DNA of 64,000 nucleotides from Novosphingobium sp. EMRT-2 (GTDB lineage Bacteria; Pseudomonadota; Alphaproteobacteria; Sphingomonadales; Sphingomonadaceae). This document shows positions 1 through 64,000 of this stretch, one piece after another (the stretch's first letter is position 1; every line of letters starts with the position of its first letter). The stretch lies in assembly GCF_005145025.1 (NCBI RefSeq), contig NZ_CP039695.1, forward strand, positions 3,395,501 through 3,459,500, read 5' to 3'. The position numbers and the translations under genes were made by a program. The notes beneath the pieces were generated by a model. That model had not been told where the DNA came from, did not search any database, and was given only the letters and a program-made list of their open reading frames with translations.

Positions 1-2
1 CG

Positions 3-1253
3 ACGGCGGCCGAGTTCGTGGACGAGGATTTCGAGGCGCGCCAGCGCGCCGCGATCCGGGCGGTGCGCGGCACGGTCTCGCTCTATCTTCACATCCCCTA
101 TTGCCGGGAAATCTGCTGGTACTGCGGCTGCAACACCGGCGCCGCCAACCGCACGCAACGGCTGACGCATTACCTTGAGGCGCTGCATCACGAGATCGAG
201 TTGCTCGCTTCCGAACTCGATCCCTCGGTACGGATCTCGCGGATCGCGTTCGGAGGGGGCAGTCCCAACGCGATCCAGCCGACCGATTTCGTGCGGCTGG
301 TCGATACGCTGACGGTGAACTTCCGGATGGACCGGCCGGTGCTGTCGATCGAACTGGACCCGCGCAGCCTGTCTTCGCCATGGCTGATGGCGATCCGGGG
401 CATTGGCGTGATCAAGGCCAGCCTAGGCGTGCAGACGCTGGACGCGCGCGTGCAATCCGCCATCGGACGCGTACAGCCCAAGGATTCGATCGAGCGCGCG
501 GTCGAGGGGCTGCGCCGCGCGGGCGTGGATTCGATCAATTTCGACCTGATGTACGGGTTGCCGTTCCAGGACGATGCCGTGCTGGCGCAAACGCTGGACG
601 AGACGATCGCGATGGGGGCGGACCGGGTGGCGCTGTTCGGCTACGCCCACGTGCCCCACATGATCCCGCGCCAGCAGCGCATCGATGCGAGCCGGCTGCC
701 GGGGCAGGTAGATCGCTTCCGCATGGCGGCGGAAGGGTATCGCCAACTTGTGGATGCCGGGTATCAGGCCGTGGGTTTCGATCACTTCGCGTTGCCCGGC
801 GACGATCTGGCGCGGGCTGCGCGGACGGGTACGCTGCATCGCAATTTCCAGGGGTTTACCGACGATTCCGCGCCGGTGCTGCTGGGGCTGGGGGCATCTT
901 CGATCAGCGAGTTTCCCGACCTGTTCGTGCAGAACGAAAAGAACGCCGGCGCTTATCGTACGCTGGTGCACGATGGGCATCTTTCCGGACGGCGCGGGGT
1001 TGAGCGCACTGCGCAGGACCGGCGGCGCGGGGCAGTTATCACGGCCTTGCTCTGTCAACACGAAGCGCGGGTGCCGACGGACCTGATGGACGAGGCGCAA
1101 GCGCGGTTGCAACCCTTTGTCGAACGCGGGCTGGCGACGATAGCAGATGGTTACATCCGGCTGGAGCGGGGGTGCGAGCCCTATGCCCGGTCGATTGCGG
1201 CGGTGTTCGACGCCTATCGCGCCGGCCCGCATCAGTTCAGTTCGGCGGTGTAG
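3..1253 (+). CDS. hemN: Oxygen-independent coproporphyrinogen III oxidase, 5' truncated by window edge
   Basis: This is a radical SAM enzyme that decarboxylates coproporphyrinogen III to protoporphyrinogen IX without oxygen, in the cytoplasm. The cluster motif CREICWYCGC holds the CxxxCxxC cysteines that bind the 4Fe-4S cluster, preceded by the family's YLHIPYC. A glycine-rich FGGGSPN (SAM binding) and the HemN C-terminal domain follow. The frame is open to the window edge (reading TAAEFVDEDF before the first in-window GTG at 18), so about 40 N-terminal residues lie outside. Its 3' end overlaps the convergent diguanylate cyclase by 17 bases. An oxygen-dependent counterpart, hemF, lies 14 kb away, so the cell can make heme with or without oxygen. 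Confidence 0.93.
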   Translation, partial: TAAEFVDEDFEARQRAAIRAVRGTVSLYLHIPYCREICWYCGCNTGAANRTQRLTHYLEALHHEIELLASELDPSVRISRIAFGGGSPNAIQPTDFVRLVDTLTVNFRMDRPVLSIELDPRSLSSPWLMAIRGIGVIKASLGVQTLDARVQSAIGRVQPKDSIERAVEGLRRAGVDSINFDLMYGLPFQDDAVLAQTLDETIAMGADRVALFGYAHVPHMIPRQQRIDASRLPGQVDRFRMAAEGYRQLVDAGYQAVGFDHFALPGDDLARAARTGTLHRNFQGFTDDSAPVLLGLGASSISEFPDLFVQNEKNAGAYRTLVHDGHLSGRRGVERTAQDRRRGAVITALLCQHEARVPTDLMDEAQARLQPFVERGLATIADGYIRLERGCEPYARSIAAVFDAYRAGPHQFSSAV

Positions 1254-2484
1254 CCCGTTTGCGCGGTGTGGGCGGCAGATGATCAAACAGCGTGGCGATG
1301 GCCGGCTCCCCGCTCGCGGCAAGGTTGATTGACAGCGGGATGGGCCGGGGGTCGTTGCCGGGAGGCAGGGCCACGACGCAATTGCGGCCCATGCGCTTCG
1401 CTTCATAGCAGGCATGATCGGCGCGGCGCATCACGTCGGCGAAAGTCTCGCCCGGCAGCGCGCAGGTGGCGCCGCCGCTGACGGTGAACGCCGGGCGGGC
1501 CTCGCCGGATTCGGCCGCGGCGGCCCGCCTGATCCTTTCGGCCAGTTCGCCGATGTCCTCGATCGAGGCCGACGGCAGCATGACCACGAATTCTTCGCCC
1601 CCGGTCCGTGCCAGCAGCGCGCCCCGTGGCGCCGTGCGGCGCATGATGTCGGCGAAGGCGACGATCACGTCGTCGCCCACATCGTGGCCGTGGGTGTCGT
1701 TGATCGCCTTGAAGTGATCGAGGTCCAGCACCACGACAGCACCACCTTCGACAAACTCGCGCTGGCAGCGGCGGTCGAGGCCGCGCCGGTTGAGCAGGTC
1801 CGAAAGCGGATCGGTTTCGGAGTCCGCCAGGGATTCCTGCACGATGGACTGGATCACGATCAGCATGATGACGAGCCCGGTGGCGATCAGCAGGATTCCG
1901 GACCCCGCCTGCGAAACGATGGCATAGGAACTGTCGGTATAGTCGCGCGCGCTGCGGCCGGAGCCGAGCATCGACGCAAGGAACGGCTTGGTCAGGAAGT
2001 GCAGTGTGATCAGCCCGAACAGCACCGCCAGCGTGCGATGCAGCACGCGCCCCCGAGCGATGCTCCACGCGGTCCACGCGCACAGCGCGATGGCGGCGGC
2101 ATGGGGCGCCTGATAACACAGTTCGTAAATCACGTTGTTGCGCGGCCCGCCCCAGATCGCGGCGCGCATGATGATGGCGAAAGCGAACAGCAAGCCGATC
2201 ATCCGCCAGTGCGGGCGCTGTCGGTCGAACAGCGAAAGCGCCGCTGACGAGGCCAGGAACGCGACCAGGAACGCGCCATAGCTGAGGATCATGAACGGGG
2301 TGGTGATGCTGCTGTAACGGATCGCGATTTCGGCGAGCGGGGTGAGCATGCCGACGAGATAGGAGAAGCCGAAACCCGCCACGGAGCGCTGCGACCGGTT
2401 GGTCACGGCCAGGGCGGCGTAGCTCAGCCCGAACAGTCCGGCGACTGCCGCGTTGACAATCAGTAAGGCGACCGCCCCGTTCAT
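1237..2484 (-). CDS. Membrane-anchored GGDEF diguanylate cyclase
   Basis: This is a probable diguanylate cyclase making the second messenger c-di-GMP from two GTP. Residues 1-215 contain about seven hydrophobic segments, a membrane sensor of unknown input. Residues 225-385 form a GGDEF domain with DLDHFKAINDTHGHDVGD and an intact GGEEF signature at 295-299. The inhibitory I-site (RxxD, five residues before GGEEF) reads PRGA, so product feedback by this route looks absent. AAGGGAGC lies just before the ATG. It diverges from eda across a 320-base gap. Confidence 0.88.
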   Translation of the reverse strand: MNGAVALLIVNAAVAGLFGLSYAALAVTNRSQRSVAGFGFSYLVGMLTPLAEIAIRYSSITTPFMILSYGAFLVAFLASSAALSLFDRQRPHWRMIGLLFAFAIIMRAAIWGGPRNNVIYELCYQAPHAAAIALCAWTAWSIARGRVLHRTLAVLFGLITLHFLTKPFLASMLGSGRSARDYTDSSYAIVSQAGSGILLIATGLVIMLIVIQSIVQESLADSETDPLSDLLNRRGLDRRCQREFVEGGAVVVLDLDHFKAINDTHGHDVGDDVIVAFADIMRRTAPRGALLARTGGEEFVVMLPSASIEDIGELAERIRRAAAAESGEARPAFTVSGGATCALPGETFADVMRRADHACYEAKRMGRNCVVALPPGNDPRPIPLSINLAASGEPAIATLFDHLPPTPRKRATPPN

Positions 2485-2804
2485 TCTGCTCCCTTCCGGT
2501 TCCCGACCTCCTAGCGGGTCACGGTTAACGACGCGTCTCCAGGCGGCGGAAAAGCTCGGATTCCGGATACTTTGGGAGCAAGTGGCGGTTCGGCTCCGAT
2601 GATAGCGATGTCATAGGGGTAAAACGCGCTGCCAATGGCGATTCCGTGCGATCCAGCGGTGTTCGCGCCCGCACGCTTTTGCCGAAGTGGAGCGGTATTT
2701 GCCGGGCGCATCAAAGAATAGCTATGCGCGGACCCGTTAGCAGGTGCACAATCTTGGCGAGTCGCGTTAAGCCACGCTTCCCGGAAAGCGAGAGGAAGGA
2801 CGCC
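2485..2804. other. 320-base divergent intergenic region between the cyclase and eda
   Basis: This region must hold promoters for the minus-strand cyclase and the plus-strand eda. A GTTAACC half-site (reading on minus) lies at 2523-2529, 40 bases from the cyclase start and similar to half of a CtrA box. No convincing -35/-10 pair, hairpin or small gene was seen. The eda ribosome site AGGAAGGA is at 2793-2800. Confidence 0.4.
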
Positions 2805-3419
2805 ATGAAGCCGATTGAAACCATCATGCGGACCGCTCCGGTCATTCCGGTGCTGGTGATCGACGACGTGGCCCATGCCCTGCCGGTGGCGCGGGCGCTG
2901 GTGGCCGGCGGCCTGCGCGTGCTGGAGGTGACGCTGCGGACCCCGGCCGCGCTGGAAGCGCTGACCGCGATGAAGGCGATCGAAGGCGCGATCGTGGGCG
3001 CGGGCACCGTCACCAATCCCGACGACCTCAAGGCCGCGGTCGACGCGGGGGCGGAGTTCATCGTTTCTCCCGGCTTGACCGACCGGCTGGGTAGCGCGGC
3101 GGTCGCCTCGGGCATTCCTTTCCTGCCGGGCATCGCCAGCGCCGGCGATATCATGCGTGGACTGGACCTCGGCCTGACGCACTTCAAGTTCTTCCCCGCC
3201 TCCACGTCAGGCGGATTGCCGGCGCTGAAGGCGCTGGCGGCGCCGTTCCACCAGTGCCGCTTCTGCCCGACCGGCGGGATCAGCGCGGCGTCGGCGGGCG
3301 AATGGCTGGCGTTCGATCCGGTGCTGTGCGTGGGCGGAAGCTGGGTCGTGAACAAGGGTGTCCCTGACGAGGCGGCCATTGAAGCCGCCGCGCGGGAGGC
3401 ATTCGCACTTGGGCGTTAG
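2805..3419 (+). CDS. eda: 2-dehydro-3-deoxy-6-phosphogluconate (KDPG) aldolase
   Basis: This is the class I aldolase of the Entner-Doudoroff pathway, cleaving KDPG to pyruvate and glyceraldehyde 3-phosphate. At 204 residues it has the normal family length. The active-site glutamate sits in LEVTLRT and the Schiff-base lysine in THFKFFPAS. The phosphate-binding loop PTGGIS and terminal GGSWV are present. The ATG at 2805 was chosen over an upstream in-frame start at 2646 because AGGAAGGA precedes it at the right distance and it gives the usual N-terminus. The next gene begins 43 bases downstream. Confidence 0.95.
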   Translation: MKPIETIMRTAPVIPVLVIDDVAHALPVARALVAGGLRVLEVTLRTPAALEALTAMKAIEGAIVGAGTVTNPDDLKAAVDAGAEFIVSPGLTDRLGSAAVASGIPFLPGIASAGDIMRGLDLGLTHFKFFPASTSGGLPALKALAAPFHQCRFCPTGGISAASAGEWLAFDPVLCVGGSWVVNKGVPDEAAIEAAAREAFALGR

Positions 3420-3462
3420 GACGGCTGGGGCGGCTATGCGGCGTTCCAACGGGGGAAAGCGG

Positions 3463-6246
3463 ATGAAGACAGTCGGCGAGTTGAGGACCAGGCTCCAGCA
3501 ACTGCATGCACGGACGGCCGAAACGCCGCTGTTCAATCCGGTGTTCCAGCTCAGCCACGATCTTTCGCGCCAGCTGGAAGGCGGTGCGCTCAACCTGTCC
3601 GACATCGAGGGGCTGGTCGCCGAGCTGGAATGCGCCGCGCTGCAGAGCCGGGCGGCGCGCCTGCGGCGGCTGGTCGCCCCGACCGATGCGACCGATAACC
3701 TCGCTGCGATCGGACGATTGCTGAACGAGGAAGACGGCTTCAGCGCGTTCCGCGCGCGCTGGGAAAAGCCGCTGCTCCACGCGGTGTTCACCGCGCATCC
3801 CACGTTCCTGCTCAGCGCCGCGCAATCGGACGCGGTGGCCACCGCCGCCATTGCCGACGATCCCGAAGCCGCGACCGTCTGCGCATTGCCGGCAGCGGCC
3901 GAGAAGATCACGCTCGAATTCGAGCATGTCGAAGTGTGCAACGCGATCGAGCGCGCCGCCGCCGCGCGTGACCGCATCAACGCGGTGCTGCTGGCCCACG
4001 CGCGGCAGCGCTGGCCCGGTCGCTGGCTGGATTTCCGGCCGCTGCCGTTCCGCTTTGCCACCTGGGTCGGCTATGACATGGACGGCCGCACCGACATCGG
4101 CTGGACGACGTCGATCGCGTTCCGTCTGCGCGAAAAGGCGCGGCGGCTGGCGAGCTATGTGGCCGGGCTGCGCGCGATCGACGCCGGGCATCCGCTGGTG
4201 GCGACGCTCGATGCCGCCCAGGCGCACGCTTCGGAAATGGCGGAGCTGTTCTCCGCGCCGCTGACCGAACCCGATGCGCTCGCCGCCGTCGCCAACCGGA
4301 TGACGGCGGACGATCCCGCCAAGCTGCTGTCGCTGGCGCCGATCATCGCGCAGCTTGAGGACGAGGCGAAGGCGGCCGAAGGCGATGCCGCGATCGCGCT
4401 GGCCACCTTGGCGGGCGCGATGCGCGCGGATGGTCTCGGCATGGGCTGGATTCACTTCCGCGTGAACTCGTCGCAATTGCACAATGCCCTGCGTCGGCGG
4501 ATCGATCCGGACGGCACGCTCGATCTTTCGAGCAAGGGCGCGATCTCGCGCCTGCGCGAACTGCTGGCGGAGGCGACGCCGCTGCGCGTCAATTTCGCGG
4601 CGCTGGCGATCGAGACCTCCACCGCGATGCGCCAGTTCCTGGTGATGGCGAAGATCCTGCACCATATCGACGCCGACGCGCCGATCCGGATGCTGATCGC
4701 CGAATGCGAACAGCCGCAGACGGTGCTGGCCGCGCTCTATTTCGCCAAGCTGTTCGGGATCGACGGCAAGGTCGACGTTTCGCCCCTGTTCGAGACCGAG
4801 AGCGCGCTGGAACACGGCGGACGCTTCCTGGAAGCCTTGCTGGCCGAGGAATCCTACCGAGCCTATGCCCGCGTGCGCGGCCGGGTCTCGGTACAGACCG
4901 GCTTTTCGGACGCCGGGCGCTTCATCGGGCAGGTGCCGGCGGCGCTGGCGATCGAACGGCTGCAGGGCCGGCTGGCCGACGCGATGCGCAACAACGGCTT
5001 GACCGATGTTGCCGCGCTGATCTTCGACACGCACGGGGAATCGATGGGGCGCGGCGCGCATCCGTCGGGCTTTGCCGACCGCCTGACCTGGCCGCTCAGC
5101 CGCTGGGCGCGCGGACGGTTTGCGCGCGCGGGCATCGCCATCGAACCCGAAGCGAGCTTTCAGGGTGGCGACGGATACCTGTTCTTCCGCAACGACGAAC
5201 TCGCGCTCGCCACGCTGACGCGGATCGCCGAGGCGGAAGCGTCGCTGGCGGCCGATGGCGAGAAGGACCCGTTCTATGACCGGACCGACCTCAGCCTCGA
5301 TTTCTATCGTTCGATCCGGCGGGTCCAGCGCGATCACCTGAAGTCCGCGACTTATGCCCGCGCCGTCACCGCGTTCGGGCTGGGGATGCTGAAGGCTACC
5401 GGCAGCCGCGTTTCGCGCCGCCAGTCGGACATCGGCGCCGACCGTTCGATGAACTTGCGGCAGATCCGCGCGATCCCGCACAACGCCATCCTTCAGCAGA
5501 TCGGCTATCCGGTGAACGTGGTGGCGGGCGCCGGCACGGCGGCGGGGGACGAGGCGGAATCGATCGCCGAACTGCTCGGCAGGTCGGAGCGTGGGCGGCA
5601 GCTGGTGCGTCTGCTGCGTGCGGCCAACGGGCTGGCCAGCATCAAAACGGTGGCGGCGCATGGCGAACTGTTCAATTCCGCCTACTGGGCCAGCCGCCCC
5701 TATCGCGGCACCGAGAACGCGCTGGAAAGCGCGTGCATGGCGCTGGCCGAACATCTGACCAAGGACGATCGCGCCGGGGTGTTCCGCCGTCTGACCTCGC
5801 GCTTGCGGGTGGACTGGATGAAGCTGCACCGGATGCTGGCGATGGTGCCGGGACAGGCCGAGGCGCGCGACCCGGGCACCGATGCGCAACGGCGCGAGAT
5901 CGGGCTGCTCCAGGCGATCCGGTTGGCCCTGTTGATGCACATGTTCCTGCGCGCGGTACAGGTGCCGCCGTTCGCGCGCGCCAACGACGTCAGCCGCGAG
6001 GACGTGCTGGAAATGGTGCTGTCGCTGCGGGTGGACGACGCGCTGGCGCAAATGCGCCGAGCCTATCCGGTGATCGAGCCGGGCATAGCCGACTTCGCGG
6101 TGGACGAGCCGACCGATTATCCGGACCACCGGGGCGAGGACTACGGCGTGATCCGCGCGCGCTTCATCGATCCGATCGAACACGCCCACGCGCTCAACAT
6201 CCGCATCGCCGTGGCTATCGCCAACTACTTCGGCGCGCACGGATAA
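3463..6246 (+). CDS. ppc: Divergent phosphoenolpyruvate carboxylase-like protein
   Basis: This 927-residue protein belongs to the PEP carboxylase family (PEP plus bicarbonate to oxaloacetate). It keeps FTAHPT with the catalytic His at about 112, a GSRVSRR...RAIP block and the family length. Several signature sites differ: DRDGNP is DMDGRT (about 205), YSDSAKDAG is FSDAGRFIG (catalytic Lys replaced by Arg), FHGRGGS is DTHGES before a retained GRG (about 522-531), and the terminal xNTG is AHG. It may be a lineage-specific active variant or have an altered reaction. The ATG at 3463 follows GGGGGAAAG; starts at 3436 and 3358 are possible but weaker. It follows eda closely and may share its transcript. 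Confidence 0.8.
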   Translation: MKTVGELRTRLQQLHARTAETPLFNPVFQLSHDLSRQLEGGALNLSDIEGLVAELECAALQSRAARLRRLVAPTDATDNLAAIGRLLNEEDGFSAFRARWEKPLLHAVFTAHPTFLLSAAQSDAVATAAIADDPEAATVCALPAAAEKITLEFEHVEVCNAIERAAAARDRINAVLLAHARQRWPGRWLDFRPLPFRFATWVGYDMDGRTDIGWTTSIAFRLREKARRLASYVAGLRAIDAGHPLVATLDAAQAHASEMAELFSAPLTEPDALAAVANRMTADDPAKLLSLAPIIAQLEDEAKAAEGDAAIALATLAGAMRADGLGMGWIHFRVNSSQLHNALRRRIDPDGTLDLSSKGAISRLRELLAEATPLRVNFAALAIETSTAMRQFLVMAKILHHIDADAPIRMLIAECEQPQTVLAALYFAKLFGIDGKVDVSPLFETESALEHGGRFLEALLAEESYRAYARVRGRVSVQTGFSDAGRFIGQVPAALAIERLQGRLADAMRNNGLTDVAALIFDTHGESMGRGAHPSGFADRLTWPLSRWARGRFARAGIAIEPEASFQGGDGYLFFRNDELALATLTRIAEAEASLAADGEKDPFYDRTDLSLDFYRSIRRVQRDHLKSATYARAVTAFGLGMLKATGSRVSRRQSDIGADRSMNLRQIRAIPHNAILQQIGYPVNVVAGAGTAAGDEAESIAELLGRSERGRQLVRLLRAANGLASIKTVAAHGELFNSAYWASRPYRGTENALESACMALAEHLTKDDRAGVFRRLTSRLRVDWMKLHRMLAMVPGQAEARDPGTDAQRREIGLLQAIRLALLMHMFLRAVQVPPFARANDVSREDVLEMVLSLRVDDALAQMRRAYPVIEPGIADFAVDEPTDYPDHRGEDYGVIRARFIDPIEHAHALNIRIAVAIANYFGAHG

Positions 6247-6442
6247 GCGCGGAGGCGGCCGTTCACGCAATCTTTGCCGGAGCAGGCTATGTTCCGGGAT
6301 TGCCAGAACGGTTCCGTAGGGCAAGGTTTGAAACCGTGACCGGACGCGAAGGGGGCGGCCGGCGCGGTTGGGGGAGACGGTTCCTGGCAAGGTGGGAGGC
6401 CCGCCGCCGCGTGCGTGCGGGTTATGTGCCTTGGGGGGAACC

Positions 6443-7843
6443 ATGGAGGAATACGAACTCATCGTCATCGGCAGCGGCCCGGCGGGGCGGCGCGCTGCGG
6501 TGCAGGCGGCCAAGCTCGGCAAATCGGTGCTGGTGGTGGAAGGGCGGCGGCGCGTGGGCGGGGTTTCGGTCCACACCGGCACGATCCCGTCGAAGACCCT
6601 GCGTGAAACCGCGCTCAACCTGTCAGGCTGGCGCGAGCGCGGGTTCTATGGCCATTCCTATCGCGTGAAGCAGGAGATCGGCGGGGACGACCTCGGCGTC
6701 CGGCTGATGAAAACGCTGGAGCACGAGATCAACGTGCTGGAGCACCAGTTCCACCGCAACAAGATCCGCACCGTCAACGGCACCGCACGCTTCACCGGAC
6801 CGAACGAGGTGGCGGTGCGCCGCGCCGATGGCAGCGATCTGGCGGTGCGGGGCGAGCGCATCCTGATTACCGTCGGCACGATCCCCTACCGGCCCGACAG
6901 CGTGCCGTTCGATGGCGACCATGTGGTCGATAGCGATGCTATCGTCGAATGCCCGCGCGTGCCGCGCAGCCTGACCGTGATCGGCGCGGGGGTGATCGGC
7001 ATCGAATATGCCACAATCTTCAGCGCGATGGACGTGCCGGTCACGCTGATCGAGCCGCGCGAGACGTTCCTGGACTTCATCGACCGCGAGATCATCGACA
7101 CCTTCACGCACGAATTGCGTGACCGAGGCATGGTGATCCGTACCGGCGCGGAAGTCCGCTCGATCGAAAAGGGCGCGGATGGCTGGGTGACGACCACGCT
7201 GGCCGACGGGCGCACGGTGCGCACCGAAATGCTGCTCTATGCCGCCGGCCGAACCGGTGCGACGGCTCCGCTCGACCTCGACAAGTGCGGGCTGACGGTG
7301 GACCACCGGGGGCGCATCACCGTCGATCCCAAGACCTTCCAGACGGAAGTGCCGCACATCTATGCGGCGGGCGACGTGATCGGCTTTCCCAGCCTTGCCT
7401 CCACCTCGATGGAGCAGGGCCGCATTGCCGCGTGCCACGCCTTCGGCCTGCCGCTGCCACCCGCGCCGCAATACTTCCCTTACGGCATCTATGCGGTGCC
7501 CGAGATTTCGACCGTGGGCATGAACGAGCAGGAAGTGCGGGCGCGCGGCATCAGCTATGAAGTGGGGATCGCGCGTTTCCGCGAAACCTCGCGCGGGCAC
7601 ATCATGGGGCTGAACTCCGGCATGATGAAGATGCTGTTCTCGCTCAAGACGCGCCGCCTGCTGGGCGTGCACATCTGCGGCGAAGGCGCGACCGAGCTGA
7701 TCCACATCGGGCAGGCGGTGCTGAACCTGAAAGGCACGCTCGACTATTTCATCGAGAACACGTTCAACTATCCGACGCTGGCCGAAGCCTACAAGATCGC
7801 CGCGCTGGACGCATGGAACCGGATGCCAGCGCGGGAAGGTTGA
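6443..7843 (+). CDS. sthA: Soluble (Si-specific) NAD(P)+ transhydrogenase
   Basis: This flavoprotein moves hydride between NADPH and NAD+ in the cytosol, balancing redox after NADPH-producing pathways such as Entner-Doudoroff. It is 466 residues, as in the family. The N-terminal FAD site is IGSGPAG, the NAD site is VIGAGVIGIEYA, and the second FAD motif is YAAGDVIGFP. The redox-active CxxxxC of lipoamide dehydrogenases is replaced by GGVSVHTGTIPSK, the hallmark of transhydrogenases. The ATG at 6443 follows GGGGGGAA; the upstream in-frame start at 6368 has no support. It lies 196 bases after the PEPC-like gene on the same strand. Confidence 0.93.
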   Translation: MEEYELIVIGSGPAGRRAAVQAAKLGKSVLVVEGRRRVGGVSVHTGTIPSKTLRETALNLSGWRERGFYGHSYRVKQEIGGDDLGVRLMKTLEHEINVLEHQFHRNKIRTVNGTARFTGPNEVAVRRADGSDLAVRGERILITVGTIPYRPDSVPFDGDHVVDSDAIVECPRVPRSLTVIGAGVIGIEYATIFSAMDVPVTLIEPRETFLDFIDREIIDTFTHELRDRGMVIRTGAEVRSIEKGADGWVTTTLADGRTVRTEMLLYAAGRTGATAPLDLDKCGLTVDHRGRITVDPKTFQTEVPHIYAAGDVIGFPSLASTSMEQGRIAACHAFGLPLPPAPQYFPYGIYAVPEISTVGMNEQEVRARGISYEVGIARFRETSRGHIMGLNSGMMKMLFSLKTRRLLGVHICGEGATELIHIGQAVLNLKGTLDYFIENTFNYPTLAEAYKIAALDAWNRMPAREG

Positions 7844-7845
7844 TC

Positions 7846-8964
7846 CTAGCGCCCCGGCGTGATGAACGAGCGGCCGTGGCGCACCGGGCGCGCGGGGGCG
7901 GAAAAGATCGCGCCCGCCGAAAGGCGGCTGCCGCGCACCACCAGCATCACGGAATCGCCCGGCTCGATCCGCACCTCGTCGCCCGGATGGGCGATCGACT
8001 GGCCGTTCGCGCGGTCGATCTGGACGATGAAGAACGCGCCGTTGCCCTGCCGCTCGGCATCGCGCACGTTCAGTCCGGTAAGCGCACCGTGCTTGATCGC
8101 GGTCACCACTTCCAGCTCGAGGCCGAGATCGTGGAGGCCGCGCTTCATGTCGGAGACCGCGCCATCGCTGCCCACGGCCTTGCCGGTGGCTGGATAGAGG
8201 ATCAGCTCGGTAATGCGCTCCGCCCCGATGTGGGTGGGCAGGACGACCTTGTCCGCCCCGGCGTGAAACAGCTTGCTTTCGGTGCTGGGCGCTTCGCCAC
8301 GCGCGATGATCTCGATCCCGGCGTTGAGGTTGCGCGCCGAAAGCGTGATGAACACGTTGGCCGCGTCATCGGGCAGGACCGAGGCGAGCACGCGCGCCTT
8401 GGCGATGCCGGCCTGGCGCAGCGTATCCTCGTGCGTGGCTTCGCCGACCAGGCTCAGGTGGCCGTGTGCGCGTGCCTCCTCGCATTTCGCCGGGCTGCGT
8501 TCGATGATGACGAACGGATGCCGTGCTTCAGCCAGCGCCATGGCGAGTTGCACGCCGATCCGGCCATAGCCGCAGATGACGACGTGATCTTCGAGCTTTT
8601 CGATTTCGGTTTGCATGCGGTCCAGCCCCAGCAGGCGGCGGAACTGGAACAGCGTGAAGACTTGCACGAGCGCGCCGGTCAGCACGATCATGCCGGTGCA
8701 GCCGAGCACGATCGTTACGGTGGTCCAGATCCGCAGGAACGTGGTGTCGATCGGGCGGACTTCGCCGTACCCGACCGAGAAGATAGTGAGCAGCACCATG
8801 TAGGCGGCATCGCCCAGAGGCCAGCCGGCCCGGACGTAGCCCATGGTGGAAATGCAGAACACGGTGGCCACGAACAGCAGTGTGCCCGCCAGCAGGCGCA
8901 GCGGCGAGCCGAGCACATTGTTGGCGCCCTGCGAAAAGGCAGAGCCGTGGCTGTCCGCGTCCAT
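7846..8964 (-). CDS. Two-TM potassium channel with RCK (TrkA-N/TrkA-C) domain
   Basis: This is an inner-membrane ion channel subunit of the MthK type. The first membrane helix is at about 20-42, the pore helix and filter TIFSVGYGEV at about 58-67 (SVGYG in place of TVGYG) and the second helix at about 80-105. A cytosolic RCK domain begins with the Rossmann motif CGYGRIG near 130 and ends with a TrkA-C-like domain near 265-345. It is 372 residues, usual for a single-RCK channel. It lies 79 bases downstream of the HupE-like gene on the same strand and could be read from that operon. The stop codons of this gene and sthA almost abut. Confidence 0.88.
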   Translation of the reverse strand: MDADSHGSAFSQGANNVLGSPLRLLAGTLLFVATVFCISTMGYVRAGWPLGDAAYMVLLTIFSVGYGEVRPIDTTFLRIWTTVTIVLGCTGMIVLTGALVQVFTLFQFRRLLGLDRMQTEIEKLEDHVVICGYGRIGVQLAMALAEARHPFVIIERSPAKCEEARAHGHLSLVGEATHEDTLRQAGIAKARVLASVLPDDAANVFITLSARNLNAGIEIIARGEAPSTESKLFHAGADKVVLPTHIGAERITELILYPATGKAVGSDGAVSDMKRGLHDLGLELEVVTAIKHGALTGLNVRDAERQGNGAFFIVQIDRANGQSIAHPGDEVRIEPGDSVMLVVRGSRLSAGAIFSAPARPVRHGRSFITPGR

Positions 8965-9043
8965 TGGTGCTTCCCGATCCCCGGAACGGACCTTGGCGCG
9001 GGGGCGAAGGCTTGTCCAGTGTTGCGGGTGCGGGACGGGAAGG

Positions 9044-10300
9044 TCAGGCGCGCCGGGCGCGGGGAAGAACAGCGCGCAGCAGCACCAGCGCGGAAAGCAG
9101 CAGGATCAGCACAAAGCTCCAAGGGATCGCCGTTTCGAACAGCGCGGCAGCGGGGATAACAAGGCCGGCGACGCGCTCCACCAGCCATATCGCCGCGGCG
9201 AGGCCGATCACCGTGGCGAGCGCGGTGCGGGCGGGGGCGCCGTGGCGCCAGCGCGCCAGCGCCAGCAGTGCCGGCAGGGCGCCCAGAACGACCAGAAGCT
9301 GCACGGCCTCGATGCCCAGGTTGAAACCGAGGATCGCGGTGACGCGCGTCGCCGCGCCCAGTCCGAAGTTCGCGATCAGCGTGGCGAAGGCGAGGCCGTG
9401 GACCAGCCCGAAGCCGAGCGCGACCAGCGGCTCGCGCCCCGGGAACAGTGGCCGCGCGGCGTGGATCGCCGAGATCAACACGGACAGCGCGATGCCGGCC
9501 TCGACCGGGGCCGCCGGCAGATGCGCGCCGAACAGCGCGGCGGCGATCAGCGTCAGGCTGTGCCCCACGGTGAACGCGGTGACGATCATCGCGAGATGGC
9601 GGAAGGTGGCGCGCGGTTCGCGCAAGGCGGACCAGCGGCCGCGAGAGGCGAGCAGCGGCGCGGGCAGCAGCAGGGCCAGCAGGAACATCAGGTGGTCATA
9701 GCCTTCGGCGATGTGCCGCGCGCCCAGGCGGAAGCTGTTGGCGAAAAGACCGGTCATGCCGGCATGTCCCCGATCGACGGTAAGGATGGGGCGCGCGGCG
9801 GTAAGCGCGCCGACGAGTTCGCGCTCGCCCCGCGTGCCGCCGGCAAGGTCTCCGCCGATCACCAGCAGCGCGAAATGGGTGGGAACCTCGCGCGTGATGA
9901 CGCGCCAGTCGAAGCGGAAGTTGCGGTCGCCGGCGCCGGGCGGCGGCAGCAGCGTGGCCGTGACATGGAGATCGGGCGGGCCGATGATCGTTTCGAACGC
10001 GATCCGGTCGATCGTGACGCGCCAGTTCCGCCCGTCCGGCGCTACCACCGCGAAGTGGCCCAGCAGATAGGCGCGCGCGGCGGCAAGGCTTGCAGGCCGG
10101 TTGTCGGTGGCAAGGCCGGTGGCATAGCCGAACTCGCTTTGCGGCACGACGATATCGGCCCCGATCGCGCCGGGGGCGAGATCGAGGCGGATTTCCGAAT
10201 TGGGCGTGAGATGCGCGGCGGCGGGCGCGGGCAGAGCGAGCAGAAGCATCAGGATGGCCAGCGCGGCGATGAACCGCGCCGGCAGACTGCGCTCAATCAT
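9044..10300 (-). CDS. HupE/UreJ_2-family membrane protein
   Basis: This 418-residue protein has a signal peptide ending at PAAAH. A soluble extracytoplasmic part (about 30-190) precedes six or more membrane helices. The membrane part carries the family motifs ARHIAEGYDHLMFLLAL, TVGHSLTL and GLVHGLAFA, whose histidines and aspartates resemble metal-binding positions of HupE/UreJ nickel permeases. Members of this divergent group are not proven transporters. Its start overlaps the end of the upstream TPR gene by 8 bases, so the two are translationally linked. Nickel or another metal is a reasonable but unproven substrate. Confidence 0.82.
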   Translation of the reverse strand: MIERSLPARFIAALAILMLLLALPAPAAAHLTPNSEIRLDLAPGAIGADIVVPQSEFGYATGLATDNRPASLAAARAYLLGHFAVVAPDGRNWRVTIDRIAFETIIGPPDLHVTATLLPPPGAGDRNFRFDWRVITREVPTHFALLVIGGDLAGGTRGERELVGALTAARPILTVDRGHAGMTGLFANSFRLGARHIAEGYDHLMFLLALLLPAPLLASRGRWSALREPRATFRHLAMIVTAFTVGHSLTLIAAALFGAHLPAAPVEAGIALSVLISAIHAARPLFPGREPLVALGFGLVHGLAFATLIANFGLGAATRVTAILGFNLGIEAVQLLVVLGALPALLALARWRHGAPARTALATVIGLAAAIWLVERVAGLVIPAAALFETAIPWSFVLILLLSALVLLRAVLPRARRA

Positions 10301-11654
10301 GCCCGAACCAGACGAACCGCGCGGCGGGGTCGGCAGCTTTGGGATTGATCTTCAACGCGGCCTTGCGCGCATCCTCCGCGTCATCGCCCCGGCCCAGCGC
10401 GTCGAGCGCCTCGGCTTTCTGCATCAGCAGCAGGGCGGAGCACCAGCCGCCCTTTTCGGCGCGCTCGATGGTGGCGAGCGCGCCTGCAGGATCGCCGGTG
10501 AGCAGTTGCGCGCGGGCAAGCAGCGCCAGCGTGGCGCCATGCGGGCGGCGTGCCGCGTCCTGCCGGGCAAGAGCCAGCGCGCGGCGCGGATCGCCGACGG
10601 CCAGTTCGTGCTCGACGACATGCGCGGCGGCGGCCTCGGGCAGGGCTTGCAGCCTCTCGGCCCAGATCGCGCCGGCACGGTCCGCCCAGGCCCGGCTTTC
10701 CTGCCCCTTGCCCTGAAGGCGCAGGAGATGGGCCAGCGCGTCCATCACTTCGGGCGCGTTGGTGCGATTGGCGATGTCGGCATAGCGCCGTGCCGCTTCA
10801 TCCGGCCGGCCTTCAACCGCCGCCTGTTGCGCGACGAACGCCTCGTTCAGCCAGTTGCCGGGAAAGAAGCCGTCGGCAAAGCGCGCCCAGCGGCCGGCAG
10901 TGGTCCAGTCACCCACGGCATAGGCCACGGTCGCGCGCTGGATGGCGGCCTGCGCCTTGGCGAGGCGTGTCAGCCGCTTACCGCGCAGCACGGCATTGAC
11001 GCGCCGGCGCGCGAGTTCGGGATCGCCTGTGCGCAGCGAGAGCATCGATTGCCGCAGCGCCAGGCCCGCATTGTTCGCGGCGGCTTCCGCCTTGGCATAA
11101 TCCTCGCGCGCGGTGGCATAGTCGCCGCGCTGCATCGCTATGTCTCCGCGCAGCGCAAGCGCGCTGGAGGCTTCCTCGCTGTGCGGGCTAGCCTTCTGCG
11201 CGTCGAACCGGGTGAGAGCCTTTGTGGCATCGTCCAGCCGGTGCAGCGTGACCGACAGCGCGGCGCGCGACAGGCTGGGGCCGGCGGGAAACTCGGCCAT
11301 GCCTATCGCCCGATTCAGCACCTTGTCCGCTTCGGCCAGATCGGCGTAGCTGCCGGTCAGGCGGTATCGGCCGACCAGCGCGTCGCCCAGAATTTCCATG
11401 TGGAGCCAGTCGGACTTGCCGCTCTTTTCGCGCTCGCGCCCGCCATCGATCTGCACCGTTGCGGCGTTTACCGCTTCCGCCTGGTTGCGGGGGCCAAACC
11501 ATGGCTTGACCTCGCTGGTCGCGGGATCGGGCGGGCCATGCCGGTGGTTCCAGCGCTGCCAGCCATAACTGGCCGCAAGCACGATGATCACGGCGGCAAG
11601 GAGCAGCCAGGGCCAGCGCAAGGCATTGCGCTGGCCTGCCGAAACGGTGTTCAT
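10293..11654 (-). CDS. Membrane-anchored TPR-repeat protein
   Basis: This 453-residue protein has one N-terminal membrane helix (about 14-32) followed by an alanine-rich helical domain made of tetratricopeptide-type repeats, for example around 137-175 (ALRGDIAMQRGDYATAREDY) and 300-420. It probably sits in the periplasm as a scaffold. It lies 28 bases after the second DUF4331 gene and overlaps the HupE-like gene by 8 bases, forming one operon. No catalytic motif is visible. A protein partner among the operon products is the obvious inference. Confidence 0.82.
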   Translation of the reverse strand: MNTVSAGQRNALRWPWLLLAAVIIVLAASYGWQRWNHRHGPPDPATSEVKPWFGPRNQAEAVNAATVQIDGGREREKSGKSDWLHMEILGDALVGRYRLTGSYADLAEADKVLNRAIGMAEFPAGPSLSRAALSVTLHRLDDATKALTRFDAQKASPHSEEASSALALRGDIAMQRGDYATAREDYAKAEAAANNAGLALRQSMLSLRTGDPELARRRVNAVLRGKRLTRLAKAQAAIQRATVAYAVGDWTTAGRWARFADGFFPGNWLNEAFVAQQAAVEGRPDEAARRYADIANRTNAPEVMDALAHLLRLQGKGQESRAWADRAGAIWAERLQALPEAAAAHVVEHELAVGDPRRALALARQDAARRPHGATLALLARAQLLTGDPAGALATIERAEKGGWCSALLLMQKAEALDALGRGDDAEDARKAALKINPKAADPAARFVWFGHD

Positions 11655-11682
11655 GTCAAGTTTTCCCGCGACCCGCGCGCTG

Positions 11683-12435
11683 TTACGATGTGCGGGCGCA
11701 GATCTTCAGGCCCAGATTGGTGAGATCGTCGCCGATCAGGTCGAAGAACTTGTGCAACTCGTTCTTGTATTCGGCGAGGTACTTGTTGTTGGTGGCATCG
11801 TCCGCCGGTGTGGCGTCGTTGTAGCTGTTTTTGGTGGCGGAGCCCACCAGTGCGGTGGCGATCGCCGGGTTGCCCATGCGATCGACGCTGACATAGGCCG
11901 AATCCGCGTCCGTGCGGAAGTTGAAGCCCGATCCCGTGCCGCTCGCCACCGCCGGCGAGCCGTTGGGGTTAGCCAGGAACGGGAAGGTGAGGCTGAACGG
12001 CTTGTCGTTGGTTGGCGGATTTAGCGGGATGTTGGCGAACGTGTTCGGCCCCTGTCCGGTGACCGTCATGTCGAGGAACAGTTCCGCGAGCAGGATGTCG
12101 ACCACCGGATCGGCAGGGTGCCGGCCGTTGGGGAAGCGGGTCGAGCGCGTGATGTCCAGCTTCAGCGTGTCCGGGATGATCTGCGATTGCAGCGTTGCCG
12201 TCACGCCGGTCTGTCCCTGGACGGTCTGCGTGAAGCAGTTATCGACGTTGTAGGATACGGCCGTGGCCGTCGGCGTGGGGGTGGCCGTGCCGGTTCCGCT
12301 CGGCAACGGGGCGGGGACGACCACCTGGCTGCCGGAGCCGCTGTCGCCGCAGGCGGCCAGAACGGCGGTCAGCGCCAGCGGCGTCGCGAAGAGCATCGCG
12401 GCGCGGCGCAGGGAAAACGGAGATGCTTGCATCAC
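11683..12435 (-). CDS. DUF4331-family lipoprotein, C-terminal half
   Basis: This 250-residue protein has a lipoprotein signal with lipobox LAAC (Cys about 29), then a short Pro/Thr linker. The rest resembles the C-terminal half of DUF4331 proteins: SVDRMGNPAIATALVG followed by KNSYND. The N-terminal DUF4331 motifs are missing here and are found in the preceding gene, so one family appears divided between two exported polypeptides. The start is GTG at 12435 overlapping the upstream stop (GTGA); an ATG at 12432 is equally possible. GGGGGG precedes both. The function of DUF4331 is unknown. Confidence 0.75.
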   Translation of the reverse strand: MMQASPFSLRRAAMLFATPLALTAVLAACGDSGSGSQVVVPAPLPSGTGTATPTPTATAVSYNVDNCFTQTVQGQTGVTATLQSQIIPDTLKLDITRSTRFPNGRHPADPVVDILLAELFLDMTVTGQGPNTFANIPLNPPTNDKPFSLTFPFLANPNGSPAVASGTGSGFNFRTDADSAYVSVDRMGNPAIATALVGSATKNSYNDATPADDATNNKYLAEYKNELHKFFDLIGDDLTNLGLKICARTS

Positions 12436-13109
12436 AGGTTCCCCCCGAAGCGAAGCGTCTGACCCCAGGCGTCCAGATTGCTGCCGATCGTGCCAAGGTT
12501 GGCATCCGGAATTTCCAGGACCAGCGCGGTATCGTTCTGGCCATCGAAGAAATTGCGATCATTGCGGATGCGGATGGTGCCGAACGAGCGCGTTTCGCGG
12601 AAGCCGATCAGGTCGAAGAAGAACGGCTCGTCATACAGGCCAACGCGCGCCTTGACGCCGTTGGCGGTAAGCGTCGTTTCCACCGGCCCTTCCAGCGTGC
12701 CGGTCACGCCGGGCAGGCCTTCGATGCGGACGCCCCAGTCGTTTGGCCCCTGTCCCTTGCCGAAGCGGAACTTGATCACGAATTCCGGCGAGGTTCCGGG
12801 GGCCTGCGTGGACACGTTGATCTTGTAGAGCACGTCGCGGTCGTAATAGGTCGGCGCGGTGGTGGCGACCGGACCGGCGAAAGTCATCGCGATCTTGGTC
12901 GTGCCGTTGGAATGCCACGCGAAGACGTCGGCGATATCGGCTGGAATATCCGGCGTGGTATCGAACCCGGCGTCGGTGCGGGTGGGCGGATCGAGGTGAT
13001 CGGCGCTTTCGGCCACATCGGCGGGAAGGAGCAGAAGCCCCGACAGAGCGGCACAGGCGGCGCCAGCCGCCAGCCCCCTGGCTCCAACAGTCCTGAAAAA
13101 GCTGCGCAC
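12432..13109 (-). CDS. DUF4331-family exported protein, N-terminal half
   Basis: This 225-residue protein starts at GTG with GGAG 8 bases before it. It has a Sec signal peptide (hydrophobic 12-30) and then the DUF4331 opening ADHLDPPTRTD, PADIADVFAWH, a beta-rich middle, and EPFFFDLIGFRE plus FFDGQNDTALVLEIP. Full-length DUF4331 proteins continue into a VDRMGxPAINTAL segment; here that part is in the next gene, whose start overlaps this stop. It is the first gene of the DUF4331-DUF4331-TPR-HupE operon. Confidence 0.8.
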   Translation of the reverse strand: MRSFFRTVGARGLAAGAACAALSGLLLLPADVAESADHLDPPTRTDAGFDTTPDIPADIADVFAWHSNGTTKIAMTFAGPVATTAPTYYDRDVLYKINVSTQAPGTSPEFVIKFRFGKGQGPNDWGVRIEGLPGVTGTLEGPVETTLTANGVKARVGLYDEPFFFDLIGFRETRSFGTIRIRNDRNFFDGQNDTALVLEIPDANLGTIGSNLDAWGQTLRFGGNL

Positions 13110-13346
13110 GGCGTATCTCCGACTCTGGGTAACGAATGACGGTGCGACCTTGATGTCGCCTCATTCTTCCCGAATCGCTGTGCCGGCCCTCACACATCCG
13201 CGTATTTATCGCGGCGCCTGAACAAAGGGCGGCTCCGATTCAATGCGGAGGCCGTTACCCGGGTTGTAACTCTAAAAAGACGCTGCCGTGAAGGGGGAAA
13301 GTGCCGGCATCGAATCCGGGGCGCGTGGCGCGGGGAATGGCGCGCA

Positions 13347-13379
13347 CAAAAAACGGGGCGATGCACGCCCCGTTTTTCC
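13347..13379 (-). terminator. infC rho-independent terminator
   Basis: A perfect 12-base stem (13349-13360 with 13366-13377, ACGGGGCG core) closes a 5-base ATGCA loop. Read on minus, it is followed by six T, 20 bases after the infC stop. The A/T arms would also let it stop transcription arriving on plus. Confidence 0.9.
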
Positions 13380-13400
13380 GGTCCCGCGATGGAACGGCGC

Positions 13401-13943
13401 TTATTTCGGCGCCAGCACCATCAGCATCTGGCGGCCTTCCATGCGGGGAAAGGCTTCGATCTTGGCGATTTCCGCCACGTCGTCCTGCACGCGGCGCAGC
13501 AGGTTCATGCCGAGCTGCTGGTGCGACAGCTCGCGCCCGCGGAAGCGCAGCGTGACCTTCACCTTGTCCCCTTCCTCGATGAAGCGCTGCACGTTGCGCA
13601 TCTTCACGTCATAGTCGTGATCATCGATGTTCGGACGCATTTTGATCTCCTTGATCTCCTGCGTCTTCTGGGTTTTGCGGGCAAGATTGGCCTTTTTCTG
13701 GGCCTCGTAGCGGAACTTGCCGACATCAAGGAACTTGCAGACCGGCGGATCGGCGTTGGGCGAAACCTCGACCAGGTCCAGTCCGACTTCGGCTGCCTGC
13801 TCGATCGCCTCGCGCGTGTACATGACGCCGAGATTTTCACCATTCTCATCGATCACGCGCACCTTTGGCACGTTGATGAGCTGGTTGTAGCGCGGCCCGC
13901 TCTTGACGGGGGGCGCCATCATGCGCCGGGGAGGGGGAGCTAT
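13401..13943 (-). CDS. infC: Translation initiation factor IF-3, probable AUA start
   Basis: IF-3 binds the 30S subunit and rejects wrong start codons and initiator tRNAs. The protein has the N-domain motif [17 protein letters not shown] and the C-domain [17 protein letters not shown] and [10 protein letters not shown]. The only strong ribosome site, AGGAG at 13952-13956, is 8 bases before an in-frame ATA at 13943, giving 180 residues. The ATG codons at 13922 and 13919 are preceded by a C-rich run with no ribosome site. Non-AUG starts (AUU, AUC, AUA) are known for infC and let IF-3 repress its own translation. If the ATG at 13922 is used, the protein is 173 residues. Confidence 0.92.
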
Positions 13944-13951
13944 AGTGCGTT

Positions 13952-13956
13952 CTCCT
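13952..13956 (-). promoter_or_regulatory. infC Shine-Dalgarno deciding an ATA start
   Basis: On minus this reads AGGAG, with 8 bases to the ATA at 13941-13943. No comparable site precedes the downstream ATG codons, so it is the main evidence for the non-AUG start. Confidence 0.65.
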
Positions 13957-14078
13957 GCAGTTGCTCGAAACGTGATTTTGGCGCGCTCATATCACATTGC
14001 GGTCGCAGATAAAGGGCCAAGCGCCGAATGTGGGGCGTTCAGGACGCGATTCAAGGGCGGGGAGGTGGATTGGAGCCG

Positions 14079-14510
14079 TCAGCGGCGGCCCTCACGGGCG
14101 CGCCTGCGTTCGTAGAACAGCAGCGCCAGCGCGTAAAATACGACATCGGCCGCGATCTTGCCGGCGCCGACTCCCAGCGCTTCCCCCAGCAAGGAAACGG
14201 TGGACAACGTGATGCCCGGGCGGATGACCAGCGTATCGAGCGCTTCGGCTATGCCGAAATCGTGGAGCATGGCGAGCAGCACCGGGCGCAGCCGACGTTC
14301 ACCGCCGGGCAGGGCGCGCCAGTCGCGCAGGAAGATGGTGCCGTAGTAACCGGCATTCTCGCCCAGCGCCGCACCGAACGCGGCGAGTTCCGGTCCGGCT
14401 CCGGCGGCGGAAAGTCCGAAGAAGCCGGCGTAGCTGCCGGCAAAGCCGCACGCCTCGGCCCAGCCGAAGCGCGCCAGCCAATGTCGCCAGCGCGGACCAT
14501 GCGCGGTCAT
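14079..14510 (-). CDS. Conserved small membrane protein of unknown function
   Basis: This 143-residue protein has three or four hydrophobic segments (about 18-38, 40-58, 98-114 and 116-134) and a basic C-terminus (YERRRAREGRR), suggesting an inner-membrane protein with a cytosolic tail. No known family was recognised. It starts 8 bases after the pdeM stop with AAGGGA as ribosome site, so the two are probably co-transcribed. Confidence 0.65.
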   Translation of the reverse strand: MTAHGPRWRHWLARFGWAEACGFAGSYAGFFGLSAAGAGPELAAFGAALGENAGYYGTIFLRDWRALPGGERRLRPVLLAMLHDFGIAEALDTLVIRPGITLSTVSLLGEALGVGAGKIAADVVFYALALLFYERRRAREGRR

Positions 14511-14518
14511 GACGTCCC

Positions 14519-15229
14519 TTACGCCGTCTGGCGCCAGAGTGGGAAGCGCGCGAGCCGGTCTGCCGCCGGCACGAGCGCCTCGATCTCGGTGGCGGGTTGC
14601 ATCGCGGAAAGGATCGCGGGATCGGTCGCATCCATGCCACCGGTCAGCGCGCCGATCGCGGGCAGGATCATGCGGCCGCCGCGCCCGCTATTGCCGTCTT
14701 TGCCGATCACCACGCAAGGGCGCGAGATGTTGCGGCCGCGGACCGCGAGGCGCAGCTTGGGGTGGAAATGGCCGGACAGTTCGGGAGCAACTTCTCCCGC
14801 CTTCGCCTCGTGCCGTAGCACGATGCCGCTGACGGCAAGCTCCTCCATCCGCGTACCACCCGGATGATCGGCCACGTCCTCGTCATGGTTGCCGGTGATC
14901 CACACCCAGTCGGTCGCGCGGGTCAGCGCCGCTAGCATTCCAGCGGCGTGGGGTTCCAGTCTTTCCGCCCCGAAGCGATCGTGGAAACTGTCGCCCAGAC
15001 AGAACACGCGTCGCGCGCCGGTTTCGCGGATGGCGCCCGCGATGCGCTCCAGCGTCTCGCGGCTGTCATAGGGCGGCAGCATTTGCCCGAAGCGGGCGTA
15101 GAAACTGGCCTTTTCAAGATGGAGGTCCGCCACCAGCAGGGCCTGCTCGTCCGGCCAGTAGAGCGCGCGACCATCGCCGATCCGCGGGCCGAGCCGAAAT
15201 TCGCGATGGGCGAACGAAAAGGGAACCAT
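14519..15229 (-). CDS. pdeM: PdeM-family metallophosphoesterase (ligase-associated DNA damage response)
   Basis: This 236-residue protein is a calcineurin-type metallophosphoesterase with the metal-binding blocks VADLHLEK, CLGDSFHD, ITGNHDE and LSGHFHP. The LYWPDEQALLVADLHLEK context is typical of PdeM, the endonuclease often found with a DNA ligase/helicase repair set. Those partners are not adjacent here; the neighbours are a small membrane protein and, divergently, hemF. AAGGGAA lies before the ATG. The exact substrate is inferred from the family. Confidence 0.85.
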   Translation of the reverse strand: MVPFSFAHREFRLGPRIGDGRALYWPDEQALLVADLHLEKASFYARFGQMLPPYDSRETLERIAGAIRETGARRVFCLGDSFHDRFGAERLEPHAAGMLAALTRATDWVWITGNHDEDVADHPGGTRMEELAVSGIVLRHEAKAGEVAPELSGHFHPKLRLAVRGRNISRPCVVIGKDGNSGRGGRMILPAIGALTGGMDATDPAILSAMQPATEIEALVPAADRLARFPLWRQTA

Positions 15230-15273
15230 GGGTTTCCCTTGCCGCAGGGGGCGTGATTTGGCAAGCGCCCGGC

Positions 15274-16152
15274 ATGACCGACTGGACCGAACAGACCGCC
15301 CAAGCCCGCCACTGGTTCGAATCGCTGCGCGACCGCATCTGCGCTGCGTTCGAGGCGATCGAGCGCGAGGCCGGCAGCGACGCGGCTTTCGTCTATACGC
15401 CCTGGAGCCGCGAACAGGTGGGCGAACCGGCGGATAACGACGCCAATGCGAACCCCGGTGGTGGCGTGCGCGGCGTGATGAAGGGCAAGGTGTTCGAGAA
15501 GGTGGGCGTCAACGTCTCCACCGTGGGCGGCGCGTTCAGCCCGGAATTCGCCAAGACGATCAACGGTGCGGACCCCGAAAACCCGGTCTTTACCGCGACC
15601 GGCATCAGCCTGGTCGCACACATGGCCAATCCGCACGTTCCCGCCGTTCACATGAACACGCGCTTCCTCACCACCAGCAAGGCGTGGTTCGGCGGCGGCG
15701 GCGATCTCAACCCGCCGATTCCCTATGACGAGGACACCGCCGAGTTCCACGCCGCGTTCAAGGCGGCGTGCGACGCGCACGACGGGGAGTACTATCCGCG
15801 ATTCAAGAAGTGGGCGGACGACTATTTCTACATTCCCCACCGCAAGGTGCACCGGGGCGTGGGCGGTATCTTCTACGATCACCTCGAATGCGCCGACCTC
15901 GATGGCTTCGCCGCCAACTTCGCCTTCACCCGCGATGTGGGCGAGGCATTCCTCGACGTGTTCCCCAGGCTGGTGCGCCGGCGCATGGGGATGGACTTCA
16001 CGCCCGAGGACAAGCAGCGCCAGCTCGAATGGCGCGGCCGCTATGCCGAATTCAACCTGGTCTATGACCGGGGCACGCTGTTCGGCCTGAAGACCGGCGG
16101 GAACATCGATGCAATTCTGATGAGCCTGCCGCCCGAAGCGGTGTGGAGCTGA
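15274..16152 (+). CDS. hemF: Oxygen-dependent coproporphyrinogen III oxidase
   Basis: This enzyme uses O2 to decarboxylate coproporphyrinogen III to protoporphyrinogen IX. The family blocks are all present: GGVRGVMKGKVFEKVGVN, ANPHVPAVHMNTRF, the WFGGGGDLNPPIPY signature, HRGVGGIFYD and EFNLVYDRGTLFGLKTGG. It is 292 residues from the ATG at 15274; an in-frame GTG at 15253 with AGGGGG just before it would add seven residues. The acetyltransferase gene starts 4 bases after its stop. The start region faces pdeM divergently across 44 bases. Confidence 0.95.
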   Translation: MTDWTEQTAQARHWFESLRDRICAAFEAIEREAGSDAAFVYTPWSREQVGEPADNDANANPGGGVRGVMKGKVFEKVGVNVSTVGGAFSPEFAKTINGADPENPVFTATGISLVAHMANPHVPAVHMNTRFLTTSKAWFGGGGDLNPPIPYDEDTAEFHAAFKAACDAHDGEYYPRFKKWADDYFYIPHRKVHRGVGGIFYDHLECADLDGFAANFAFTRDVGEAFLDVFPRLVRRRMGMDFTPEDKQRQLEWRGRYAEFNLVYDRGTLFGLKTGGNIDAILMSLPPEAVWS

Positions 16153-16156
16153 CCGG

Positions 16157-16786
16157 TTGGACTACGACCACCCCCAACCGCTCGCCCCCGGCTACCATGC
16201 CGTCCGCCCCGGTGATCTCGCCTGCGTGGTGACCGCGCTGGAAATGCGCGAGAAGCCCGCGGCGTTGCGGCGGCTGGTGCCGGAAGGCGATGTGCCGGTG
16301 CAGCTTGTCCGCTGGGAAGCGCCGGCGATCGAGAAATACCGGATGCTCTACCGCCGCGTCGGCGCGCCGTGGCTGTGGTGGTCGCGGCTGGTGAAGGATG
16401 ATGGCGAACTCGCCGCGATCGTCCACGATCCGCAGGTCCACGTTTTCGCGGTGGTCGACCGCGCCCGCGTGGAAGTGGGGATGCTTGAACTGGACTTCCG
16501 CGTGTCCGGCGAATGCGAGATCACGTTCTTTGGCCTGATTCCGGGCGCGACCAGGAAAGGGCTGGGCAAGTGGCTGATGCGCAAGGCCTTGCAGTTGGCC
16601 TGGCGCGAGGGCGTGGGCCGGGTATGGGTGCATACCTGCACGCTCGATGGCCCGCAGGCGCTGCCGTTCTATGTCTCGCAAGGCTTCGTGCCCTATGCGC
16701 GGGCGGTGGAAGTGTTCCCCGATCCGCGCCTTGGCGACGTGCTGCCGGAAGACGTGGCGCCCCATGCGGCGCTGCTGCGCGCCTAA
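16157..16786 (+). CDS. GNAT-family N-acetyltransferase
   Basis: This 209-residue cytosolic protein carries the acetyl-CoA binding segment GLIPGATRKGLGKWLM (about 131-146) and the GNAT C-terminal strand pattern ALPFYVSQGFVPYARA. It starts at TTG with GGAG 8 bases upstream inside the end of hemF, 4 bases after the hemF stop, so it is co-translated with hemF. The substrate is unknown; the gene order does not prove a link to heme. Confidence 0.85.
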   Translation: MDYDHPQPLAPGYHAVRPGDLACVVTALEMREKPAALRRLVPEGDVPVQLVRWEAPAIEKYRMLYRRVGAPWLWWSRLVKDDGELAAIVHDPQVHVFAVVDRARVEVGMLELDFRVSGECEITFFGLIPGATRKGLGKWLMRKALQLAWREGVGRVWVHTCTLDGPQALPFYVSQGFVPYARAVEVFPDPRLGDVLPEDVAPHAALLRA

Positions 16787-16862
16787 GCGATTACACTGAT
16801 CCGCATTTCCGCGACCTTTACCCCTTGCCCTGACCGCATGGTTCCGCCCATTTAGGCAGGAC

Positions 16863-18956
16863 ATGCTACGTCAGTACGAACTTGTCGAACGGGTCCTTGC
16901 TTATGATCCGGACGCGGATGAGGCGATCCTCAACCGCGCCTATGTCTATACCGTGCAGAAGCACGGCACCCAGAAGCGCGCGTCGGGCGATCCCTATTTC
17001 TCGCACCCGGTGGAAGTCGCCGGCCTGATGACCGAGCTGAAGCTCGATCAGGCGACGGTGGTGACGGCGCTGCTCCACGATACGGTGGAGGATACGCTGG
17101 CCACCGTGGACGAGATCGAGCGGCTGTTCGGCGGCGATGTGGCGCGGCTGGTCGATGGCGTGACCAAGCTCTCGAAAATCGAGACGATGAGCGACAACGA
17201 GCGCGCCGCCGAGAATCTGCGCAAGTTCCTGCTGGCGATGAGCGAGGACTTGCGCGTCCTGCTCGTCAAGCTGGCGGATCGCCTGCACAACATGCGCACG
17301 CTCCACTTCATCAAGAGCGAGGAAAAGCGTCGCCGCATCGCGCGCGAGACGATGGATATCTATGCCCCGCTGGCCGAGCGCGTGGGCATGTACGAATACA
17401 TGCGCGAGATGCAGTTGCTGGCCTTCGAGCAGCTCGAACCCGAAGCCTATGCCACGATCAGCGGACGCCTTGCCGCGATCCGCAGCGAGGAAAACGGCCA
17501 GGTCGGGGCGATCGCGCTGGAGATCAAGCAGGCGCTGGCCGAAGCGGGTCTCAGGGTGGAAGTCTCGGGCCGCGAGAAGCACCCCTATTCGATCTGGAAG
17601 AAGATGGCCGAGCGCCATGTCAGCTTCGAGCAGATCACCGACATCATGGCCTTCCGCGTGCTGACGGAGAACGAGGACGATTGCTACAAGGCGCTGGGCA
17701 TCCTGCACCGCACCTGGCAGATGATCCCCGGCCGCTTCAAGGACTACATCTCCACGCCGAAGATGAACGGCTACAAGAGCCTGCACACCTCGCTGATCTA
17801 CAACAACGCCATGCGCGTGGAAGTGCAGATCAAGACGCGGGAGATGCACGAGACCAACGAGTTCGGTCTGGCCGCGCACTGGTCGTACAAGCAGGGCGGA
17901 GTCACGCCCGACGGGCAGGTGGGCTGGCTGCGCGATCTGCTGGAAATCCTCGAAGCCAGCAACGATCCCGAGGAGCTGCTCGAAAACACCAAGATGGCGA
18001 TCTATCAGGATCGCATCTTCGCCTTCACGCCCAAGGGGGCGCTGTTCCAGCTGCCCAAGGGCGCGACGCCGATCGACTTCGCCTTTGCCGTTCACACCAA
18101 TCTGGGCGCGCAGGCAGTAGGGGCGAAGATCAACGGGCGGCATGTGCCGCTGCGCACGCCGCTCAACAACGGCGATGTGGTGGAGATCATCAAGAGCCGG
18201 ACCTCGGAGCCGCAGCTTTCGTGGCTGGCCTTCGCCGTCACGGGCAAGGCGCGGGCCTCGATCCGCCGTTTCGTGCGCCAGAAGGAACGCGCCGAAGTCG
18301 CCGCCATCGGGCGCAAGCTCTACGAGGAGATCGTCGAGCGCCTGCCCGGCACCGTGGGCAAGAAGGCGCTGGCCGATGCAATCAAGCGGCTGAAGATGGC
18401 GGGCGAGGAAGACCTGATGTTCGCCGTCGGTTCGGCCAAGGTCGATGACCGGCAGGTGATGGAAGCCTTGATGCCGGGCAGCGCGGCGAACCTGCCCGAT
18501 CCCGATCACTGGCCCAAGCAGAAGCGCGCGATCGCTGTGCGCGGGCTGACGCCGGGCATGGCGTTCCAGCTGGCCGCGTGCTGCCATCCGGTGCCTGGCG
18601 ACCGCATCGTCGGGTTGCGGCGGCCGGGCAAGGGCGTGGAAGTCCACGCGATCGACTGCCTCAACCTTGCCAACGGGATCGATGCCGACTGGATCGACCT
18701 TTCGTGGGATGCGCGGACCGACGGCGCGATCGGCCGCCTGCGTGCCGAACTTTACAATCGCCCCGGCACGCTGGCGGAGATGGCGGGCATCTTCGCCAAG
18801 AACCACGCCAACGTGGTCAATCTGGAAATGACCCAGCGCGAAAACCCGTTCCATACCTACGAGGTGGACCTGGAAGTGCGCGATCTGGCGCACCTGACGC
18901 GCATCATCAGCGCCCTGCGCGCCAGTGACGCGGTGGCGCAAGCCGAACGCATCTGA
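16863..18956 (+). CDS. rsh: Bifunctional (p)ppGpp synthetase/hydrolase (RelA/SpoT homolog)
   Basis: This 697-residue stringent-response enzyme makes and degrades (p)ppGpp. The HD hydrolase domain (about 20-180) has FSHPVEVAG and the catalytic LLHDTVEDT. The synthetase domain (about 230-345) has the RFKD motif typical of dual-function Rel/Spo proteins (not ExDD of RelA), GYKSLHTS and VQIKTREMHE. TGS (about 390-450), a zinc-finger-like region with ACCHPVPGD, and a C-terminal ACT domain follow. It starts 76 bases after the acetyltransferase. It appears to be the only long Rsh here, as usual in alphaproteobacteria. Confidence 0.95.
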   Translation: MLRQYELVERVLAYDPDADEAILNRAYVYTVQKHGTQKRASGDPYFSHPVEVAGLMTELKLDQATVVTALLHDTVEDTLATVDEIERLFGGDVARLVDGVTKLSKIETMSDNERAAENLRKFLLAMSEDLRVLLVKLADRLHNMRTLHFIKSEEKRRRIARETMDIYAPLAERVGMYEYMREMQLLAFEQLEPEAYATISGRLAAIRSEENGQVGAIALEIKQALAEAGLRVEVSGREKHPYSIWKKMAERHVSFEQITDIMAFRVLTENEDDCYKALGILHRTWQMIPGRFKDYISTPKMNGYKSLHTSLIYNNAMRVEVQIKTREMHETNEFGLAAHWSYKQGGVTPDGQVGWLRDLLEILEASNDPEELLENTKMAIYQDRIFAFTPKGALFQLPKGATPIDFAFAVHTNLGAQAVGAKINGRHVPLRTPLNNGDVVEIIKSRTSEPQLSWLAFAVTGKARASIRRFVRQKERAEVAAIGRKLYEEIVERLPGTVGKKALADAIKRLKMAGEEDLMFAVGSAKVDDRQVMEALMPGSAANLPDPDHWPKQKRAIAVRGLTPGMAFQLAACCHPVPGDRIVGLRRPGKGVEVHAIDCLNLANGIDADWIDLSWDARTDGAIGRLRAELYNRPGTLAEMAGIFAKNHANVVNLEMTQRENPFHTYEVDLEVRDLAHLTRIISALRASDAVAQAERI

Positions 18957-19103
18957 TCCTGCGGCCCCGGGGCTGCGTTACCGTCTGATCTCGCGGTCCG
19001 GACCGGCTGATGCCCGTGGAACAGGTTTTCCAGTGTCCGGAACGGACTATATTTATGTTGCGGGATTTTTCGTTTGTTTTCTGGAATTTGACCTGCGCGT
19101 AAA

Positions 19104-19129
19104 AAATATCCAACTTAAAGTGGATATTT
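19104..19129. repeat. Palindrome with 9-base perfect arms
   Basis: AAATATCCA at 19104-19112 pairs with TGGATATTT at 19121-19129 around an 8-base centre (ACTTAAAG) that is itself nearly symmetric. It may be a repressor or activator site, or a weak terminator for rsh. It lies about 107 bases before the ATG of the giant gene. Confidence 0.6.
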
Positions 19130-19165
19130 AATACGTTTTACAAACAGGTCAATAATTACCACGAA

Positions 19166-19180
19166 TTAACCATTATTTAC
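19166..19180. promoter_or_regulatory. CtrA-like binding box
   Basis: TTAACCATTATTTAC fits TTAA-N7-TTAA, the CtrA consensus of alphaproteobacteria, with one base changed in the second half-site; the first half reads TTAACCAT. It is 56 bases before the start codon, where an activator of the surface operon could sit. CtrA control is inference. Confidence 0.4.
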
Positions 19181-19235
19181 TTATCCGAACCACGTCTGTC
19201 GCGAAAAAATTTGCGCGGCGAAGGGTCGGATTATT

Positions 19236-22200
19236 ATGAAATATCTAAAGTCAATCGCGGTTATACGCGTAATTGTCGGGCTGTATGTCTTCCTGCTTGG
19301 CGGGATGGCTTATGCCGCGGACTTGCAGATATCGCAGTATTCGGCCGATCCCGATCCAATAGGTGCAAGCGCGCAGGCGACTTTTACAGTCACCGTCGCG
19401 AACAACAGCGTTTCCGCGGTCAGCAACGCGGTGGTCACGATCGGCGTGCCGGGGCGCTTCAGCGTTAGCGGTGCGCCGGGCAGCATCCCGTCGTATTGCA
19501 CGTTGTCCGGCGCGCCGGGCAGCCAGACGCTGACCTGCACGCTGGCGACCCTGCCCGGCGGCGGCGTGGCCAACGCCCGGACCTTCAGCTTCACCGCGAC
19601 CGCGCAGACGCCGGGAGCCAGCAGTTCGACCGCGACGATCGCGGCGGCTGGCAACACCGATTCCAATCCGGGCAACGACAGCCTGACGATCACCCCCACG
19701 GTGCGGGCCGGTGCGGACATCGCGCTGGTGAAGGCTGGTTCGGCCTCCAGCGTGCCGGCGGGCGACATCCTGAGCTACACCCTGACTGCCACCAACAACG
19801 GTCCGAACACGACGGCGGCGATCAGGGTGGTCGACAACCTTCCCGCCGCCAGCGATTTCCAGTTCCAGTCCGCCACGGGTTCGGGATGGACCTGCAATCT
19901 TTCCGGCACGACGCTGACCTGCGACTACAGCGGCAGCGCGCCGGCGGTTGGCGGCAGCTTCCCGGTCATCACGATCAGCGGCAAGATCACCAAGAACACC
20001 GCCGGCACGATCAGCAACATCGCGGCGGTAAGCATCACCGATCCGCTGGTGCTCGATCCGGCGACGGGTAACAACATTTCGAACACCGTCGTGACCAATG
20101 TCGAGGCGGGCGCCGACCTGCAGGCGATCAAGTCGATGACCTCGACGATCACCGTGGGGCAGAGCGGCAGCATCGTGCTATCGATCCGCAACACCGGACC
20201 GCAGACAACGCCGGCGGGCACCAAGATCGCCGACACGATCGATGGTTCGCTGGCGATCGGAACGTTGCCGTCCGGGTGCGCGCGATCGGGCCAGACGGTG
20301 ACCTGCACGGCGGCGTCGATCGCGGCCACGGGGCAGGTGGATTTCGTCATTCCGGTAACCGGCGCGTCGGCGACGTCAGGAGTCCTGACCAACACCGCGC
20401 ATGTCACCCCGCCCAGCGGATTCACCGATCCGGATACGAGCAACAACGATGCGTCCGCGCCGTTCCAGGTGGTGCTGCCGAACGCGGACCTCGAACTCTA
20501 TTCCAAGTCCAAAAGCCCCAGCCCGGTCGCGCCGGGCGCGGACATCACCAGCACTATCATCGTGCGCAATCTGGGGCCGTCGGTCGCAAGCTGGACTCCG
20601 TCCACGCCGATCCGCGTGACCGATACGCTGAGCGCCGACGAGACCTACGTCAGCGTTTCGGGTAACTGGTCCTGTTCGGTCTCGGGCGTGGTGGTCACGT
20701 GCCAGACGACGGATTCCGGCACGCTTCAGGTTGGCGATCTGCTGTATCTGACGCTCGTGACGAAAGCCGGGTCGGGCGTCGATACCGACGTGGTCAACAC
20801 CGCCTGTACCGACCGCACGGCCGGTTCGGCCCACACGCCGTCGTCGCCCTCCAGCCCCACCGGCAACGATTGCCGGTCGGCGGGCGTGCGCTCCACCACC
20901 AAGGCGGCGGACATTTCCATCGCCAAGGACATGAGCCTGTCCCCCAGCGGCGGGTGGACGCACAACCTGACGGTCGCGAACACCGACAACAGCTATTACA
21001 TACGCCTGCGCGTATCGAACGCCGCCGGCGGCGACCTGGCGCGCACGGTGTACGTGACCGACGCCATTCCCGACTTCATCACCAGCGGCAGCTATGTAAC
21101 CGCCGTCAACCAGAACAGCATCAGTTCGGGTAGCATGAGCTACAACCAGTGGAACGGGCTGGTGAGCTGGTCGCTGTCCAACCTGGCGGCGGGCGCCACC
21201 GAAACACTGGTGATCCGCGTGGACCGGCCGTTCGAAAGCGGTTCCTACACCAACTTCGCCTCGGTGTTTTCGCCCGACACGACCGAAACCAACAACGCCA
21301 ACAACAGCGATTCCGCAAACTTCAGCGTGGGCGCGGTGGCCGACATGACGGTCAATTCGAAGTCGGTAACGCCCGATCCGGTGCGCGTGGGCGTGCCTGC
21401 GACCTACATCATCAGCGTGCGCAACGATGGCGCCAACCCGGCGGACAACGTGCAGGTGGTCGACGTGATCGATCCGGCGCGGTTCCAGATCACTGGCACG
21501 CCGACCACGACCAAGCCGGGCGCAAGCTGCTCGGTCGTGCCGTCCACGGGCACCGTGACCTGCGCCATGGGCCAGTTCGCGCGCACCGAAGTGCGGCAGA
21601 TCAGCATCGGCGTGCTGCCGAAGTATCCGTTCGGTTCCGAAACGGTGGCCACGCTGCCAGTCACGCAGGCGAACAAGGCCACCGTCACGACCTCGACGCT
21701 CGACGCCAACGGCGGCAGCGACCCCAACGCCGGCAACAACGCCTTCACGCTGAACCACACCGTGAACGGCCCGTCTTTCGATCTCGCCGTGACCAAGACC
21801 GAAAGCGATCCGGTGAACGACGATCCGGTGCGGTTCGACGAGACGCTGAACTACGACATCCGCGTTTCCAACTACGGCCCCTCGCGCGCGACCAACGTGA
21901 TCGTGACCGACATTCCCTCGCCGCCGGCCGGGCTGACGACCACGCTCCAGTCCGTGACGGTGAACCCGGTTGCGGCCAACGGCGGCCTGTCGCTCCAGGC
22001 GGCACCGAACGCGGGCTGTGTGCCGTCGGGGGCAACCTATGTTTGCCGCATCGACGCCTCGAACACCGATGCCAACTACCTCGATCCTTCGCGCCAGGTG
22101 GTGTTCCGGCTGGTCTTCGCCATCGGCGGCACGCCGCCTTCGGCGCCCGTTACCTATAGCAACGCGGCGGAAGTGACCTCGGCCGAACAGCCGGTGTGGA

Positions 22201-25200
22201 ATGGCGCTGGCGCGGATGCGCAGACGGTCAACAACCGCGCGGTCCAGACGACCACGATCCGGCCGTCCACCGATCTCCAGATCGTGAGCAAGACGCGCTC
22301 CGGAGCGCTGATGCGCAACGTCAACGAACCGGTCGAATTCACCATTCGGTTCCGCAACAACGGACCTTCCACCGCCACGCGGGTGCGCGTGACCGACGTG
22401 CTGCCGGCGGGCTTCGTCTATGCCGCATCCCCCGCCCCTTCGACCGCCATTCCCGGCGGCAGCGGCGCCAGCGTTTCGGGCCTGAACTGCTCGGGCACAA
22501 CCACGATCACCTGCGACATCGACGGCAGCTTCCCCGTGGGCGCCGCGCATGCGGTGGACCTGAAAGTCCGCGCCAAGGCGCAAGGCCCTTACAGCGGCGC
22601 GCTTTCGCCCATGGACGCGACCGACACCGCGACGATCACGCCCGGCCTTGACGGCAGCGGCGATCCGCTGAGCGAGGACGCCGACAACACCAACAACAGC
22701 CAGTCGGCCGTCGTCCAGATCAAGCCTTCGTCGATCGCGGGCACGGTCTATGCCGACAACAACGACAACAACGTGTTCAACGGTGGTGAAGGCATCGCCG
22801 GCGTTACCCTCTCGCTGACCGGCACCGACATCTATGGCAACGCGGTTGCGGCCACGGCCATCACCAATGCGTCGGGAGCGTTCGCGTTCGACGTGCTGCC
22901 GCCTTCGGACGCGGCGGGCTACACGATCGTCGAGACGCAGCCGGCAAACTTCTACGATCTCAACGAAACCGCGGGCAGCGCTGGCGGCACCGTCAACAAC
23001 GCGGTCCGTGGCAACACCCCGGCGGAGAACACCATCGGCGGCATCGTGCTGGCGGCTCAGACGGCGGCGACCGGCTATCTGTTCCAGGATCATGCCAATG
23101 CGGTGATCGTCGCAACCAACGACGACCCGCCCGCCGTCAACGGCGCAACCGGGCAGACGAACATCGTCAACGCCTTCGCCAACGATACCTTCAACAATGC
23201 CGCGATCGATCCGGCGAAGATTGTCGCCACGATCGTTACCCCGGCGACGAATGCTGGCGTCACCATGGATACCGCCACCGGCCTCGTCAGCGTGGCTCCG
23301 GGTACGCCGGCGGGCACCTACACCATCGACTATTGCATCTGCGACAAGGCCGATGCGGCGACCTGCGCCTCAGCGCGCGTCACCGTGGTCGTCACCGCGC
23401 CGCCGATCGTCGCCACCAACGACACGATCAGCGGGATCAACGGCGCGACCGGTGCGACCGACGTCCTGTCCGCCCTGACCGGGGATACGGTCAACGGCGC
23501 GGCCGCGACCACTGGCGCGGTGACCATTTCGGTCGCTGCCGGATCGACCGTGCCTTCGGTGCTGACGTTCGATCCCGCCACAGGCAAGGTTTCTGTCCAT
23601 GCCGATACGCCAGCCGGTACCTACAGCTTCAACTACCAGATCTGCGAAGCGCTCAACCCGGCCAACTGCGCCATCGCCACCGAGACCGTCTCGGTCGTGG
23701 CCGGCTCGATCGCGGCAGTCAACGACAGCGCTGCCGGCATCAACGGTGCGGCGGGCGCGGCCAATGTGCTCAACGTGCTGACCGGCGATACGCGCAATGG
23801 CGCGGCGGCGACCACGGGGACCGTCACCATCGCGGTGGCGCCAGGGTCTGCCGTGCCGTCCGAACTGACCTTCGACACCGCGACGGGTGCGGTGTCGGTC
23901 AAGCCGGGCACGCCGGCGGGCACCTATCTGTTCAACTATCGCATCTGCGAAACGATCAACCCCACCAACTGCGCCACGGCCGAAGCGCGCGTGACGGTGG
24001 TGGCCGGTGTGATCGCGGCCGCGAACGACACGGTTGGCGGCGTCAACGGAACGCTGGGCGGCAGCAACGTGCTCAACGTTCTGGCGGGCGACACGCTCAA
24101 CGGCGCGCCGGCCACGACCTCGACGGTGGCGATCACGCTTGCGCCGGGCGCCACGGTCCCGTCTGGCCTCGCGTTCGATCCGGCGACGGGCAACGTGTCG
24201 GTCGCGCCGAACACCCCGGCGGGCACCTATCACTTCGACTACCGGATTTGCGAGAAGCTGAATCCGACCAACTGCTCCATCGCGACCGCGACGGTTACTG
24301 TCGTCGCCGCGCCGATCACGGCGGACGACGATGCTTCCTCGCCCGTCACGGGGGCGACTGGCGCGGCCGACGTGGTCGACGCGCTGGAAGGCGACGCGCT
24401 CAACAACGCGCAGGCCAAGCTGGCCGACGTGACGATGACGGTCGTCACCCCCGCGACGGCGGTGGGCGGCAATCCGGTACCCGTGCTCGATACGGCGACC
24501 GGCAAGGCCAGCGTGCCGGCGGGAACGCCGTCCGGCACCTACACCATCGATTACCGGATCTGCGAAAAGCTGAACCCGGCCAACTGCGCCACCGCCAGGA
24601 TCACCGTGCCGGTAACGGCGGCGGCGATCACCGCGGGCAATGACAGCGCGACCGGCATTAACGGCGCGGCGGGCGCGGCGGGCGTGCTCAACGTGCTGTC
24701 GGACGACCGGCTGAACGGGGTGGCGGTGACCACGGGGACGGTATCCATCGCCGTCGCCGCCGGATCGTCGGTGCCACCAGTGCTCACCTTCGACCCCGCC
24801 ACCGGCGCGGTCTCGGTCAAGCCAGGGACGCCGGCCGGCCCCTATCACTTCGACTACACGATCTGCGAAAAGCTGAACCCCACGAATTGCGCAACGGCCA
24901 CGGCCAGCGTGACCGTGGTGGCCGCGCCGATCGTCGCCACCCCTGACAGCGCGACCGGGATCAACGGTGCCTCGGGCGGCACGGGTGTGCTCAACGTGCT
25001 GGGTGGCGATACGCTGAATGGCGTGGCGGCCACCACGGGAACGGTGACGATCGCGGTGGCTTCGGGTTCCTCGGTGCCTGCGGCGCTGACCTTCGACCCC
25101 GCCACCGGCGCGGTCTCGGTCAAGCCGGGCACGCCGGCGGGCACTTACAGCTTTGACTACACGATCTGCGAAAAGCTGAACCCCACGAATTGCGCGACGG

Positions 25201-27881
25201 CCATGGCCAGCGTGACCGTGGTGGCTGCGCCCATCATCGCGACCAACGACACCGTTCCGACGGTCAATGGCGGCCAGGGTGGCGCGGGCGTGATCGACGT
25301 GCTGGGCAACGACACGCTGAACGGTGCGCCGGCCGACAAGGGCACGGTCACGATCTCGGTCGTCACGCCGGCCACGCCGATCAACGGTGGCGCCGTGCCG
25401 GTGCTCGATCCGGCCACGGGCCTGGTCAACGTGCCGGCGGATACCCCGGCGGGTACTTACACCATCGACTATCGCATCTGCGAGAAGCTGAATCCGACGA
25501 ACTGTTCGACGGCGAAGGTGACCGTGCCGGTCAGCGCCGGCCCGATCACGGCGAAGGATGACAGCGCCACCGGCATCAACGGGGCATCGGGCGCGACGAA
25601 CGTGGTCAACGTGCTGGGCGGCGATACCCGCAACGGCGCGGCCGCGACCCCAGCGACCGTCACCATCGGCCTTGCGCCGGGGGCGACGCTGCCGGCGGGG
25701 CTGGCGTTCGATACGGCCACGGGCGATGTCTCGGTCAAGCCGGGCACGCCGGCGGGCACCTACAGCTTCGACTACCAGATCTGCGAGAAGCTCAATCCCA
25801 CCAACTGCGCGACCGCCAAGGTCAGCGTCACGGTCATTCCCGCGCCCATCGTGGCGGTGGACGACACGGTTGCCGGCATCAACGGCGGTTCGGGCGCGGT
25901 CAACGTGCTGAACGCGCTGGGCGGCGATACGCTGAATGGCCAGCCGGCAACGGTGGCCACGGTCACGCTGGCACTCGTCAACGCGCTGCCTGCCGGCTTC
26001 ACGTTCGATCCGGCGACCGGCAACCTTAGTGTCGCGCCGGGCACGCGCGATGGTTCTTACGCCATCCCGTACCGGATCTGCGAGAAGCTGAACCCCACCA
26101 ACTGCGCCAGTGCGACGATGACGGTTACCGTGATCCCGCCGCGCAGCACGGTTTCGGGCATCGTCTATCTCGACGGCAACCTCAGCCGCACGCACGAAAG
26201 CAGCGAGGCGCTGCTGGAAGGCTGGGCCGTGGAAGTGGTGCGCGGCGGCGCGGTGGTTGGCACCACGCACACCGACGCCAAGGGCTTCTACAGCATTCCC
26301 GACCTGCTGAGCGGCGATGGCTATTCCATTCGCTTCCGCCATGCGGCGAGCGGGGTGGTCTATGGCCGGATCGACAGCGCGGTGCTGCCGGTCAACGCCA
26401 CGCTGGCCGACCAGAACATGCCGATCGATCCTTCGGGCGTGGTCTATGACTCGGTCACCCGCAGCCCGGTTCCCGGCGCGGTGGTGACGCTGGTGGACGA
26501 TGGCGGCGTGCCGCTGGCGGATGCCTGCTTCATCGATCCGGGCCAGGCACGCCAGGTCACGAGCGCCGATGGCCTCTACCGCTTCGACATCGTGGCGGGC
26601 GCGGCGGCCCAGTGCCCGGCGGCACGCACCGGCTATCACCTGAAGATCACGCCGCCTTCCGGCTATTCCGGGCCGGAATCGACGGTGATCGCGGCGCAGC
26701 AGGGCCTGTTCAATCCGGCTGGCCGCGGCACCCCGGCCCCCGTGGTGGCCAATGCCGGCGCGCCGCAGGCTTCGGACCCGACGACCTACTACCTCGGCTT
26801 CCTGCTGGGGCAGGGCGACGGCAACGTGGTGAACAACCACATTCCGCTCGATCCCTTCCTGTCGCGCACGCCGCTGATCGTCACCAAGACCAGCGATAAG
26901 CGCACCGCGAACGTGGGTGATCTGGTGCCTTACACCATCACCGTGCGCAACACCGAGGCGCTGACCCGCGCCGGGGTGGCGGTGGTCGACATCCTTCCGC
27001 CGGGCTTCCGCTATGTCGCGGGATCGGCGCGGGTGGAAGGCCTGCCGCTGGAGCCGGTGGCGAGCGACCGCGAACTCCGCTGGAACGGCCAGGTCGTGCC
27101 CGGCAACACCACGCTGACCTATCGCATCATCGCGGTGATCGGCGCGGGCGTGACCGAGGGGGATCGCGTGAACACCGCCGTCGCCCGAAGTGGAGCCGGA
27201 GCGGGCGCGGGTGGCTCGGACATCTCGAACCGGGCGCAGGCCGTGGTCTCGATCGTGCCGAGCACGCTGTTCGACTGCGCCGAAGTGATCGGCAAGGTCT
27301 ATGACGATCGCAACGGCAACGGTTACCAGGACGCAGGCGAACCGGGCATCCCGGCCGCGCGCCTCGCCACGGTGAACGGCCAGCTGGTGACGGCGGACGA
27401 CCATGGCCGCTACCACATCACCTGTGCCGCCGTGCCCAACGCGCTGATCGGCTCCAACTACGTGCTCAAGCTCGACACGCGGACGGTGCCGGAAGGCTAT
27501 GCGCCGACTACCGACAACCCGCAGTCGATCCGCCTGACGCGTGGCAAGATCAGCGAGTTGAACTTCGGCGTGCAGAAGGCGCGGGTGGTGGCGGTGGCCA
27601 TCGACGCCAGGGCCTTCGCGGCCGGGAGCGCCGACCTGCTGCCCGCCTTCGCCGCGCGGCTGGAAACCCTGAAGACGATCAAGGCTGCAAGGCTGGCGAT
27701 CCGGGCGACCTACACGGCCGCCGCCGGTGAACCCGCCGCAGTGATCGAGGCCCGCCTCGCCAACCTGCATGACCGGATCGGCGATGTGTTCCGCAACGGC
27801 TGGGACGGTCCGCCACCGGTGATCGAGATCGACATGATCGCCGCCGATGGCGCCCGCACCAGTGCTTCGGGACAGGAGTAA
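19236..27881 (+). CDS. Giant secreted DUF11/SdrD-B repeat surface protein with Cys-pair tandem repeats
   Basis: This 2881-residue protein has a Sec signal peptide (cleavage after AYA, about 27). Residues 29-1165 hold about eight DUF11-type beta-sandwich repeats, each opening with ADLxxxK or similar. An SdrD-B/Cna-B-like domain lies at 1166-1290 (GTVYADNNDNNVFNGGEG). Residues 1292-2302 are ten tandem repeats of about 101 residues, each ending ICEKLNPTNCATA or a variant with two cysteines. More Cna-B-like domains (2303-2545), a DUF11 domain (2547-2680), another SdrD-B domain (GKVYDDRNGNGYQDAGEPG) and a degenerate OmpA-like tail (2785-2881) follow. It is probably a long cell-surface or outer-membrane-associated adhesin. 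The barrel gene begins 5 bases after its stop, so the pair likely acts together. Its role is not established. Confidence 0.85.
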   Translation: MKYLKSIAVIRVIVGLYVFLLGGMAYAADLQISQYSADPDPIGASAQATFTVTVANNSVSAVSNAVVTIGVPGRFSVSGAPGSIPSYCTLSGAPGSQTLTCTLATLPGGGVANARTFSFTATAQTPGASSSTATIAAAGNTDSNPGNDSLTITPTVRAGADIALVKAGSASSVPAGDILSYTLTATNNGPNTTAAIRVVDNLPAASDFQFQSATGSGWTCNLSGTTLTCDYSGSAPAVGGSFPVITISGKITKNTAGTISNIAAVSITDPLVLDPATGNNISNTVVTNVEAGADLQAIKSMTSTITVGQSGSIVLSIRNTGPQTTPAGTKIADTIDGSLAIGTLPSGCARSGQTVTCTAASIAATGQVDFVIPVTGASATSGVLTNTAHVTPPSGFTDPDTSNNDASAPFQVVLPNADLELYSKSKSPSPVAPGADITSTIIVRNLGPSVASWTPSTPIRVTDTLSADETYVSVSGNWSCSVSGVVVTCQTTDSGTLQVGDLLYLTLVTKAGSGVDTDVVNTACTDRTAGSAHTPSSPSSPTGNDCRSAGVRSTTKAADISIAKDMSLSPSGGWTHNLTVANTDNSYYIRLRVSNAAGGDLARTVYVTDAIPDFITSGSYVTAVNQNSISSGSMSYNQWNGLVSWSLSNLAAGATETLVIRVDRPFESGSYTNFASVFSPDTTETNNANNSDSANFSVGAVADMTVNSKSVTPDPVRVGVPATYIISVRNDGANPADNVQVVDVIDPARFQITGTPTTTKPGASCSVVPSTGTVTCAMGQFARTEVRQISIGVLPKYPFGSETVATLPVTQANKATVTTSTLDANGGSDPNAGNNAFTLNHTVNGPSFDLAVTKTESDPVNDDPVRFDETLNYDIRVSNYGPSRATNVIVTDIPSPPAGLTTTLQSVTVNPVAANGGLSLQAAPNAGCVPSGATYVCRIDASNTDANYLDPSRQVVFRLVFAIGGTPPSAPVTYSNAAEVTSAEQPVWNGAGADAQTVNNRAVQTTTIRPSTDLQIVSKTRSGALMRNVNEPVEFTIRFRNNGPSTATRVRVTDVLPAGFVYAASPAPSTAIPGGSGASVSGLNCSGTTTITCDIDGSFPVGAAHAVDLKVRAKAQGPYSGALSPMDATDTATITPGLDGSGDPLSEDADNTNNSQSAVVQIKPSSIAGTVYADNNDNNVFNGGEGIAGVTLSLTGTDIYGNAVAATAITNASGAFAFDVLPPSDAAGYTIVETQPANFYDLNETAGSAGGTVNNAVRGNTPAENTIGGIVLAAQTAATGYLFQDHANAVIVATNDDPPAVNGATGQTNIVNAFANDTFNNAAIDPAKIVATIVTPATNAGVTMDTATGLVSVAPGTPAGTYTIDYCICDKADAATCASARVTVVVTAPPIVATNDTISGINGATGATDVLSALTGDTVNGAAATTGAVTISVAAGSTVPSVLTFDPATGKVSVHADTPAGTYSFNYQICEALNPANCAIATETVSVVAGSIAAVNDSAAGINGAAGAANVLNVLTGDTRNGAAATTGTVTIAVAPGSAVPSELTFDTATGAVSVKPGTPAGTYLFNYRICETINPTNCATAEARVTVVAGVIAAANDTVGGVNGTLGGSNVLNVLAGDTLNGAPATTSTVAITLAPGATVPSGLAFDPATGNVSVAPNTPAGTYHFDYRICEKLNPTNCSIATATVTVVAAPITADDDASSPVTGATGAADVVDALEGDALNNAQAKLADVTMTVVTPATAVGGNPVPVLDTATGKASVPAGTPSGTYTIDYRICEKLNPANCATARITVPVTAAAITAGNDSATGINGAAGAAGVLNVLSDDRLNGVAVTTGTVSIAVAAGSSVPPVLTFDPATGAVSVKPGTPAGPYHFDYTICEKLNPTNCATATASVTVVAAPIVATPDSATGINGASGGTGVLNVLGGDTLNGVAATTGTVTIAVASGSSVPAALTFDPATGAVSVKPGTPAGTYSFDYTICEKLNPTNCATAMASVTVVAAPIIATNDTVPTVNGGQGGAGVIDVLGNDTLNGAPADKGTVTISVVTPATPINGGAVPVLDPATGLVNVPADTPAGTYTIDYRICEKLNPTNCSTAKVTVPVSAGPITAKDDSATGINGASGATNVVNVLGGDTRNGAAATPATVTIGLAPGATLPAGLAFDTATGDVSVKPGTPAGTYSFDYQICEKLNPTNCATAKVSVTVIPAPIVAVDDTVAGINGGSGAVNVLNALGGDTLNGQPATVATVTLALVNALPAGFTFDPATGNLSVAPGTRDGSYAIPYRICEKLNPTNCASATMTVTVIPPRSTVSGIVYLDGNLSRTHESSEALLEGWAVEVVRGGAVVGTTHTDAKGFYSIPDLLSGDGYSIRFRHAASGVVYGRIDSAVLPVNATLADQNMPIDPSGVVYDSVTRSPVPGAVVTLVDDGGVPLADACFIDPGQARQVTSADGLYRFDIVAGAAAQCPAARTGYHLKITPPSGYSGPESTVIAAQQGLFNPAGRGTPAPVVANAGAPQASDPTTYYLGFLLGQGDGNVVNNHIPLDPFLSRTPLIVTKTSDKRTANVGDLVPYTITVRNTEALTRAGVAVVDILPPGFRYVAGSARVEGLPLEPVASDRELRWNGQVVPGNTTLTYRIIAVIGAGVTEGDRVNTAVARSGAGAGAGGSDISNRAQAVVSIVPSTLFDCAEVIGKVYDDRNGNGYQDAGEPGIPAARLATVNGQLVTADDHGRYHITCAAVPNALIGSNYVLKLDTRTVPEGYAPTTDNPQSIRLTRGKISELNFGVQKARVVAVAIDARAFAAGSADLLPAFAARLETLKTIKAARLAIRATYTAAAGEPAAVIEARLANLHDRIGDVFRNGWDGPPPVIEIDMIAADGARTSASGQE
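23109..26141 (+). repeat. Ten tandem ~303-bp repeats inside the giant surface gene
   Basis: The ten units start about 300-312 bases apart (for example 23109, 23409, 24630, 24933). Each encodes a NDxxxGINGxxG opening, a TFDPATGxVSVxPGTPAGTY block and an ICEKLNPTNC ending. Units 5 and 8 carry a VTPAT...VPVLD variant with a few extra residues. Units 6 and 7 are nearly identical at the DNA level in their second halves. Such arrays expand and contract by recombination. Confidence 0.9.
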
Positions 27882-27886
27882 GACCA

Positions 27887-30800
27887 ATGAACCGCAAGAC
27901 CATCCTGGCCCCGCAGTCCGCGTTCAAGGCGCGCCACGCGGCCCTGCTCGCCAGCGTTTCGGCGCTGGCCGGGCTGGGGATCGCCAGTCCCGCCTTCGCC
28001 GCCGCGCATGCCAGCCCGATTGCGTCGCAGGCTGATTTCGCCCGCCTTTCCCGGTTGGCGATTGACGCCAGCCTGACCGACCAGCGGGTTCTGCCGGGGG
28101 TGTCGGCGCGCCTGGCAGAACTCTCGGCGGGCGTGCTCCCGATCGCGCCCATGCCGGTCCTTTCGGCAGGGCTGGTCGGCTCGGAAAGCACCGTGCGGCG
28201 CGGCGATGCGGCGCTGTTCCTAGGCTATAGCAACTATCCGGCCTTCATCGCCCGCGCCGAGCTGCGTGTTTTCGCGCCGGATGCGCCGCTCTCGGGGCCG
28301 CCGCACGCGGTGGTGGAAGCCGATCGCAACGGCCTGATCCGCTGGACGCCAAGCACTTATGCGGGCGATGCCATGCGCTTCGTCTATCGCGTCTATGACC
28401 GTGACGGAAGGTACGACGAGACCGCGCCGCAGCCGCTGACGGTGTTGTCGGCGGTGCACATGCTCCCCGCCGAGCCGGTGGCCCGTGCCGATTTCGGCCA
28501 GATTGACAGCGCCGCGATCCGCCAGCTTCCGCTCGATGGTGCGCAGGCGGTGGCGGTGGAAGGCCAGACGTCCGCGCCCGATCAACTCGTGCGCGTCGCC
28601 GGCCAGATCGCGCCGGCCGACGCCGCCGGGCGCTTCGCAGCCGTTCAACTGCACCCGGCCGGCTGTGGCGCGGTCGCGGTCAGCGTGACAGGTCCGTGCG
28701 GCGAAAGCACGATCCAGCACGTCGTGCCCGATCCGGCGCAGAGCTTGCCCGCAACCGCGATGGGGGCCGGCGATGGCCTGAGCATCGCCATGGCCGATCC
28801 ACAGACGGATGCGGTCGCCACTGCGTCGATCGCGGCCGACAACCCTTACGCTATCCGCGTGCGGACCGATGCCGCGCGGGTCGATCCCGTGCTGGCGGCC
28901 GGGCTGGTCGAAAGCGAGCGGGCGGTGGTGCGCGGGAGGGACGCGACGTTCATCCGCTATACCAACTATCCCGCGATGGTGGCTCGTGGCGAGGTGCGGA
29001 TTTTCCGCGCCGATGCCTCGCCCGATGGCACGCCGCTGGCGGTCGTGCCGGCCGACCGCGACGGCGTTGCGCGCTGGACGCCGGGCGCGGATGCCGAGGG
29101 CGATCTTTTCTATGTCTATCGCGTCTATGACCGCGACGGCCAGTTCGACGAGACCGCGCCGCAGGAACTGACCGTGGTGGATACCCCGTTCGAGGGCAGT
29201 CCGCCGCCGCGCCCGCTGTTCGGATCGCGCGACGAGGCGGCGGTGCGCAACATCCCGTTCGGACGCACCGCGACGGTGACGGTCACCGGCCACGCGGATG
29301 CAGAGGAAGTGGTGCGCGTAGGCGGGCAGATGATCCCGCTCCAGTCCGACGGGCGCTTCGTCAGCCAGCAGATCGTCGCGCGCGATGCGCGGCAGGTCTG
29401 GGTGACGGTGGGGCAAGGCGAACAGACCCGATTCACCGCGATGCGCGACATCGGTGTGAAGCAAAGCGACTGGTTCATCGTCGGCCAGGGCGATCTGACC
29501 TTCGTTTCCTCCAAGGGCAACGGCCCGGCGGTGGAAGTCAGCGGCGATCCGATCGCGGCGGGCGAGCACGTGACCGGCCGCGCGGCGTTCTACGCCAAGG
29601 GCACGTTCGCCAGCGGATGGAAGGTGACGAGTTCGCTCGACACCGGCGAAACGCTGCTCAAGGACCTGTTCAGCAACCTCGACCGCAAGGACCCGCGCCA
29701 GTTGCTGCGCCGGCTCAATTCCAACGAATACTACACGACCTATGGCGACGATTCCGCGCTGGTCGAGGATGCGCCGACGCAAGGGCGGTTCTACCTGAAA
29801 GTGCAGAAGGACCGCTCCAGCCTGCTGATCGGCAACTACGTCGCCGATATCCGCCAGGCGGAACTGGCGCAGCTCAATCGCGGCACGTTCGGCGCGATCG
29901 CGAGCCACCAGAGCGTGAAGACCACCAGCTTTGGCGAAAGCAGGCTGCAGGTCACAGCGTTCGCGTCCGATCCCGGCACGATCCCCGGCCGCGACGAGTT
30001 CCGGGGGACGGGCGGTTCGCTCTATTACCTCCAGCGCCGCGACGTGACCGTTGGGTCGGAACGGCTGGCGGTGGAAGTGCGCGACCGGATCACCGGCGTG
30101 GTGCTTTCGCGCCGCAGCCTGCAGGCGCAGGAAGACTACAGCATCGATTACTTCCAGGGGCGGCTCACGCTGCTCCAGCCGCTTTCGTCCTATGCCGCCG
30201 GCAGTGCGACGGTGCGCGATGGCACGGCTTCGGCGGGCGTGCCGGTGCTGGTCGCCAACTACGAATATACCCCGGCGGTGGGCGACGTGGGCGGCTATAC
30301 CGTGGGTGGCCGCGCCGCCGCGTGGATCGGCGATACGGTGCGCCTGGGCGTGACCGGCCAGCGTGAGACCACCGGCACCGCGGATCAGACGCTGCTGGGC
30401 ACGGACGCCACCGTGCGGCTGCACCCCGGCACCTATGTGAAGGCGGAAGTCGCGCAGACCGAAGGACCGGGTTTCGGTCAGTCGAACTCGGTCGATGGCG
30501 GCCTGACCTTCACCAATTATGGCGCGACCGGCAGCGCCAACGTGAAGGCCATGGCCTATCGCGCGGAAGTGGCGGTTAACTTTGCGGAACTGGCGGGCGG
30601 CAAGCCTGCGGATGCCGGCGCTGTGGCCGGAGCCGGCGTCGATAAGGGCAAGCTCTCCGCCTGGTTCGAGCATCTCGACGCAGGCTTCGGCGCCAACGCG
30701 CAACTGACGGCGAGCGCCACCGAGCGCTGGGGCGCGCAACTGGCGCTGCCGATCGGCACCCGCACCGCGCTGGCGGCCAAGGTCCAGCATCTGCGCACCG

Positions 30801-32185
30801 ACGCCGCCGGCAGCCGCACGGTCGGTTCGGCGGACGTGACGCAGCGCCTGGGTGGCGGTTTCACGCTGGCCGGCGGGCTGCGCTATAGCCAGGAAGCGGT
30901 CGGGCTGGTCTATAACAGCACAGAAAGCGGCAAGCGTACCGATGCCGCGCTGCAACTGGGCTACAAGCCGGAGCAGGGCAAGTGGTCGGTCTATGGTTTC
31001 GGGCAGGCGACGCTGGACCGCGACGCCGGGCGGCGCGGCAACAACCGCGTCGGGCTGGGCGGCAAGGTGGAGCTTTCTGACCGGCAGTCGCTGGCGGCCG
31101 AAGTCTCCGAAGGCAACGGCGGGCTGGGCGCGAGCGCCACGCTCAACCATCGCTATGGCCGGGGCTCGGAAACCTATCTGGGCTATGCGCTGATCACCGA
31201 CCGCGTCGATCAGGGGCTTGAGCCTTCCACTAGCTTTGCGCGCACCAATCGCGGCACGCTGACGCTGGGCGCGCGGCACCGGTTTTCCTCCGCGCTGTCG
31301 ATCCACGGCGAAAACAAGCTGGGCCACGGCGGCACCGCGCCAAGCCTGACGCGCGGCTTCGGGCTGGACTGGACGCCCACGGAGCGCTGGTCGTTCTCCG
31401 GCTCGTTCGAGAACGGCCATATCGACGACGTGGCGACCGGCCGCTTCCGTCGCACCGCCGCCACGTTCGGCGTGGCCTATACCAGCAAGGGCGTGCAGTT
31501 CGGCACAAATGTCGAAGGTCGGTTCGAGCGCGGTGCGGGGCGCAGCCAGAACGTATGGCTGTTCCGCAATCACGCCTCGGTCATGATCAACCCGGACTGG
31601 CGCGCGCTGGCGCGGCTGAACTTCGCCATCGCGGACAACACCACGGCCGATGTCAACGCCGCCGACTATGTCGAAGGCACGATCGGCTTCGCCTATCGCC
31701 CGGTGGCGAACGACCGGCTCAACCTGCTGACGCGCTATACCTACCTCAAGGACATGGGGCCGGTGGGGCAGGTGACGCAGGGCGGGCAGATCGGCAGCCC
31801 CAAGCAGAAGAGCCAGATCTTCGCGATTGACGCGAACTACGATCTGACGCGCACGCTGACGCTGGGCGGCAAGTATGCCTTCCGCAAGGGCAGCGTCTCG
31901 CTCACGCGCGACAGCGATACCTATGTCACCAGCAACACCTGGCTGGGCGTGGCGCGGATCGACTGGCGGCTGGTGCGGCAATGGGACGTGCTGGTCGAAG
32001 GACACTACCTGTCCGCCGACCGCGCGGGCGATCACCGCTGGGGCGGTCTGGCGGCGGTCTATCGCCATCTGGGCAACAACGCGAAGGTCGGCGTGGGCTA
32101 CAGCTTCTCCGACTTTTCCAGCGACCTTTCGAACCAGAGCTACACGAGCAAGGGCGTGTTCGTGAACCTGCTGGGCAAGTTCTGA
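27887..32185 (+). CDS. Large outer-membrane beta-barrel protein paired with the repeat surface protein
   Basis: This 1432-residue protein has a signal peptide (cleavage after SPAFA, about 38). Two related segments open LVGSEST (about 96) and LVESERAV (about 340), each ending VYRVYDRDG...DETAPQ. A central region has NSNEYYTTYGDDSALVED and FYLKVQKDRSSLLIGNY (about 615-650). From about 800 the sequence alternates short beta-strands and glycine turns and ends VFVNLLGKF; a terminal Phe is the outer-membrane barrel assembly signal. The ATG is 5 bases after the upstream stop with AGGAG overlapping that stop, so the two are translationally coupled. It may anchor, export or display the giant protein; no known secretion family was recognised. 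Confidence 0.82.
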   Translation: MNRKTILAPQSAFKARHAALLASVSALAGLGIASPAFAAAHASPIASQADFARLSRLAIDASLTDQRVLPGVSARLAELSAGVLPIAPMPVLSAGLVGSESTVRRGDAALFLGYSNYPAFIARAELRVFAPDAPLSGPPHAVVEADRNGLIRWTPSTYAGDAMRFVYRVYDRDGRYDETAPQPLTVLSAVHMLPAEPVARADFGQIDSAAIRQLPLDGAQAVAVEGQTSAPDQLVRVAGQIAPADAAGRFAAVQLHPAGCGAVAVSVTGPCGESTIQHVVPDPAQSLPATAMGAGDGLSIAMADPQTDAVATASIAADNPYAIRVRTDAARVDPVLAAGLVESERAVVRGRDATFIRYTNYPAMVARGEVRIFRADASPDGTPLAVVPADRDGVARWTPGADAEGDLFYVYRVYDRDGQFDETAPQELTVVDTPFEGSPPPRPLFGSRDEAAVRNIPFGRTATVTVTGHADAEEVVRVGGQMIPLQSDGRFVSQQIVARDARQVWVTVGQGEQTRFTAMRDIGVKQSDWFIVGQGDLTFVSSKGNGPAVEVSGDPIAAGEHVTGRAAFYAKGTFASGWKVTSSLDTGETLLKDLFSNLDRKDPRQLLRRLNSNEYYTTYGDDSALVEDAPTQGRFYLKVQKDRSSLLIGNYVADIRQAELAQLNRGTFGAIASHQSVKTTSFGESRLQVTAFASDPGTIPGRDEFRGTGGSLYYLQRRDVTVGSERLAVEVRDRITGVVLSRRSLQAQEDYSIDYFQGRLTLLQPLSSYAAGSATVRDGTASAGVPVLVANYEYTPAVGDVGGYTVGGRAAAWIGDTVRLGVTGQRETTGTADQTLLGTDATVRLHPGTYVKAEVAQTEGPGFGQSNSVDGGLTFTNYGATGSANVKAMAYRAEVAVNFAELAGGKPADAGAVAGAGVDKGKLSAWFEHLDAGFGANAQLTASATERWGAQLALPIGTRTALAAKVQHLRTDAAGSRTVGSADVTQRLGGGFTLAGGLRYSQEAVGLVYNSTESGKRTDAALQLGYKPEQGKWSVYGFGQATLDRDAGRRGNNRVGLGGKVELSDRQSLAAEVSEGNGGLGASATLNHRYGRGSETYLGYALITDRVDQGLEPSTSFARTNRGTLTLGARHRFSSALSIHGENKLGHGGTAPSLTRGFGLDWTPTERWSFSGSFENGHIDDVATGRFRRTAATFGVAYTSKGVQFGTNVEGRFERGAGRSQNVWLFRNHASVMINPDWRALARLNFAIADNTTADVNAADYVEGTIGFAYRPVANDRLNLLTRYTYLKDMGPVGQVTQGGQIGSPKQKSQIFAIDANYDLTRTLTLGGKYAFRKGSVSLTRDSDTYVTSNTWLGVARIDWRLVRQWDVLVEGHYLSADRAGDHRWGGLAAVYRHLGNNAKVGVGYSFSDFSSDLSNQSYTSKGVFVNLLGKF

Positions 32186-32202
32186 TGCGGGGGAGAGCGG
32201 GG

Positions 32203-32775
32203 ATGAATACCATGCGTTCATGGATCGCGGCCGGCTTCGTGCTGGCGGGCTGCCAGATGGCGCCCATGCTCGCGGCGCCCGCGCAAGCCGCGCCGGTCGA
32301 GCAGTTGCGCTGCATCGACGACCGGCTGAACGAGCGCCAGCGCGCGGATATCGCCGGGCTGTTCGCGCAGCAGCCGGATGATCCCGCCGGTCATGTAAAG
32401 ACCGCCCAGGGATCGGTCGCCGCATCGCGCGACATGACCCTGGCGCTGGCCAGTTGCGCCGCGCGGTTCGGCTGGAGCAGGGCGGCGCAGGACGCGGCGT
32501 CGCGCTATCTGGTGGACATTGCGCGCCTGGCGCGGATCGCGGTCGATCGGGGCGTGCCCTGGAGCGCGACGATGGAGCGGCATGCGCCGCTTGCCGTAAA
32601 GCGCCTGCCCGATGGGGCCGAGGTGGAAGGGCATCTGCGCGCGCAGATCGTCGCGGGCGCGGTCGCCAATGGCAACGGCGCGATCAGCGCGGCGCAGGGA
32701 GACGATGTGATCGCCTATCTGCGCGGCTGGCGCGAAGTGGAGCGTGCGCGCGGGGCCTTCGCCGGCGTGAAATGA
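32203..32775 (+). CDS. Small exported protein of the surface operon, unknown function
   Basis: This 190-residue protein starts 17 bases after the barrel gene with GGGGGAG before the ATG; an earlier in-frame ATG at 32185 overlaps the barrel stop. The N-terminus looks like a lipoprotein signal (VLAGC, Cys 17), but AQA at about 33-35 could instead be a normal Sec cleavage site. Residues 38-190 are helical and alanine-rich with no recognised family. It is the last gene of the three-gene surface operon and ends directly against the convergent tag gene. Confidence 0.7.
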   Translation: MNTMRSWIAAGFVLAGCQMAPMLAAPAQAAPVEQLRCIDDRLNERQRADIAGLFAQQPDDPAGHVKTAQGSVAASRDMTLALASCAARFGWSRAAQDAASRYLVDIARLARIAVDRGVPWSATMERHAPLAVKRLPDGAEVEGHLRAQIVAGAVANGNGAISAAQGDDVIAYLRGWREVERARGAFAGVK

Positions 32776-33396
32776 TCAGCGTGCCGTGGCGGGAGGGGCA
32801 GGGCGCACGAAACGCGCCCGCGCCGCTTCCGCCTCGGCATGGATCGCGCATTCCCTGGGGTGGTCGTTGATCAGGCCCATCGCCTGCATGAAGGCATGGA
32901 CGGTCGTCGGGCCGACGAACTTCCAGCCCCGCTTCTTGAGATCCTTCGACATCGCGATCGACGCGGGCGAGGTGGAAGCGAGGTGAGGGACCGCTTCACC
33001 CCGTGGTTCGAAGCTCCAGACATAGGCGGCGAGCGAGCCCTTTTCGGCGATCAGGTCCAGCGCGCGGCGGGCGTTGTTGATCACCGCCTCGATCTTGCCG
33101 CGGTGGCGGACGATGCCGGCATCCTGCAGCAACCGCTCGACATCGCCTTCCTCGAACCCTGCGACGCGCGCGAAATCGAAGCCGTGGAACGCCGCGCGGA
33201 AATTGTCGCGCTTCATCAGGATGGTGCGCCAGCTCAGCCCTGACTGGAAGCCTTCGAGCGAGAGCTTTTCGAACAGCCGCCGATCGTCCTCCACCGGGAA
33301 GCCCCATTCGCGGTCATGATAGGCGATGTACTCCGCCGAGGCGGCGCACCAGCCGCACCGCAACCGCCCATCCTCACCCGTCGCTAGACTGACCAT
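32776..33396 (-). CDS. tag: DNA-3-methyladenine glycosylase I
   Basis: This base-excision repair enzyme removes 3-methyladenine from alkylated DNA. It is 206 residues. The zinc ligands are in RCGWC near the N-terminus, the YHDREWG block, and HPREC near the C-terminus (His and Cys spaced HxxxC). GFQSGLSWRTIL and the FVGPTTVHAFMQAMGLINDH segment are family hallmarks. It converges with the surface operon with no space between stop codons and no terminator visible. Confidence 0.94.
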   Translation of the reverse strand: MVSLATGEDGRLRCGWCAASAEYIAYHDREWGFPVEDDRRLFEKLSLEGFQSGLSWRTILMKRDNFRAAFHGFDFARVAGFEEGDVERLLQDAGIVRHRGKIEAVINNARRALDLIAEKGSLAAYVWSFEPRGEAVPHLASTSPASIAMSKDLKKRGWKFVGPTTVHAFMQAMGLINDHPRECAIHAEAEAARARFVRPAPPATAR

Positions 33397-33481
33397 TACC
33401 CCGCATTCCCATCATTTCGAATCGCATCGACGTTCTTCATATGTTCCATCAATGTGAGGGTTGCAAATTATGTCTGCAAAT

Positions 33482-33558
<77 letters not shown>

Positions 33559-33617
33559 GCGCCAGCAGCCCCATAAGGCGGCTTTGCGCCGTGTGCAAAT
33601 CGCGATAGCAGGGATTC

Positions 33618-34430
33618 ATGAACGATCCCCATGCTTCATCGCCCGTTTCCCGGCCCCTTTCCCGCATCGCCGGCAGCGCGGGCGCGCGCCGGCATTTCCG
33701 CTATTTCGACTACATGATGGCGAGTTTCGTCGGCATCCTGCTGCTCTCGAACCTGATCGGTGCCGCCAAGCTGGCGACAGTGGGCGGCGTGACGTTCGGC
33801 GCGGGCATCCTGTTCTTCCCGGTGTCCTATGTGCTGGGGGACGTGCTGACGGAAGTCTATGGCTACGCCAATGCGCGGCGCTGCGTGTGGATGGGCTTCT
33901 TCGCGCTGCTGTTCATGGCGCTGATGAGCTTTGTGGTGGTGGCGATGCCGCCTTCGCCGGACTGGGGCTGTGCTTCCAGCGCGGACGCGCGGTTCGCGGA
34001 CGTGGTGGCGCGCGAATCCGCCGGGGCGATCTGCCAGACCACCTATGAATCGGTGTTTGGCAGCACCTGGCGCATCGTGGCGGCCTCGGTCATCGCGTTC
34101 TGGGCCGGCGAGTTCGTCAACAGCTTCGTGATGGCGCGGATGAAGGTGTGGACGCAGGGCAAACACCTGTGGACGCGCACGATCGGATCGACCGTGTTCG
34201 GGCAGGCGGTGGATAGCGTGATCTTCTACCCGGTCGCCTTCCTGGGCATCTGGTCGCACCAGGCGGTGCTGACCGTGATGGTGACGAACTGGGCGATGAA
34301 AGTGGCGTGGGAAGTCGTGCTGACGCCGGCCACCTACGTCGTCGTTGGATGGCTCAAGGCCCGCGAAGGCGTGGACGTGTTCGACACCGATACGGATTTT
34401 TCGCCGTTCGCCAAGACCGACGCTGTCTGA
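33618..34430 (+). CDS. yhhQ: Queuosine precursor transporter (YhhQ/VUT family)
   Basis: This 270-residue inner-membrane protein has about six hydrophobic segments. It carries the family motifs LLLSNLIGAAK, FPVSYVLGDVLTEVYGY, FWAGEFVNSFVMARMK and the WTRTIGSTVFGQAVDSVIFY segment. The family imports queuine-pathway precursors (preQ0/preQ1) for tRNA wobble modification. A 30-residue polar N-terminus precedes the first helix. It stands alone on plus, after the divergent tRNA. Confidence 0.9.
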   Translation: MNDPHASSPVSRPLSRIAGSAGARRHFRYFDYMMASFVGILLLSNLIGAAKLATVGGVTFGAGILFFPVSYVLGDVLTEVYGYANARRCVWMGFFALLFMALMSFVVVAMPPSPDWGCASSADARFADVVARESAGAICQTTYESVFGSTWRIVAASVIAFWAGEFVNSFVMARMKVWTQGKHLWTRTIGSTVFGQAVDSVIFYPVAFLGIWSHQAVLTVMVTNWAMKVAWEVVLTPATYVVVGWLKAREGVDVFDTDTDFSPFAKTDAV

Positions 34431-34457
34431 CCACGGACGTGGTCTTATTTGGGCAGT

Positions 34458-34493
34458 GAGGCTCCTCTCCGGGGGGGCAGGGAGAGGAGCCTC
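34458..34493. terminator. Convergent stem-loop between yhhQ and pspC
   Basis: A perfect 13-base stem (GAGGCTCCTCTCC at 34458-34470 with its complement at 34481-34493) closes a 10-base G-rich loop. It lies between convergent genes, as a shared terminator would. No T-run follows on either strand, so it may act as an RNA 3' end protector or a rho-assisted stop. Confidence 0.6.
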
Positions 34494-34573
34494 GGTTGAC
34501 GCCGGCCGGTGTTCGGGGGGATGGCGGGCGTCAGGTCGCGGCGCTGTTGCGGCTTCGCGAACAGATTGGGCGA

Positions 34574-34813
34574 TCAGGAATCCGCGATCAGGCCGATGGC
34601 GAGATAGATCAGGATCAGCGAGCCGAAACCGACCAGCGTGCCGACGACCCAGGCGATGCGCACCAGCGTGACATCGATGTCGAAATAGTCGGCGATGCCG
34701 GCCGAAACCCCCAGGAACTTGCCACGGGCCTTGTTAAGCCGGAACTTGCCCGAGCGGATCGAAGAGCCTGCGACGGGGCGGACGGCGGAATCTTCAAAGC
34801 GCAGATCGGTCAT
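34574..34813 (-). CDS. pspC: PspC-domain envelope stress protein
   Basis: This 79-residue protein is a short PspC domain. FRLNKARGKFLGVSAGIADYF is followed by DIDVTLVRIAWVV and a membrane helix to LIYLAIGLIADS. PspC proteins sit in the inner membrane and take part in the phage-shock response to membrane damage. The ATG at 34813 is preceded by GGAG and overlaps the stop of a 47-residue upstream ORF (ATGA). No pspA or pspB is adjacent. Confidence 0.87.
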   Translation of the reverse strand: MTDLRFEDSAVRPVAGSSIRSGKFRLNKARGKFLGVSAGIADYFDIDVTLVRIAWVVGTLVGFGSLILIYLAIGLIADS

Positions 34814-34953
34814 GCGACGTACTCCGAAACGGTGCTGGCGGCGACCGGCGACGAGGCCGGGGTGGAAACGGTGCCGCTGATCAGCGCCAGCGAAAGGGTG
34901 AGCGCGGCGAAAGCGGCGGCGATCTGGTTCGAGAACGAGCGAATGGCGGTCAT
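34810..34953 (-). CDS. 47-residue hydrophobic small protein coupled to pspC
   Basis: This short ORF is too small for most gene callers. It reads MTAIRSFSNQ, then a hydrophobic segment AAAFAALTLSLALISG (about 12-27), then a Ser/Thr/Ala-rich tail ending VSEYVA. AGGA lies about 9 bases before the ATG and its TGA overlaps the pspC ATG (ATGA), implying coupled translation. It could be a single-helix membrane protein or a secreted peptide. It belongs to no family that I can name. Confidence 0.65.
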   Translation of the reverse strand: MTAIRSFSNQIAAAFAALTLSLALISGTVSTPASSPVAASTVSEYVA

Positions 34954-35018
34954 GGGGCGGGTCCTTTTTGGGTTCGAATGGGGTGGCGAAGCAGGTGTTT
35001 CGCCGATGCAACCTCCAT

Positions 35019-35034
35019 TGCAGAAGCCGTGCCA
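35019..35034 (-). promoter_or_regulatory. Sigma-54-type promoter candidate
   Basis: On minus this reads TGGCACGGCTTCTGCA, matching TGGCACG-N4-TTGCA at all but one position, with the required GG-N10-GC spacing. It lies about 66 bases before the small ORF start. In enterobacteria psp operons are transcribed by sigma-54 with PspF, which supports the reading. No PspF-type activator gene is in the window. Confidence 0.5.
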
Positions 35035-35193
35035 AATGCCGAAAAGCCCGGAAATCCGTCATTCTCTCAAAAAGTGCGGAGGATTTATCGGATGCTCATT
35101 CCTGAAAGTCGGGAAAAATTCCTAATCTATGGGATGCATTGAGCGGATGATCGCGGTTCGCGCTCCGTTCGCGTTTTGCCGTTCGGTTTGGGC

Positions 35194-35222
35194 TTGCAAA
35201 ATTCCGCGCTCGCGCCTATCTG
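35194..35222 (+). promoter_or_regulatory. Sigma-70-like promoter for the rimP-infB operon
   Basis: TTGCAA and TATCTG are separated by 17 bases, about 112 bases before the rimP ATG. The leader between them contains a short GC-rich hairpin. Confidence 0.45.
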
Positions 35223-35334
35223 CGCTTCATCCCGACATTGTGAAGGCAAGGTCAGGGCTGGCGCCGGAAGGGGCCGGCGCGATCGGCCTTTGCTGTTTCC
35301 GGGGTTTGCCGCATCGGCGGCGCTTGGAGTTTGC

Positions 35335-35913
35335 ATGGCGGATATCGCGCGGATTATCGAGATTATCGAACCCGAGGCCAAGGCCCTGGGTTTCGATCTC
35401 GTGCGCGTGCGCCTGTTCGGCAAGACCGAGGTGGGTGACGAGGAACATACGCTCCAGATCATGGCCGAGCGGCCCGAGACCGGTCAGCTCGTGATCGCGG
35501 ATTGCGCGGCGCTTTCGCACCGTATCTCCGATCGCATCGACGCACTGGAAGAAGCGGGCGAAGTGCTGATCGAGGACGCCTATCGCCTGGAGGTCAGCTC
35601 GCCCGGCATCGATCGGCCGCTGACCCGGCTCAAGGATTTCGCCAACTGGACCGGGCACGAGGCCCGGATCGAGCTGGACGACCTGCTCGACGGGCGCAAG
35701 CGGTTCCGTGGCGAACTGCTGGGCCTGGAGGGCGAGACCATTTCGATTGCCGACGACGGTGTGACGTATGCCGTGCCGTTCGGCCTGATTGCCAATGCCA
35801 AGCTTGTCCTCACCGACAAGCTGATCGCAGCCTCCCGGCCGATCGACGCTTCCGGAGTTGATGAGGAAGAGTTCGACGGCGCGGACGACATTCTTGAGGA
35901 ACAGGAAGACTGA
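35335..35913 (+). CDS. rimP: Ribosome maturation factor RimP
   Basis: This 192-residue cytosolic protein helps 30S subunit assembly. Family motifs are EPEAKALGFDLVRVRL near the N-terminus, ALSHRISDRIDALEE, and EVSSPGIDRPLTRLKDF (about 83-99) before the C-terminal SH3-like domain. The C-terminus is very acidic (DEEEFDGADDILEEQED). The ATG at 35335 has GGAG 6 bases upstream; the longer frame upstream of it is not supported. It heads the rimP-nusA-ylxR-infB operon, with nusA only 2 bases after its stop. Confidence 0.93.
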   Translation: MADIARIIEIIEPEAKALGFDLVRVRLFGKTEVGDEEHTLQIMAERPETGQLVIADCAALSHRISDRIDALEEAGEVLIEDAYRLEVSSPGIDRPLTRLKDFANWTGHEARIELDDLLDGRKRFRGELLGLEGETISIADDGVTYAVPFGLIANAKLVLTDKLIAASRPIDASGVDEEEFDGADDILEEQED

Positions 35914-35915
35914 CC

Positions 35916-37553
35916 ATGGCCAGTGCGATTTCCGCCAACCGCGCCGAGCTGCTCGCGATCGCCAACGCGGTTGCGACCGAGAAGATGATCGACAAGGCGA
36001 TCGTCATCGAGGCGATGGAGGAAGCGATCCAGAAATCGGCGCGCAACCGTTACGGCGCCGAAAACGACATCCGCGCGAAGCTGGACCCGCGCACCGGCGA
36101 CCTGCGCCTGTGGCGCGTGGTCGAAGTGGTCGACGTGGTCGAGGACTACTTCAAGCAGGTTGACCTCAAGCAGGCGGAAAAGCTGCAGCCGGGCGCCAAG
36201 GTGGGCGACTTCATCGTCGATCCGCTGCCGCCGGTGGACCTGGGTCGCATCGATGCGCAGTCGGCCAAGCAGGTGATCTTCCAGAAGGTCCGCGATGCCG
36301 AACGCGATCGCCAGTATGAAGAGTTCAAGGACCGCGCGGGCGAAGTCATCACCGGCGTGATCAAGTCGGTCGAATTCGGCCACGTCATCGTCAATCTCGG
36401 CCGCGCCGAGGGCGTGATCCGTCGCGACCAGCAGATTCCGCGCGAAGTGCCCCGCGTGGGCGAGCGCGTGCGCGCGCTGATCATGAAGGTCGAGCGCCAG
36501 AACCGCGGCCCGCAGATTTTCCTCAGCCGCGCGCATCCGGACTTCATGAAGAAGCTGTTCGCGCAGGAAGTGCCCGAAATCTACGACGGCATCATCGAGA
36601 TCAAGGCCGCGGCCCGCGATCCGGGTAGCCGCGCGAAGATCGGCGTGATCAGCCGCGACAGCTCGATCGACCCGGTCGGCGCCTGCGTCGGCATGAAGGG
36701 CAGCCGCGTGCAGGCCGTCGTGCAGGAACTGCAGGGCGAAAAGATCGACATCATCCCCTGGAGCGAGGATACCGCGACGTTCGTGGTCAACGCGCTGCAG
36801 CCAGCCACCGTCAGCCGCGTGGTGATTGACGAGGAAGAGAGCCGCATCGAAGTGGTGGTGCCCGATGACCAGCTTTCGCTGGCGATCGGCCGCCGTGGCC
36901 AGAACGTGCGCCTCGCTTCGTCGTTGACCGGTTCGGCCATCGACATCCTGACCGAGGCCGAGGCTTCGGAGAAGCGCCAGAAGGAATTCGCCGAGCGCTC
37001 CAAGATGTTCGAGGAAGAACTCGACGTCGACGAAACGCTGTCGCAGCTGCTGGTCGCCGAAGGCTTCAGCGAGCTGGAGGAAGTGGCTTATATCGACGTG
37101 GCCGAACTGGCGACGATCGAGGGCTTCGACGAGGAACTGGCCGAGGAGCTGCAAAGCCGCGCGGTCGAGGCGTTGGAGCGCCGCGAGGACGGTTTCCGCC
37201 AGGAACGCCGTGCGCTGGGCGTCGAGGATGCGCTGGCCGAGCTGCCGCACCTGACCGAAGCGATGCTGGTCACGCTGGGCAAGGCCGGGATCAAGACGCT
37301 GGACGACCTGGCCGATCTGGCCACCGACGAACTGATCGCGCGCAAGCGGGCCGAGCAGCGCCGCCGCGACAACACCCGCCGCGACCGTTCGGAACGGTCG
37401 GAAGACAAGGGCGGCGTGCTGGGCGAATATGGCCTGAGCGAAGAGCAGGGCAACGAGATCATCATGGCTGCGCGCGCGCACTGGTTCGATGACGAGCCGG
37501 AAGCTGCCGCCCCCGCATTCGAGGAGGCCGCCGATGCGGAATCCTCACAATGA
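35916..37553 (+). CDS. nusA: Transcription termination/antitermination factor NusA
   Basis: NusA binds RNA polymerase and RNA and controls pausing and termination. The 545-residue protein has the N-terminal domain (1-130), an S1 domain (about 135-200, [21 protein letters not shown]), KH domains with [20 protein letters not shown] and [16 protein letters not shown], and acidic C-terminal repeats including [20 protein letters not shown]. It starts 2 bases after rimP and its end overlaps the ylxR-like gene by 20 bases. Confidence 0.96.
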
Positions 37554-38264
37554 GCCGCTAGTCGCCGAAAGGCAGAAGACGCGCACGGCGGGGGAAGCCT
37601 CGCCGGAGCGGCGTTGCGTGCTCACCGGTCGTCACGATGACCGCGATGCGCTGATCCGGCTTGCGCTGTCGCCCATGGGCGATGTCGCGCCGGACCCTTT
37701 GGCACGCGCGCCGGGGCGGGGCGCCTGGATCGGCGTGAGCCGGGCCGAGCTGGCGCAGGCGCTGGCCAACGGCAAGCTCAAGGGCGCGCTGGCGCGGGCT
37801 TTCAAGGGCGCGCCGCTGACGATTCCGTCCGACCTTCCCGAACGGACCGAAGCCGCGCTGCTGCGCGCGCTGACGGATCGGCTGGGCATCGAACTGCGCG
37901 CTGGCAACATGCTGCTGGGTACCGAAAAGATCGCGCAGGGGTGCCGGGCTGGCGCGGTGACGTTCCTGGCGCACGCCAGCGATGCCGGCAGCGATGGACC
38001 AAACAAGCTGGCGCAGGCCTGGCGGGTGGGCGAGGAAGCCGAAGGCACGGGTCTGAAAGGCATCATCTTGCCGCTGGACCGGGCGGCGCTGTCTGTGGCA
38101 TTGGGCCGCGACAACGTCGTTCATCTGGCGCTTACCGACGACGCGGCGGCCGCAAGGGTTGCCGCACCGCTTCAGCGGCTGCTGCATTTCATGGGGCGTG
38201 ACGAAAAGTCCGCCGGTGATGTCGCTGCTTCGGTGGCGAATGACGATTTTGATACGAAGGGCGA

Positions 38265-38268
<4 letters not shown>
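37534..38268 (+). CDS. YlxR (DUF448) RNA-binding protein with C-terminal L7Ae-like domain
   Basis: This 244-residue protein joins two domains. An N-terminal YlxR domain has RRCVLTGRHDDRDALIRLAL and GRGAWIGVSRAEL. A C-terminal L7Ae/YlxQ-like domain (about 100-195) has RAGNMLLGTEKIAQG and AGAVTFLAHASDAG. Both bind RNA in related proteins. The ATG at 37534 follows GAGGAGG inside the nusA end; the longer frame from 37489 lacks that support. Its stop overlaps the infB start (ATGA). The exact role in the operon is unproven; YlxR relatives affect RNase P or translation. Confidence 0.87.
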
Positions 38269-40823
<2,555 letters not shown>

Positions 40824-40844
40824 TCTTCATCCGATCGGCAAACG

Positions 40845-40884
40845 AAACGCCGGGGCAGCCGAAGGGCCGCTCCGGCGTTTTTTT
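40845..40884 (+). terminator. Rho-independent terminator of the rimP-infB operon
   Basis: The stem AACGCCGG/CCGGCGTT with a GC-rich loop is followed by seven T, about 20 bases after the infB stop. Confidence 0.92.
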
Positions 40885-40915
40885 GTGATCAATTGTTTGC
40901 AAGCGTTGGGCATTT

Positions 40916-40995
40916 CCCACCCCCGACCCCTCCCGCAAGCGGGAGGGGAGCGAGACTTGCGCCGCCTTAGGCGGCGTTAGTCGCAGCGGGGTGGG
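40916..40995. repeat. REP-like composite palindromic element
   Basis: Outer arms CCCACCCC (40916-40923) and GGGGTGGG (40988-40995) enclose two perfect hairpins: CCCCTCCCGC/GCGGGAGGGG (40927-40948) and CGCCGCC/GGCGGCG (40960-40976). This three-stem layout and sequence are typical of dispersed intergenic palindromes in sphingomonads. It lies between two operons that converge (infB and pnp). No second copy was found in the window. Confidence 0.75.
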
Positions 40996-41033
40996 CTCTC
41001 CTTGCGCCGGGCTTGCAACGGATACGACCGTTC

Positions 41034-41070
41034 AAAAGAAAAGAGGCCCGCGTTGCCGCGAGCCTCTGTT
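41034..41070 (-). terminator. pnp terminator
   Basis: On minus a 10-base stem with one G-T pair (41043-41052 with 41057-41066) is followed by TTTTCTTTT. It lies 25-55 bases after the pnp stop. Confidence 0.85.
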
Positions 41071-41090
41071 TCTTTTCCGGTGAAGGCCGA

Positions 41091-43388
41091 TCAGTCGTCG
41101 GACTTCAGAAACGCCGGCATGTGATCGGGGGCCGGGCCGTCGTCGCGGTCGCGGCGGGGGCCACGGTCGCCATCGCGACGGGGGCCGCGATCCCCGCGAC
41201 CGCCGCGATCGCCACGCGGGCCACGGCGGTCACCACGGTCACCGCGATCACCACGCGGTTCGCGCGGTTCACGGGGCGGGCGGGTATCTTCGAGTTCCGC
41301 GCCGGTTTCCTGATCGACCACGCGCATCGACAGGCGGACCTTGCCGCGCTGGTCGATTTCGAGAACCTTGACGAAGACGTCCTGGCCTTCCTTGACGACA
41401 TCGGTCGGCTTCTCGACGCGCTCGTTCTTCATTTCGGAGACGTGGACGAGACCGTCCTTGCCGCCCATGAAGTTCACGAAAGCGCCGAAGTCGACGATGT
41501 TGACGACCTTGCCCTTATAGACCTTGCCCACTTCGGCCTCGGCCACGATGCCGATGATCCAGTTCTTGGCGGCTTCGATCTGCGACAGGTCGGACGAGCT
41601 GATCTTGATCAGGCCTTCGTCGTCGATGTCGACCTTGGCGCCGGTGGTGGCCACGATCTCGCGGATCACCTTGCCGCCGGTGCCGATCACGTCACGGATC
41701 TTCGACTTGTCGATCGAGATCGTTTCGATGCGCGGAGCGTGCGCCGAAAGCTCGGTGCGGACTTCGCCCAGGGCCTTGGTCATTTCACCCAGGATGTGCG
41801 CGCGGCCTTCCTTGGCCTGCGCCAGCGCGGTCGCAAAGATTTCCTTCGTGATGCCGGCCACCTTGATGTCCATCTGCATCGTGGTGATGCCTTCGCTGGT
41901 GCCGGCCACCTTGAAGTCCATGTCGCCAAGGTGGTCCTCGTCGCCCAGGATGTCCGAAAGGACCGCGAACTTGTCGCCTTCCAGGATCAGGCCCATCGCG
42001 ATGCCCGAAACCGGGCGCAGGATCGGAACGCCCGCGTCCATCATCGAAAGGCAGCCGCCGCACACGGTCGCCATCGAGGACGAACCGTTCGATTCCGTGA
42101 CGTCCGACAGGACGCGGATCGTGTAGGGGAAGTCTTCCTTCAACGGCAGCACCGGGTGCAGGGCCCGCCAAGCCAGCTTGCCGTGGCCCACTTCGCGGCG
42201 GCCCGGCGCGCCGAAGCGGCCCACTTCGCCGACCGAATAGGGCGGGAAGTTGTAGTGCAACATGAAGCTTTCGTAGCGCAGGCCATCCAGGCCGTCGATC
42301 ATCTGCTCGGCGTCCTTGGTGCCCAGCGTGGTGGTGCAGATCGTCTGCGTTTCACCGCGCGTGAACAGCGCCGAACCGTGCGTGCGCGGCAGGAAGCCGA
42401 CGATGCTTTCGATCGGGCGGACCTGCGTGACCGTGCGTCCGTCGATGCGCTGGCCGTCCTTGAGGATGGCGGTGCGCACGATGTCGGCCTCGACCTTCTT
42501 CAGGGTCTTGATCGCGACCATCTGGGTCTGCGGGGTCTCGTCGGAGAAGGCTTCCTTCGCCTTGGCGCGGGCTGCGTTGAGCGCGTCCGAGCGGGCCGAC
42601 TTGTTGGTCAGCTTGTAGGCGGCGGCGATGTCCTTGCCGACCAGGCTCTTGAGCTTCTTCTTGATGTCCGCGGTGTTGTCGGTGAGATCGATTTCCCACG
42701 GATCCTTCGCGGCCTTTTCGGCCAGTTCGATGATCGCGGCTACGACCTTGCGGCTTTCGTCATGGGCGAACATGACCGCGCCGAGCATTTCGTCCTCGGT
42801 CAGTTCCTTGGCTTCCGATTCCACCATCATCACGGCGGTGTCGGTGGCGGCGACGACCAGGTCGAGGCGGCCTTCGGCGACTTCGGCCGACGACGGGTTG
42901 AGCTGGTATTCGCCGTCCTTGAAACCGACGCGCGCGGCGCCGATCGGCCCCATGAAGGGCACGCCCGAGATCGTCAGCGCGGCCGAAGCGGCGATCATCG
43001 CGACGATATCGGGTTCGGTCTCGCCGTCATAGCTCAGCACCTGGGCGATGACGTTGATTTCGTTGTAGAAGCCTTCGGGGAACAGCGGACGGACCGGGCG
43101 GTCGATCAGGCGGGAAACCAGCGTTTCCTTTTCCGTGGCGCCGCGTTCGCGCTTGAAGAAGCCACCGGGGATGCGGCCGGCGGCGGAATACTTTTCCTGG
43201 TAGTGGACGGTCAGCGGGAAGAAGTCCTGGCCTTCCTTCACCGACTTGGCGGCCGTGACCGCGCAGAGCACGACCGTTTCGCCATAGGTGGCGAGGACCG
43301 CGCCGTCAGCCTGACGGGCAATGCGGCCGGTTTCGAGGGTGAGGGTCTTTCCGCCCCACTCCAGCGATACGGTTTTGACGTCGAACAT
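41091..43388 (-). CDS. pnp: Polyribonucleotide nucleotidyltransferase (PNPase)
   Basis: PNPase is the phosphorolytic 3'-5' exoribonuclease of the RNA degradosome. The 765-residue protein has two RNase PH-like domains ([14 protein letters not shown] and [32 protein letters not shown], given here only as landmarks at about 70 and 465), a KH domain ([15 protein letters not shown], about 560) and an S1 domain (about 625-695). The C-terminus is a run of Arg/Gly/Asp repeats ending [15 protein letters not shown] precedes the ATG. It follows rpsO, separated by the rpsO terminator and 130 bases. Confidence 0.96.
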
Positions 43389-43515
43389 TTCGTTTCCTTC
43401 AGCCCGCAGGCCCTATTGCCGGCGGGGTTTTGCTGCCGGGGATTCCGTCCCGGTCCGGTGCGGGGCACGTTCGGCCCCAAGGCGGCTTCGCCGGATTGCG
43501 AAGCATGCCCGGATG

Positions 43516-43542
43516 CGAAAAGCGGCCCGCTAGGGGCCGCTT
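43516..43542 (-). terminator. rpsO terminator
   Basis: A perfect 9-base stem AAGCGGCCC/GGGCCGCTT (43520-43528 with 43534-43542) has a 5-base loop and is followed on minus by TTTT. It lies 8 bases after the rpsO stop, so pnp probably depends on read-through or its own promoter. Confidence 0.85.
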
Positions 43543-43549
43543 CGCTTGG

Positions 43550-43819
43550 TTACTTGCGCAGACCGAGCTTCTGGATCAGCGCGTTGTAGCGCTCGACATC
43601 CTTCTTCTTCAGGTAGTCGAGCAGGCTGCGACGCTTGTTGACCATCTGCAGCAGGCCACGGCGGGAATGGTTGTCCTTGTGGTGGCTCTTGAAGTGTTCG
43701 GTCAGCGTCTGGATACGGCTGGTGAGGATCGCCACCTGGACTTCCGGAGAACCGGTGTCGTTCGCCGCGCGGGCGTTGCTCTGGATGACTTCCTGCTTCT
43801 TTTCAGCGGTAATCGACAT
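43550..43819 (-). CDS. rpsO: 30S ribosomal protein S15
   Basis: S15 binds the central domain of 16S rRNA. At 89 residues from MSITAEKKQ it has the normal length and the family core [32 protein letters not shown] and [11 protein letters not shown]. The ATG at 43819 was chosen over an in-frame ATG at 43837 because GGAG lies 7 bases before it and it gives the usual N-terminus. It sits 21 bases after truB and is followed by a terminator. Confidence 0.96.
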
Positions 43820-43840
43820 ATTCTTACTCCGCGACATCCT

Positions 43841-44734
43841 TCAAAGGTTGAAACCCCGCGCCACGATCAGGCTTCCGCCCGAAAGCTCCACCAGCGCGAC
43901 CGGCACTCTGCCGTGGCGCGCCCAGTATAGCCCGTCGTGAAAGGGCAACCCGGCCAGAACGCGGCCCTGACGGACCGCTCTTGCCTGTTCCGGGTCAAGG
44001 TCAAGAGCCGGGATGTCGACCAGCCCTGCCTCCAGCGGCAAGATCACGTTCTCAAGTGGCGCGCCTTTACCCACATCGTTCAATTTGTCCAGCGAAATCG
44101 CGTGATCCAGCCCGAATGGGCCGGCGCGCAGCCGGCGCAGCATGGTGACATGCCCGACCGTGCCCAGCGCCCGCGCTATATCTCGCGCGAGACTGCGGAC
44201 ATAGGTGCCCTTCGAGACGTGCGCGACGAGGGTAGCCTCCTCGAGCAACTCCCCTTCGTGGGTGTGGACGTCCAGTGCATGGACCGCCACCGCGCGCGCC
44301 TTCAGCTCCACCGTTTCGCCCGCGCGGGCGCGGTCGTAGGCGCGCTGGCCATCGACCATCAGCGCCGAATAGGCGGGCGGCACCTGCTCGATCGGGCCGG
44401 TGAAGCGCGGCAGGATGGCATGAAGCGCGGCGAGGGCAGGGCGCTCCGCGCTTTCGGCGATCACGCTGCCTTCCAGGTCCAGCGTGTCGGTTTCGCTGCC
44501 GAAACGGATGGTGAAGGCATATTCCTTGCTGGCATCCAGCATGCGCCCGCACAGCTTGGTCGCTTCGCCCACCGCGATGGGCAGGATGCCCGAGGCGAGC
44601 GGATCGAGCGTGCCGCCGTGGCCGACCTTCGCCTTGCCGAGCCCCGCCTGCCGCAGGTTGCGTTTTACCGCAGCCACGGCCTGGGTCGAGCCCAGGCCGA
44701 TCGGCTTGTCGAGGATGATCCACCCGTTCGTCAT
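43841..44734 (-). CDS. truB: tRNA pseudouridine(55) synthase TruB
   Basis: TruB makes pseudouridine 55 in the tRNA T-loop. The 297-residue protein has the catalytic aspartate (Asp44) in GHGGTLDPLASGILP, the VPPAYSALMVDGQRAYD block and SKGTYVRSLARDIARALG. The start is MTNGWIILDKPIG as in the family. It is followed 21 bases later by rpsO, the usual partner. Confidence 0.95.
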   Translation of the reverse strand: MTNGWIILDKPIGLGSTQAVAAVKRNLRQAGLGKAKVGHGGTLDPLASGILPIAVGEATKLCGRMLDASKEYAFTIRFGSETDTLDLEGSVIAESAERPALAALHAILPRFTGPIEQVPPAYSALMVDGQRAYDRARAGETVELKARAVAVHALDVHTHEGELLEEATLVAHVSKGTYVRSLARDIARALGTVGHVTMLRRLRAGPFGLDHAISLDKLNDVGKGAPLENVILPLEAGLVDIPALDLDPEQARAVRQGRVLAGLPFHDGLYWARHGRVPVALVELSGGSLIVARGFNL

Positions 44735-44796
44735 GGCCCGGCGCCATAGAGCGACTGGACGGCGATGTCAGCCGCGATAGTTCCCGCGCGGAGCGA

Positions 44797-45186
44797 TCAG
44801 GACTTGTGCGCAGCGTTCGCCGACTTCACCGGCGGGGCATCGACTTTGACGAAGCTCTGGATCGGATAGTGCTGGCCGCGCACCACGACATCGGCCCAGC
44901 GATCCAGCCGGTCGGTGCCGCTGTTCTGGATGCCGACCGCTTCCACGAAAGGCAGGTCGAACGCCGGCGTCATCAGCGTGGCGCGATACCATTGCCGGCC
45001 GCTGTCCTGAAAATAGATCACCCGGTCGCCATCCGCGCGCCAATCCCGGATCGCACCGTGGTTGATGAAGGGAACGGATGCCTCCTCGCTCTGCGCGGGC
45101 CGGGCCATCGCCGCCGAAGCGGAAACCGGCGAGGCGACCATGGCCAGCACAGCCAGCGGGGCGAGGAACAGTGCATTGTTCTTCAT
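44797..45186 (-). CDS. DUF6491-family exported protein
   Basis: This 129-residue protein has a Sec signal peptide (MKNNALFLAPLAVLAMVAS..., cleavage near SASA). The mature part shows the DUF6491 pattern: INHGAIRDWRADGDRVIYFQ, GRQWYRATLM and a terminal VVRGQHYPIQSF. The family is periplasmic and of unknown role. The ATG at 45186 has GGAG 9 bases upstream; a start at 45210 would add eight residues. It lies 62 bases before truB on the same strand and may share its promoter. Confidence 0.78.
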   Translation of the reverse strand: MKNNALFLAPLAVLAMVASPVSASAAMARPAQSEEASVPFINHGAIRDWRADGDRVIYFQDSGRQWYRATLMTPAFDLPFVEAVGIQNSGTDRLDRWADVVVRGQHYPIQSFVKVDAPPVKSANAAHKS

Positions 45187-45472
45187 AGCTTTTGCTCCAT
45201 CGAAGTTCATGCCCCCGACATGGCGCGGCTTCGCACCGGTTCAAGCTGCCGATACACTAGATTACACAACGTGACCTTTGCATGAATGCCGCGACCAGCC
45301 GGCTGTCCCATCCGGCGTGGCCAGCTTCGTCTTTCCTGCTGTATGTGAAGATCATGCGGACCGGCACCATTGCCATCCTCGCGAGTTGTGATCGCGGGGC
45401 GCGATTTGTGCGCCACCCCACCATGACCGGATCGTCGCCGCCTGGCGTCGCCTTAGAAGGGAAGGCATCACC

Positions 45473-47563
45473 ATGGCCAAATCACCTCGCAGCCAAGCCG
45501 GCCGCAGACCATCTGCCGGCGGAGAGACGCATCAGGGCGCGGAGGATCTCGATACCGCCGTTCTGACCACCAACCATGGCGTTCCCGTTTCCGACAACCA
45601 GAATTCGCTGAAGAGCGGATCGCGCGGGCCGACGCTGCTCGAAGACTTCGTGCTGCGCGAAAAGATCTTCCACTTCGATCACGAACGCATTCCCGAGCGC
45701 ATCGTCCATGCGCGTGGCAGCGGCGCCCATGGCGTGTTCGAGGCGACCGACGACATTTCCGACCTGACAAAGGCCGCGGTCTTTACCAAGGGCGAAAAGA
45801 CCGAGGTATTCGTGCGCTTTTCCACTGTCGCCGGCGGCGCTGGATCGGTCGATACGCCGCGCGATGTGCGCGGCTTCGCGGTCAAATTCTACACCCGGGA
45901 GGGCAACTGGGATCTGGTGGGCAACAACATTCCGGTGTTCTTCATCCAAGATGCGCTCAAGTTTCCCGATCTTGTCCATGCCGTGAAAATGGAGGCCGAT
46001 CGCGGCTATCCGCAGGCGGGCAGCGCCCACGATACGTTCTGGGACTGGGCCTCGCTGATGCCCGAGACCACCCACATGCTGATGTGGGCCATGTCGGACC
46101 GGACCCTGCCGCGCGCGTTCCGGACCATGGAGGGCTTTGGCGTCCACACCTTCAAACTCGTCAACGCGAAGGGAGAGGCGAGCTTCGTCAAGTTCCACTG
46201 GAAGCCACGGCTCGGCCTGCAATCCACGATCTGGGACGAGGCGCTCAAGCTGCAGGCGGCGGACAACGACTACCAGCGCCGCGACTTGTTCGAAGCGATC
46301 GACTCCGGCAACTTTCCGCAGTGGGACCTGGGCATACAGGTGTTCGACAAGGCCTTCGCCGAGGCGCAGCCCTATGACGTGCTGGATGCAACCAAGCTCA
46401 TCCCGGAAGAGGACGTGCCCGTCCGCATCGTCGGCACGCTGACGCTCAACCGCAGCGTCGACAATTTCTTTGCCGAGACGGAGCAGGTGGCCTTCCTGCC
46501 GTCGAACGTTCCGCCGGGCATCGACTTCTCGAACGACCCGTTGTTGCAGGGGCGGCTGTTCTCCTATCTCGACACGCAGAACTCGCGCTTGGGCACGACC
46601 AACTTCCACCAGATCCCCGTCAACGCGCCGCGCTGCCCGTTCGGCAATTTCCAGCGCGACGGCAAGATGCAGACCATGGTGCCCAAGGGCCGCGCCAACT
46701 ACGAGCCCAACAGCCTTGCCGCGCATGGCGAGGAAGGCGGCCCGCGCGAAAGCGCCTTGGCCGGGTTTGTCACGACGGACGCCGCGACGGGTGGGGAGGA
46801 GAACGGCGAAAAGCTGCGGGTCCGTCCGGAAACGTTCGCCGATCACTACAGCCAGGCGCGCCTGTTCTACCGATCACAGACGCCCAGCGAGCAGGCCCAT
46901 ATCGCCTCGGCCTTCGTGTTCGAACTGTCGAAGGTCGGCCTGCTCGATCAGGTGCCGCCGCGCATGGTGGCGAACCTGCGCAATGTCGACGAGGACCTTG
47001 CCCGGCGCGTTGCCAACGGGCTTGGCATCCCGCTCCCGCCCAAGGCGCCGGCGGCGAAGGAGCCGATCGACATGCCGCCGTCCGATGCGCTGTCGATCCA
47101 CAAGAATATGAAGGAGACGCTCGAAGGCCGCGCGGTTGGCATTCTCATCGCCGACGGTACCGATGCCGCCGAACTGGACGCGGTGATCGCCGCAGTCCGA
47201 AAGGCCAAGGGCAAGGCCGTAATCGTCGCTCCCAAGGTCGGCGGGGCCAAGCTGGGCGATGGGTCGATGCGCAAGGCGGACGGCCAGCTTGCCGGATCGC
47301 CCACCCAGATATTCGACGCGGTCGCGATCGTCTTGTCGGACGATGGCTGTGCCGCCCTCCTGAAGGAAGCGGCGGCCTTGCAGTTCGTGATGGACGCGTT
47401 CGGGCATTTGAAGGCGATCGGCCACAGCGAAGCGGCAAAGCCGTTGCTCGAGAAGGCCGGCGTCGAACCGGATGACGGCGTCACGGGGCTTGGCAAGCCG
47501 TTCGTCGCGGCGGCCGCGCGCCGGTACTACGACCGCGAGCCGAGCCTGCGCACCCTGGCATGA
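45473..47563 (+). CDS. katE: Large-subunit (clade 2) monofunctional catalase with C-terminal DJ-1-like domain
   Basis: This cytosolic heme enzyme converts hydrogen peroxide to water and oxygen. The 696-residue protein has the catalytic His in [15 protein letters not shown], the catalytic Asn in [12 protein letters not shown], and the heme-ligand Tyr in [14 protein letters not shown]. Residues about 555-690 form a DJ-1/PfpI-like domain ([17 protein letters not shown]), typical of HPII-type catalases. AGAAGGGAAGG precedes the ATG. Its stop overlaps the start of the FAD protein gene (ATGA). Confidence 0.95.
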
Positions 47564-49296
47564 AACTGCCGGCACCGCAGGACAGGGATGGCATCGTGGA
47601 GAACGGTTTGGCGTCGATCGCGCTGATCGGCGCCGGGCCGACCTCGATCTATACGCTCCAGGCCCTGCTGGCGCGGGCGGGTGGCCTTCTTGCGATCACG
47701 ATCTTCGAGGAGCAGGCGCGGGCCGGGCTGGGGACGCCGTATCGTCCCGGCTGGAACGACCCCGCGATGCTCGCCAACATCGCCAGCATCGAGCTTCCCC
47801 CCCTGGGCATCACGCTGGTCGAGTGGCTGGCGCAGCAGACGCCCGCGCGGCTCGCGGGGTACAACATCGAGCCGGACGGCATCGACGAACGGACCTTCTA
47901 CCCCCGCGTCGTGCTGGGTCATTACCTGCGAGACCGTTTCGCGGCGCTGGTCGCCGACGGACGCGCGGCCGGTCATGCGATCGACGTTCGCGCCAACGCG
48001 CGCGTGACGGACATTGCCGCGGAAGGGAATGGCCTGTGCCTTTCAGTTCAGCCGCGCGGCGGCCCGGCCTACCAGATGCGGTTTTCGCAGATTGTGATCG
48101 CGACAGGCCATGAATGGCCCGAGGAACCGGAGGTTCGGCCGGGCTACTTCTCCAGCCCGTGGCCGGCCAGCGCGCTCAAACGTATCCCGGCGGGGCCGGT
48201 CGGCATTCGCGGAACATCGCTCAGCGCAATCGACGCGGCGGTCGCGTTGGCGGTTCACCACGGCGCGTTCGTGATCGCCGCTGGCGAGGACTTAGGCGAG
48301 CCGGCGCCGGGTGAAAGCGCTCCGGCGGAGGACCAGGCGCTTCGCTGGAAGCCCCAGGCCGGCGCAGCGGCGCTGCACATCACGATGATGTCGCGCAAGG
48401 GCTTGATGCCGGAGGCGGATTTCTTTTGCCCGATCCCGCATGAACCGCTGACCATTTTCACCGAGCAAGCGGTGCAGGTCCTGATCGAAGCGGGCGGAAC
48501 CGGCCTGCTCGATCGCACCTTTGGTCTGTTCAAGGAACAATTGCGGCTTGTCGATCCCGGCTATGCCGACGAGATCGGATGGGATGCCTCTGTCGAGACG
48601 TTCGGCGAGCGCTATTTCGCCGAACGCCTTGCCGTCGATCCCTTCGCGTGGGCGCAGGCGAATCTCGACGAAGCGCGAAAGAATTTCGAAACCGGGACCA
48701 CCGTTCCATGGCGTTATGCCATCCTGCGGGCGCATGAGGTGTTCGCGCGGATCGTGCCGCATCTCGACGAAGAGGATCACGCACGCTTTTCAGGGCATCT
48801 CCAGCCGATCTTCACGGACAATTACGCGACCGTCCCCCACGCATCGATCGAGCGCCTTCTGGCGCTGCATCGCGCGGGTGCGCTGACCATCCTCGCGGTG
48901 GGTGACCAGGCCAGGCTTGATACGCATTCGGAAGCGTCGGGGGCGACCATGTGGTTCGACGGCCAAGCGCATCATTTCCCCGTATTCATCGACGCGACCG
49001 GCCAGCGGCCGCTGGAAGCGGAAGCCTTCCCGTTTCAGACCCTGCTCAATCAGGGCGTTGTGCAGGACGCGGGCGAAACCGGGGCCGGATACCGCGGGAT
49101 CGTGATCGACGAAGATTTTCGACCGGTCTCGGACCAGCCCGCTTCCCGGCGCATCCATCTGCTGAGCCTGCCGTTCATTCTGGGGCGGCATCCCTTCATC
49201 CAGGGCCTGACCAGCTGCCACGACATGGGGGAGGCCGTCGGTGCGCAGTTGGCTGACCGGGCGGCCTGCGCGACCGGGGCCGCTACGCGGTCCTAG
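47560..49296 (+). CDS. FAD/NAD(P)-binding oxidoreductase coupled to katE
   Basis: This 578-residue protein starts a Rossmann FAD fold with IALIGAGPTSIYTLQALL (about 20-37) and matches the FAD-NAD(P)-binding group that includes HI0933-like and NAD_binding_9 proteins. GTPYRPGWNDPAMLANI follows, with a second dinucleotide-binding strand near VGIRGTSLSAIDAAVAL (about 210). The substrate is unknown. Its ATG overlaps the catalase stop, so the two are translated together, which suggests a role in oxidative stress. Its end overlaps the convergent M50 gene by 4 bases. Confidence 0.82.
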   Translation: MKLPAPQDRDGIVENGLASIALIGAGPTSIYTLQALLARAGGLLAITIFEEQARAGLGTPYRPGWNDPAMLANIASIELPPLGITLVEWLAQQTPARLAGYNIEPDGIDERTFYPRVVLGHYLRDRFAALVADGRAAGHAIDVRANARVTDIAAEGNGLCLSVQPRGGPAYQMRFSQIVIATGHEWPEEPEVRPGYFSSPWPASALKRIPAGPVGIRGTSLSAIDAAVALAVHHGAFVIAAGEDLGEPAPGESAPAEDQALRWKPQAGAAALHITMMSRKGLMPEADFFCPIPHEPLTIFTEQAVQVLIEAGGTGLLDRTFGLFKEQLRLVDPGYADEIGWDASVETFGERYFAERLAVDPFAWAQANLDEARKNFETGTTVPWRYAILRAHEVFARIVPHLDEEDHARFSGHLQPIFTDNYATVPHASIERLLALHRAGALTILAVGDQARLDTHSEASGATMWFDGQAHHFPVFIDATGQRPLEAEAFPFQTLLNQGVVQDAGETGAGYRGIVIDEDFRPVSDQPASRRIHLLSLPFILGRHPFIQGLTSCHDMGEAVGAQLADRAACATGAATRS

Positions 49297-49994
49297 TTCA
49301 TTTCCGGCCCGGCCACAGCCTGCGCGACCATCTCGTACCAGCTTCCGAGCCATTGCACCGGGGGCAGGATCAGGCGATCGACAATGTGCAGGTTCGGCGC
49401 GATCTGGGGCAGCACGAACAGCAGCAGGAGCATGATGGGCAGTCCGTAGGGCCGTACCCGCGCATAGGCCATGGCGGCGCGTTCGGGCAGTAGCCCTTCG
49501 ACGATGTGCGACCCGTCGAACGGGGGCACCGGCAGCAGGTTAAACACCGCCAGGAAGATGTTCAGCGCGATGAAGTTCTGGAGATTGGCGGCGAGGAACA
49601 GCAAGGCCGTTCCCGGTTGCGTCGCATCCGTGGTGAAACGGGCGAGCAGGCCAAGGCCGATAGCTCCCAGCAAGGCGAGCACGAGATTGGTGCCGGGGCC
49701 TGCCGCCGCCACGATCATCATGTCACGGCGCGGATCACGCAGCCGGCGGGCGTCGACCGGCACCGGCTTGGCCCAGCCGAACACGGGCGCTTTGATCAGC
49801 GCCAGGAAGCCCGGAAGGATCACCGTGCCCATGGGATCGACATGGCGCAGGGGATTGAGGCTCAGCCGGCGTTGTTCGCGCGCGGTCGGGTCGCCCAGCA
49901 GACCGGCGACCCAGCCGTGCGCCACTTCGTGAAACACGATCGCCAGCACCAGCGGCACGATCAGTGTCGCCGCTTGCCACATCGTATCGCTCAT
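49293..49994 (-). CDS. Site-2 protease-family (M50) membrane metalloprotease
   Basis: This 233-residue protein has four or five membrane helices. The zinc site HEVAH lies in the first helix (IVFHEVAHGW, about 20-29), and the second metal motif NLLPVPPFDGSH is at about 165. It cleaves membrane or membrane-near substrates if active; no PDZ domain is present. LSLNPLRHVDPMGTVILP is typical of the short subgroup. The ATG at 49994 overlaps the tdk stop (ATGA), so it is translated with tdk. Confidence 0.88.
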   Translation of the reverse strand: MSDTMWQAATLIVPLVLAIVFHEVAHGWVAGLLGDPTAREQRRLSLNPLRHVDPMGTVILPGFLALIKAPVFGWAKPVPVDARRLRDPRRDMMIVAAAGPGTNLVLALLGAIGLGLLARFTTDATQPGTALLFLAANLQNFIALNIFLAVFNLLPVPPFDGSHIVEGLLPERAAMAYARVRPYGLPIMLLLLFVLPQIAPNLHIVDRLILPPVQWLGSWYEMVAQAVAGPEMN

Positions 49995-50569
49995 GGATGC
50001 AAAGCCTCGCTGAAATGGCGCCGGCAGAGCGCGACATAGCGGTCGTTCCCGCCGATCTCGGTTTGCGCGCCGGCCCTGACCGCCGCACCGTCGCTGTCGA
50101 CGCGCAGGTTCATCGTGGCCTTGCGACCGCAATGACAGACCGCCTTCAGTTCGACCAGCGAGTCGGCGATGCCCAGCAACGCGGCCGAACCGGGGAACAG
50201 TTCGCCCCGGAAATCGGTGCGCAGGCCATAGCACAAGACGGGGATGTTCGCCTCGTCCGCCAGGCGCGCCAGTTGCCACACCTGTGCCCCGGAAAGGAAC
50301 TGCGCTTCGTCGATCAGCACGCAGGACAGCGGCTGCACCGCATGGGCGGCGGTCACGCGTGCCCACAGGTCGGTGGTTTCGTCGAACAGGTGCGCGTCCG
50401 CCGCCAGCCCGATGCGGCTGGCGATCGGTTTGCCCTCCCAACGATCATCGACCGCCGCGGTCCACAGCATGGTGGCCATGCCGCGCTCGCGATAGTTGAA
50501 ATCGGCCTGCAGCAGCGTGGTCGATTTCCCCGCGTTCATGCTGGCATAGTAGAAATAGAGCTTGGCCAT
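49991..50569 (-). CDS. tdk: Thymidine kinase
   Basis: This enzyme phosphorylates thymidine to dTMP in the salvage pathway. The 192-residue type II kinase has the P-loop SMNAGKSTTLLQ, the DEAQF Walker B, zinc-binding CHCG and CRRH, and the substrate lasso near DGAAVRAGAQTEIGGNDRY. It lies 12 bases after rbfA and overlaps the protease gene. Confidence 0.94.
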   Translation of the reverse strand: MAKLYFYYASMNAGKSTTLLQADFNYRERGMATMLWTAAVDDRWEGKPIASRIGLAADAHLFDETTDLWARVTAAHAVQPLSCVLIDEAQFLSGAQVWQLARLADEANIPVLCYGLRTDFRGELFPGSAALLGIADSLVELKAVCHCGRKATMNLRVDSDGAAVRAGAQTEIGGNDRYVALCRRHFSEALHP

Positions 50570-50581
50570 GCGTGGCGGCGA

Positions 50582-51022
50582 TCAGCCCGCGTCGTCTTCG
50601 GGATCGCCGTCCAGATCGCGCGTGACGCGCGGATCGGCCAGCAGCGCGTCGATCCGGCTTGCCTCGTCGAAGCTTTCGTCGGGCAGGAACTTGATCTTTG
50701 CCGCGTACTTGAGCTTCAACCGGCTCGCCACTTCCTTCTGGAAGAAGGCCGTATTGGTACGCAGCGCCTTGATGACGTCCGCCTCGTCCGTTCCGAGCAG
50801 CGATTTCACGAAGACCGTGGCGTGGCGCAGGTCGGGCGACATGCGGACTTCGGTGACCGACACGGTATGCGCGCTCAGCACGTCGTCATGCACCTGCTGG
50901 CGGGTGAGCAGTTCGGACAGGATGTGCCGGACCTGTTCGCCTACCTTGAGAAGCCGGACGCTGCGGGTTTCGGGCGTGGAAGTGTTCAAGCGTGCCAAGG
51001 TCGTGTCTGTCTTTCCATCCAT
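50582..51022 (-). CDS. rbfA: 30S ribosome-binding factor RbfA
   Basis: RbfA helps mature the 16S rRNA 5' end during 30S assembly. The 146-residue protein has [40 protein letters not shown] and the KH-like [27 protein letters not shown]. The ATG at 51022 gives a normal N-terminus. In many bacteria rbfA sits between infB and truB; here it is about 10 kb from infB, in front of tdk. Confidence 0.93.
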
Positions 51023-51317
51023 CTTCGCCGGGAGGCGGGCCGGTGAGCGCGCGTTGCGTGCTGTTCTCCGGCATCCCGGCCGTTTTCCGTGTAGGCGCTG
51101 ACGAACGGGCCGCCCGCCATGCCATCGACGGTTCCGATATAGAGAGGCCGGCCGCCCATTGCGAGGCCCTTCGGCGCGCCGTGTCACAGGCTCCCGTTTC
51201 CACGGGGCCGGGGCTTGTAACAAGCGGAGAAATTTCTGCGACATTTTCGGACGGTTGGTGACGGACCTTGTCGCAGGGGCTGAGCGTTTCTTCCGCAACC
51301 ACGCAGGAGACCGCATC
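51023..51317. other. 295-base divergent region between rbfA and the RcnB-like gene
   Basis: No clear promoter, hairpin or well-supported gene was seen. A 57-codon frame on minus (50986-51159) is discussed among the rejected items. AGGAG of the RcnB-like gene lies near 51304-51308. Confidence 0.4.
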
Positions 51318-51677
51318 ATGAAGAAGATTGTTTCCACCGCCATCGCACTGGCCATGGTCCTTCCGGCCGCGACGCCCGCCCTGGCCAATCCGCCCCGGCA
51401 TGAAAATGGCCGGCACAACAACGATCGGCGCGATTTCCGCCATGATGACCGCCGCGCGGGACCGGGCTATTCGCGCTATCAGCCCAATCCGTTCCGCAAG
51501 GGGCAGCGTTTCGAGCAGCGCCGAGCGCCGAACTACCGCGTGATCGATTATCGCCGCTACCACCGCCTGCACGCGCCGCCGCGCGGCTATCGCTGGGTCC
51601 AGTCGGGCGGGGATGCTCTGCTGGTCGGCATCGCGACCGGCGTGATCGCCTCGGTGGTGGCAGGTACGTTCAACTGA
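51318..51677 (+). CDS. RcnB-family periplasmic protein
   Basis: This 119-residue protein has a Sec signal peptide ([23 protein letters not shown]), a Arg/His/Asp-rich middle ([19 protein letters not shown]) and an RcnB-like C-terminus: [22 protein letters not shown]. RcnB of E. coli affects nickel and cobalt efflux; a metal or envelope role is inferred. The ATG at 51318 follows AGGAG. The gene stands alone, between divergent rbfA and katG. Confidence 0.82.
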
Positions 51678-51978
51678 CGATTGCCGCTCGTCACGTTTCG
51701 GGAATGGGTAGCTTTGATCGCTTTTTGCGATGAAAGTTACCCAATAATTCAATTTTGCGATTTTGGCGTTCCGCGAGACAGTCTCCCCAGGCACGCTACA
51801 GGGGAACTGGATCGCGCGGGGCCACGGCTTCTGCCGGACGCCTGAAAGAAAGCAGGGCTATCATCGGCATCGACGCACGGGGGTGTTCCCGCGCGGCAGA
51901 TATCCTGTGCCTTGCTTGGGCGTTCTCCACCTCCTGTCCGCCGTGCCTCTCGGGTTGCATGAGAGAGGAGACGAGGAC
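51678..51978. other. 301-base region upstream of katG
   Basis: This gap contains an imperfect palindrome (51706-51742) and a repeated TTTTGCGAT (51723-51731 and 51753-51761, 30 bases apart). The in-frame extension of katG upstream from 51979 to 51763 has no ribosome site and breaks the signal peptide, so it was not taken as coding. No clear OxyR box (ATAG/CTAT series) was found. Confidence 0.45.
51706..51742. repeat. 37-base imperfect palindrome in the katG upstream region
   Basis: GGGTAGCTTTGATCGC (51706-51721) pairs with GCGATGAAAGTTACCC (51727-51742) at 14 of 16 positions around TTTTT. It could be an operator for katG or a terminator for the RcnB-like gene, which ends 28 bases before it. 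Confidence 0.6.
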
Positions 51979-54207
<2,229 letters not shown>

Positions 54208-54228
54208 CGGCAAGCGCGATCACATGCG

Positions 54229-54264
54229 GAAAGGCCGCGCTTCCGGTGCGAAGCGCGGCCTTTC
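54229..54264. terminator. Bidirectional terminator between katG and the nitroreductase
   Basis: A perfect 14-base stem (GAAAGGCCGCGCTT at 54229-54242 with 54251-54264) closes an 8-base loop between convergent genes, 21 bases after katG and 2 bases after the nitroreductase. Confidence 0.88.
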
Positions 54265-54266
54265 TG

Positions 54267-54962
54267 TCATTCGTCGAACCCCACGAAAGTTGCCGCCTCG
54301 GCCACCGACTTGCGCTTCGAGACCACGGCGTTGGCGGGGAAGCTCTCGTCGGGCCAGCCCATCGCCACGCAGATCATGATGACCTGATCGTCGGCGATCC
54401 TCGCGTGTTCGCGCACGACCGGGCTTTGCATGATGCCCTGGCTGTTGATCACGCAGCCCAGCCCGCGTGACCAGGCCGCGTTGACCAGCGCCGTCGTTAC
54501 CGCGCCGCAATCGAACGGGGCGATATCCCCGCCGAACAGTGCGCGGTCATACGTGACGACGATGGACACTGGCGCGTCGAACTGGCGGAAGCCGCGCAGC
54601 ACCCAGTCCAGCCGTTTTTCCTTGTCCTCGCGCGCGATACCCATGGCGCCGAACAGCTGCTTGGCGATTTCCACCTGCCGTTCGCGGTGCGCGCCTTCAT
54701 AAACCTCGAACTTGCGGAACTCCCGGCTTTCGGGAACGCCTTCCAGGTTGCGGCGGGTGTTTTCCGCGCGGATGCGGTCGAGCGGGGCGCCGGTCACCAC
54801 CGTGAAATTCCACGGTTGCGTGTTGAGCGAGGAGGGCGCGCGGATCGCCAGCGCCAGGATTTCCTCGATCAGTTCGCGCGGAACCGGCTTCTTCAGAAAG
54901 CCGCGAATGCTGCGGCGGCCATAGACGACCTCGTCGTAGCCAGGCCCGTTGCGTGTTGTCAC
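54267..54962 (-). CDS. Nitroreductase-family flavoprotein
   Basis: This 231-residue protein has the FMN-binding pattern of the family: YGRRSIRGFLKKPVP, APSSLNTQPWNFTVV, and NAAWSRGLGCVINSQ with CVAMGWPDE near the end. Such enzymes reduce nitro or quinone compounds with NAD(P)H. The start is GTG at 54962 with GGAGAG before it; a longer frame to 55019 would run through the operator-like palindrome and was rejected. It lies 66 bases after hemA. Confidence 0.88.
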   Translation of the reverse strand: MTTRNGPGYDEVVYGRRSIRGFLKKPVPRELIEEILALAIRAPSSLNTQPWNFTVVTGAPLDRIRAENTRRNLEGVPESREFRKFEVYEGAHRERQVEIAKQLFGAMGIAREDKEKRLDWVLRGFRQFDAPVSIVVTYDRALFGGDIAPFDCGAVTTALVNAAWSRGLGCVINSQGIMQSPVVREHARIADDQVIMICVAMGWPDESFPANAVVSKRKSVAEAATFVGFDE

Positions 54963-54971
54963 TGTCCTCTC

Positions 54972-55009
54972 CCACCGACCGTTTAACCGCATGATTAAAC
55001 GGTCGGTGG
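54972..55009. promoter_or_regulatory. Perfect 15-base inverted repeat, TetR-type operator candidate
   Basis: CCACCGACCGTTTAA at 54972-54986 is matched exactly by TTAAACGGTCGGTGG at 54995-55009 around CCGCATGA. The ACCGACCG-type arms resemble operators of TetR-family repressors. It ends 10 bases before the nitroreductase GTG, so a bound repressor would block transcription into that gene. No TetR gene is adjacent. Confidence 0.7.
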
Positions 55010-55028
55010 CGGAGAGCAAGAGAGAGGA

Positions 55029-56249
55029 TCAGGCGGCCTTGCGCTTTTCGAGGTCGAGGCGGCCCCAGATTTCAACCAGCGCGGCCGTCAGGTCTTGCAT
55101 CATCGCTTCGGTGTGCGCCGGCCCGGGGGTGAAGCGCAGGCGTTCGGTGCCGCGCGGCACGGTCGGGAAATTTATCGGCTGCACATAGACGCCGTATTCG
55201 GCGAGCAGGATGTCGCTGACCTTCTTCGCGCGCACCGGATCGCCGACCATCAGCGGAACGATGTGCGTGGAGGACGGCATGACCGGAAGACCGGCTTCGG
55301 CGAACAGGCGCTTGAGCGTGGCGGCCGACGCCTGCTGCGCCTCGCGCTCGACGCTCGACGCCTTGAGATGCCGCACCGCCGCCAGCACGCCGGCGACCAG
55401 CACCGGGGAGAGCGAGGTGGTGAAGATGAAGCCCGGCGCGTAGGAACGGATCACGTCGATGATCCGCGTATCGGCCGCGATATAGCCACCCATCACGCCG
55501 AAGGCCTTGCCCAGTGTGCCCTCGATGATGTCGATCCGGCTGGCCGCCTCGTCCCGCTCCGAAATGCCGCCGCCGCGTGCGCCATACATGCCCACGGCGT
55601 GGACTTCGTCGATGTAGGTGAGGGCGTTGTACTTTTCGGCAAGGTCGCAGATCGCGTGGATCGGCGCGATGTCGGCGTCCATCGAATAGACGCTTTCGAA
55701 CGCGATCAGCTTGGGCAGCGCCGGATCGGTTTCGGCGAGCAGTTCTTCAAGGTGCTCGACGTCATTGTGCCGGAACACCTTCTTCTCGCAGCCCGAATTG
55801 CGGATGCCCGCGATCATGCTGGCGTGGTTCAGCTCGTCCGAGAAGATCACGCAGCCCGGCAAGATCTTGGCGAGCGTGGACAGCGTGGCATCGTTCGAGA
55901 CATAGCCCGAGGTGAACAGCAGCGCGCCGTCCTTGCCGTGCAGGTCGGCCAGTTCGCGCTCCAGCTCGATGTGGTAGTGCGTGTTGCCGCCGATGTTGCG
56001 CGTGCCGCCGGAACCGGCGCCCACGTCATGCAGCGCTTCTTCCATCGCCGCGATCACCTTGGGATGCTGGCCCATGGCGAGATAATCGTTGGAACACCAC
56101 ACCGTGATCGGCTTCGGGCCGTTGTGGCCGGCAAAGCAGCGGGCGTTGGGGTAAGCGCCCTTGTTGCGGAGGATGTCGATGAAAACCCGGTAGCGGCCTT
56201 CGGAATGCAGACGGTCGATCGCCTGGTCGAAAACTTGATCGTAATTCAC
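55029..56249 (-). CDS. hemA: 5-aminolevulinate synthase
   Basis: This PLP enzyme condenses glycine and succinyl-CoA to 5-aminolevulinate, the first step of heme synthesis in alphaproteobacteria. The 406-residue protein has the PLP lysine in [15 protein letters not shown], the [12 protein letters not shown] block and [15 protein letters not shown]. Its start overlaps the stop of the MBL hydrolase gene (ATGA). hemF and hemN in the same window supply later steps. Confidence 0.96.
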
Positions 56250-57268
56250 CCCGCCGCTCCTTGTGTCAGGCTCGAAAATGCCGGGCCATCGGCGAATGGC
56301 GCGGCTTGTACGCTTGTTGTTTGTGCTTGGCCAGCCGGTTTTCGCGCCTGCACCCGTGCGGGATCGCCGAAGCCGATATGGAAGGCACCGTCATTGCGCT
56401 GGCGCAAAAGCCAGTCGCGATCATGCTGAAAAGCGATGGTCAGGCCCGGCGTGCGCGCCTGCAGCGTGCGCAGGCCCTTGATCCAGCCGATCACCGTGCT
56501 GCGATCCTCCGGCGCAAGCCAATCCGCGATCAGCCGCGAACGACCCCGTGTTTCGGACAGGTTCCGCTCCATTGAGGTCACGTCGCCGGGGAACAGATAT
56601 TCGCGCCCGCTGGCCAGCACCACATAGATCAGTTGCGATCCCGGCGTGTGGCCCGGCATCGGCATGACCGCGACGCCGGGCGCCAGCGCCGTCGCGCCCC
56701 GCGGGTCGATCGGCGCGGGCAGGGCTTTCGCCGTCTCGCCCGCGCGGCCAAGCTCTGCCACCAGCGCGGAATACTGCGCACGCGGCAGGAACAGTTTCGC
56801 GGCGTTACGGGCCATTTCGGATGACGCCGCGAAGCCGCCGATGTGATCGTAGTGTTCGTGCGTGAAGACGATGCGGTTCGCCGCGTCCATCGCGGCTTCG
56901 ACGCGGCGCTGCGCGGCGGCGTCGTAGTCGGTCATGTCGAGCCTGCTGGCCTGTTCGCGCGTCAGCCCGCTGTCGATCAGCACCGTTCCGCCGGGGCCGC
57001 GCACGCGAAACGCGGCCGCCGCGATCCCCACCTTGCCGAAACCGCCGCCCGCGACCAGCAGCGTGGCCGGTGATGTTCCCTGCGCCACGATTTCCACATC
57101 GATCGCATCGGGGCGCGGCCCCGGCATCGCGGCGGCGGCGCGGCGTAGCGCGGCAATGTCGATCGGGCGTTCGGCGATCTGCCCGGTGCGGTTGTCGATC
57201 AGCAGCCAGTACGCCGCGCCCGCCACGGCGAGCAACAGGACAGCGGCGATCTTCCATCCCTTGCGCAA
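56246..57268 (-). CDS. MBL-fold metallo-hydrolase, membrane-anchored or exported
   Basis: This 340-residue protein starts at TTG with GGGGAAC before it. One N-terminal hydrophobic helix (about 6-23) points to the periplasm. The beta-lactamase-fold zinc motifs are HEHYDHIGG (about 133), PGHTPGS and PGDVTSM. The substrate is unknown; lactonase-like and other MBL enzymes share these motifs. Its stop overlaps hemA (ATGA), so the two are translated together although no link to heme is known. Confidence 0.82.
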
Positions 57269-57295
57269 GAACCGTTCCCCCCTTGCGGCGCGCGC

Positions 57296-58144
57296 CTAAA
57301 GTATCGCGACGCGATCCAGGCCATAGGCGGCCAGCGCGGGCCTCAGGCGCTCCACATCCTGCCCGCCGCGCGTGAACAGCGCAACGTCGTCCTGCCTCCG
57401 GCTCCAGGCCTGGCCTTCGGTCAGAGCGGCGATCCGCCGGGCGATGCCGTCCGATCCATCGATGAACCGCACGTCTCCGCCGAAAGCGCGCGCCAGTTCC
57501 GGCTGCACCAGCGGGAAATGCGTGCAGGCCAGCACCACCGTATCGATCCGGTCGCCGCCCGCCATGGCGCGCAGCGCGGCGGCGGCGCGGGCATAGACCG
57601 CCGGATCGACCGGTTCGCCGCGCAACTGCGCTTCGGCGGCCTGCACCAGTTCCGGCGCGCCGTGGCGCAGCAGGGTCTTGCCCGCCGCGAATTCGGCTTC
57701 CAGCCGGTCGACGTAGACCTGCCGGATCGTGGCTTCGGTGCCGAGCAGGCCGATCACCCCGGTCCGCGTCATTGCCGCCGCCGGCTTGATCGCCGGCACG
57801 GTGCCCACGATCGGCACTTCCAGCACCTCGCGCACCGAAGCGAGCGCGATGGTGGAGGCGGTGTTGCAGGCGATGCAGACAAGGCGCGGGCGAAAGCGTT
57901 CGGTCATGCGGCCCAGCAGGCCGGAAACGCGCGCGGCGATCTGCGCCTCGGTCTTGGTGCCATAGGGCAGGCCGGCGTTGTCGGCGGCGTAGATCACCGG
58001 CGCATCGGGCAGAAGCGCGCGGACCTTGTGCAGCACCGAAAGCCCGCCGACGCCGGAATCGAACACCAGCAACGGCGCCACGGCGTCGACTTCGGGCGGC
58101 ATGGCCGGCTGCCCGGCCTGTATTGTCGTGGCTGTTGCTGTCAC
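57296..58144 (-). CDS. murI: Glutamate racemase
   Basis: MurI makes D-glutamate for peptidoglycan. The 282-residue protein has LLVFDSGVGGLSVL, the YAADNAGLPYG block and the two catalytic cysteines in CIACNTAST and VLACTHFP. The start is taken as GTG at 58144; ATG at 58102 is possible but has no ribosome site, and the frame to 58297 runs into the plsY promoter region. It diverges from plsY across 86 bases. Confidence 0.93.
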   Translation of the reverse strand: MTATATTIQAGQPAMPPEVDAVAPLLVFDSGVGGLSVLHKVRALLPDAPVIYAADNAGLPYGTKTEAQIAARVSGLLGRMTERFRPRLVCIACNTASTIALASVREVLEVPIVGTVPAIKPAAAMTRTGVIGLLGTEATIRQVYVDRLEAEFAAGKTLLRHGAPELVQAAEAQLRGEPVDPAVYARAAAALRAMAGGDRIDTVVLACTHFPLVQPELARAFGGDVRFIDGSDGIARRIAALTEGQAWSRRQDDVALFTRGGQDVERLRPALAAYGLDRVAIL

Positions 58145-58230
58145 GCCTGTCCGGTTTCCTTTGCTGGCCTTTCTGCCTTCTATCGGTTTCCGAACCGAAA
58201 AGAAAAGACGCCCCTTTCCGAACCCGCGCG

Positions 58231-58845
58231 ATGAATTGTAAGAGTGCCATCGTGGATGCCCTGTTCGCCTCGCTCGCCGCCTATGCGCTCGGTTCAATTC
58301 CGTTCGGGCTGATTCTCACGCGCTTGGCCGGTGCGGGGGATCTGCGCAGCATCGGTTCGGGCAACATCGGCGCCACCAACGTGCTGCGCACGGGAAACAA
58401 GGGGCTGGCGGCGGGCACGCTGCTGCTCGATCTGGCCAAGGGCGCGCTGGCGGTGCTTCTGGCGCGGCACGTCTGGCCCGGCACGGAAGCGCTGGCGGCG
58501 TTCTTCGCGGTGATCGGGCACTGCTTCCCGGTGTGGCTGCGGTTCAAGGGTGGCAAGGGCGTGGCCACGATGATGGGCATCTCGCTCGCGCTCGCCTGGC
58601 CGATCGGCCTTGCCTATGCGCTGGTGTGGCTGGGCGTGCTGTTCGCCTCGCGCATTTCCTCGCTGGGCGGCATGTGCGCCGCGCTGGCAGCCCCGCTGGC
58701 GGCGTTCGTGGCGGGCTATGGACAATATGCCCCAGTGCTCGCGGTGCTGGCTGGGATCGTCCTGTGGCTGCACCGCGCCAATATCGCGCGGCTGCGCGCG
58801 GGCACCGAACCCAGGGTCGGTTCGGGGAGCGGCAGCGCCAAGTGA
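58231..58845 (+). CDS. plsY: Acyl-phosphate:glycerol-3-phosphate acyltransferase PlsY
   Basis: PlsY makes lysophosphatidic acid, the first committed step of phospholipid synthesis, in the inner membrane. The 204-residue protein has about five helices and the motifs GSGNIGATNVLR and FKGGKGVATMMG. The ATG at 58231 has no strong ribosome site; GTG at 58252 or ATG at 58255 are alternatives. Its stop overlaps the dprA start (GTGA). Confidence 0.93.
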   Translation: MNCKSAIVDALFASLAAYALGSIPFGLILTRLAGAGDLRSIGSGNIGATNVLRTGNKGLAAGTLLLDLAKGALAVLLARHVWPGTEALAAFFAVIGHCFPVWLRFKGGKGVATMMGISLALAWPIGLAYALVWLGVLFASRISSLGGMCAALAAPLAAFVAGYGQYAPVLAVLAGIVLWLHRANIARLRAGTEPRVGSGSGSAK

Positions 58846-59987
58846 GCGCGCGCGGCGTGCCCGATCCGTCGCGGCCCGCCGATGCCCCGTTCAACCTTGT
58901 GCGCGAGGAGGCGTTCGCCCGCATCCGCCTGCTGCGCACGCCGCACATCGGGCCTGCCAGCTACTTCCATTTGCTGCGGCGCTACGGCAGCGCAACCGCC
59001 GCGCTGGAGGCCTTGCCCGAACTGGCGGCGCGCGGCGGTGGACGCGTCACTCCCGCCCCCGAAGCGCGAGTCAGCGCCGAGATCGCTCGCGTTCGCGCGT
59101 TGTGTGCTCGCTATCTCTTTCACGATTCCCCCGCCTATCCCGCTTTGCTGGCCGCGCTGGACAGCCCGCCGCCGATCCTGACCGTGCGCGGGGACGACGC
59201 GCTGTTGCGGCGCCCGTCGGTCGCCATCGTCGGCGCGCGCAATGCCTCGGCCGGTGCGGTCAAGCTGGCGCGCGATTTTGGCGCTGCGCTGGCGGGCGCT
59301 GGCTGCGCCGTGATTTCCGGCCTTGCGCGCGGGATCGATGCCGCGGCGCACCGGGGTGCGCTCGCCGCCATGGCCGACGGCGGCGGCACCGTGGGCGTCA
59401 TCGCCAGCGGGATCGACATCGCCTATCCGCCCGAAAACGCCGCCTTGCAGGACGAGGTGGCGGAACAGGGCCTGCTGATCGCGGAGATGCCGCCCGGCAC
59501 CGAGCCGCTCGCGCGCCATTTTCCGCACCGCAACCGCATCATAGCGGGCCTCGCGACAGGCACGCTGGTGGTGGAGGCAGCGCCGAAGTCCGGCTCGCTG
59601 ATCACCGCGCGGCTGGCGGGGGAGGCGGGGCGCGAGGTCATGGCCATTCCCGGCTCGCCGCTCGACAGCCGCTCGCACGGCTGCAACCAGCTGATCCGCG
59701 ATGGCGCGGTGCTGGTGCAGTCGCCCGAGGACGTACTGGAATTGCTGCGCGACTTCGGCGGCGCGCCGCGACCGCTGCTGCGCGAACCGGAAGCCCTTGC
59801 GCCGTCTTTCGCGGAGGAGGAAACTCCCGCCGATATCGAGGCGTTGCTGGGCGCGGCGCCCGTCGCGATCGACGAACTCGTCCGCCAGAGCGGCGCATCG
59901 CCGGGTGCGGTGCAGATGGCGCTGATCGAGCTGGAAATCGCCGGACGGCTCGTGCGTCATGCGGCTGGCCGCGTTTCGCTGGTCTAG
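58842..59987 (+). CDS. dprA: DNA-processing protein DprA
   Basis: DprA loads RecA on incoming single-stranded DNA during transformation. The 381-residue protein has an N-terminal SAM/HhH region (LLRTPHIGPASYF), the Rossmann-like core with VAIVGARNAS, GLARGIDAAAHRGAL and FPHRNRIIAGLA, and a C-terminal winged helix. The start is GTG at 58842 overlapping the plsY stop. Confidence 0.93.
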   Translation: MSARGVPDPSRPADAPFNLVREEAFARIRLLRTPHIGPASYFHLLRRYGSATAALEALPELAARGGGRVTPAPEARVSAEIARVRALCARYLFHDSPAYPALLAALDSPPPILTVRGDDALLRRPSVAIVGARNASAGAVKLARDFGAALAGAGCAVISGLARGIDAAAHRGALAAMADGGGTVGVIASGIDIAYPPENAALQDEVAEQGLLIAEMPPGTEPLARHFPHRNRIIAGLATGTLVVEAAPKSGSLITARLAGEAGREVMAIPGSPLDSRSHGCNQLIRDGAVLVQSPEDVLELLRDFGGAPRPLLREPEALAPSFAEEETPADIEALLGAAPVAIDELVRQSGASPGAVQMALIELEIAGRLVRHAAGRVSLV

Positions 59988-60006
59988 GATCGGGAGGAGA
60001 GACGTC

Positions 60007-60354
60007 ATGCAGGATCACCGTTTCGCGCGCCGCATGTTCCGCTGGGCGGCGATCTACGGGATCGTGGTGCTGGCACCGCTCTATCTCGCGCCCTTGCCCG
60101 AACGCGGGGCCGAAGTTTCGCTGGGTTTCATCGGGCTGGCGCTGGTGTTTCAGGCGGTGTTCTGGATCATCGGCGGCGATCCGGCGCGCTATCGCGCGCT
60201 GATGCCGTGCGCGGTGGGCGAAAAGCTGGTGTTCGGACTGCCCGCGCTGGCGCTGTTCGCGCAGGGGCGGGCCGCGCCGGCGGTGGCCGTGTTCGCGGCG
60301 ATCGACGTGCTGCTTGGGCTTGGGTTCCTGCTGGCCTGGCGCAGGACGGCCTGA
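60007..60354 (+). CDS. Small membrane protein, unknown function
   Basis: This 115-residue protein has four hydrophobic segments (about 10-27, 37-54, 66-84 and 91-110) with short polar loops. No family was recognised. GGAGGAG lies 7-12 bases before the ATG at 60007; a longer in-frame start at 59959 overlaps the dprA end and has no support. It follows dprA by 19 bases. Confidence 0.7.
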   Translation: MQDHRFARRMFRWAAIYGIVVLAPLYLAPLPERGAEVSLGFIGLALVFQAVFWIIGGDPARYRALMPCAVGEKLVFGLPALALFAQGRAAPAVAVFAAIDVLLGLGFLLAWRRTA

Positions 60355-60467
60355 TTCCCCGACCGACGCGGCTGGTTTCCGTTGAATCCGCTTGCGTGTG
60401 CCCCGTCTCGCCGTAATGTTCCGCAACAAAAGCGGGTCGCGGAAACGTTTCGGGATGGGGGACTATC

Positions 60468-61472
60468 ATGAATTTCCGCAGCACGTTTGTGCTTGCCGCT
60501 GCGGCGGCAGGCTTCCTGATGACCGCGCCTACCGTTGCCTGGGCGGGCGATGACGCACCGGTCAAGGTGCAGGGCAAAGACGCAGTAAAAGGCGCTTCGC
60601 AAGTCGCCATAGCGGCGTTCAATGTGGGCTTCATTTTCGAATCGACCGATCAGACCAAGGCCACCGGCGGGCTGATGGGTGCTTTCGGTGGGGCGACCAA
60701 GGCCAAGAGTTCGCTCGTGGGCGTCACCCCGGCGATGATGCAGTCGATCGCCGACGCGGCTTATGCCGATTTTGTCGCCAAGCTGAATGCCGCCGGCCTG
60801 ACGGTGCAGGACCCGACGGCCGTCTTCGCCGCGCCGGCCCTGGCCAACCCCCACGGACAGCAGCCGCCGGTCGAGATCGGCATCCAGCTTGAAAAGGGCA
60901 GCAAAGGCAAGGCCACCTACATGAAGCCCGCGGTGCTGCCGACGCTGATCCTGCTGCCGGGCGATTTCACGGGGAGCGGCATGTCCAGCATCGGCCTGAA
61001 CATGTCCGCCGGGCAGGCCAGCAGCGCGCTGTCGAACTACGCCAAGGCGGCGGGCGTGCCCGTGCTGGACGTGACCTACCTGATCGACTTTTCCGACCAG
61101 AAGCGGCCAGGCGCGTTCAGCTTCGGTGGGCTGGAGGTCAACGCCAACCTCTCCGTCACGCCCGGCTATTCCCGGATGACCGCGCTGGGGCCGAACGGCA
61201 AGACCGTGACGGTCACGCTCAACCGGGGCGTGTCGGTGGATGGAGATTTCGTTGACAAGCAGGATGCATCCAGCAACCTCGACAAGACCACGCAGGCGGC
61301 GGCCAACGTCGGCGGCGGGGTGATGGCGGCGATGGGCTTCGGCGGAATGCGCTTCGGCAAGACGCGCAAGTTCGAATTCACTGCCAAGCCCGGCAATTAC
61401 GAACAAGGGGCGACCAAGGCGGCGGCGCTCGCCAACGATCAGATGGTGGGGCAGATCGTCTCGCTGCGCTAG
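60468..61472 (+). CDS. Exported protein of unknown function
   Basis: This 334-residue protein has a Sec signal peptide (hydrophobic 6-24, cleavage near AWA). The mature part is beta/alpha with glycine- and methionine-rich patches (GGGVMAAMGFGGMRFG). It contains no cysteine and no recognised domain. GGGGGAC lies before the ATG. A small membrane protein gene follows 20 bases later, so the two may work together at the envelope. Confidence 0.68.
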   Translation: MNFRSTFVLAAAAAGFLMTAPTVAWAGDDAPVKVQGKDAVKGASQVAIAAFNVGFIFESTDQTKATGGLMGAFGGATKAKSSLVGVTPAMMQSIADAAYADFVAKLNAAGLTVQDPTAVFAAPALANPHGQQPPVEIGIQLEKGSKGKATYMKPAVLPTLILLPGDFTGSGMSSIGLNMSAGQASSALSNYAKAAGVPVLDVTYLIDFSDQKRPGAFSFGGLEVNANLSVTPGYSRMTALGPNGKTVTVTLNRGVSVDGDFVDKQDASSNLDKTTQAAANVGGGVMAAMGFGGMRFGKTRKFEFTAKPGNYEQGATKAAALANDQMVGQIVSLR

Positions 61473-61492
61473 GAACGGAAGGACAGGGGTGC

Positions 61493-62176
61493 ATGGCGGA
61501 CGGAGAACGGAAAGTCGGCGTCAGCGAGATCTTTTCCGAGTTCGGCGGCACCCTGTCCCGCCACGCGCGCCTGTCGTCGTTGGCGGGGCTTGGCATCGTG
61601 GCGGTCACCTCGATCGTCGATGTCCTGCTCGGGGATAGCGGCGGGCAATTCGGGGGCACGATCGCCTCGTTCCTGATCCAGTATCACCTTATGGAGCAGA
61701 TGCTGGTGGCGGACGGGCTGCTGTCGCCTTCCGTCAAGGGCAGGCGCTATCTCTCCGTCGTCGGAGCCAGCATTCTCACCACGCTGGGCATCATGCTGGG
61801 CTTCGTCCTGTTCATCGTTCCGGGCCTGCTGCTGCTGGCGCGCTGGTCGCTGACCTGGCCCTACATCATCGGCCAGGGCATGCGCGCGACCGAAGCGATG
61901 GGCGCAAGCTGGCGGCACACCCGCGCCTCTATGGTGTCGATCACGCTGGTCTATGTGCTCTGCATGGTTCTGCTGGTGATGCCGCTGGCGGGTGTCGGCC
62001 TCGCCGAAGGGCTGGCGTCCGCGCTATCCGGTCCATTGATCACGGGAGGAGTCGGTGGCACCATTCTCGGCAACGCGGTGGCCGCGCTGATGGCGGTGGG
62101 CGGAACCGCGCTCACGCTCGCGCTCTACCGGCTGCTGGGTTATTCGGGCGAGCGGCTGGCCGAGGTTTTCGGCTGA
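61493..62176 (+). CDS. Multi-pass membrane protein, unknown function
   Basis: This 227-residue protein has five or six hydrophobic segments (for example ASILTTLGIMLGFVLFIVPG at about 84-103, and 147-165). The pattern resembles the membrane domains of the DUF975/glycerophosphodiesterase-associated type, but this is only a resemblance. GGAAGGACAGGGG lies before the ATG. It follows the exported protein gene by 20 bases. Confidence 0.66.
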   Translation: MADGERKVGVSEIFSEFGGTLSRHARLSSLAGLGIVAVTSIVDVLLGDSGGQFGGTIASFLIQYHLMEQMLVADGLLSPSVKGRRYLSVVGASILTTLGIMLGFVLFIVPGLLLLARWSLTWPYIIGQGMRATEAMGASWRHTRASMVSITLVYVLCMVLLVMPLAGVGLAEGLASALSGPLITGGVGGTILGNAVAALMAVGGTALTLALYRLLGYSGERLAEVFG

Positions 62177-62297
62177 CGGTTTCTGTCGCGGTGATCAAGG
62201 CAATGGGATGATTGTCGCAAGGCAAGGCTTGACGATCGGCGTGCGGCATCGCCACCCTCGCGCGTACACATACGCGTAAGGTCACGATATACCCGTC

Positions 62298-64000
62298 ATG
62301 CAGCTTGTCATTGTTGAATCGCCGGCCAAGGCCAAGACCATCGAGAAGTACCTTGGCCCCGGCTACAAGGTCCTCGCCTCCTACGGCCACGTCCGCGACC
62401 TGCCCGTGAAGGATGGCTCCGTCCGCCCGGATGAGGACTTCGCGATGGACTGGGAGCTTTACGGCGACAAGCAATCGCGCGTGAAGGCGATCACCGACGC
62501 CGCGAAGGAAGCCGACCGTCTGATTCTCGCCACCGACCCTGATCGCGAGGGCGAGGCGATTTCCTGGCACGTGCGCGAACTGCTGTCGAAGCGGCGCGCG
62601 CTGCCCAAGGAGGTGGAGCGAGTCACCTTCAACGCCATCACCAAGGCCACCGTGACCGAGGCGATGCAGCACCCGCGCGCGCTCGATCAGGACCTGATCG
62701 ACGCCTATCTGGCCCGCCGCGCGCTGGATTACCTGTTCGGCTTCACGCTCTCGCCCGTGCTGTGGCGCAAACTGCCGGGCGCCAAATCCGCCGGCCGCGT
62801 GCAGTCCGTGGCGCTTCGCCTGATAGTGGAGCGCGAGCGCGAGATCGAATCGTTCCGCGCGCAGGAATACTGGTCGGTCGTCGCGCGGCTGGAGCAGGGC
62901 GGCACCGAGTTCCAGGCCCGTCTGGTGCGCTTCGACGGCGACAAGCTCGATCGGCTGAGCCTGGGTGACGAAGGCGTGGCGATGCGCGCCAAGGCGGCGG
63001 TGGAAGGCGCCACGTTCCGCGTCGAGGAGGTCGAGACCAAGCCGGCCCGCCGCAATCCCTATCCGCCGTTCACCACCTCCACGCTGCAGCAGGAAGCGGC
63101 GCGCAAGCTGGGCTTTTCGGCCAGCCACACCATGCGCGTGGCACAGACGCTCTACGAAGCCGGCGCGATCACCTATATGCGGACCGACGGCGTGCAGATG
63201 GATCCCAGCGCCATCAGCATGGCGCGCAAGGCGATCTCGGACCGCTATGACGGGCATTACCTGCCCGAAAAGCCCCGGCACTACGAAACCAAGGCCAAGA
63301 ACGCGCAGGAAGCGCACGAGGCGATCCGCCCGACCGATTTCGCCAAGGACCGCCATGGTTCGGGGGACGAAGCGCGGCTCTACGACCTGATCTGGAAGCG
63401 CGCGATCGCCAGCCAGATGGCGTCGGCCAGTCTGGAACGCACCACGGTCACGCTGCGCGAGGGCACCGGGCGGCACGAATTGCGCGCCACCGGGCAGGTG
63501 GTGAAGTTCCCCGGCTTCCTGGCGGTGTACGAGGAAGGGCGCGACCAGAAGCAGGATGCGGAGGACGACGATTCCGGCTTGCTGCCTATGATGAACAAGG
63601 GGGATACCCCGGCGAAGCGCGGGGTGGACGCCACCCAGCACTTTACCCAGCCGCCACCGCGCTATTCGGAAGCCAGCCTGGTCAAGCGGCTGGAGGAACT
63701 CGGCATTGGCCGGCCTTCGACTTATGCCGCCACGTTGCAGGTGCTCAAGGACCGTAACTACGTCCGCACCGAGAAGAACCGTTTCTTCGCCGAGGAATCG
63801 GGGCGGATGCTGACGGCGTTCCTCGAACGCTTCTTCGATCGCTACGTCGCCTACGATTTCACCGCCGGCATGGAAGACGAACTGGACGACGTCTCCGGTG
63901 GCCGGGCGGCGTGGAAGCAGGTGCTGGCCGCGTTCTGGCGCGATTTCAAGCCGAAGTCCGACGAGGTGATGGAGAAGAAGCCGAGCGAGGTAACCGCCGC
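62298..64000 (+). CDS. topA: DNA topoisomerase I, 3' truncated by window edge
   Basis: TopA is the type IA topoisomerase that relaxes negative supercoils. The visible 567 residues have the TOPRIM domain (MQLVIVESPAKAKTIEKYLG and ATDPDREGEAISWHV), the SAGRVQSVALRL block, the catalytic Tyr in AGAITYMRTDG, and the EAHEAIRPTDF segment. The frame is open to the window end. It starts 121 bases after the membrane protein gene; ACCCGTC before the ATG is not a strong ribosome site. Confidence 0.95.
   Translation, partial: MQLVIVESPAKAKTIEKYLGPGYKVLASYGHVRDLPVKDGSVRPDEDFAMDWELYGDKQSRVKAITDAAKEADRLILATDPDREGEAISWHVRELLSKRRALPKEVERVTFNAITKATVTEAMQHPRALDQDLIDAYLARRALDYLFGFTLSPVLWRKLPGAKSAGRVQSVALRLIVEREREIESFRAQEYWSVVARLEQGGTEFQARLVRFDGDKLDRLSLGDEGVAMRAKAAVEGATFRVEEVETKPARRNPYPPFTTSTLQQEAARKLGFSASHTMRVAQTLYEAGAITYMRTDGVQMDPSAISMARKAISDRYDGHYLPEKPRHYETKAKNAQEAHEAIRPTDFAKDRHGSGDEARLYDLIWKRAIASQMASASLERTTVTLREGTGRHELRATGQVVKFPGFLAVYEEGRDQKQDAEDDDSGLLPMMNKGDTPAKRGVDATQHFTQPPPRYSEASLVKRLEELGIGRPSTYAATLQVLKDRNYVRTEKNRFFAEESGRMLTAFLERFFDRYVAYDFTAGMEDELDDVSGGRAAWKQVLAAFWRDFKPKSDEVMEKKPSEVTA

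Follow-up and report, generated by a model that had tools for sequence, protein, structure and literature searches.

A giant DUF11 (CLIPPER) repeat protein linked to a very large predicted outer-membrane barrel in Novosphingobium and other Proteobacteria

The window analysed here is a stretch of 64,000 nt from Novosphingobium sp. EMRT-2 (contig NZ_CP039695.1, positions 3,395,501-3,459,500, forward strand). Three open reading frames of 2881, 1432 and 190 residues are present on its + strand, as seen in the ORF list and by direct reading. The original prediction had described adjacent genes of these lengths with gaps of 5 bases (gene 1/gene 2) and 17 bases (gene 2/gene 3) and a barrel protein ending in Phe, and the ORFs confirm each of these points. 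The features of the locus are as follows.

16863-18956, RelA/SpoT-like gene, the upstream neighbour (identity as read)
19236..27881, + strand, gene 1, exported giant with tandem DUF11 (CLIPPER) Ig-like repeats and SdrD_B modules (ORF, Pfam)
27306..27581, + strand, dock, giant residues 2691-2782, an SdrD_B/CnaB-like module conserved in barrel-adjoining giants and fused forms
27582..27878, + strand, giant residues 2783-2881, a degenerate OmpA-like tail (alignment with the first of the two such repeats in relatives' giants)
27874..27878, + strand, AGGAG, likely ribosome-binding site of the barrel gene (direct reading)
27887..32185, + strand, gene 2, 1432-aa outer-membrane protein of a family without a name (ORF, homologues, no family above cut-off)
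28883..29446, + strand, second N-terminal Ig-like domain pair of gene 2, residues ~333-520 (sub-cut-off Glucodextran_B and Big_9 matches, alignment, model strands)
29468..32182, + strand, predicted giant beta-barrel region, residues ~528-1432 (AlphaFold2 model, pLDDT 77.5, pTM 0.71)
29945..30187, + strand, tentative plug-like insert, residues ~687-767, mostly short strands, between the early and later long strands
32203..32775, + strand, gene 3, 190-aa exported protein, apparently a lineage-specific accessory (ORF, homologues, position beside the barrel)
32776-33396, convergent downstream gene, by eye a DNA-3-methyladenine glycosylase

The spacing of genes 1-3 suggests a single transcript. The AGGAG had been placed over the giant's stop codon; it is present, but lies just ahead of the TAA, 8 nt from the barrel ATG. 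An alternative start for gene 3 is an in-frame ATG at 32185, which overlaps the barrel stop as TGATG. A scan of the + strand from 19236 to 32775 found no terminator-like sites. There is a promoter-like site at 19128-19156, but the scan gave 2 such sites in all where shuffled sequence would give 2.8. All three proteins have N-termini that resemble export signals when judged by eye. A tRNA-Arg also lies downstream of the three genes.

The giant matches DUF11 (E 1.5e-78, nine stretches) and SdrD_B (E 5.8e-20, three stretches) in Pfam. It combines a tandem DUF11/CLIPPER stalk with a signal peptide (judged by eye), as expected of a CLIPPER fibrillar adhesin. No N-terminal adhesive domain was returned for it in the Pfam scan and no match in a search of PDB sequences; an isopeptide pattern scan of the repeats gave only three candidates, and its result was not used. 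DUF11 now bears the name CLIPPER, and the structure of one domain has been determined, that of a putative fibrillar adhesin of Acinetobacter that has an OmpA-like anchor; Acinetobacter silvestris B9T28_05395 is a putative fibrillar adhesin with a CLIPPER stalk and an OmpA-like anchor (PMC12617251). As presented there, B9T28_05395 resembles the giants of the window's relatives in its long DUF11 stalk, cadherin-like repeats and C-terminal OmpA-type domain, whereas in the window giant the OmpA-like tail is degenerate and a recognised adhesive tip is missing. The main text of that paper does not use the terms outer membrane, barrel or secretion (0 occurrences each). In PMC12282271, apparent occurrences of "DUF11" proved to be mostly DUF1194, picked up by word-start matching, and were set aside. 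No description of the giant-barrel pair was found in the literature searched, which took in few subscription papers and no preprints.

Gene 2 gave nothing above cut-off against Pfam or NCBIfam and no match to PDB sequences, either singly or as a 75-sequence profile, and the barrel regions of three plus three relatives matched no Pfam or NCBIfam family above the curated cut-off. By sequence, then, the barrel shows no match above cut-off to an unrelated transporter family, an outcome in keeping with the original prediction. A further, similar Ig-like pair at residues ~91-290 lies ahead of the pair at ~333-520. The AlphaFold2 model suggests a barrel of ~34-38 long strands. Strands within residues 687-762 of the plug-like insert are predicted to be 3-8 residues long, and the insert lies inside the region aligned with FimD.

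At least 647 homologues were returned by a protein search with gene 2 (8000 candidates scored); among the matches listed (best 120 of 647), names were mostly hypothetical protein, with one Glucodextranase domain B. A profile search with the barrel (7996 candidates scored, best 120 of 285 matches listed) found relatives in Lysobacter, Pseudoxanthomonas, Luteimonas and Microbulbifer, often named TonB-dependent receptor. Precomputed Pfam labels were Ig-like (PF09136) on some listed relatives and generic barrels (PF13505, PF13609, PF10677) on a few. Plasmids also carry the barrel: 25 of 72,556 records match, including those of Sinorhizobium, Phyllobacterium, Roseovarius, Vibrio, Eleftheria and Acinetobacter, the last five matches listed covering at most 32% of the query; 6 of the 25 were read in gene context. 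Two barrel loci (L056 and L076) lie ~16 kb apart on one contig of Pseudoxanthomonas wuyuanensis. Judged by these sequence searches, the barrel is a member of a large group without a name that extends across Proteobacteria.

Near the C-terminus of the giants, 92 alignment columns are conserved despite very different giant lengths, 20 of them invariant in 16 sequences; this segment, selected only after the giants had been inspected, is what we call the dock. In searches with the tail model of the giant, the dock matches in fold the SdrD B and CnaB-like domains known from surface proteins.

Within the window's family the barrel has a match in 53 of 149 genomes and a long match in 11, the window included. 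All ten other long-match loci have at least one same-strand ORF directly upstream that matches the giant or DUF11; the match is to the window giant by phmmer in nine, and the ORF at L040 bears DUF11. For a wider set of named loci, the best 80 of 591 confirmed by profile search were kept, and the set is for that reason biased to close relatives of the query. The dock lies within 2.5 kb upstream of the barrel in 75 of the 78 with a scorable barrel. The contig begins at the barrel in one of the remaining three (L066), the dock overlaps the estimated barrel start in another (L126) and a dock-bearing ORF lies directly downstream in the third (L065); all 77 of the 77 loci long enough to judge therefore have a long dock-bearing ORF next to the barrel, upstream of it in 76. 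Forty of these 76 ORFs overlap the barrel ORF by 4 bases. Thirty-nine are closed, at 822-3048 aa (the five shortest 822-1289 aa), and the locus end truncates the other 37. Giants in many loci are 1900-4300 aa, and Pfam found DUF11 in all four named-locus giants scanned.

The gene arrangement varies among loci. The order is reversed in Pseudoxanthomonas yeongjuensis (L065:9836-21538), with the barrel first and the dock-bearing giant second. In two other genomes the giant is split into three consecutive ORFs, of 725/792/740 aa (L031:5297-12105) and 448/792/740 aa (L033:7741-13713), each with a signal-peptide-like start by eye and with the dock on the 740-aa ORF.

The association was also tallied over 398 phylum-wide genomes. 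The barrel was found in 57 and the dock in 55, with both in 53, the barrel only in 4 and the dock only in 2 (Fisher p 1.5e-58). Alignments A1 and A4 served as queries for the barrel profile searches and the dock search, respectively, which makes matches to the sequences within them inevitable; where one gene gave additional partial matches these were omitted, as were three of the four G346 rows, and the genome counts did not change. In 50 of the 53 genomes the barrel has the dock no more than 4 kb upstream of it, in the same open frame in 31 and in another frame in 21, with both arrangements in 2. In the other three, dock and barrel are on different contigs (G297, G446) or the dock is ~10 kb downstream (G424).

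Where the two share a chain, a DUF11-bearing part, the dock and the barrel follow in that order. One fused sphingomonad protein of ~1700 aa, the one scanned, has a single DUF11 stretch and SdrD_B, and six such proteins have the barrel of the split class (hhalign E 7.2e-51, 772 columns). Some loci of this fused class also have a ~350-aa DUF11-like gene upstream, and sometimes a 700-850-aa DUF11 gene downstream (L048:6350-14869). Apparent giant-barrel fusions at L059, L061, L085, L086, L092 and L126 were rejected as GC-rich read-through in a different frame. When parts are fused in some lineages but encoded by separate genes in others, as the dock and the barrel are here, this is a usual sign that they work together. 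The linkage of giant and barrel goes beyond chance, across a phylum. The coupling proposed in the original prediction is strongly supported and was not overturned by the homologous loci: relatives of the barrel adjoin a dock-bearing giant ORF or carry the dock themselves. The dock, the OmpA-type tail described below, the fused forms and the wide distribution are additions to what had been proposed.

An exbBD-tonB cluster lies downstream of the barrel in Phyllobacterium and several records annotate the barrel as a TonB-dependent receptor, as might be expected of an ordinary uptake channel or receptor of that type whose neighbour is incidental. We regard this as very improbable, given the linkage and fusion with the dock, the lack of a Pfam match to the PF00593 barrel or PF07715 plug, the absence of the window barrel from the 90 PF00593 matches in its own genome and a score of at most 3.2% against a TonB receptor profile for whole alignments.

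The observations fit a two-protein outer-membrane display system formed by genes 1 and 2, in which a docked CLIPPER stalk is threaded outward through a dedicated barrel; we consider this account somewhat probable. The giant would be a fibrillar stalk of Ig-like CLIPPER (DUF11) domains, possibly with a role in adhesion, that reaches the periplasm by its signal peptide and Sec. Its C-terminal SdrD_B-type dock would bind the periplasmic mouth of the giant barrel, and the N-terminal stalk would be threaded outward through the barrel while the dock holds the base. In most relatives whose loci were fetched, the complex would gain a second attachment, to peptidoglycan, from an OmpA domain that follows the dock; of this the window retains only a degenerate repeat. 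The earlier suggestion that the barrel anchors, exports or displays the giant fits the linkage, fusion and dock conservation, which were observed; translocation of the giant is an inference.

Among known systems, type V secretion (two-partner secretion and autotransporters) has a dedicated barrel paired with, or C-terminally fused to, a surface stalk, and split and fused versions exist. Here too the barrel is paired with the stalk or fused C-terminal to it, and the order of parts in the fused forms resembles that of a type Va autotransporter. The barrel is, however, predicted to be far larger than in type V, and a dock, often with an OmpA domain, lies at the C-terminal end of the stalk. For the three window proteins, Pfam gave no PF03797, inverse-autotransporter or intimin-type beta-domain (types Va, Ve) and, at E up to 1, no POTRA, Omp85-type barrel or TPS domain of two-partner secretion; nor was there an RTX family in the giant as in type I RTX adhesins, and the original report of no POTRA, TPS or RTX motif agrees with the Pfam scan. 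Pfam likewise returned no DUF560 barrel of type 11 secretion (Slam) and no chaperone family for any of the three proteins, and chaperone-usher PF00577 was found neither in them nor in their own genome.

The FimD barrel has 24 strands, and the window barrel has more predicted strands than the FimD/PapC usher. An usher profile scored 47% against barrel alignment A2, 25.5% against A1 and 13.5% against A3, with reversed controls at 0.2-2.1% and TonB receptors at 0.4-3.2%; for each of the usher and TonB profiles, 20 loci contributed their longest open stretches, some of which may be in the wrong frame. By part, this weak profile signal was 1.0% for the plug region, 0.6% for the N-terminal half and 14.4% for the C-terminal half (TonB 5.7%). 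The type 9 translocon SprA gave a TM-score of 0.10-0.17 with the barrel model and no Pfam match. The top Foldseek match of the model was SlpA of the S-layer deinoxanthin-binding complex (E 6.6e-8), yet with a TM-score of only 0.20-0.23 and an rmsd of 33.

The C-terminal tail of the giant is predicted to fold as beta-alpha-beta-alpha-beta. It matches the first, degenerate OmpA-like repeat of relatives' giants with a probability of 64% (reversed control 0.3%) and the second repeat, a true OmpA domain, with 13% (control 0.4%); the two repeats are themselves related (99.5%, reversed control 0.6%). The window proteins have no OmpA match in Pfam. OmpA is absent among the 50 matches listed in either search with the tail model, which are taken up by the dock, so that these searches are no test of the tail. 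In 74 of 78 named loci an ORF that stops close to where the barrel begins has an OmpA-type tail (at L089 only at E 4e-4), a pattern search found the degenerate repeat and then the OmpA domain behind the dock in 49 of 80, and Pfam recognised OmpA in all four relatives' giants scanned. The aspartate motif, which in OmpA domains has a role in peptidoglycan binding, is present in 48 of the 49 second repeats.

Elsewhere these domains are relocated or absent. A profile of the double OmpA tail found no match in five other dock-bearing giants (S. meliloti, Phyllobacterium, Pelagibacterium, Eleftheria and Roseovarius). In Eleftheria an OmpA domain is at the N-terminal end of the barrel protein (L148:11044-15261), and LysM domains occur in barrel proteins P0227 (Microbulbifer, N-terminal end) and P0220. 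A plasmid of Acinetobacter haemolyticus encodes a fused dock-barrel protein and, after it, OmpA in a gene of its own, with small and large DUF11 genes clustered around the two (L149:4123-16488). The giant at L126 ends ~22 residues past the dock. The OmpA part thus changes position or disappears, whereas the dock stays.

This recurrence of OmpA or LysM domains is also what the main rival explanation, a periplasmic tether, would lead one to expect: the barrel would only anchor, and the giant would stay in the periplasm and link outer membrane and peptidoglycan through the dock and OmpA, with no threading. A dock-to-barrel link alone accounts for the fusion and linkage, some dock ORFs are short (the 740-aa and 822-1289-aa ORFs above) and the fused class has little DUF11. 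We nevertheless consider a tether rather unlikely, since many giants are longer than it seems to need, a predicted barrel of at least 34 long strands seems oversized for an anchor, and DUF11 stalks are typical of surface adhesins (PMC12617251).

The giant might also leave by another route (type II, type I or BAM-assisted), with the barrel only holding it at the surface. The dock, given its fold, could be a surface-anchoring module, and the Eleftheria locus has a type II-like cluster ~3 kb away. No exporter gene, however, recurs beside the pair in the six annotated loci read, and in the fused forms the DUF11-bearing part, dock and barrel stand in one chain in the manner of an autotransporter, where a stalk precedes a C-terminal barrel. 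Such a route appears improbable, and we continue to favour display through the dedicated barrel.

Gene 3, counted in the original prediction as part of the same machine, does not appear to belong to its core. It matched nothing in Pfam or NCBIfam and has only 9 homologues in the protein search. Among 99 genomes of the window's genus, 28 have some barrel match and 4 a full-length one (in two pieces in G228); gene 3 adjoins the barrel in those same 4, and there is one further weak match. From this distribution it looks like a lineage-specific accessory. A reading of the protein as a lipoprotein (LAGC) was dropped because the signal of homologue P0250 looks ordinary by eye and ends close to the corresponding mature start. 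On the Roseovarius plasmid a 231-aa exported protein follows the barrel (L150:15431-16126); its GRYQFIPSTL stretch is lysozyme-like by eye, and it matched no Pfam or NCBIfam family.

The giant and barrel look like a pair, so far without description, for anchoring and probably displaying surface fibres. As far as these scans found, they add a very large barrel group without its own Pfam or NCBIfam model, and the frequent annotation of this group as TonB-dependent receptors is called into question. We tentatively suggest that Proteobacteria may have an unnumbered secretion and display pathway, in which plug-bearing giant barrels would each surface one CLIPPER adhesin, with the C-terminal dock as stopper and peptidoglycan-binding domains on either partner. 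DUF11 (CLIPPER) is the most broadly distributed stalk domain found in a 2025 survey, occurring in Gram-positive, Gram-negative and archaeal surface proteins, and the survey text consulted gives no account of how the Gram-negative CLIPPER proteins cross the outer membrane (PMC12617251). The crossing route can be tested directly through a barrel that accompanies these giants and in many cases is fused to their dock. If real, the pathway would explain the passage of OmpA-anchored CLIPPER adhesins through the outer membrane of Gram-negative bacteria.
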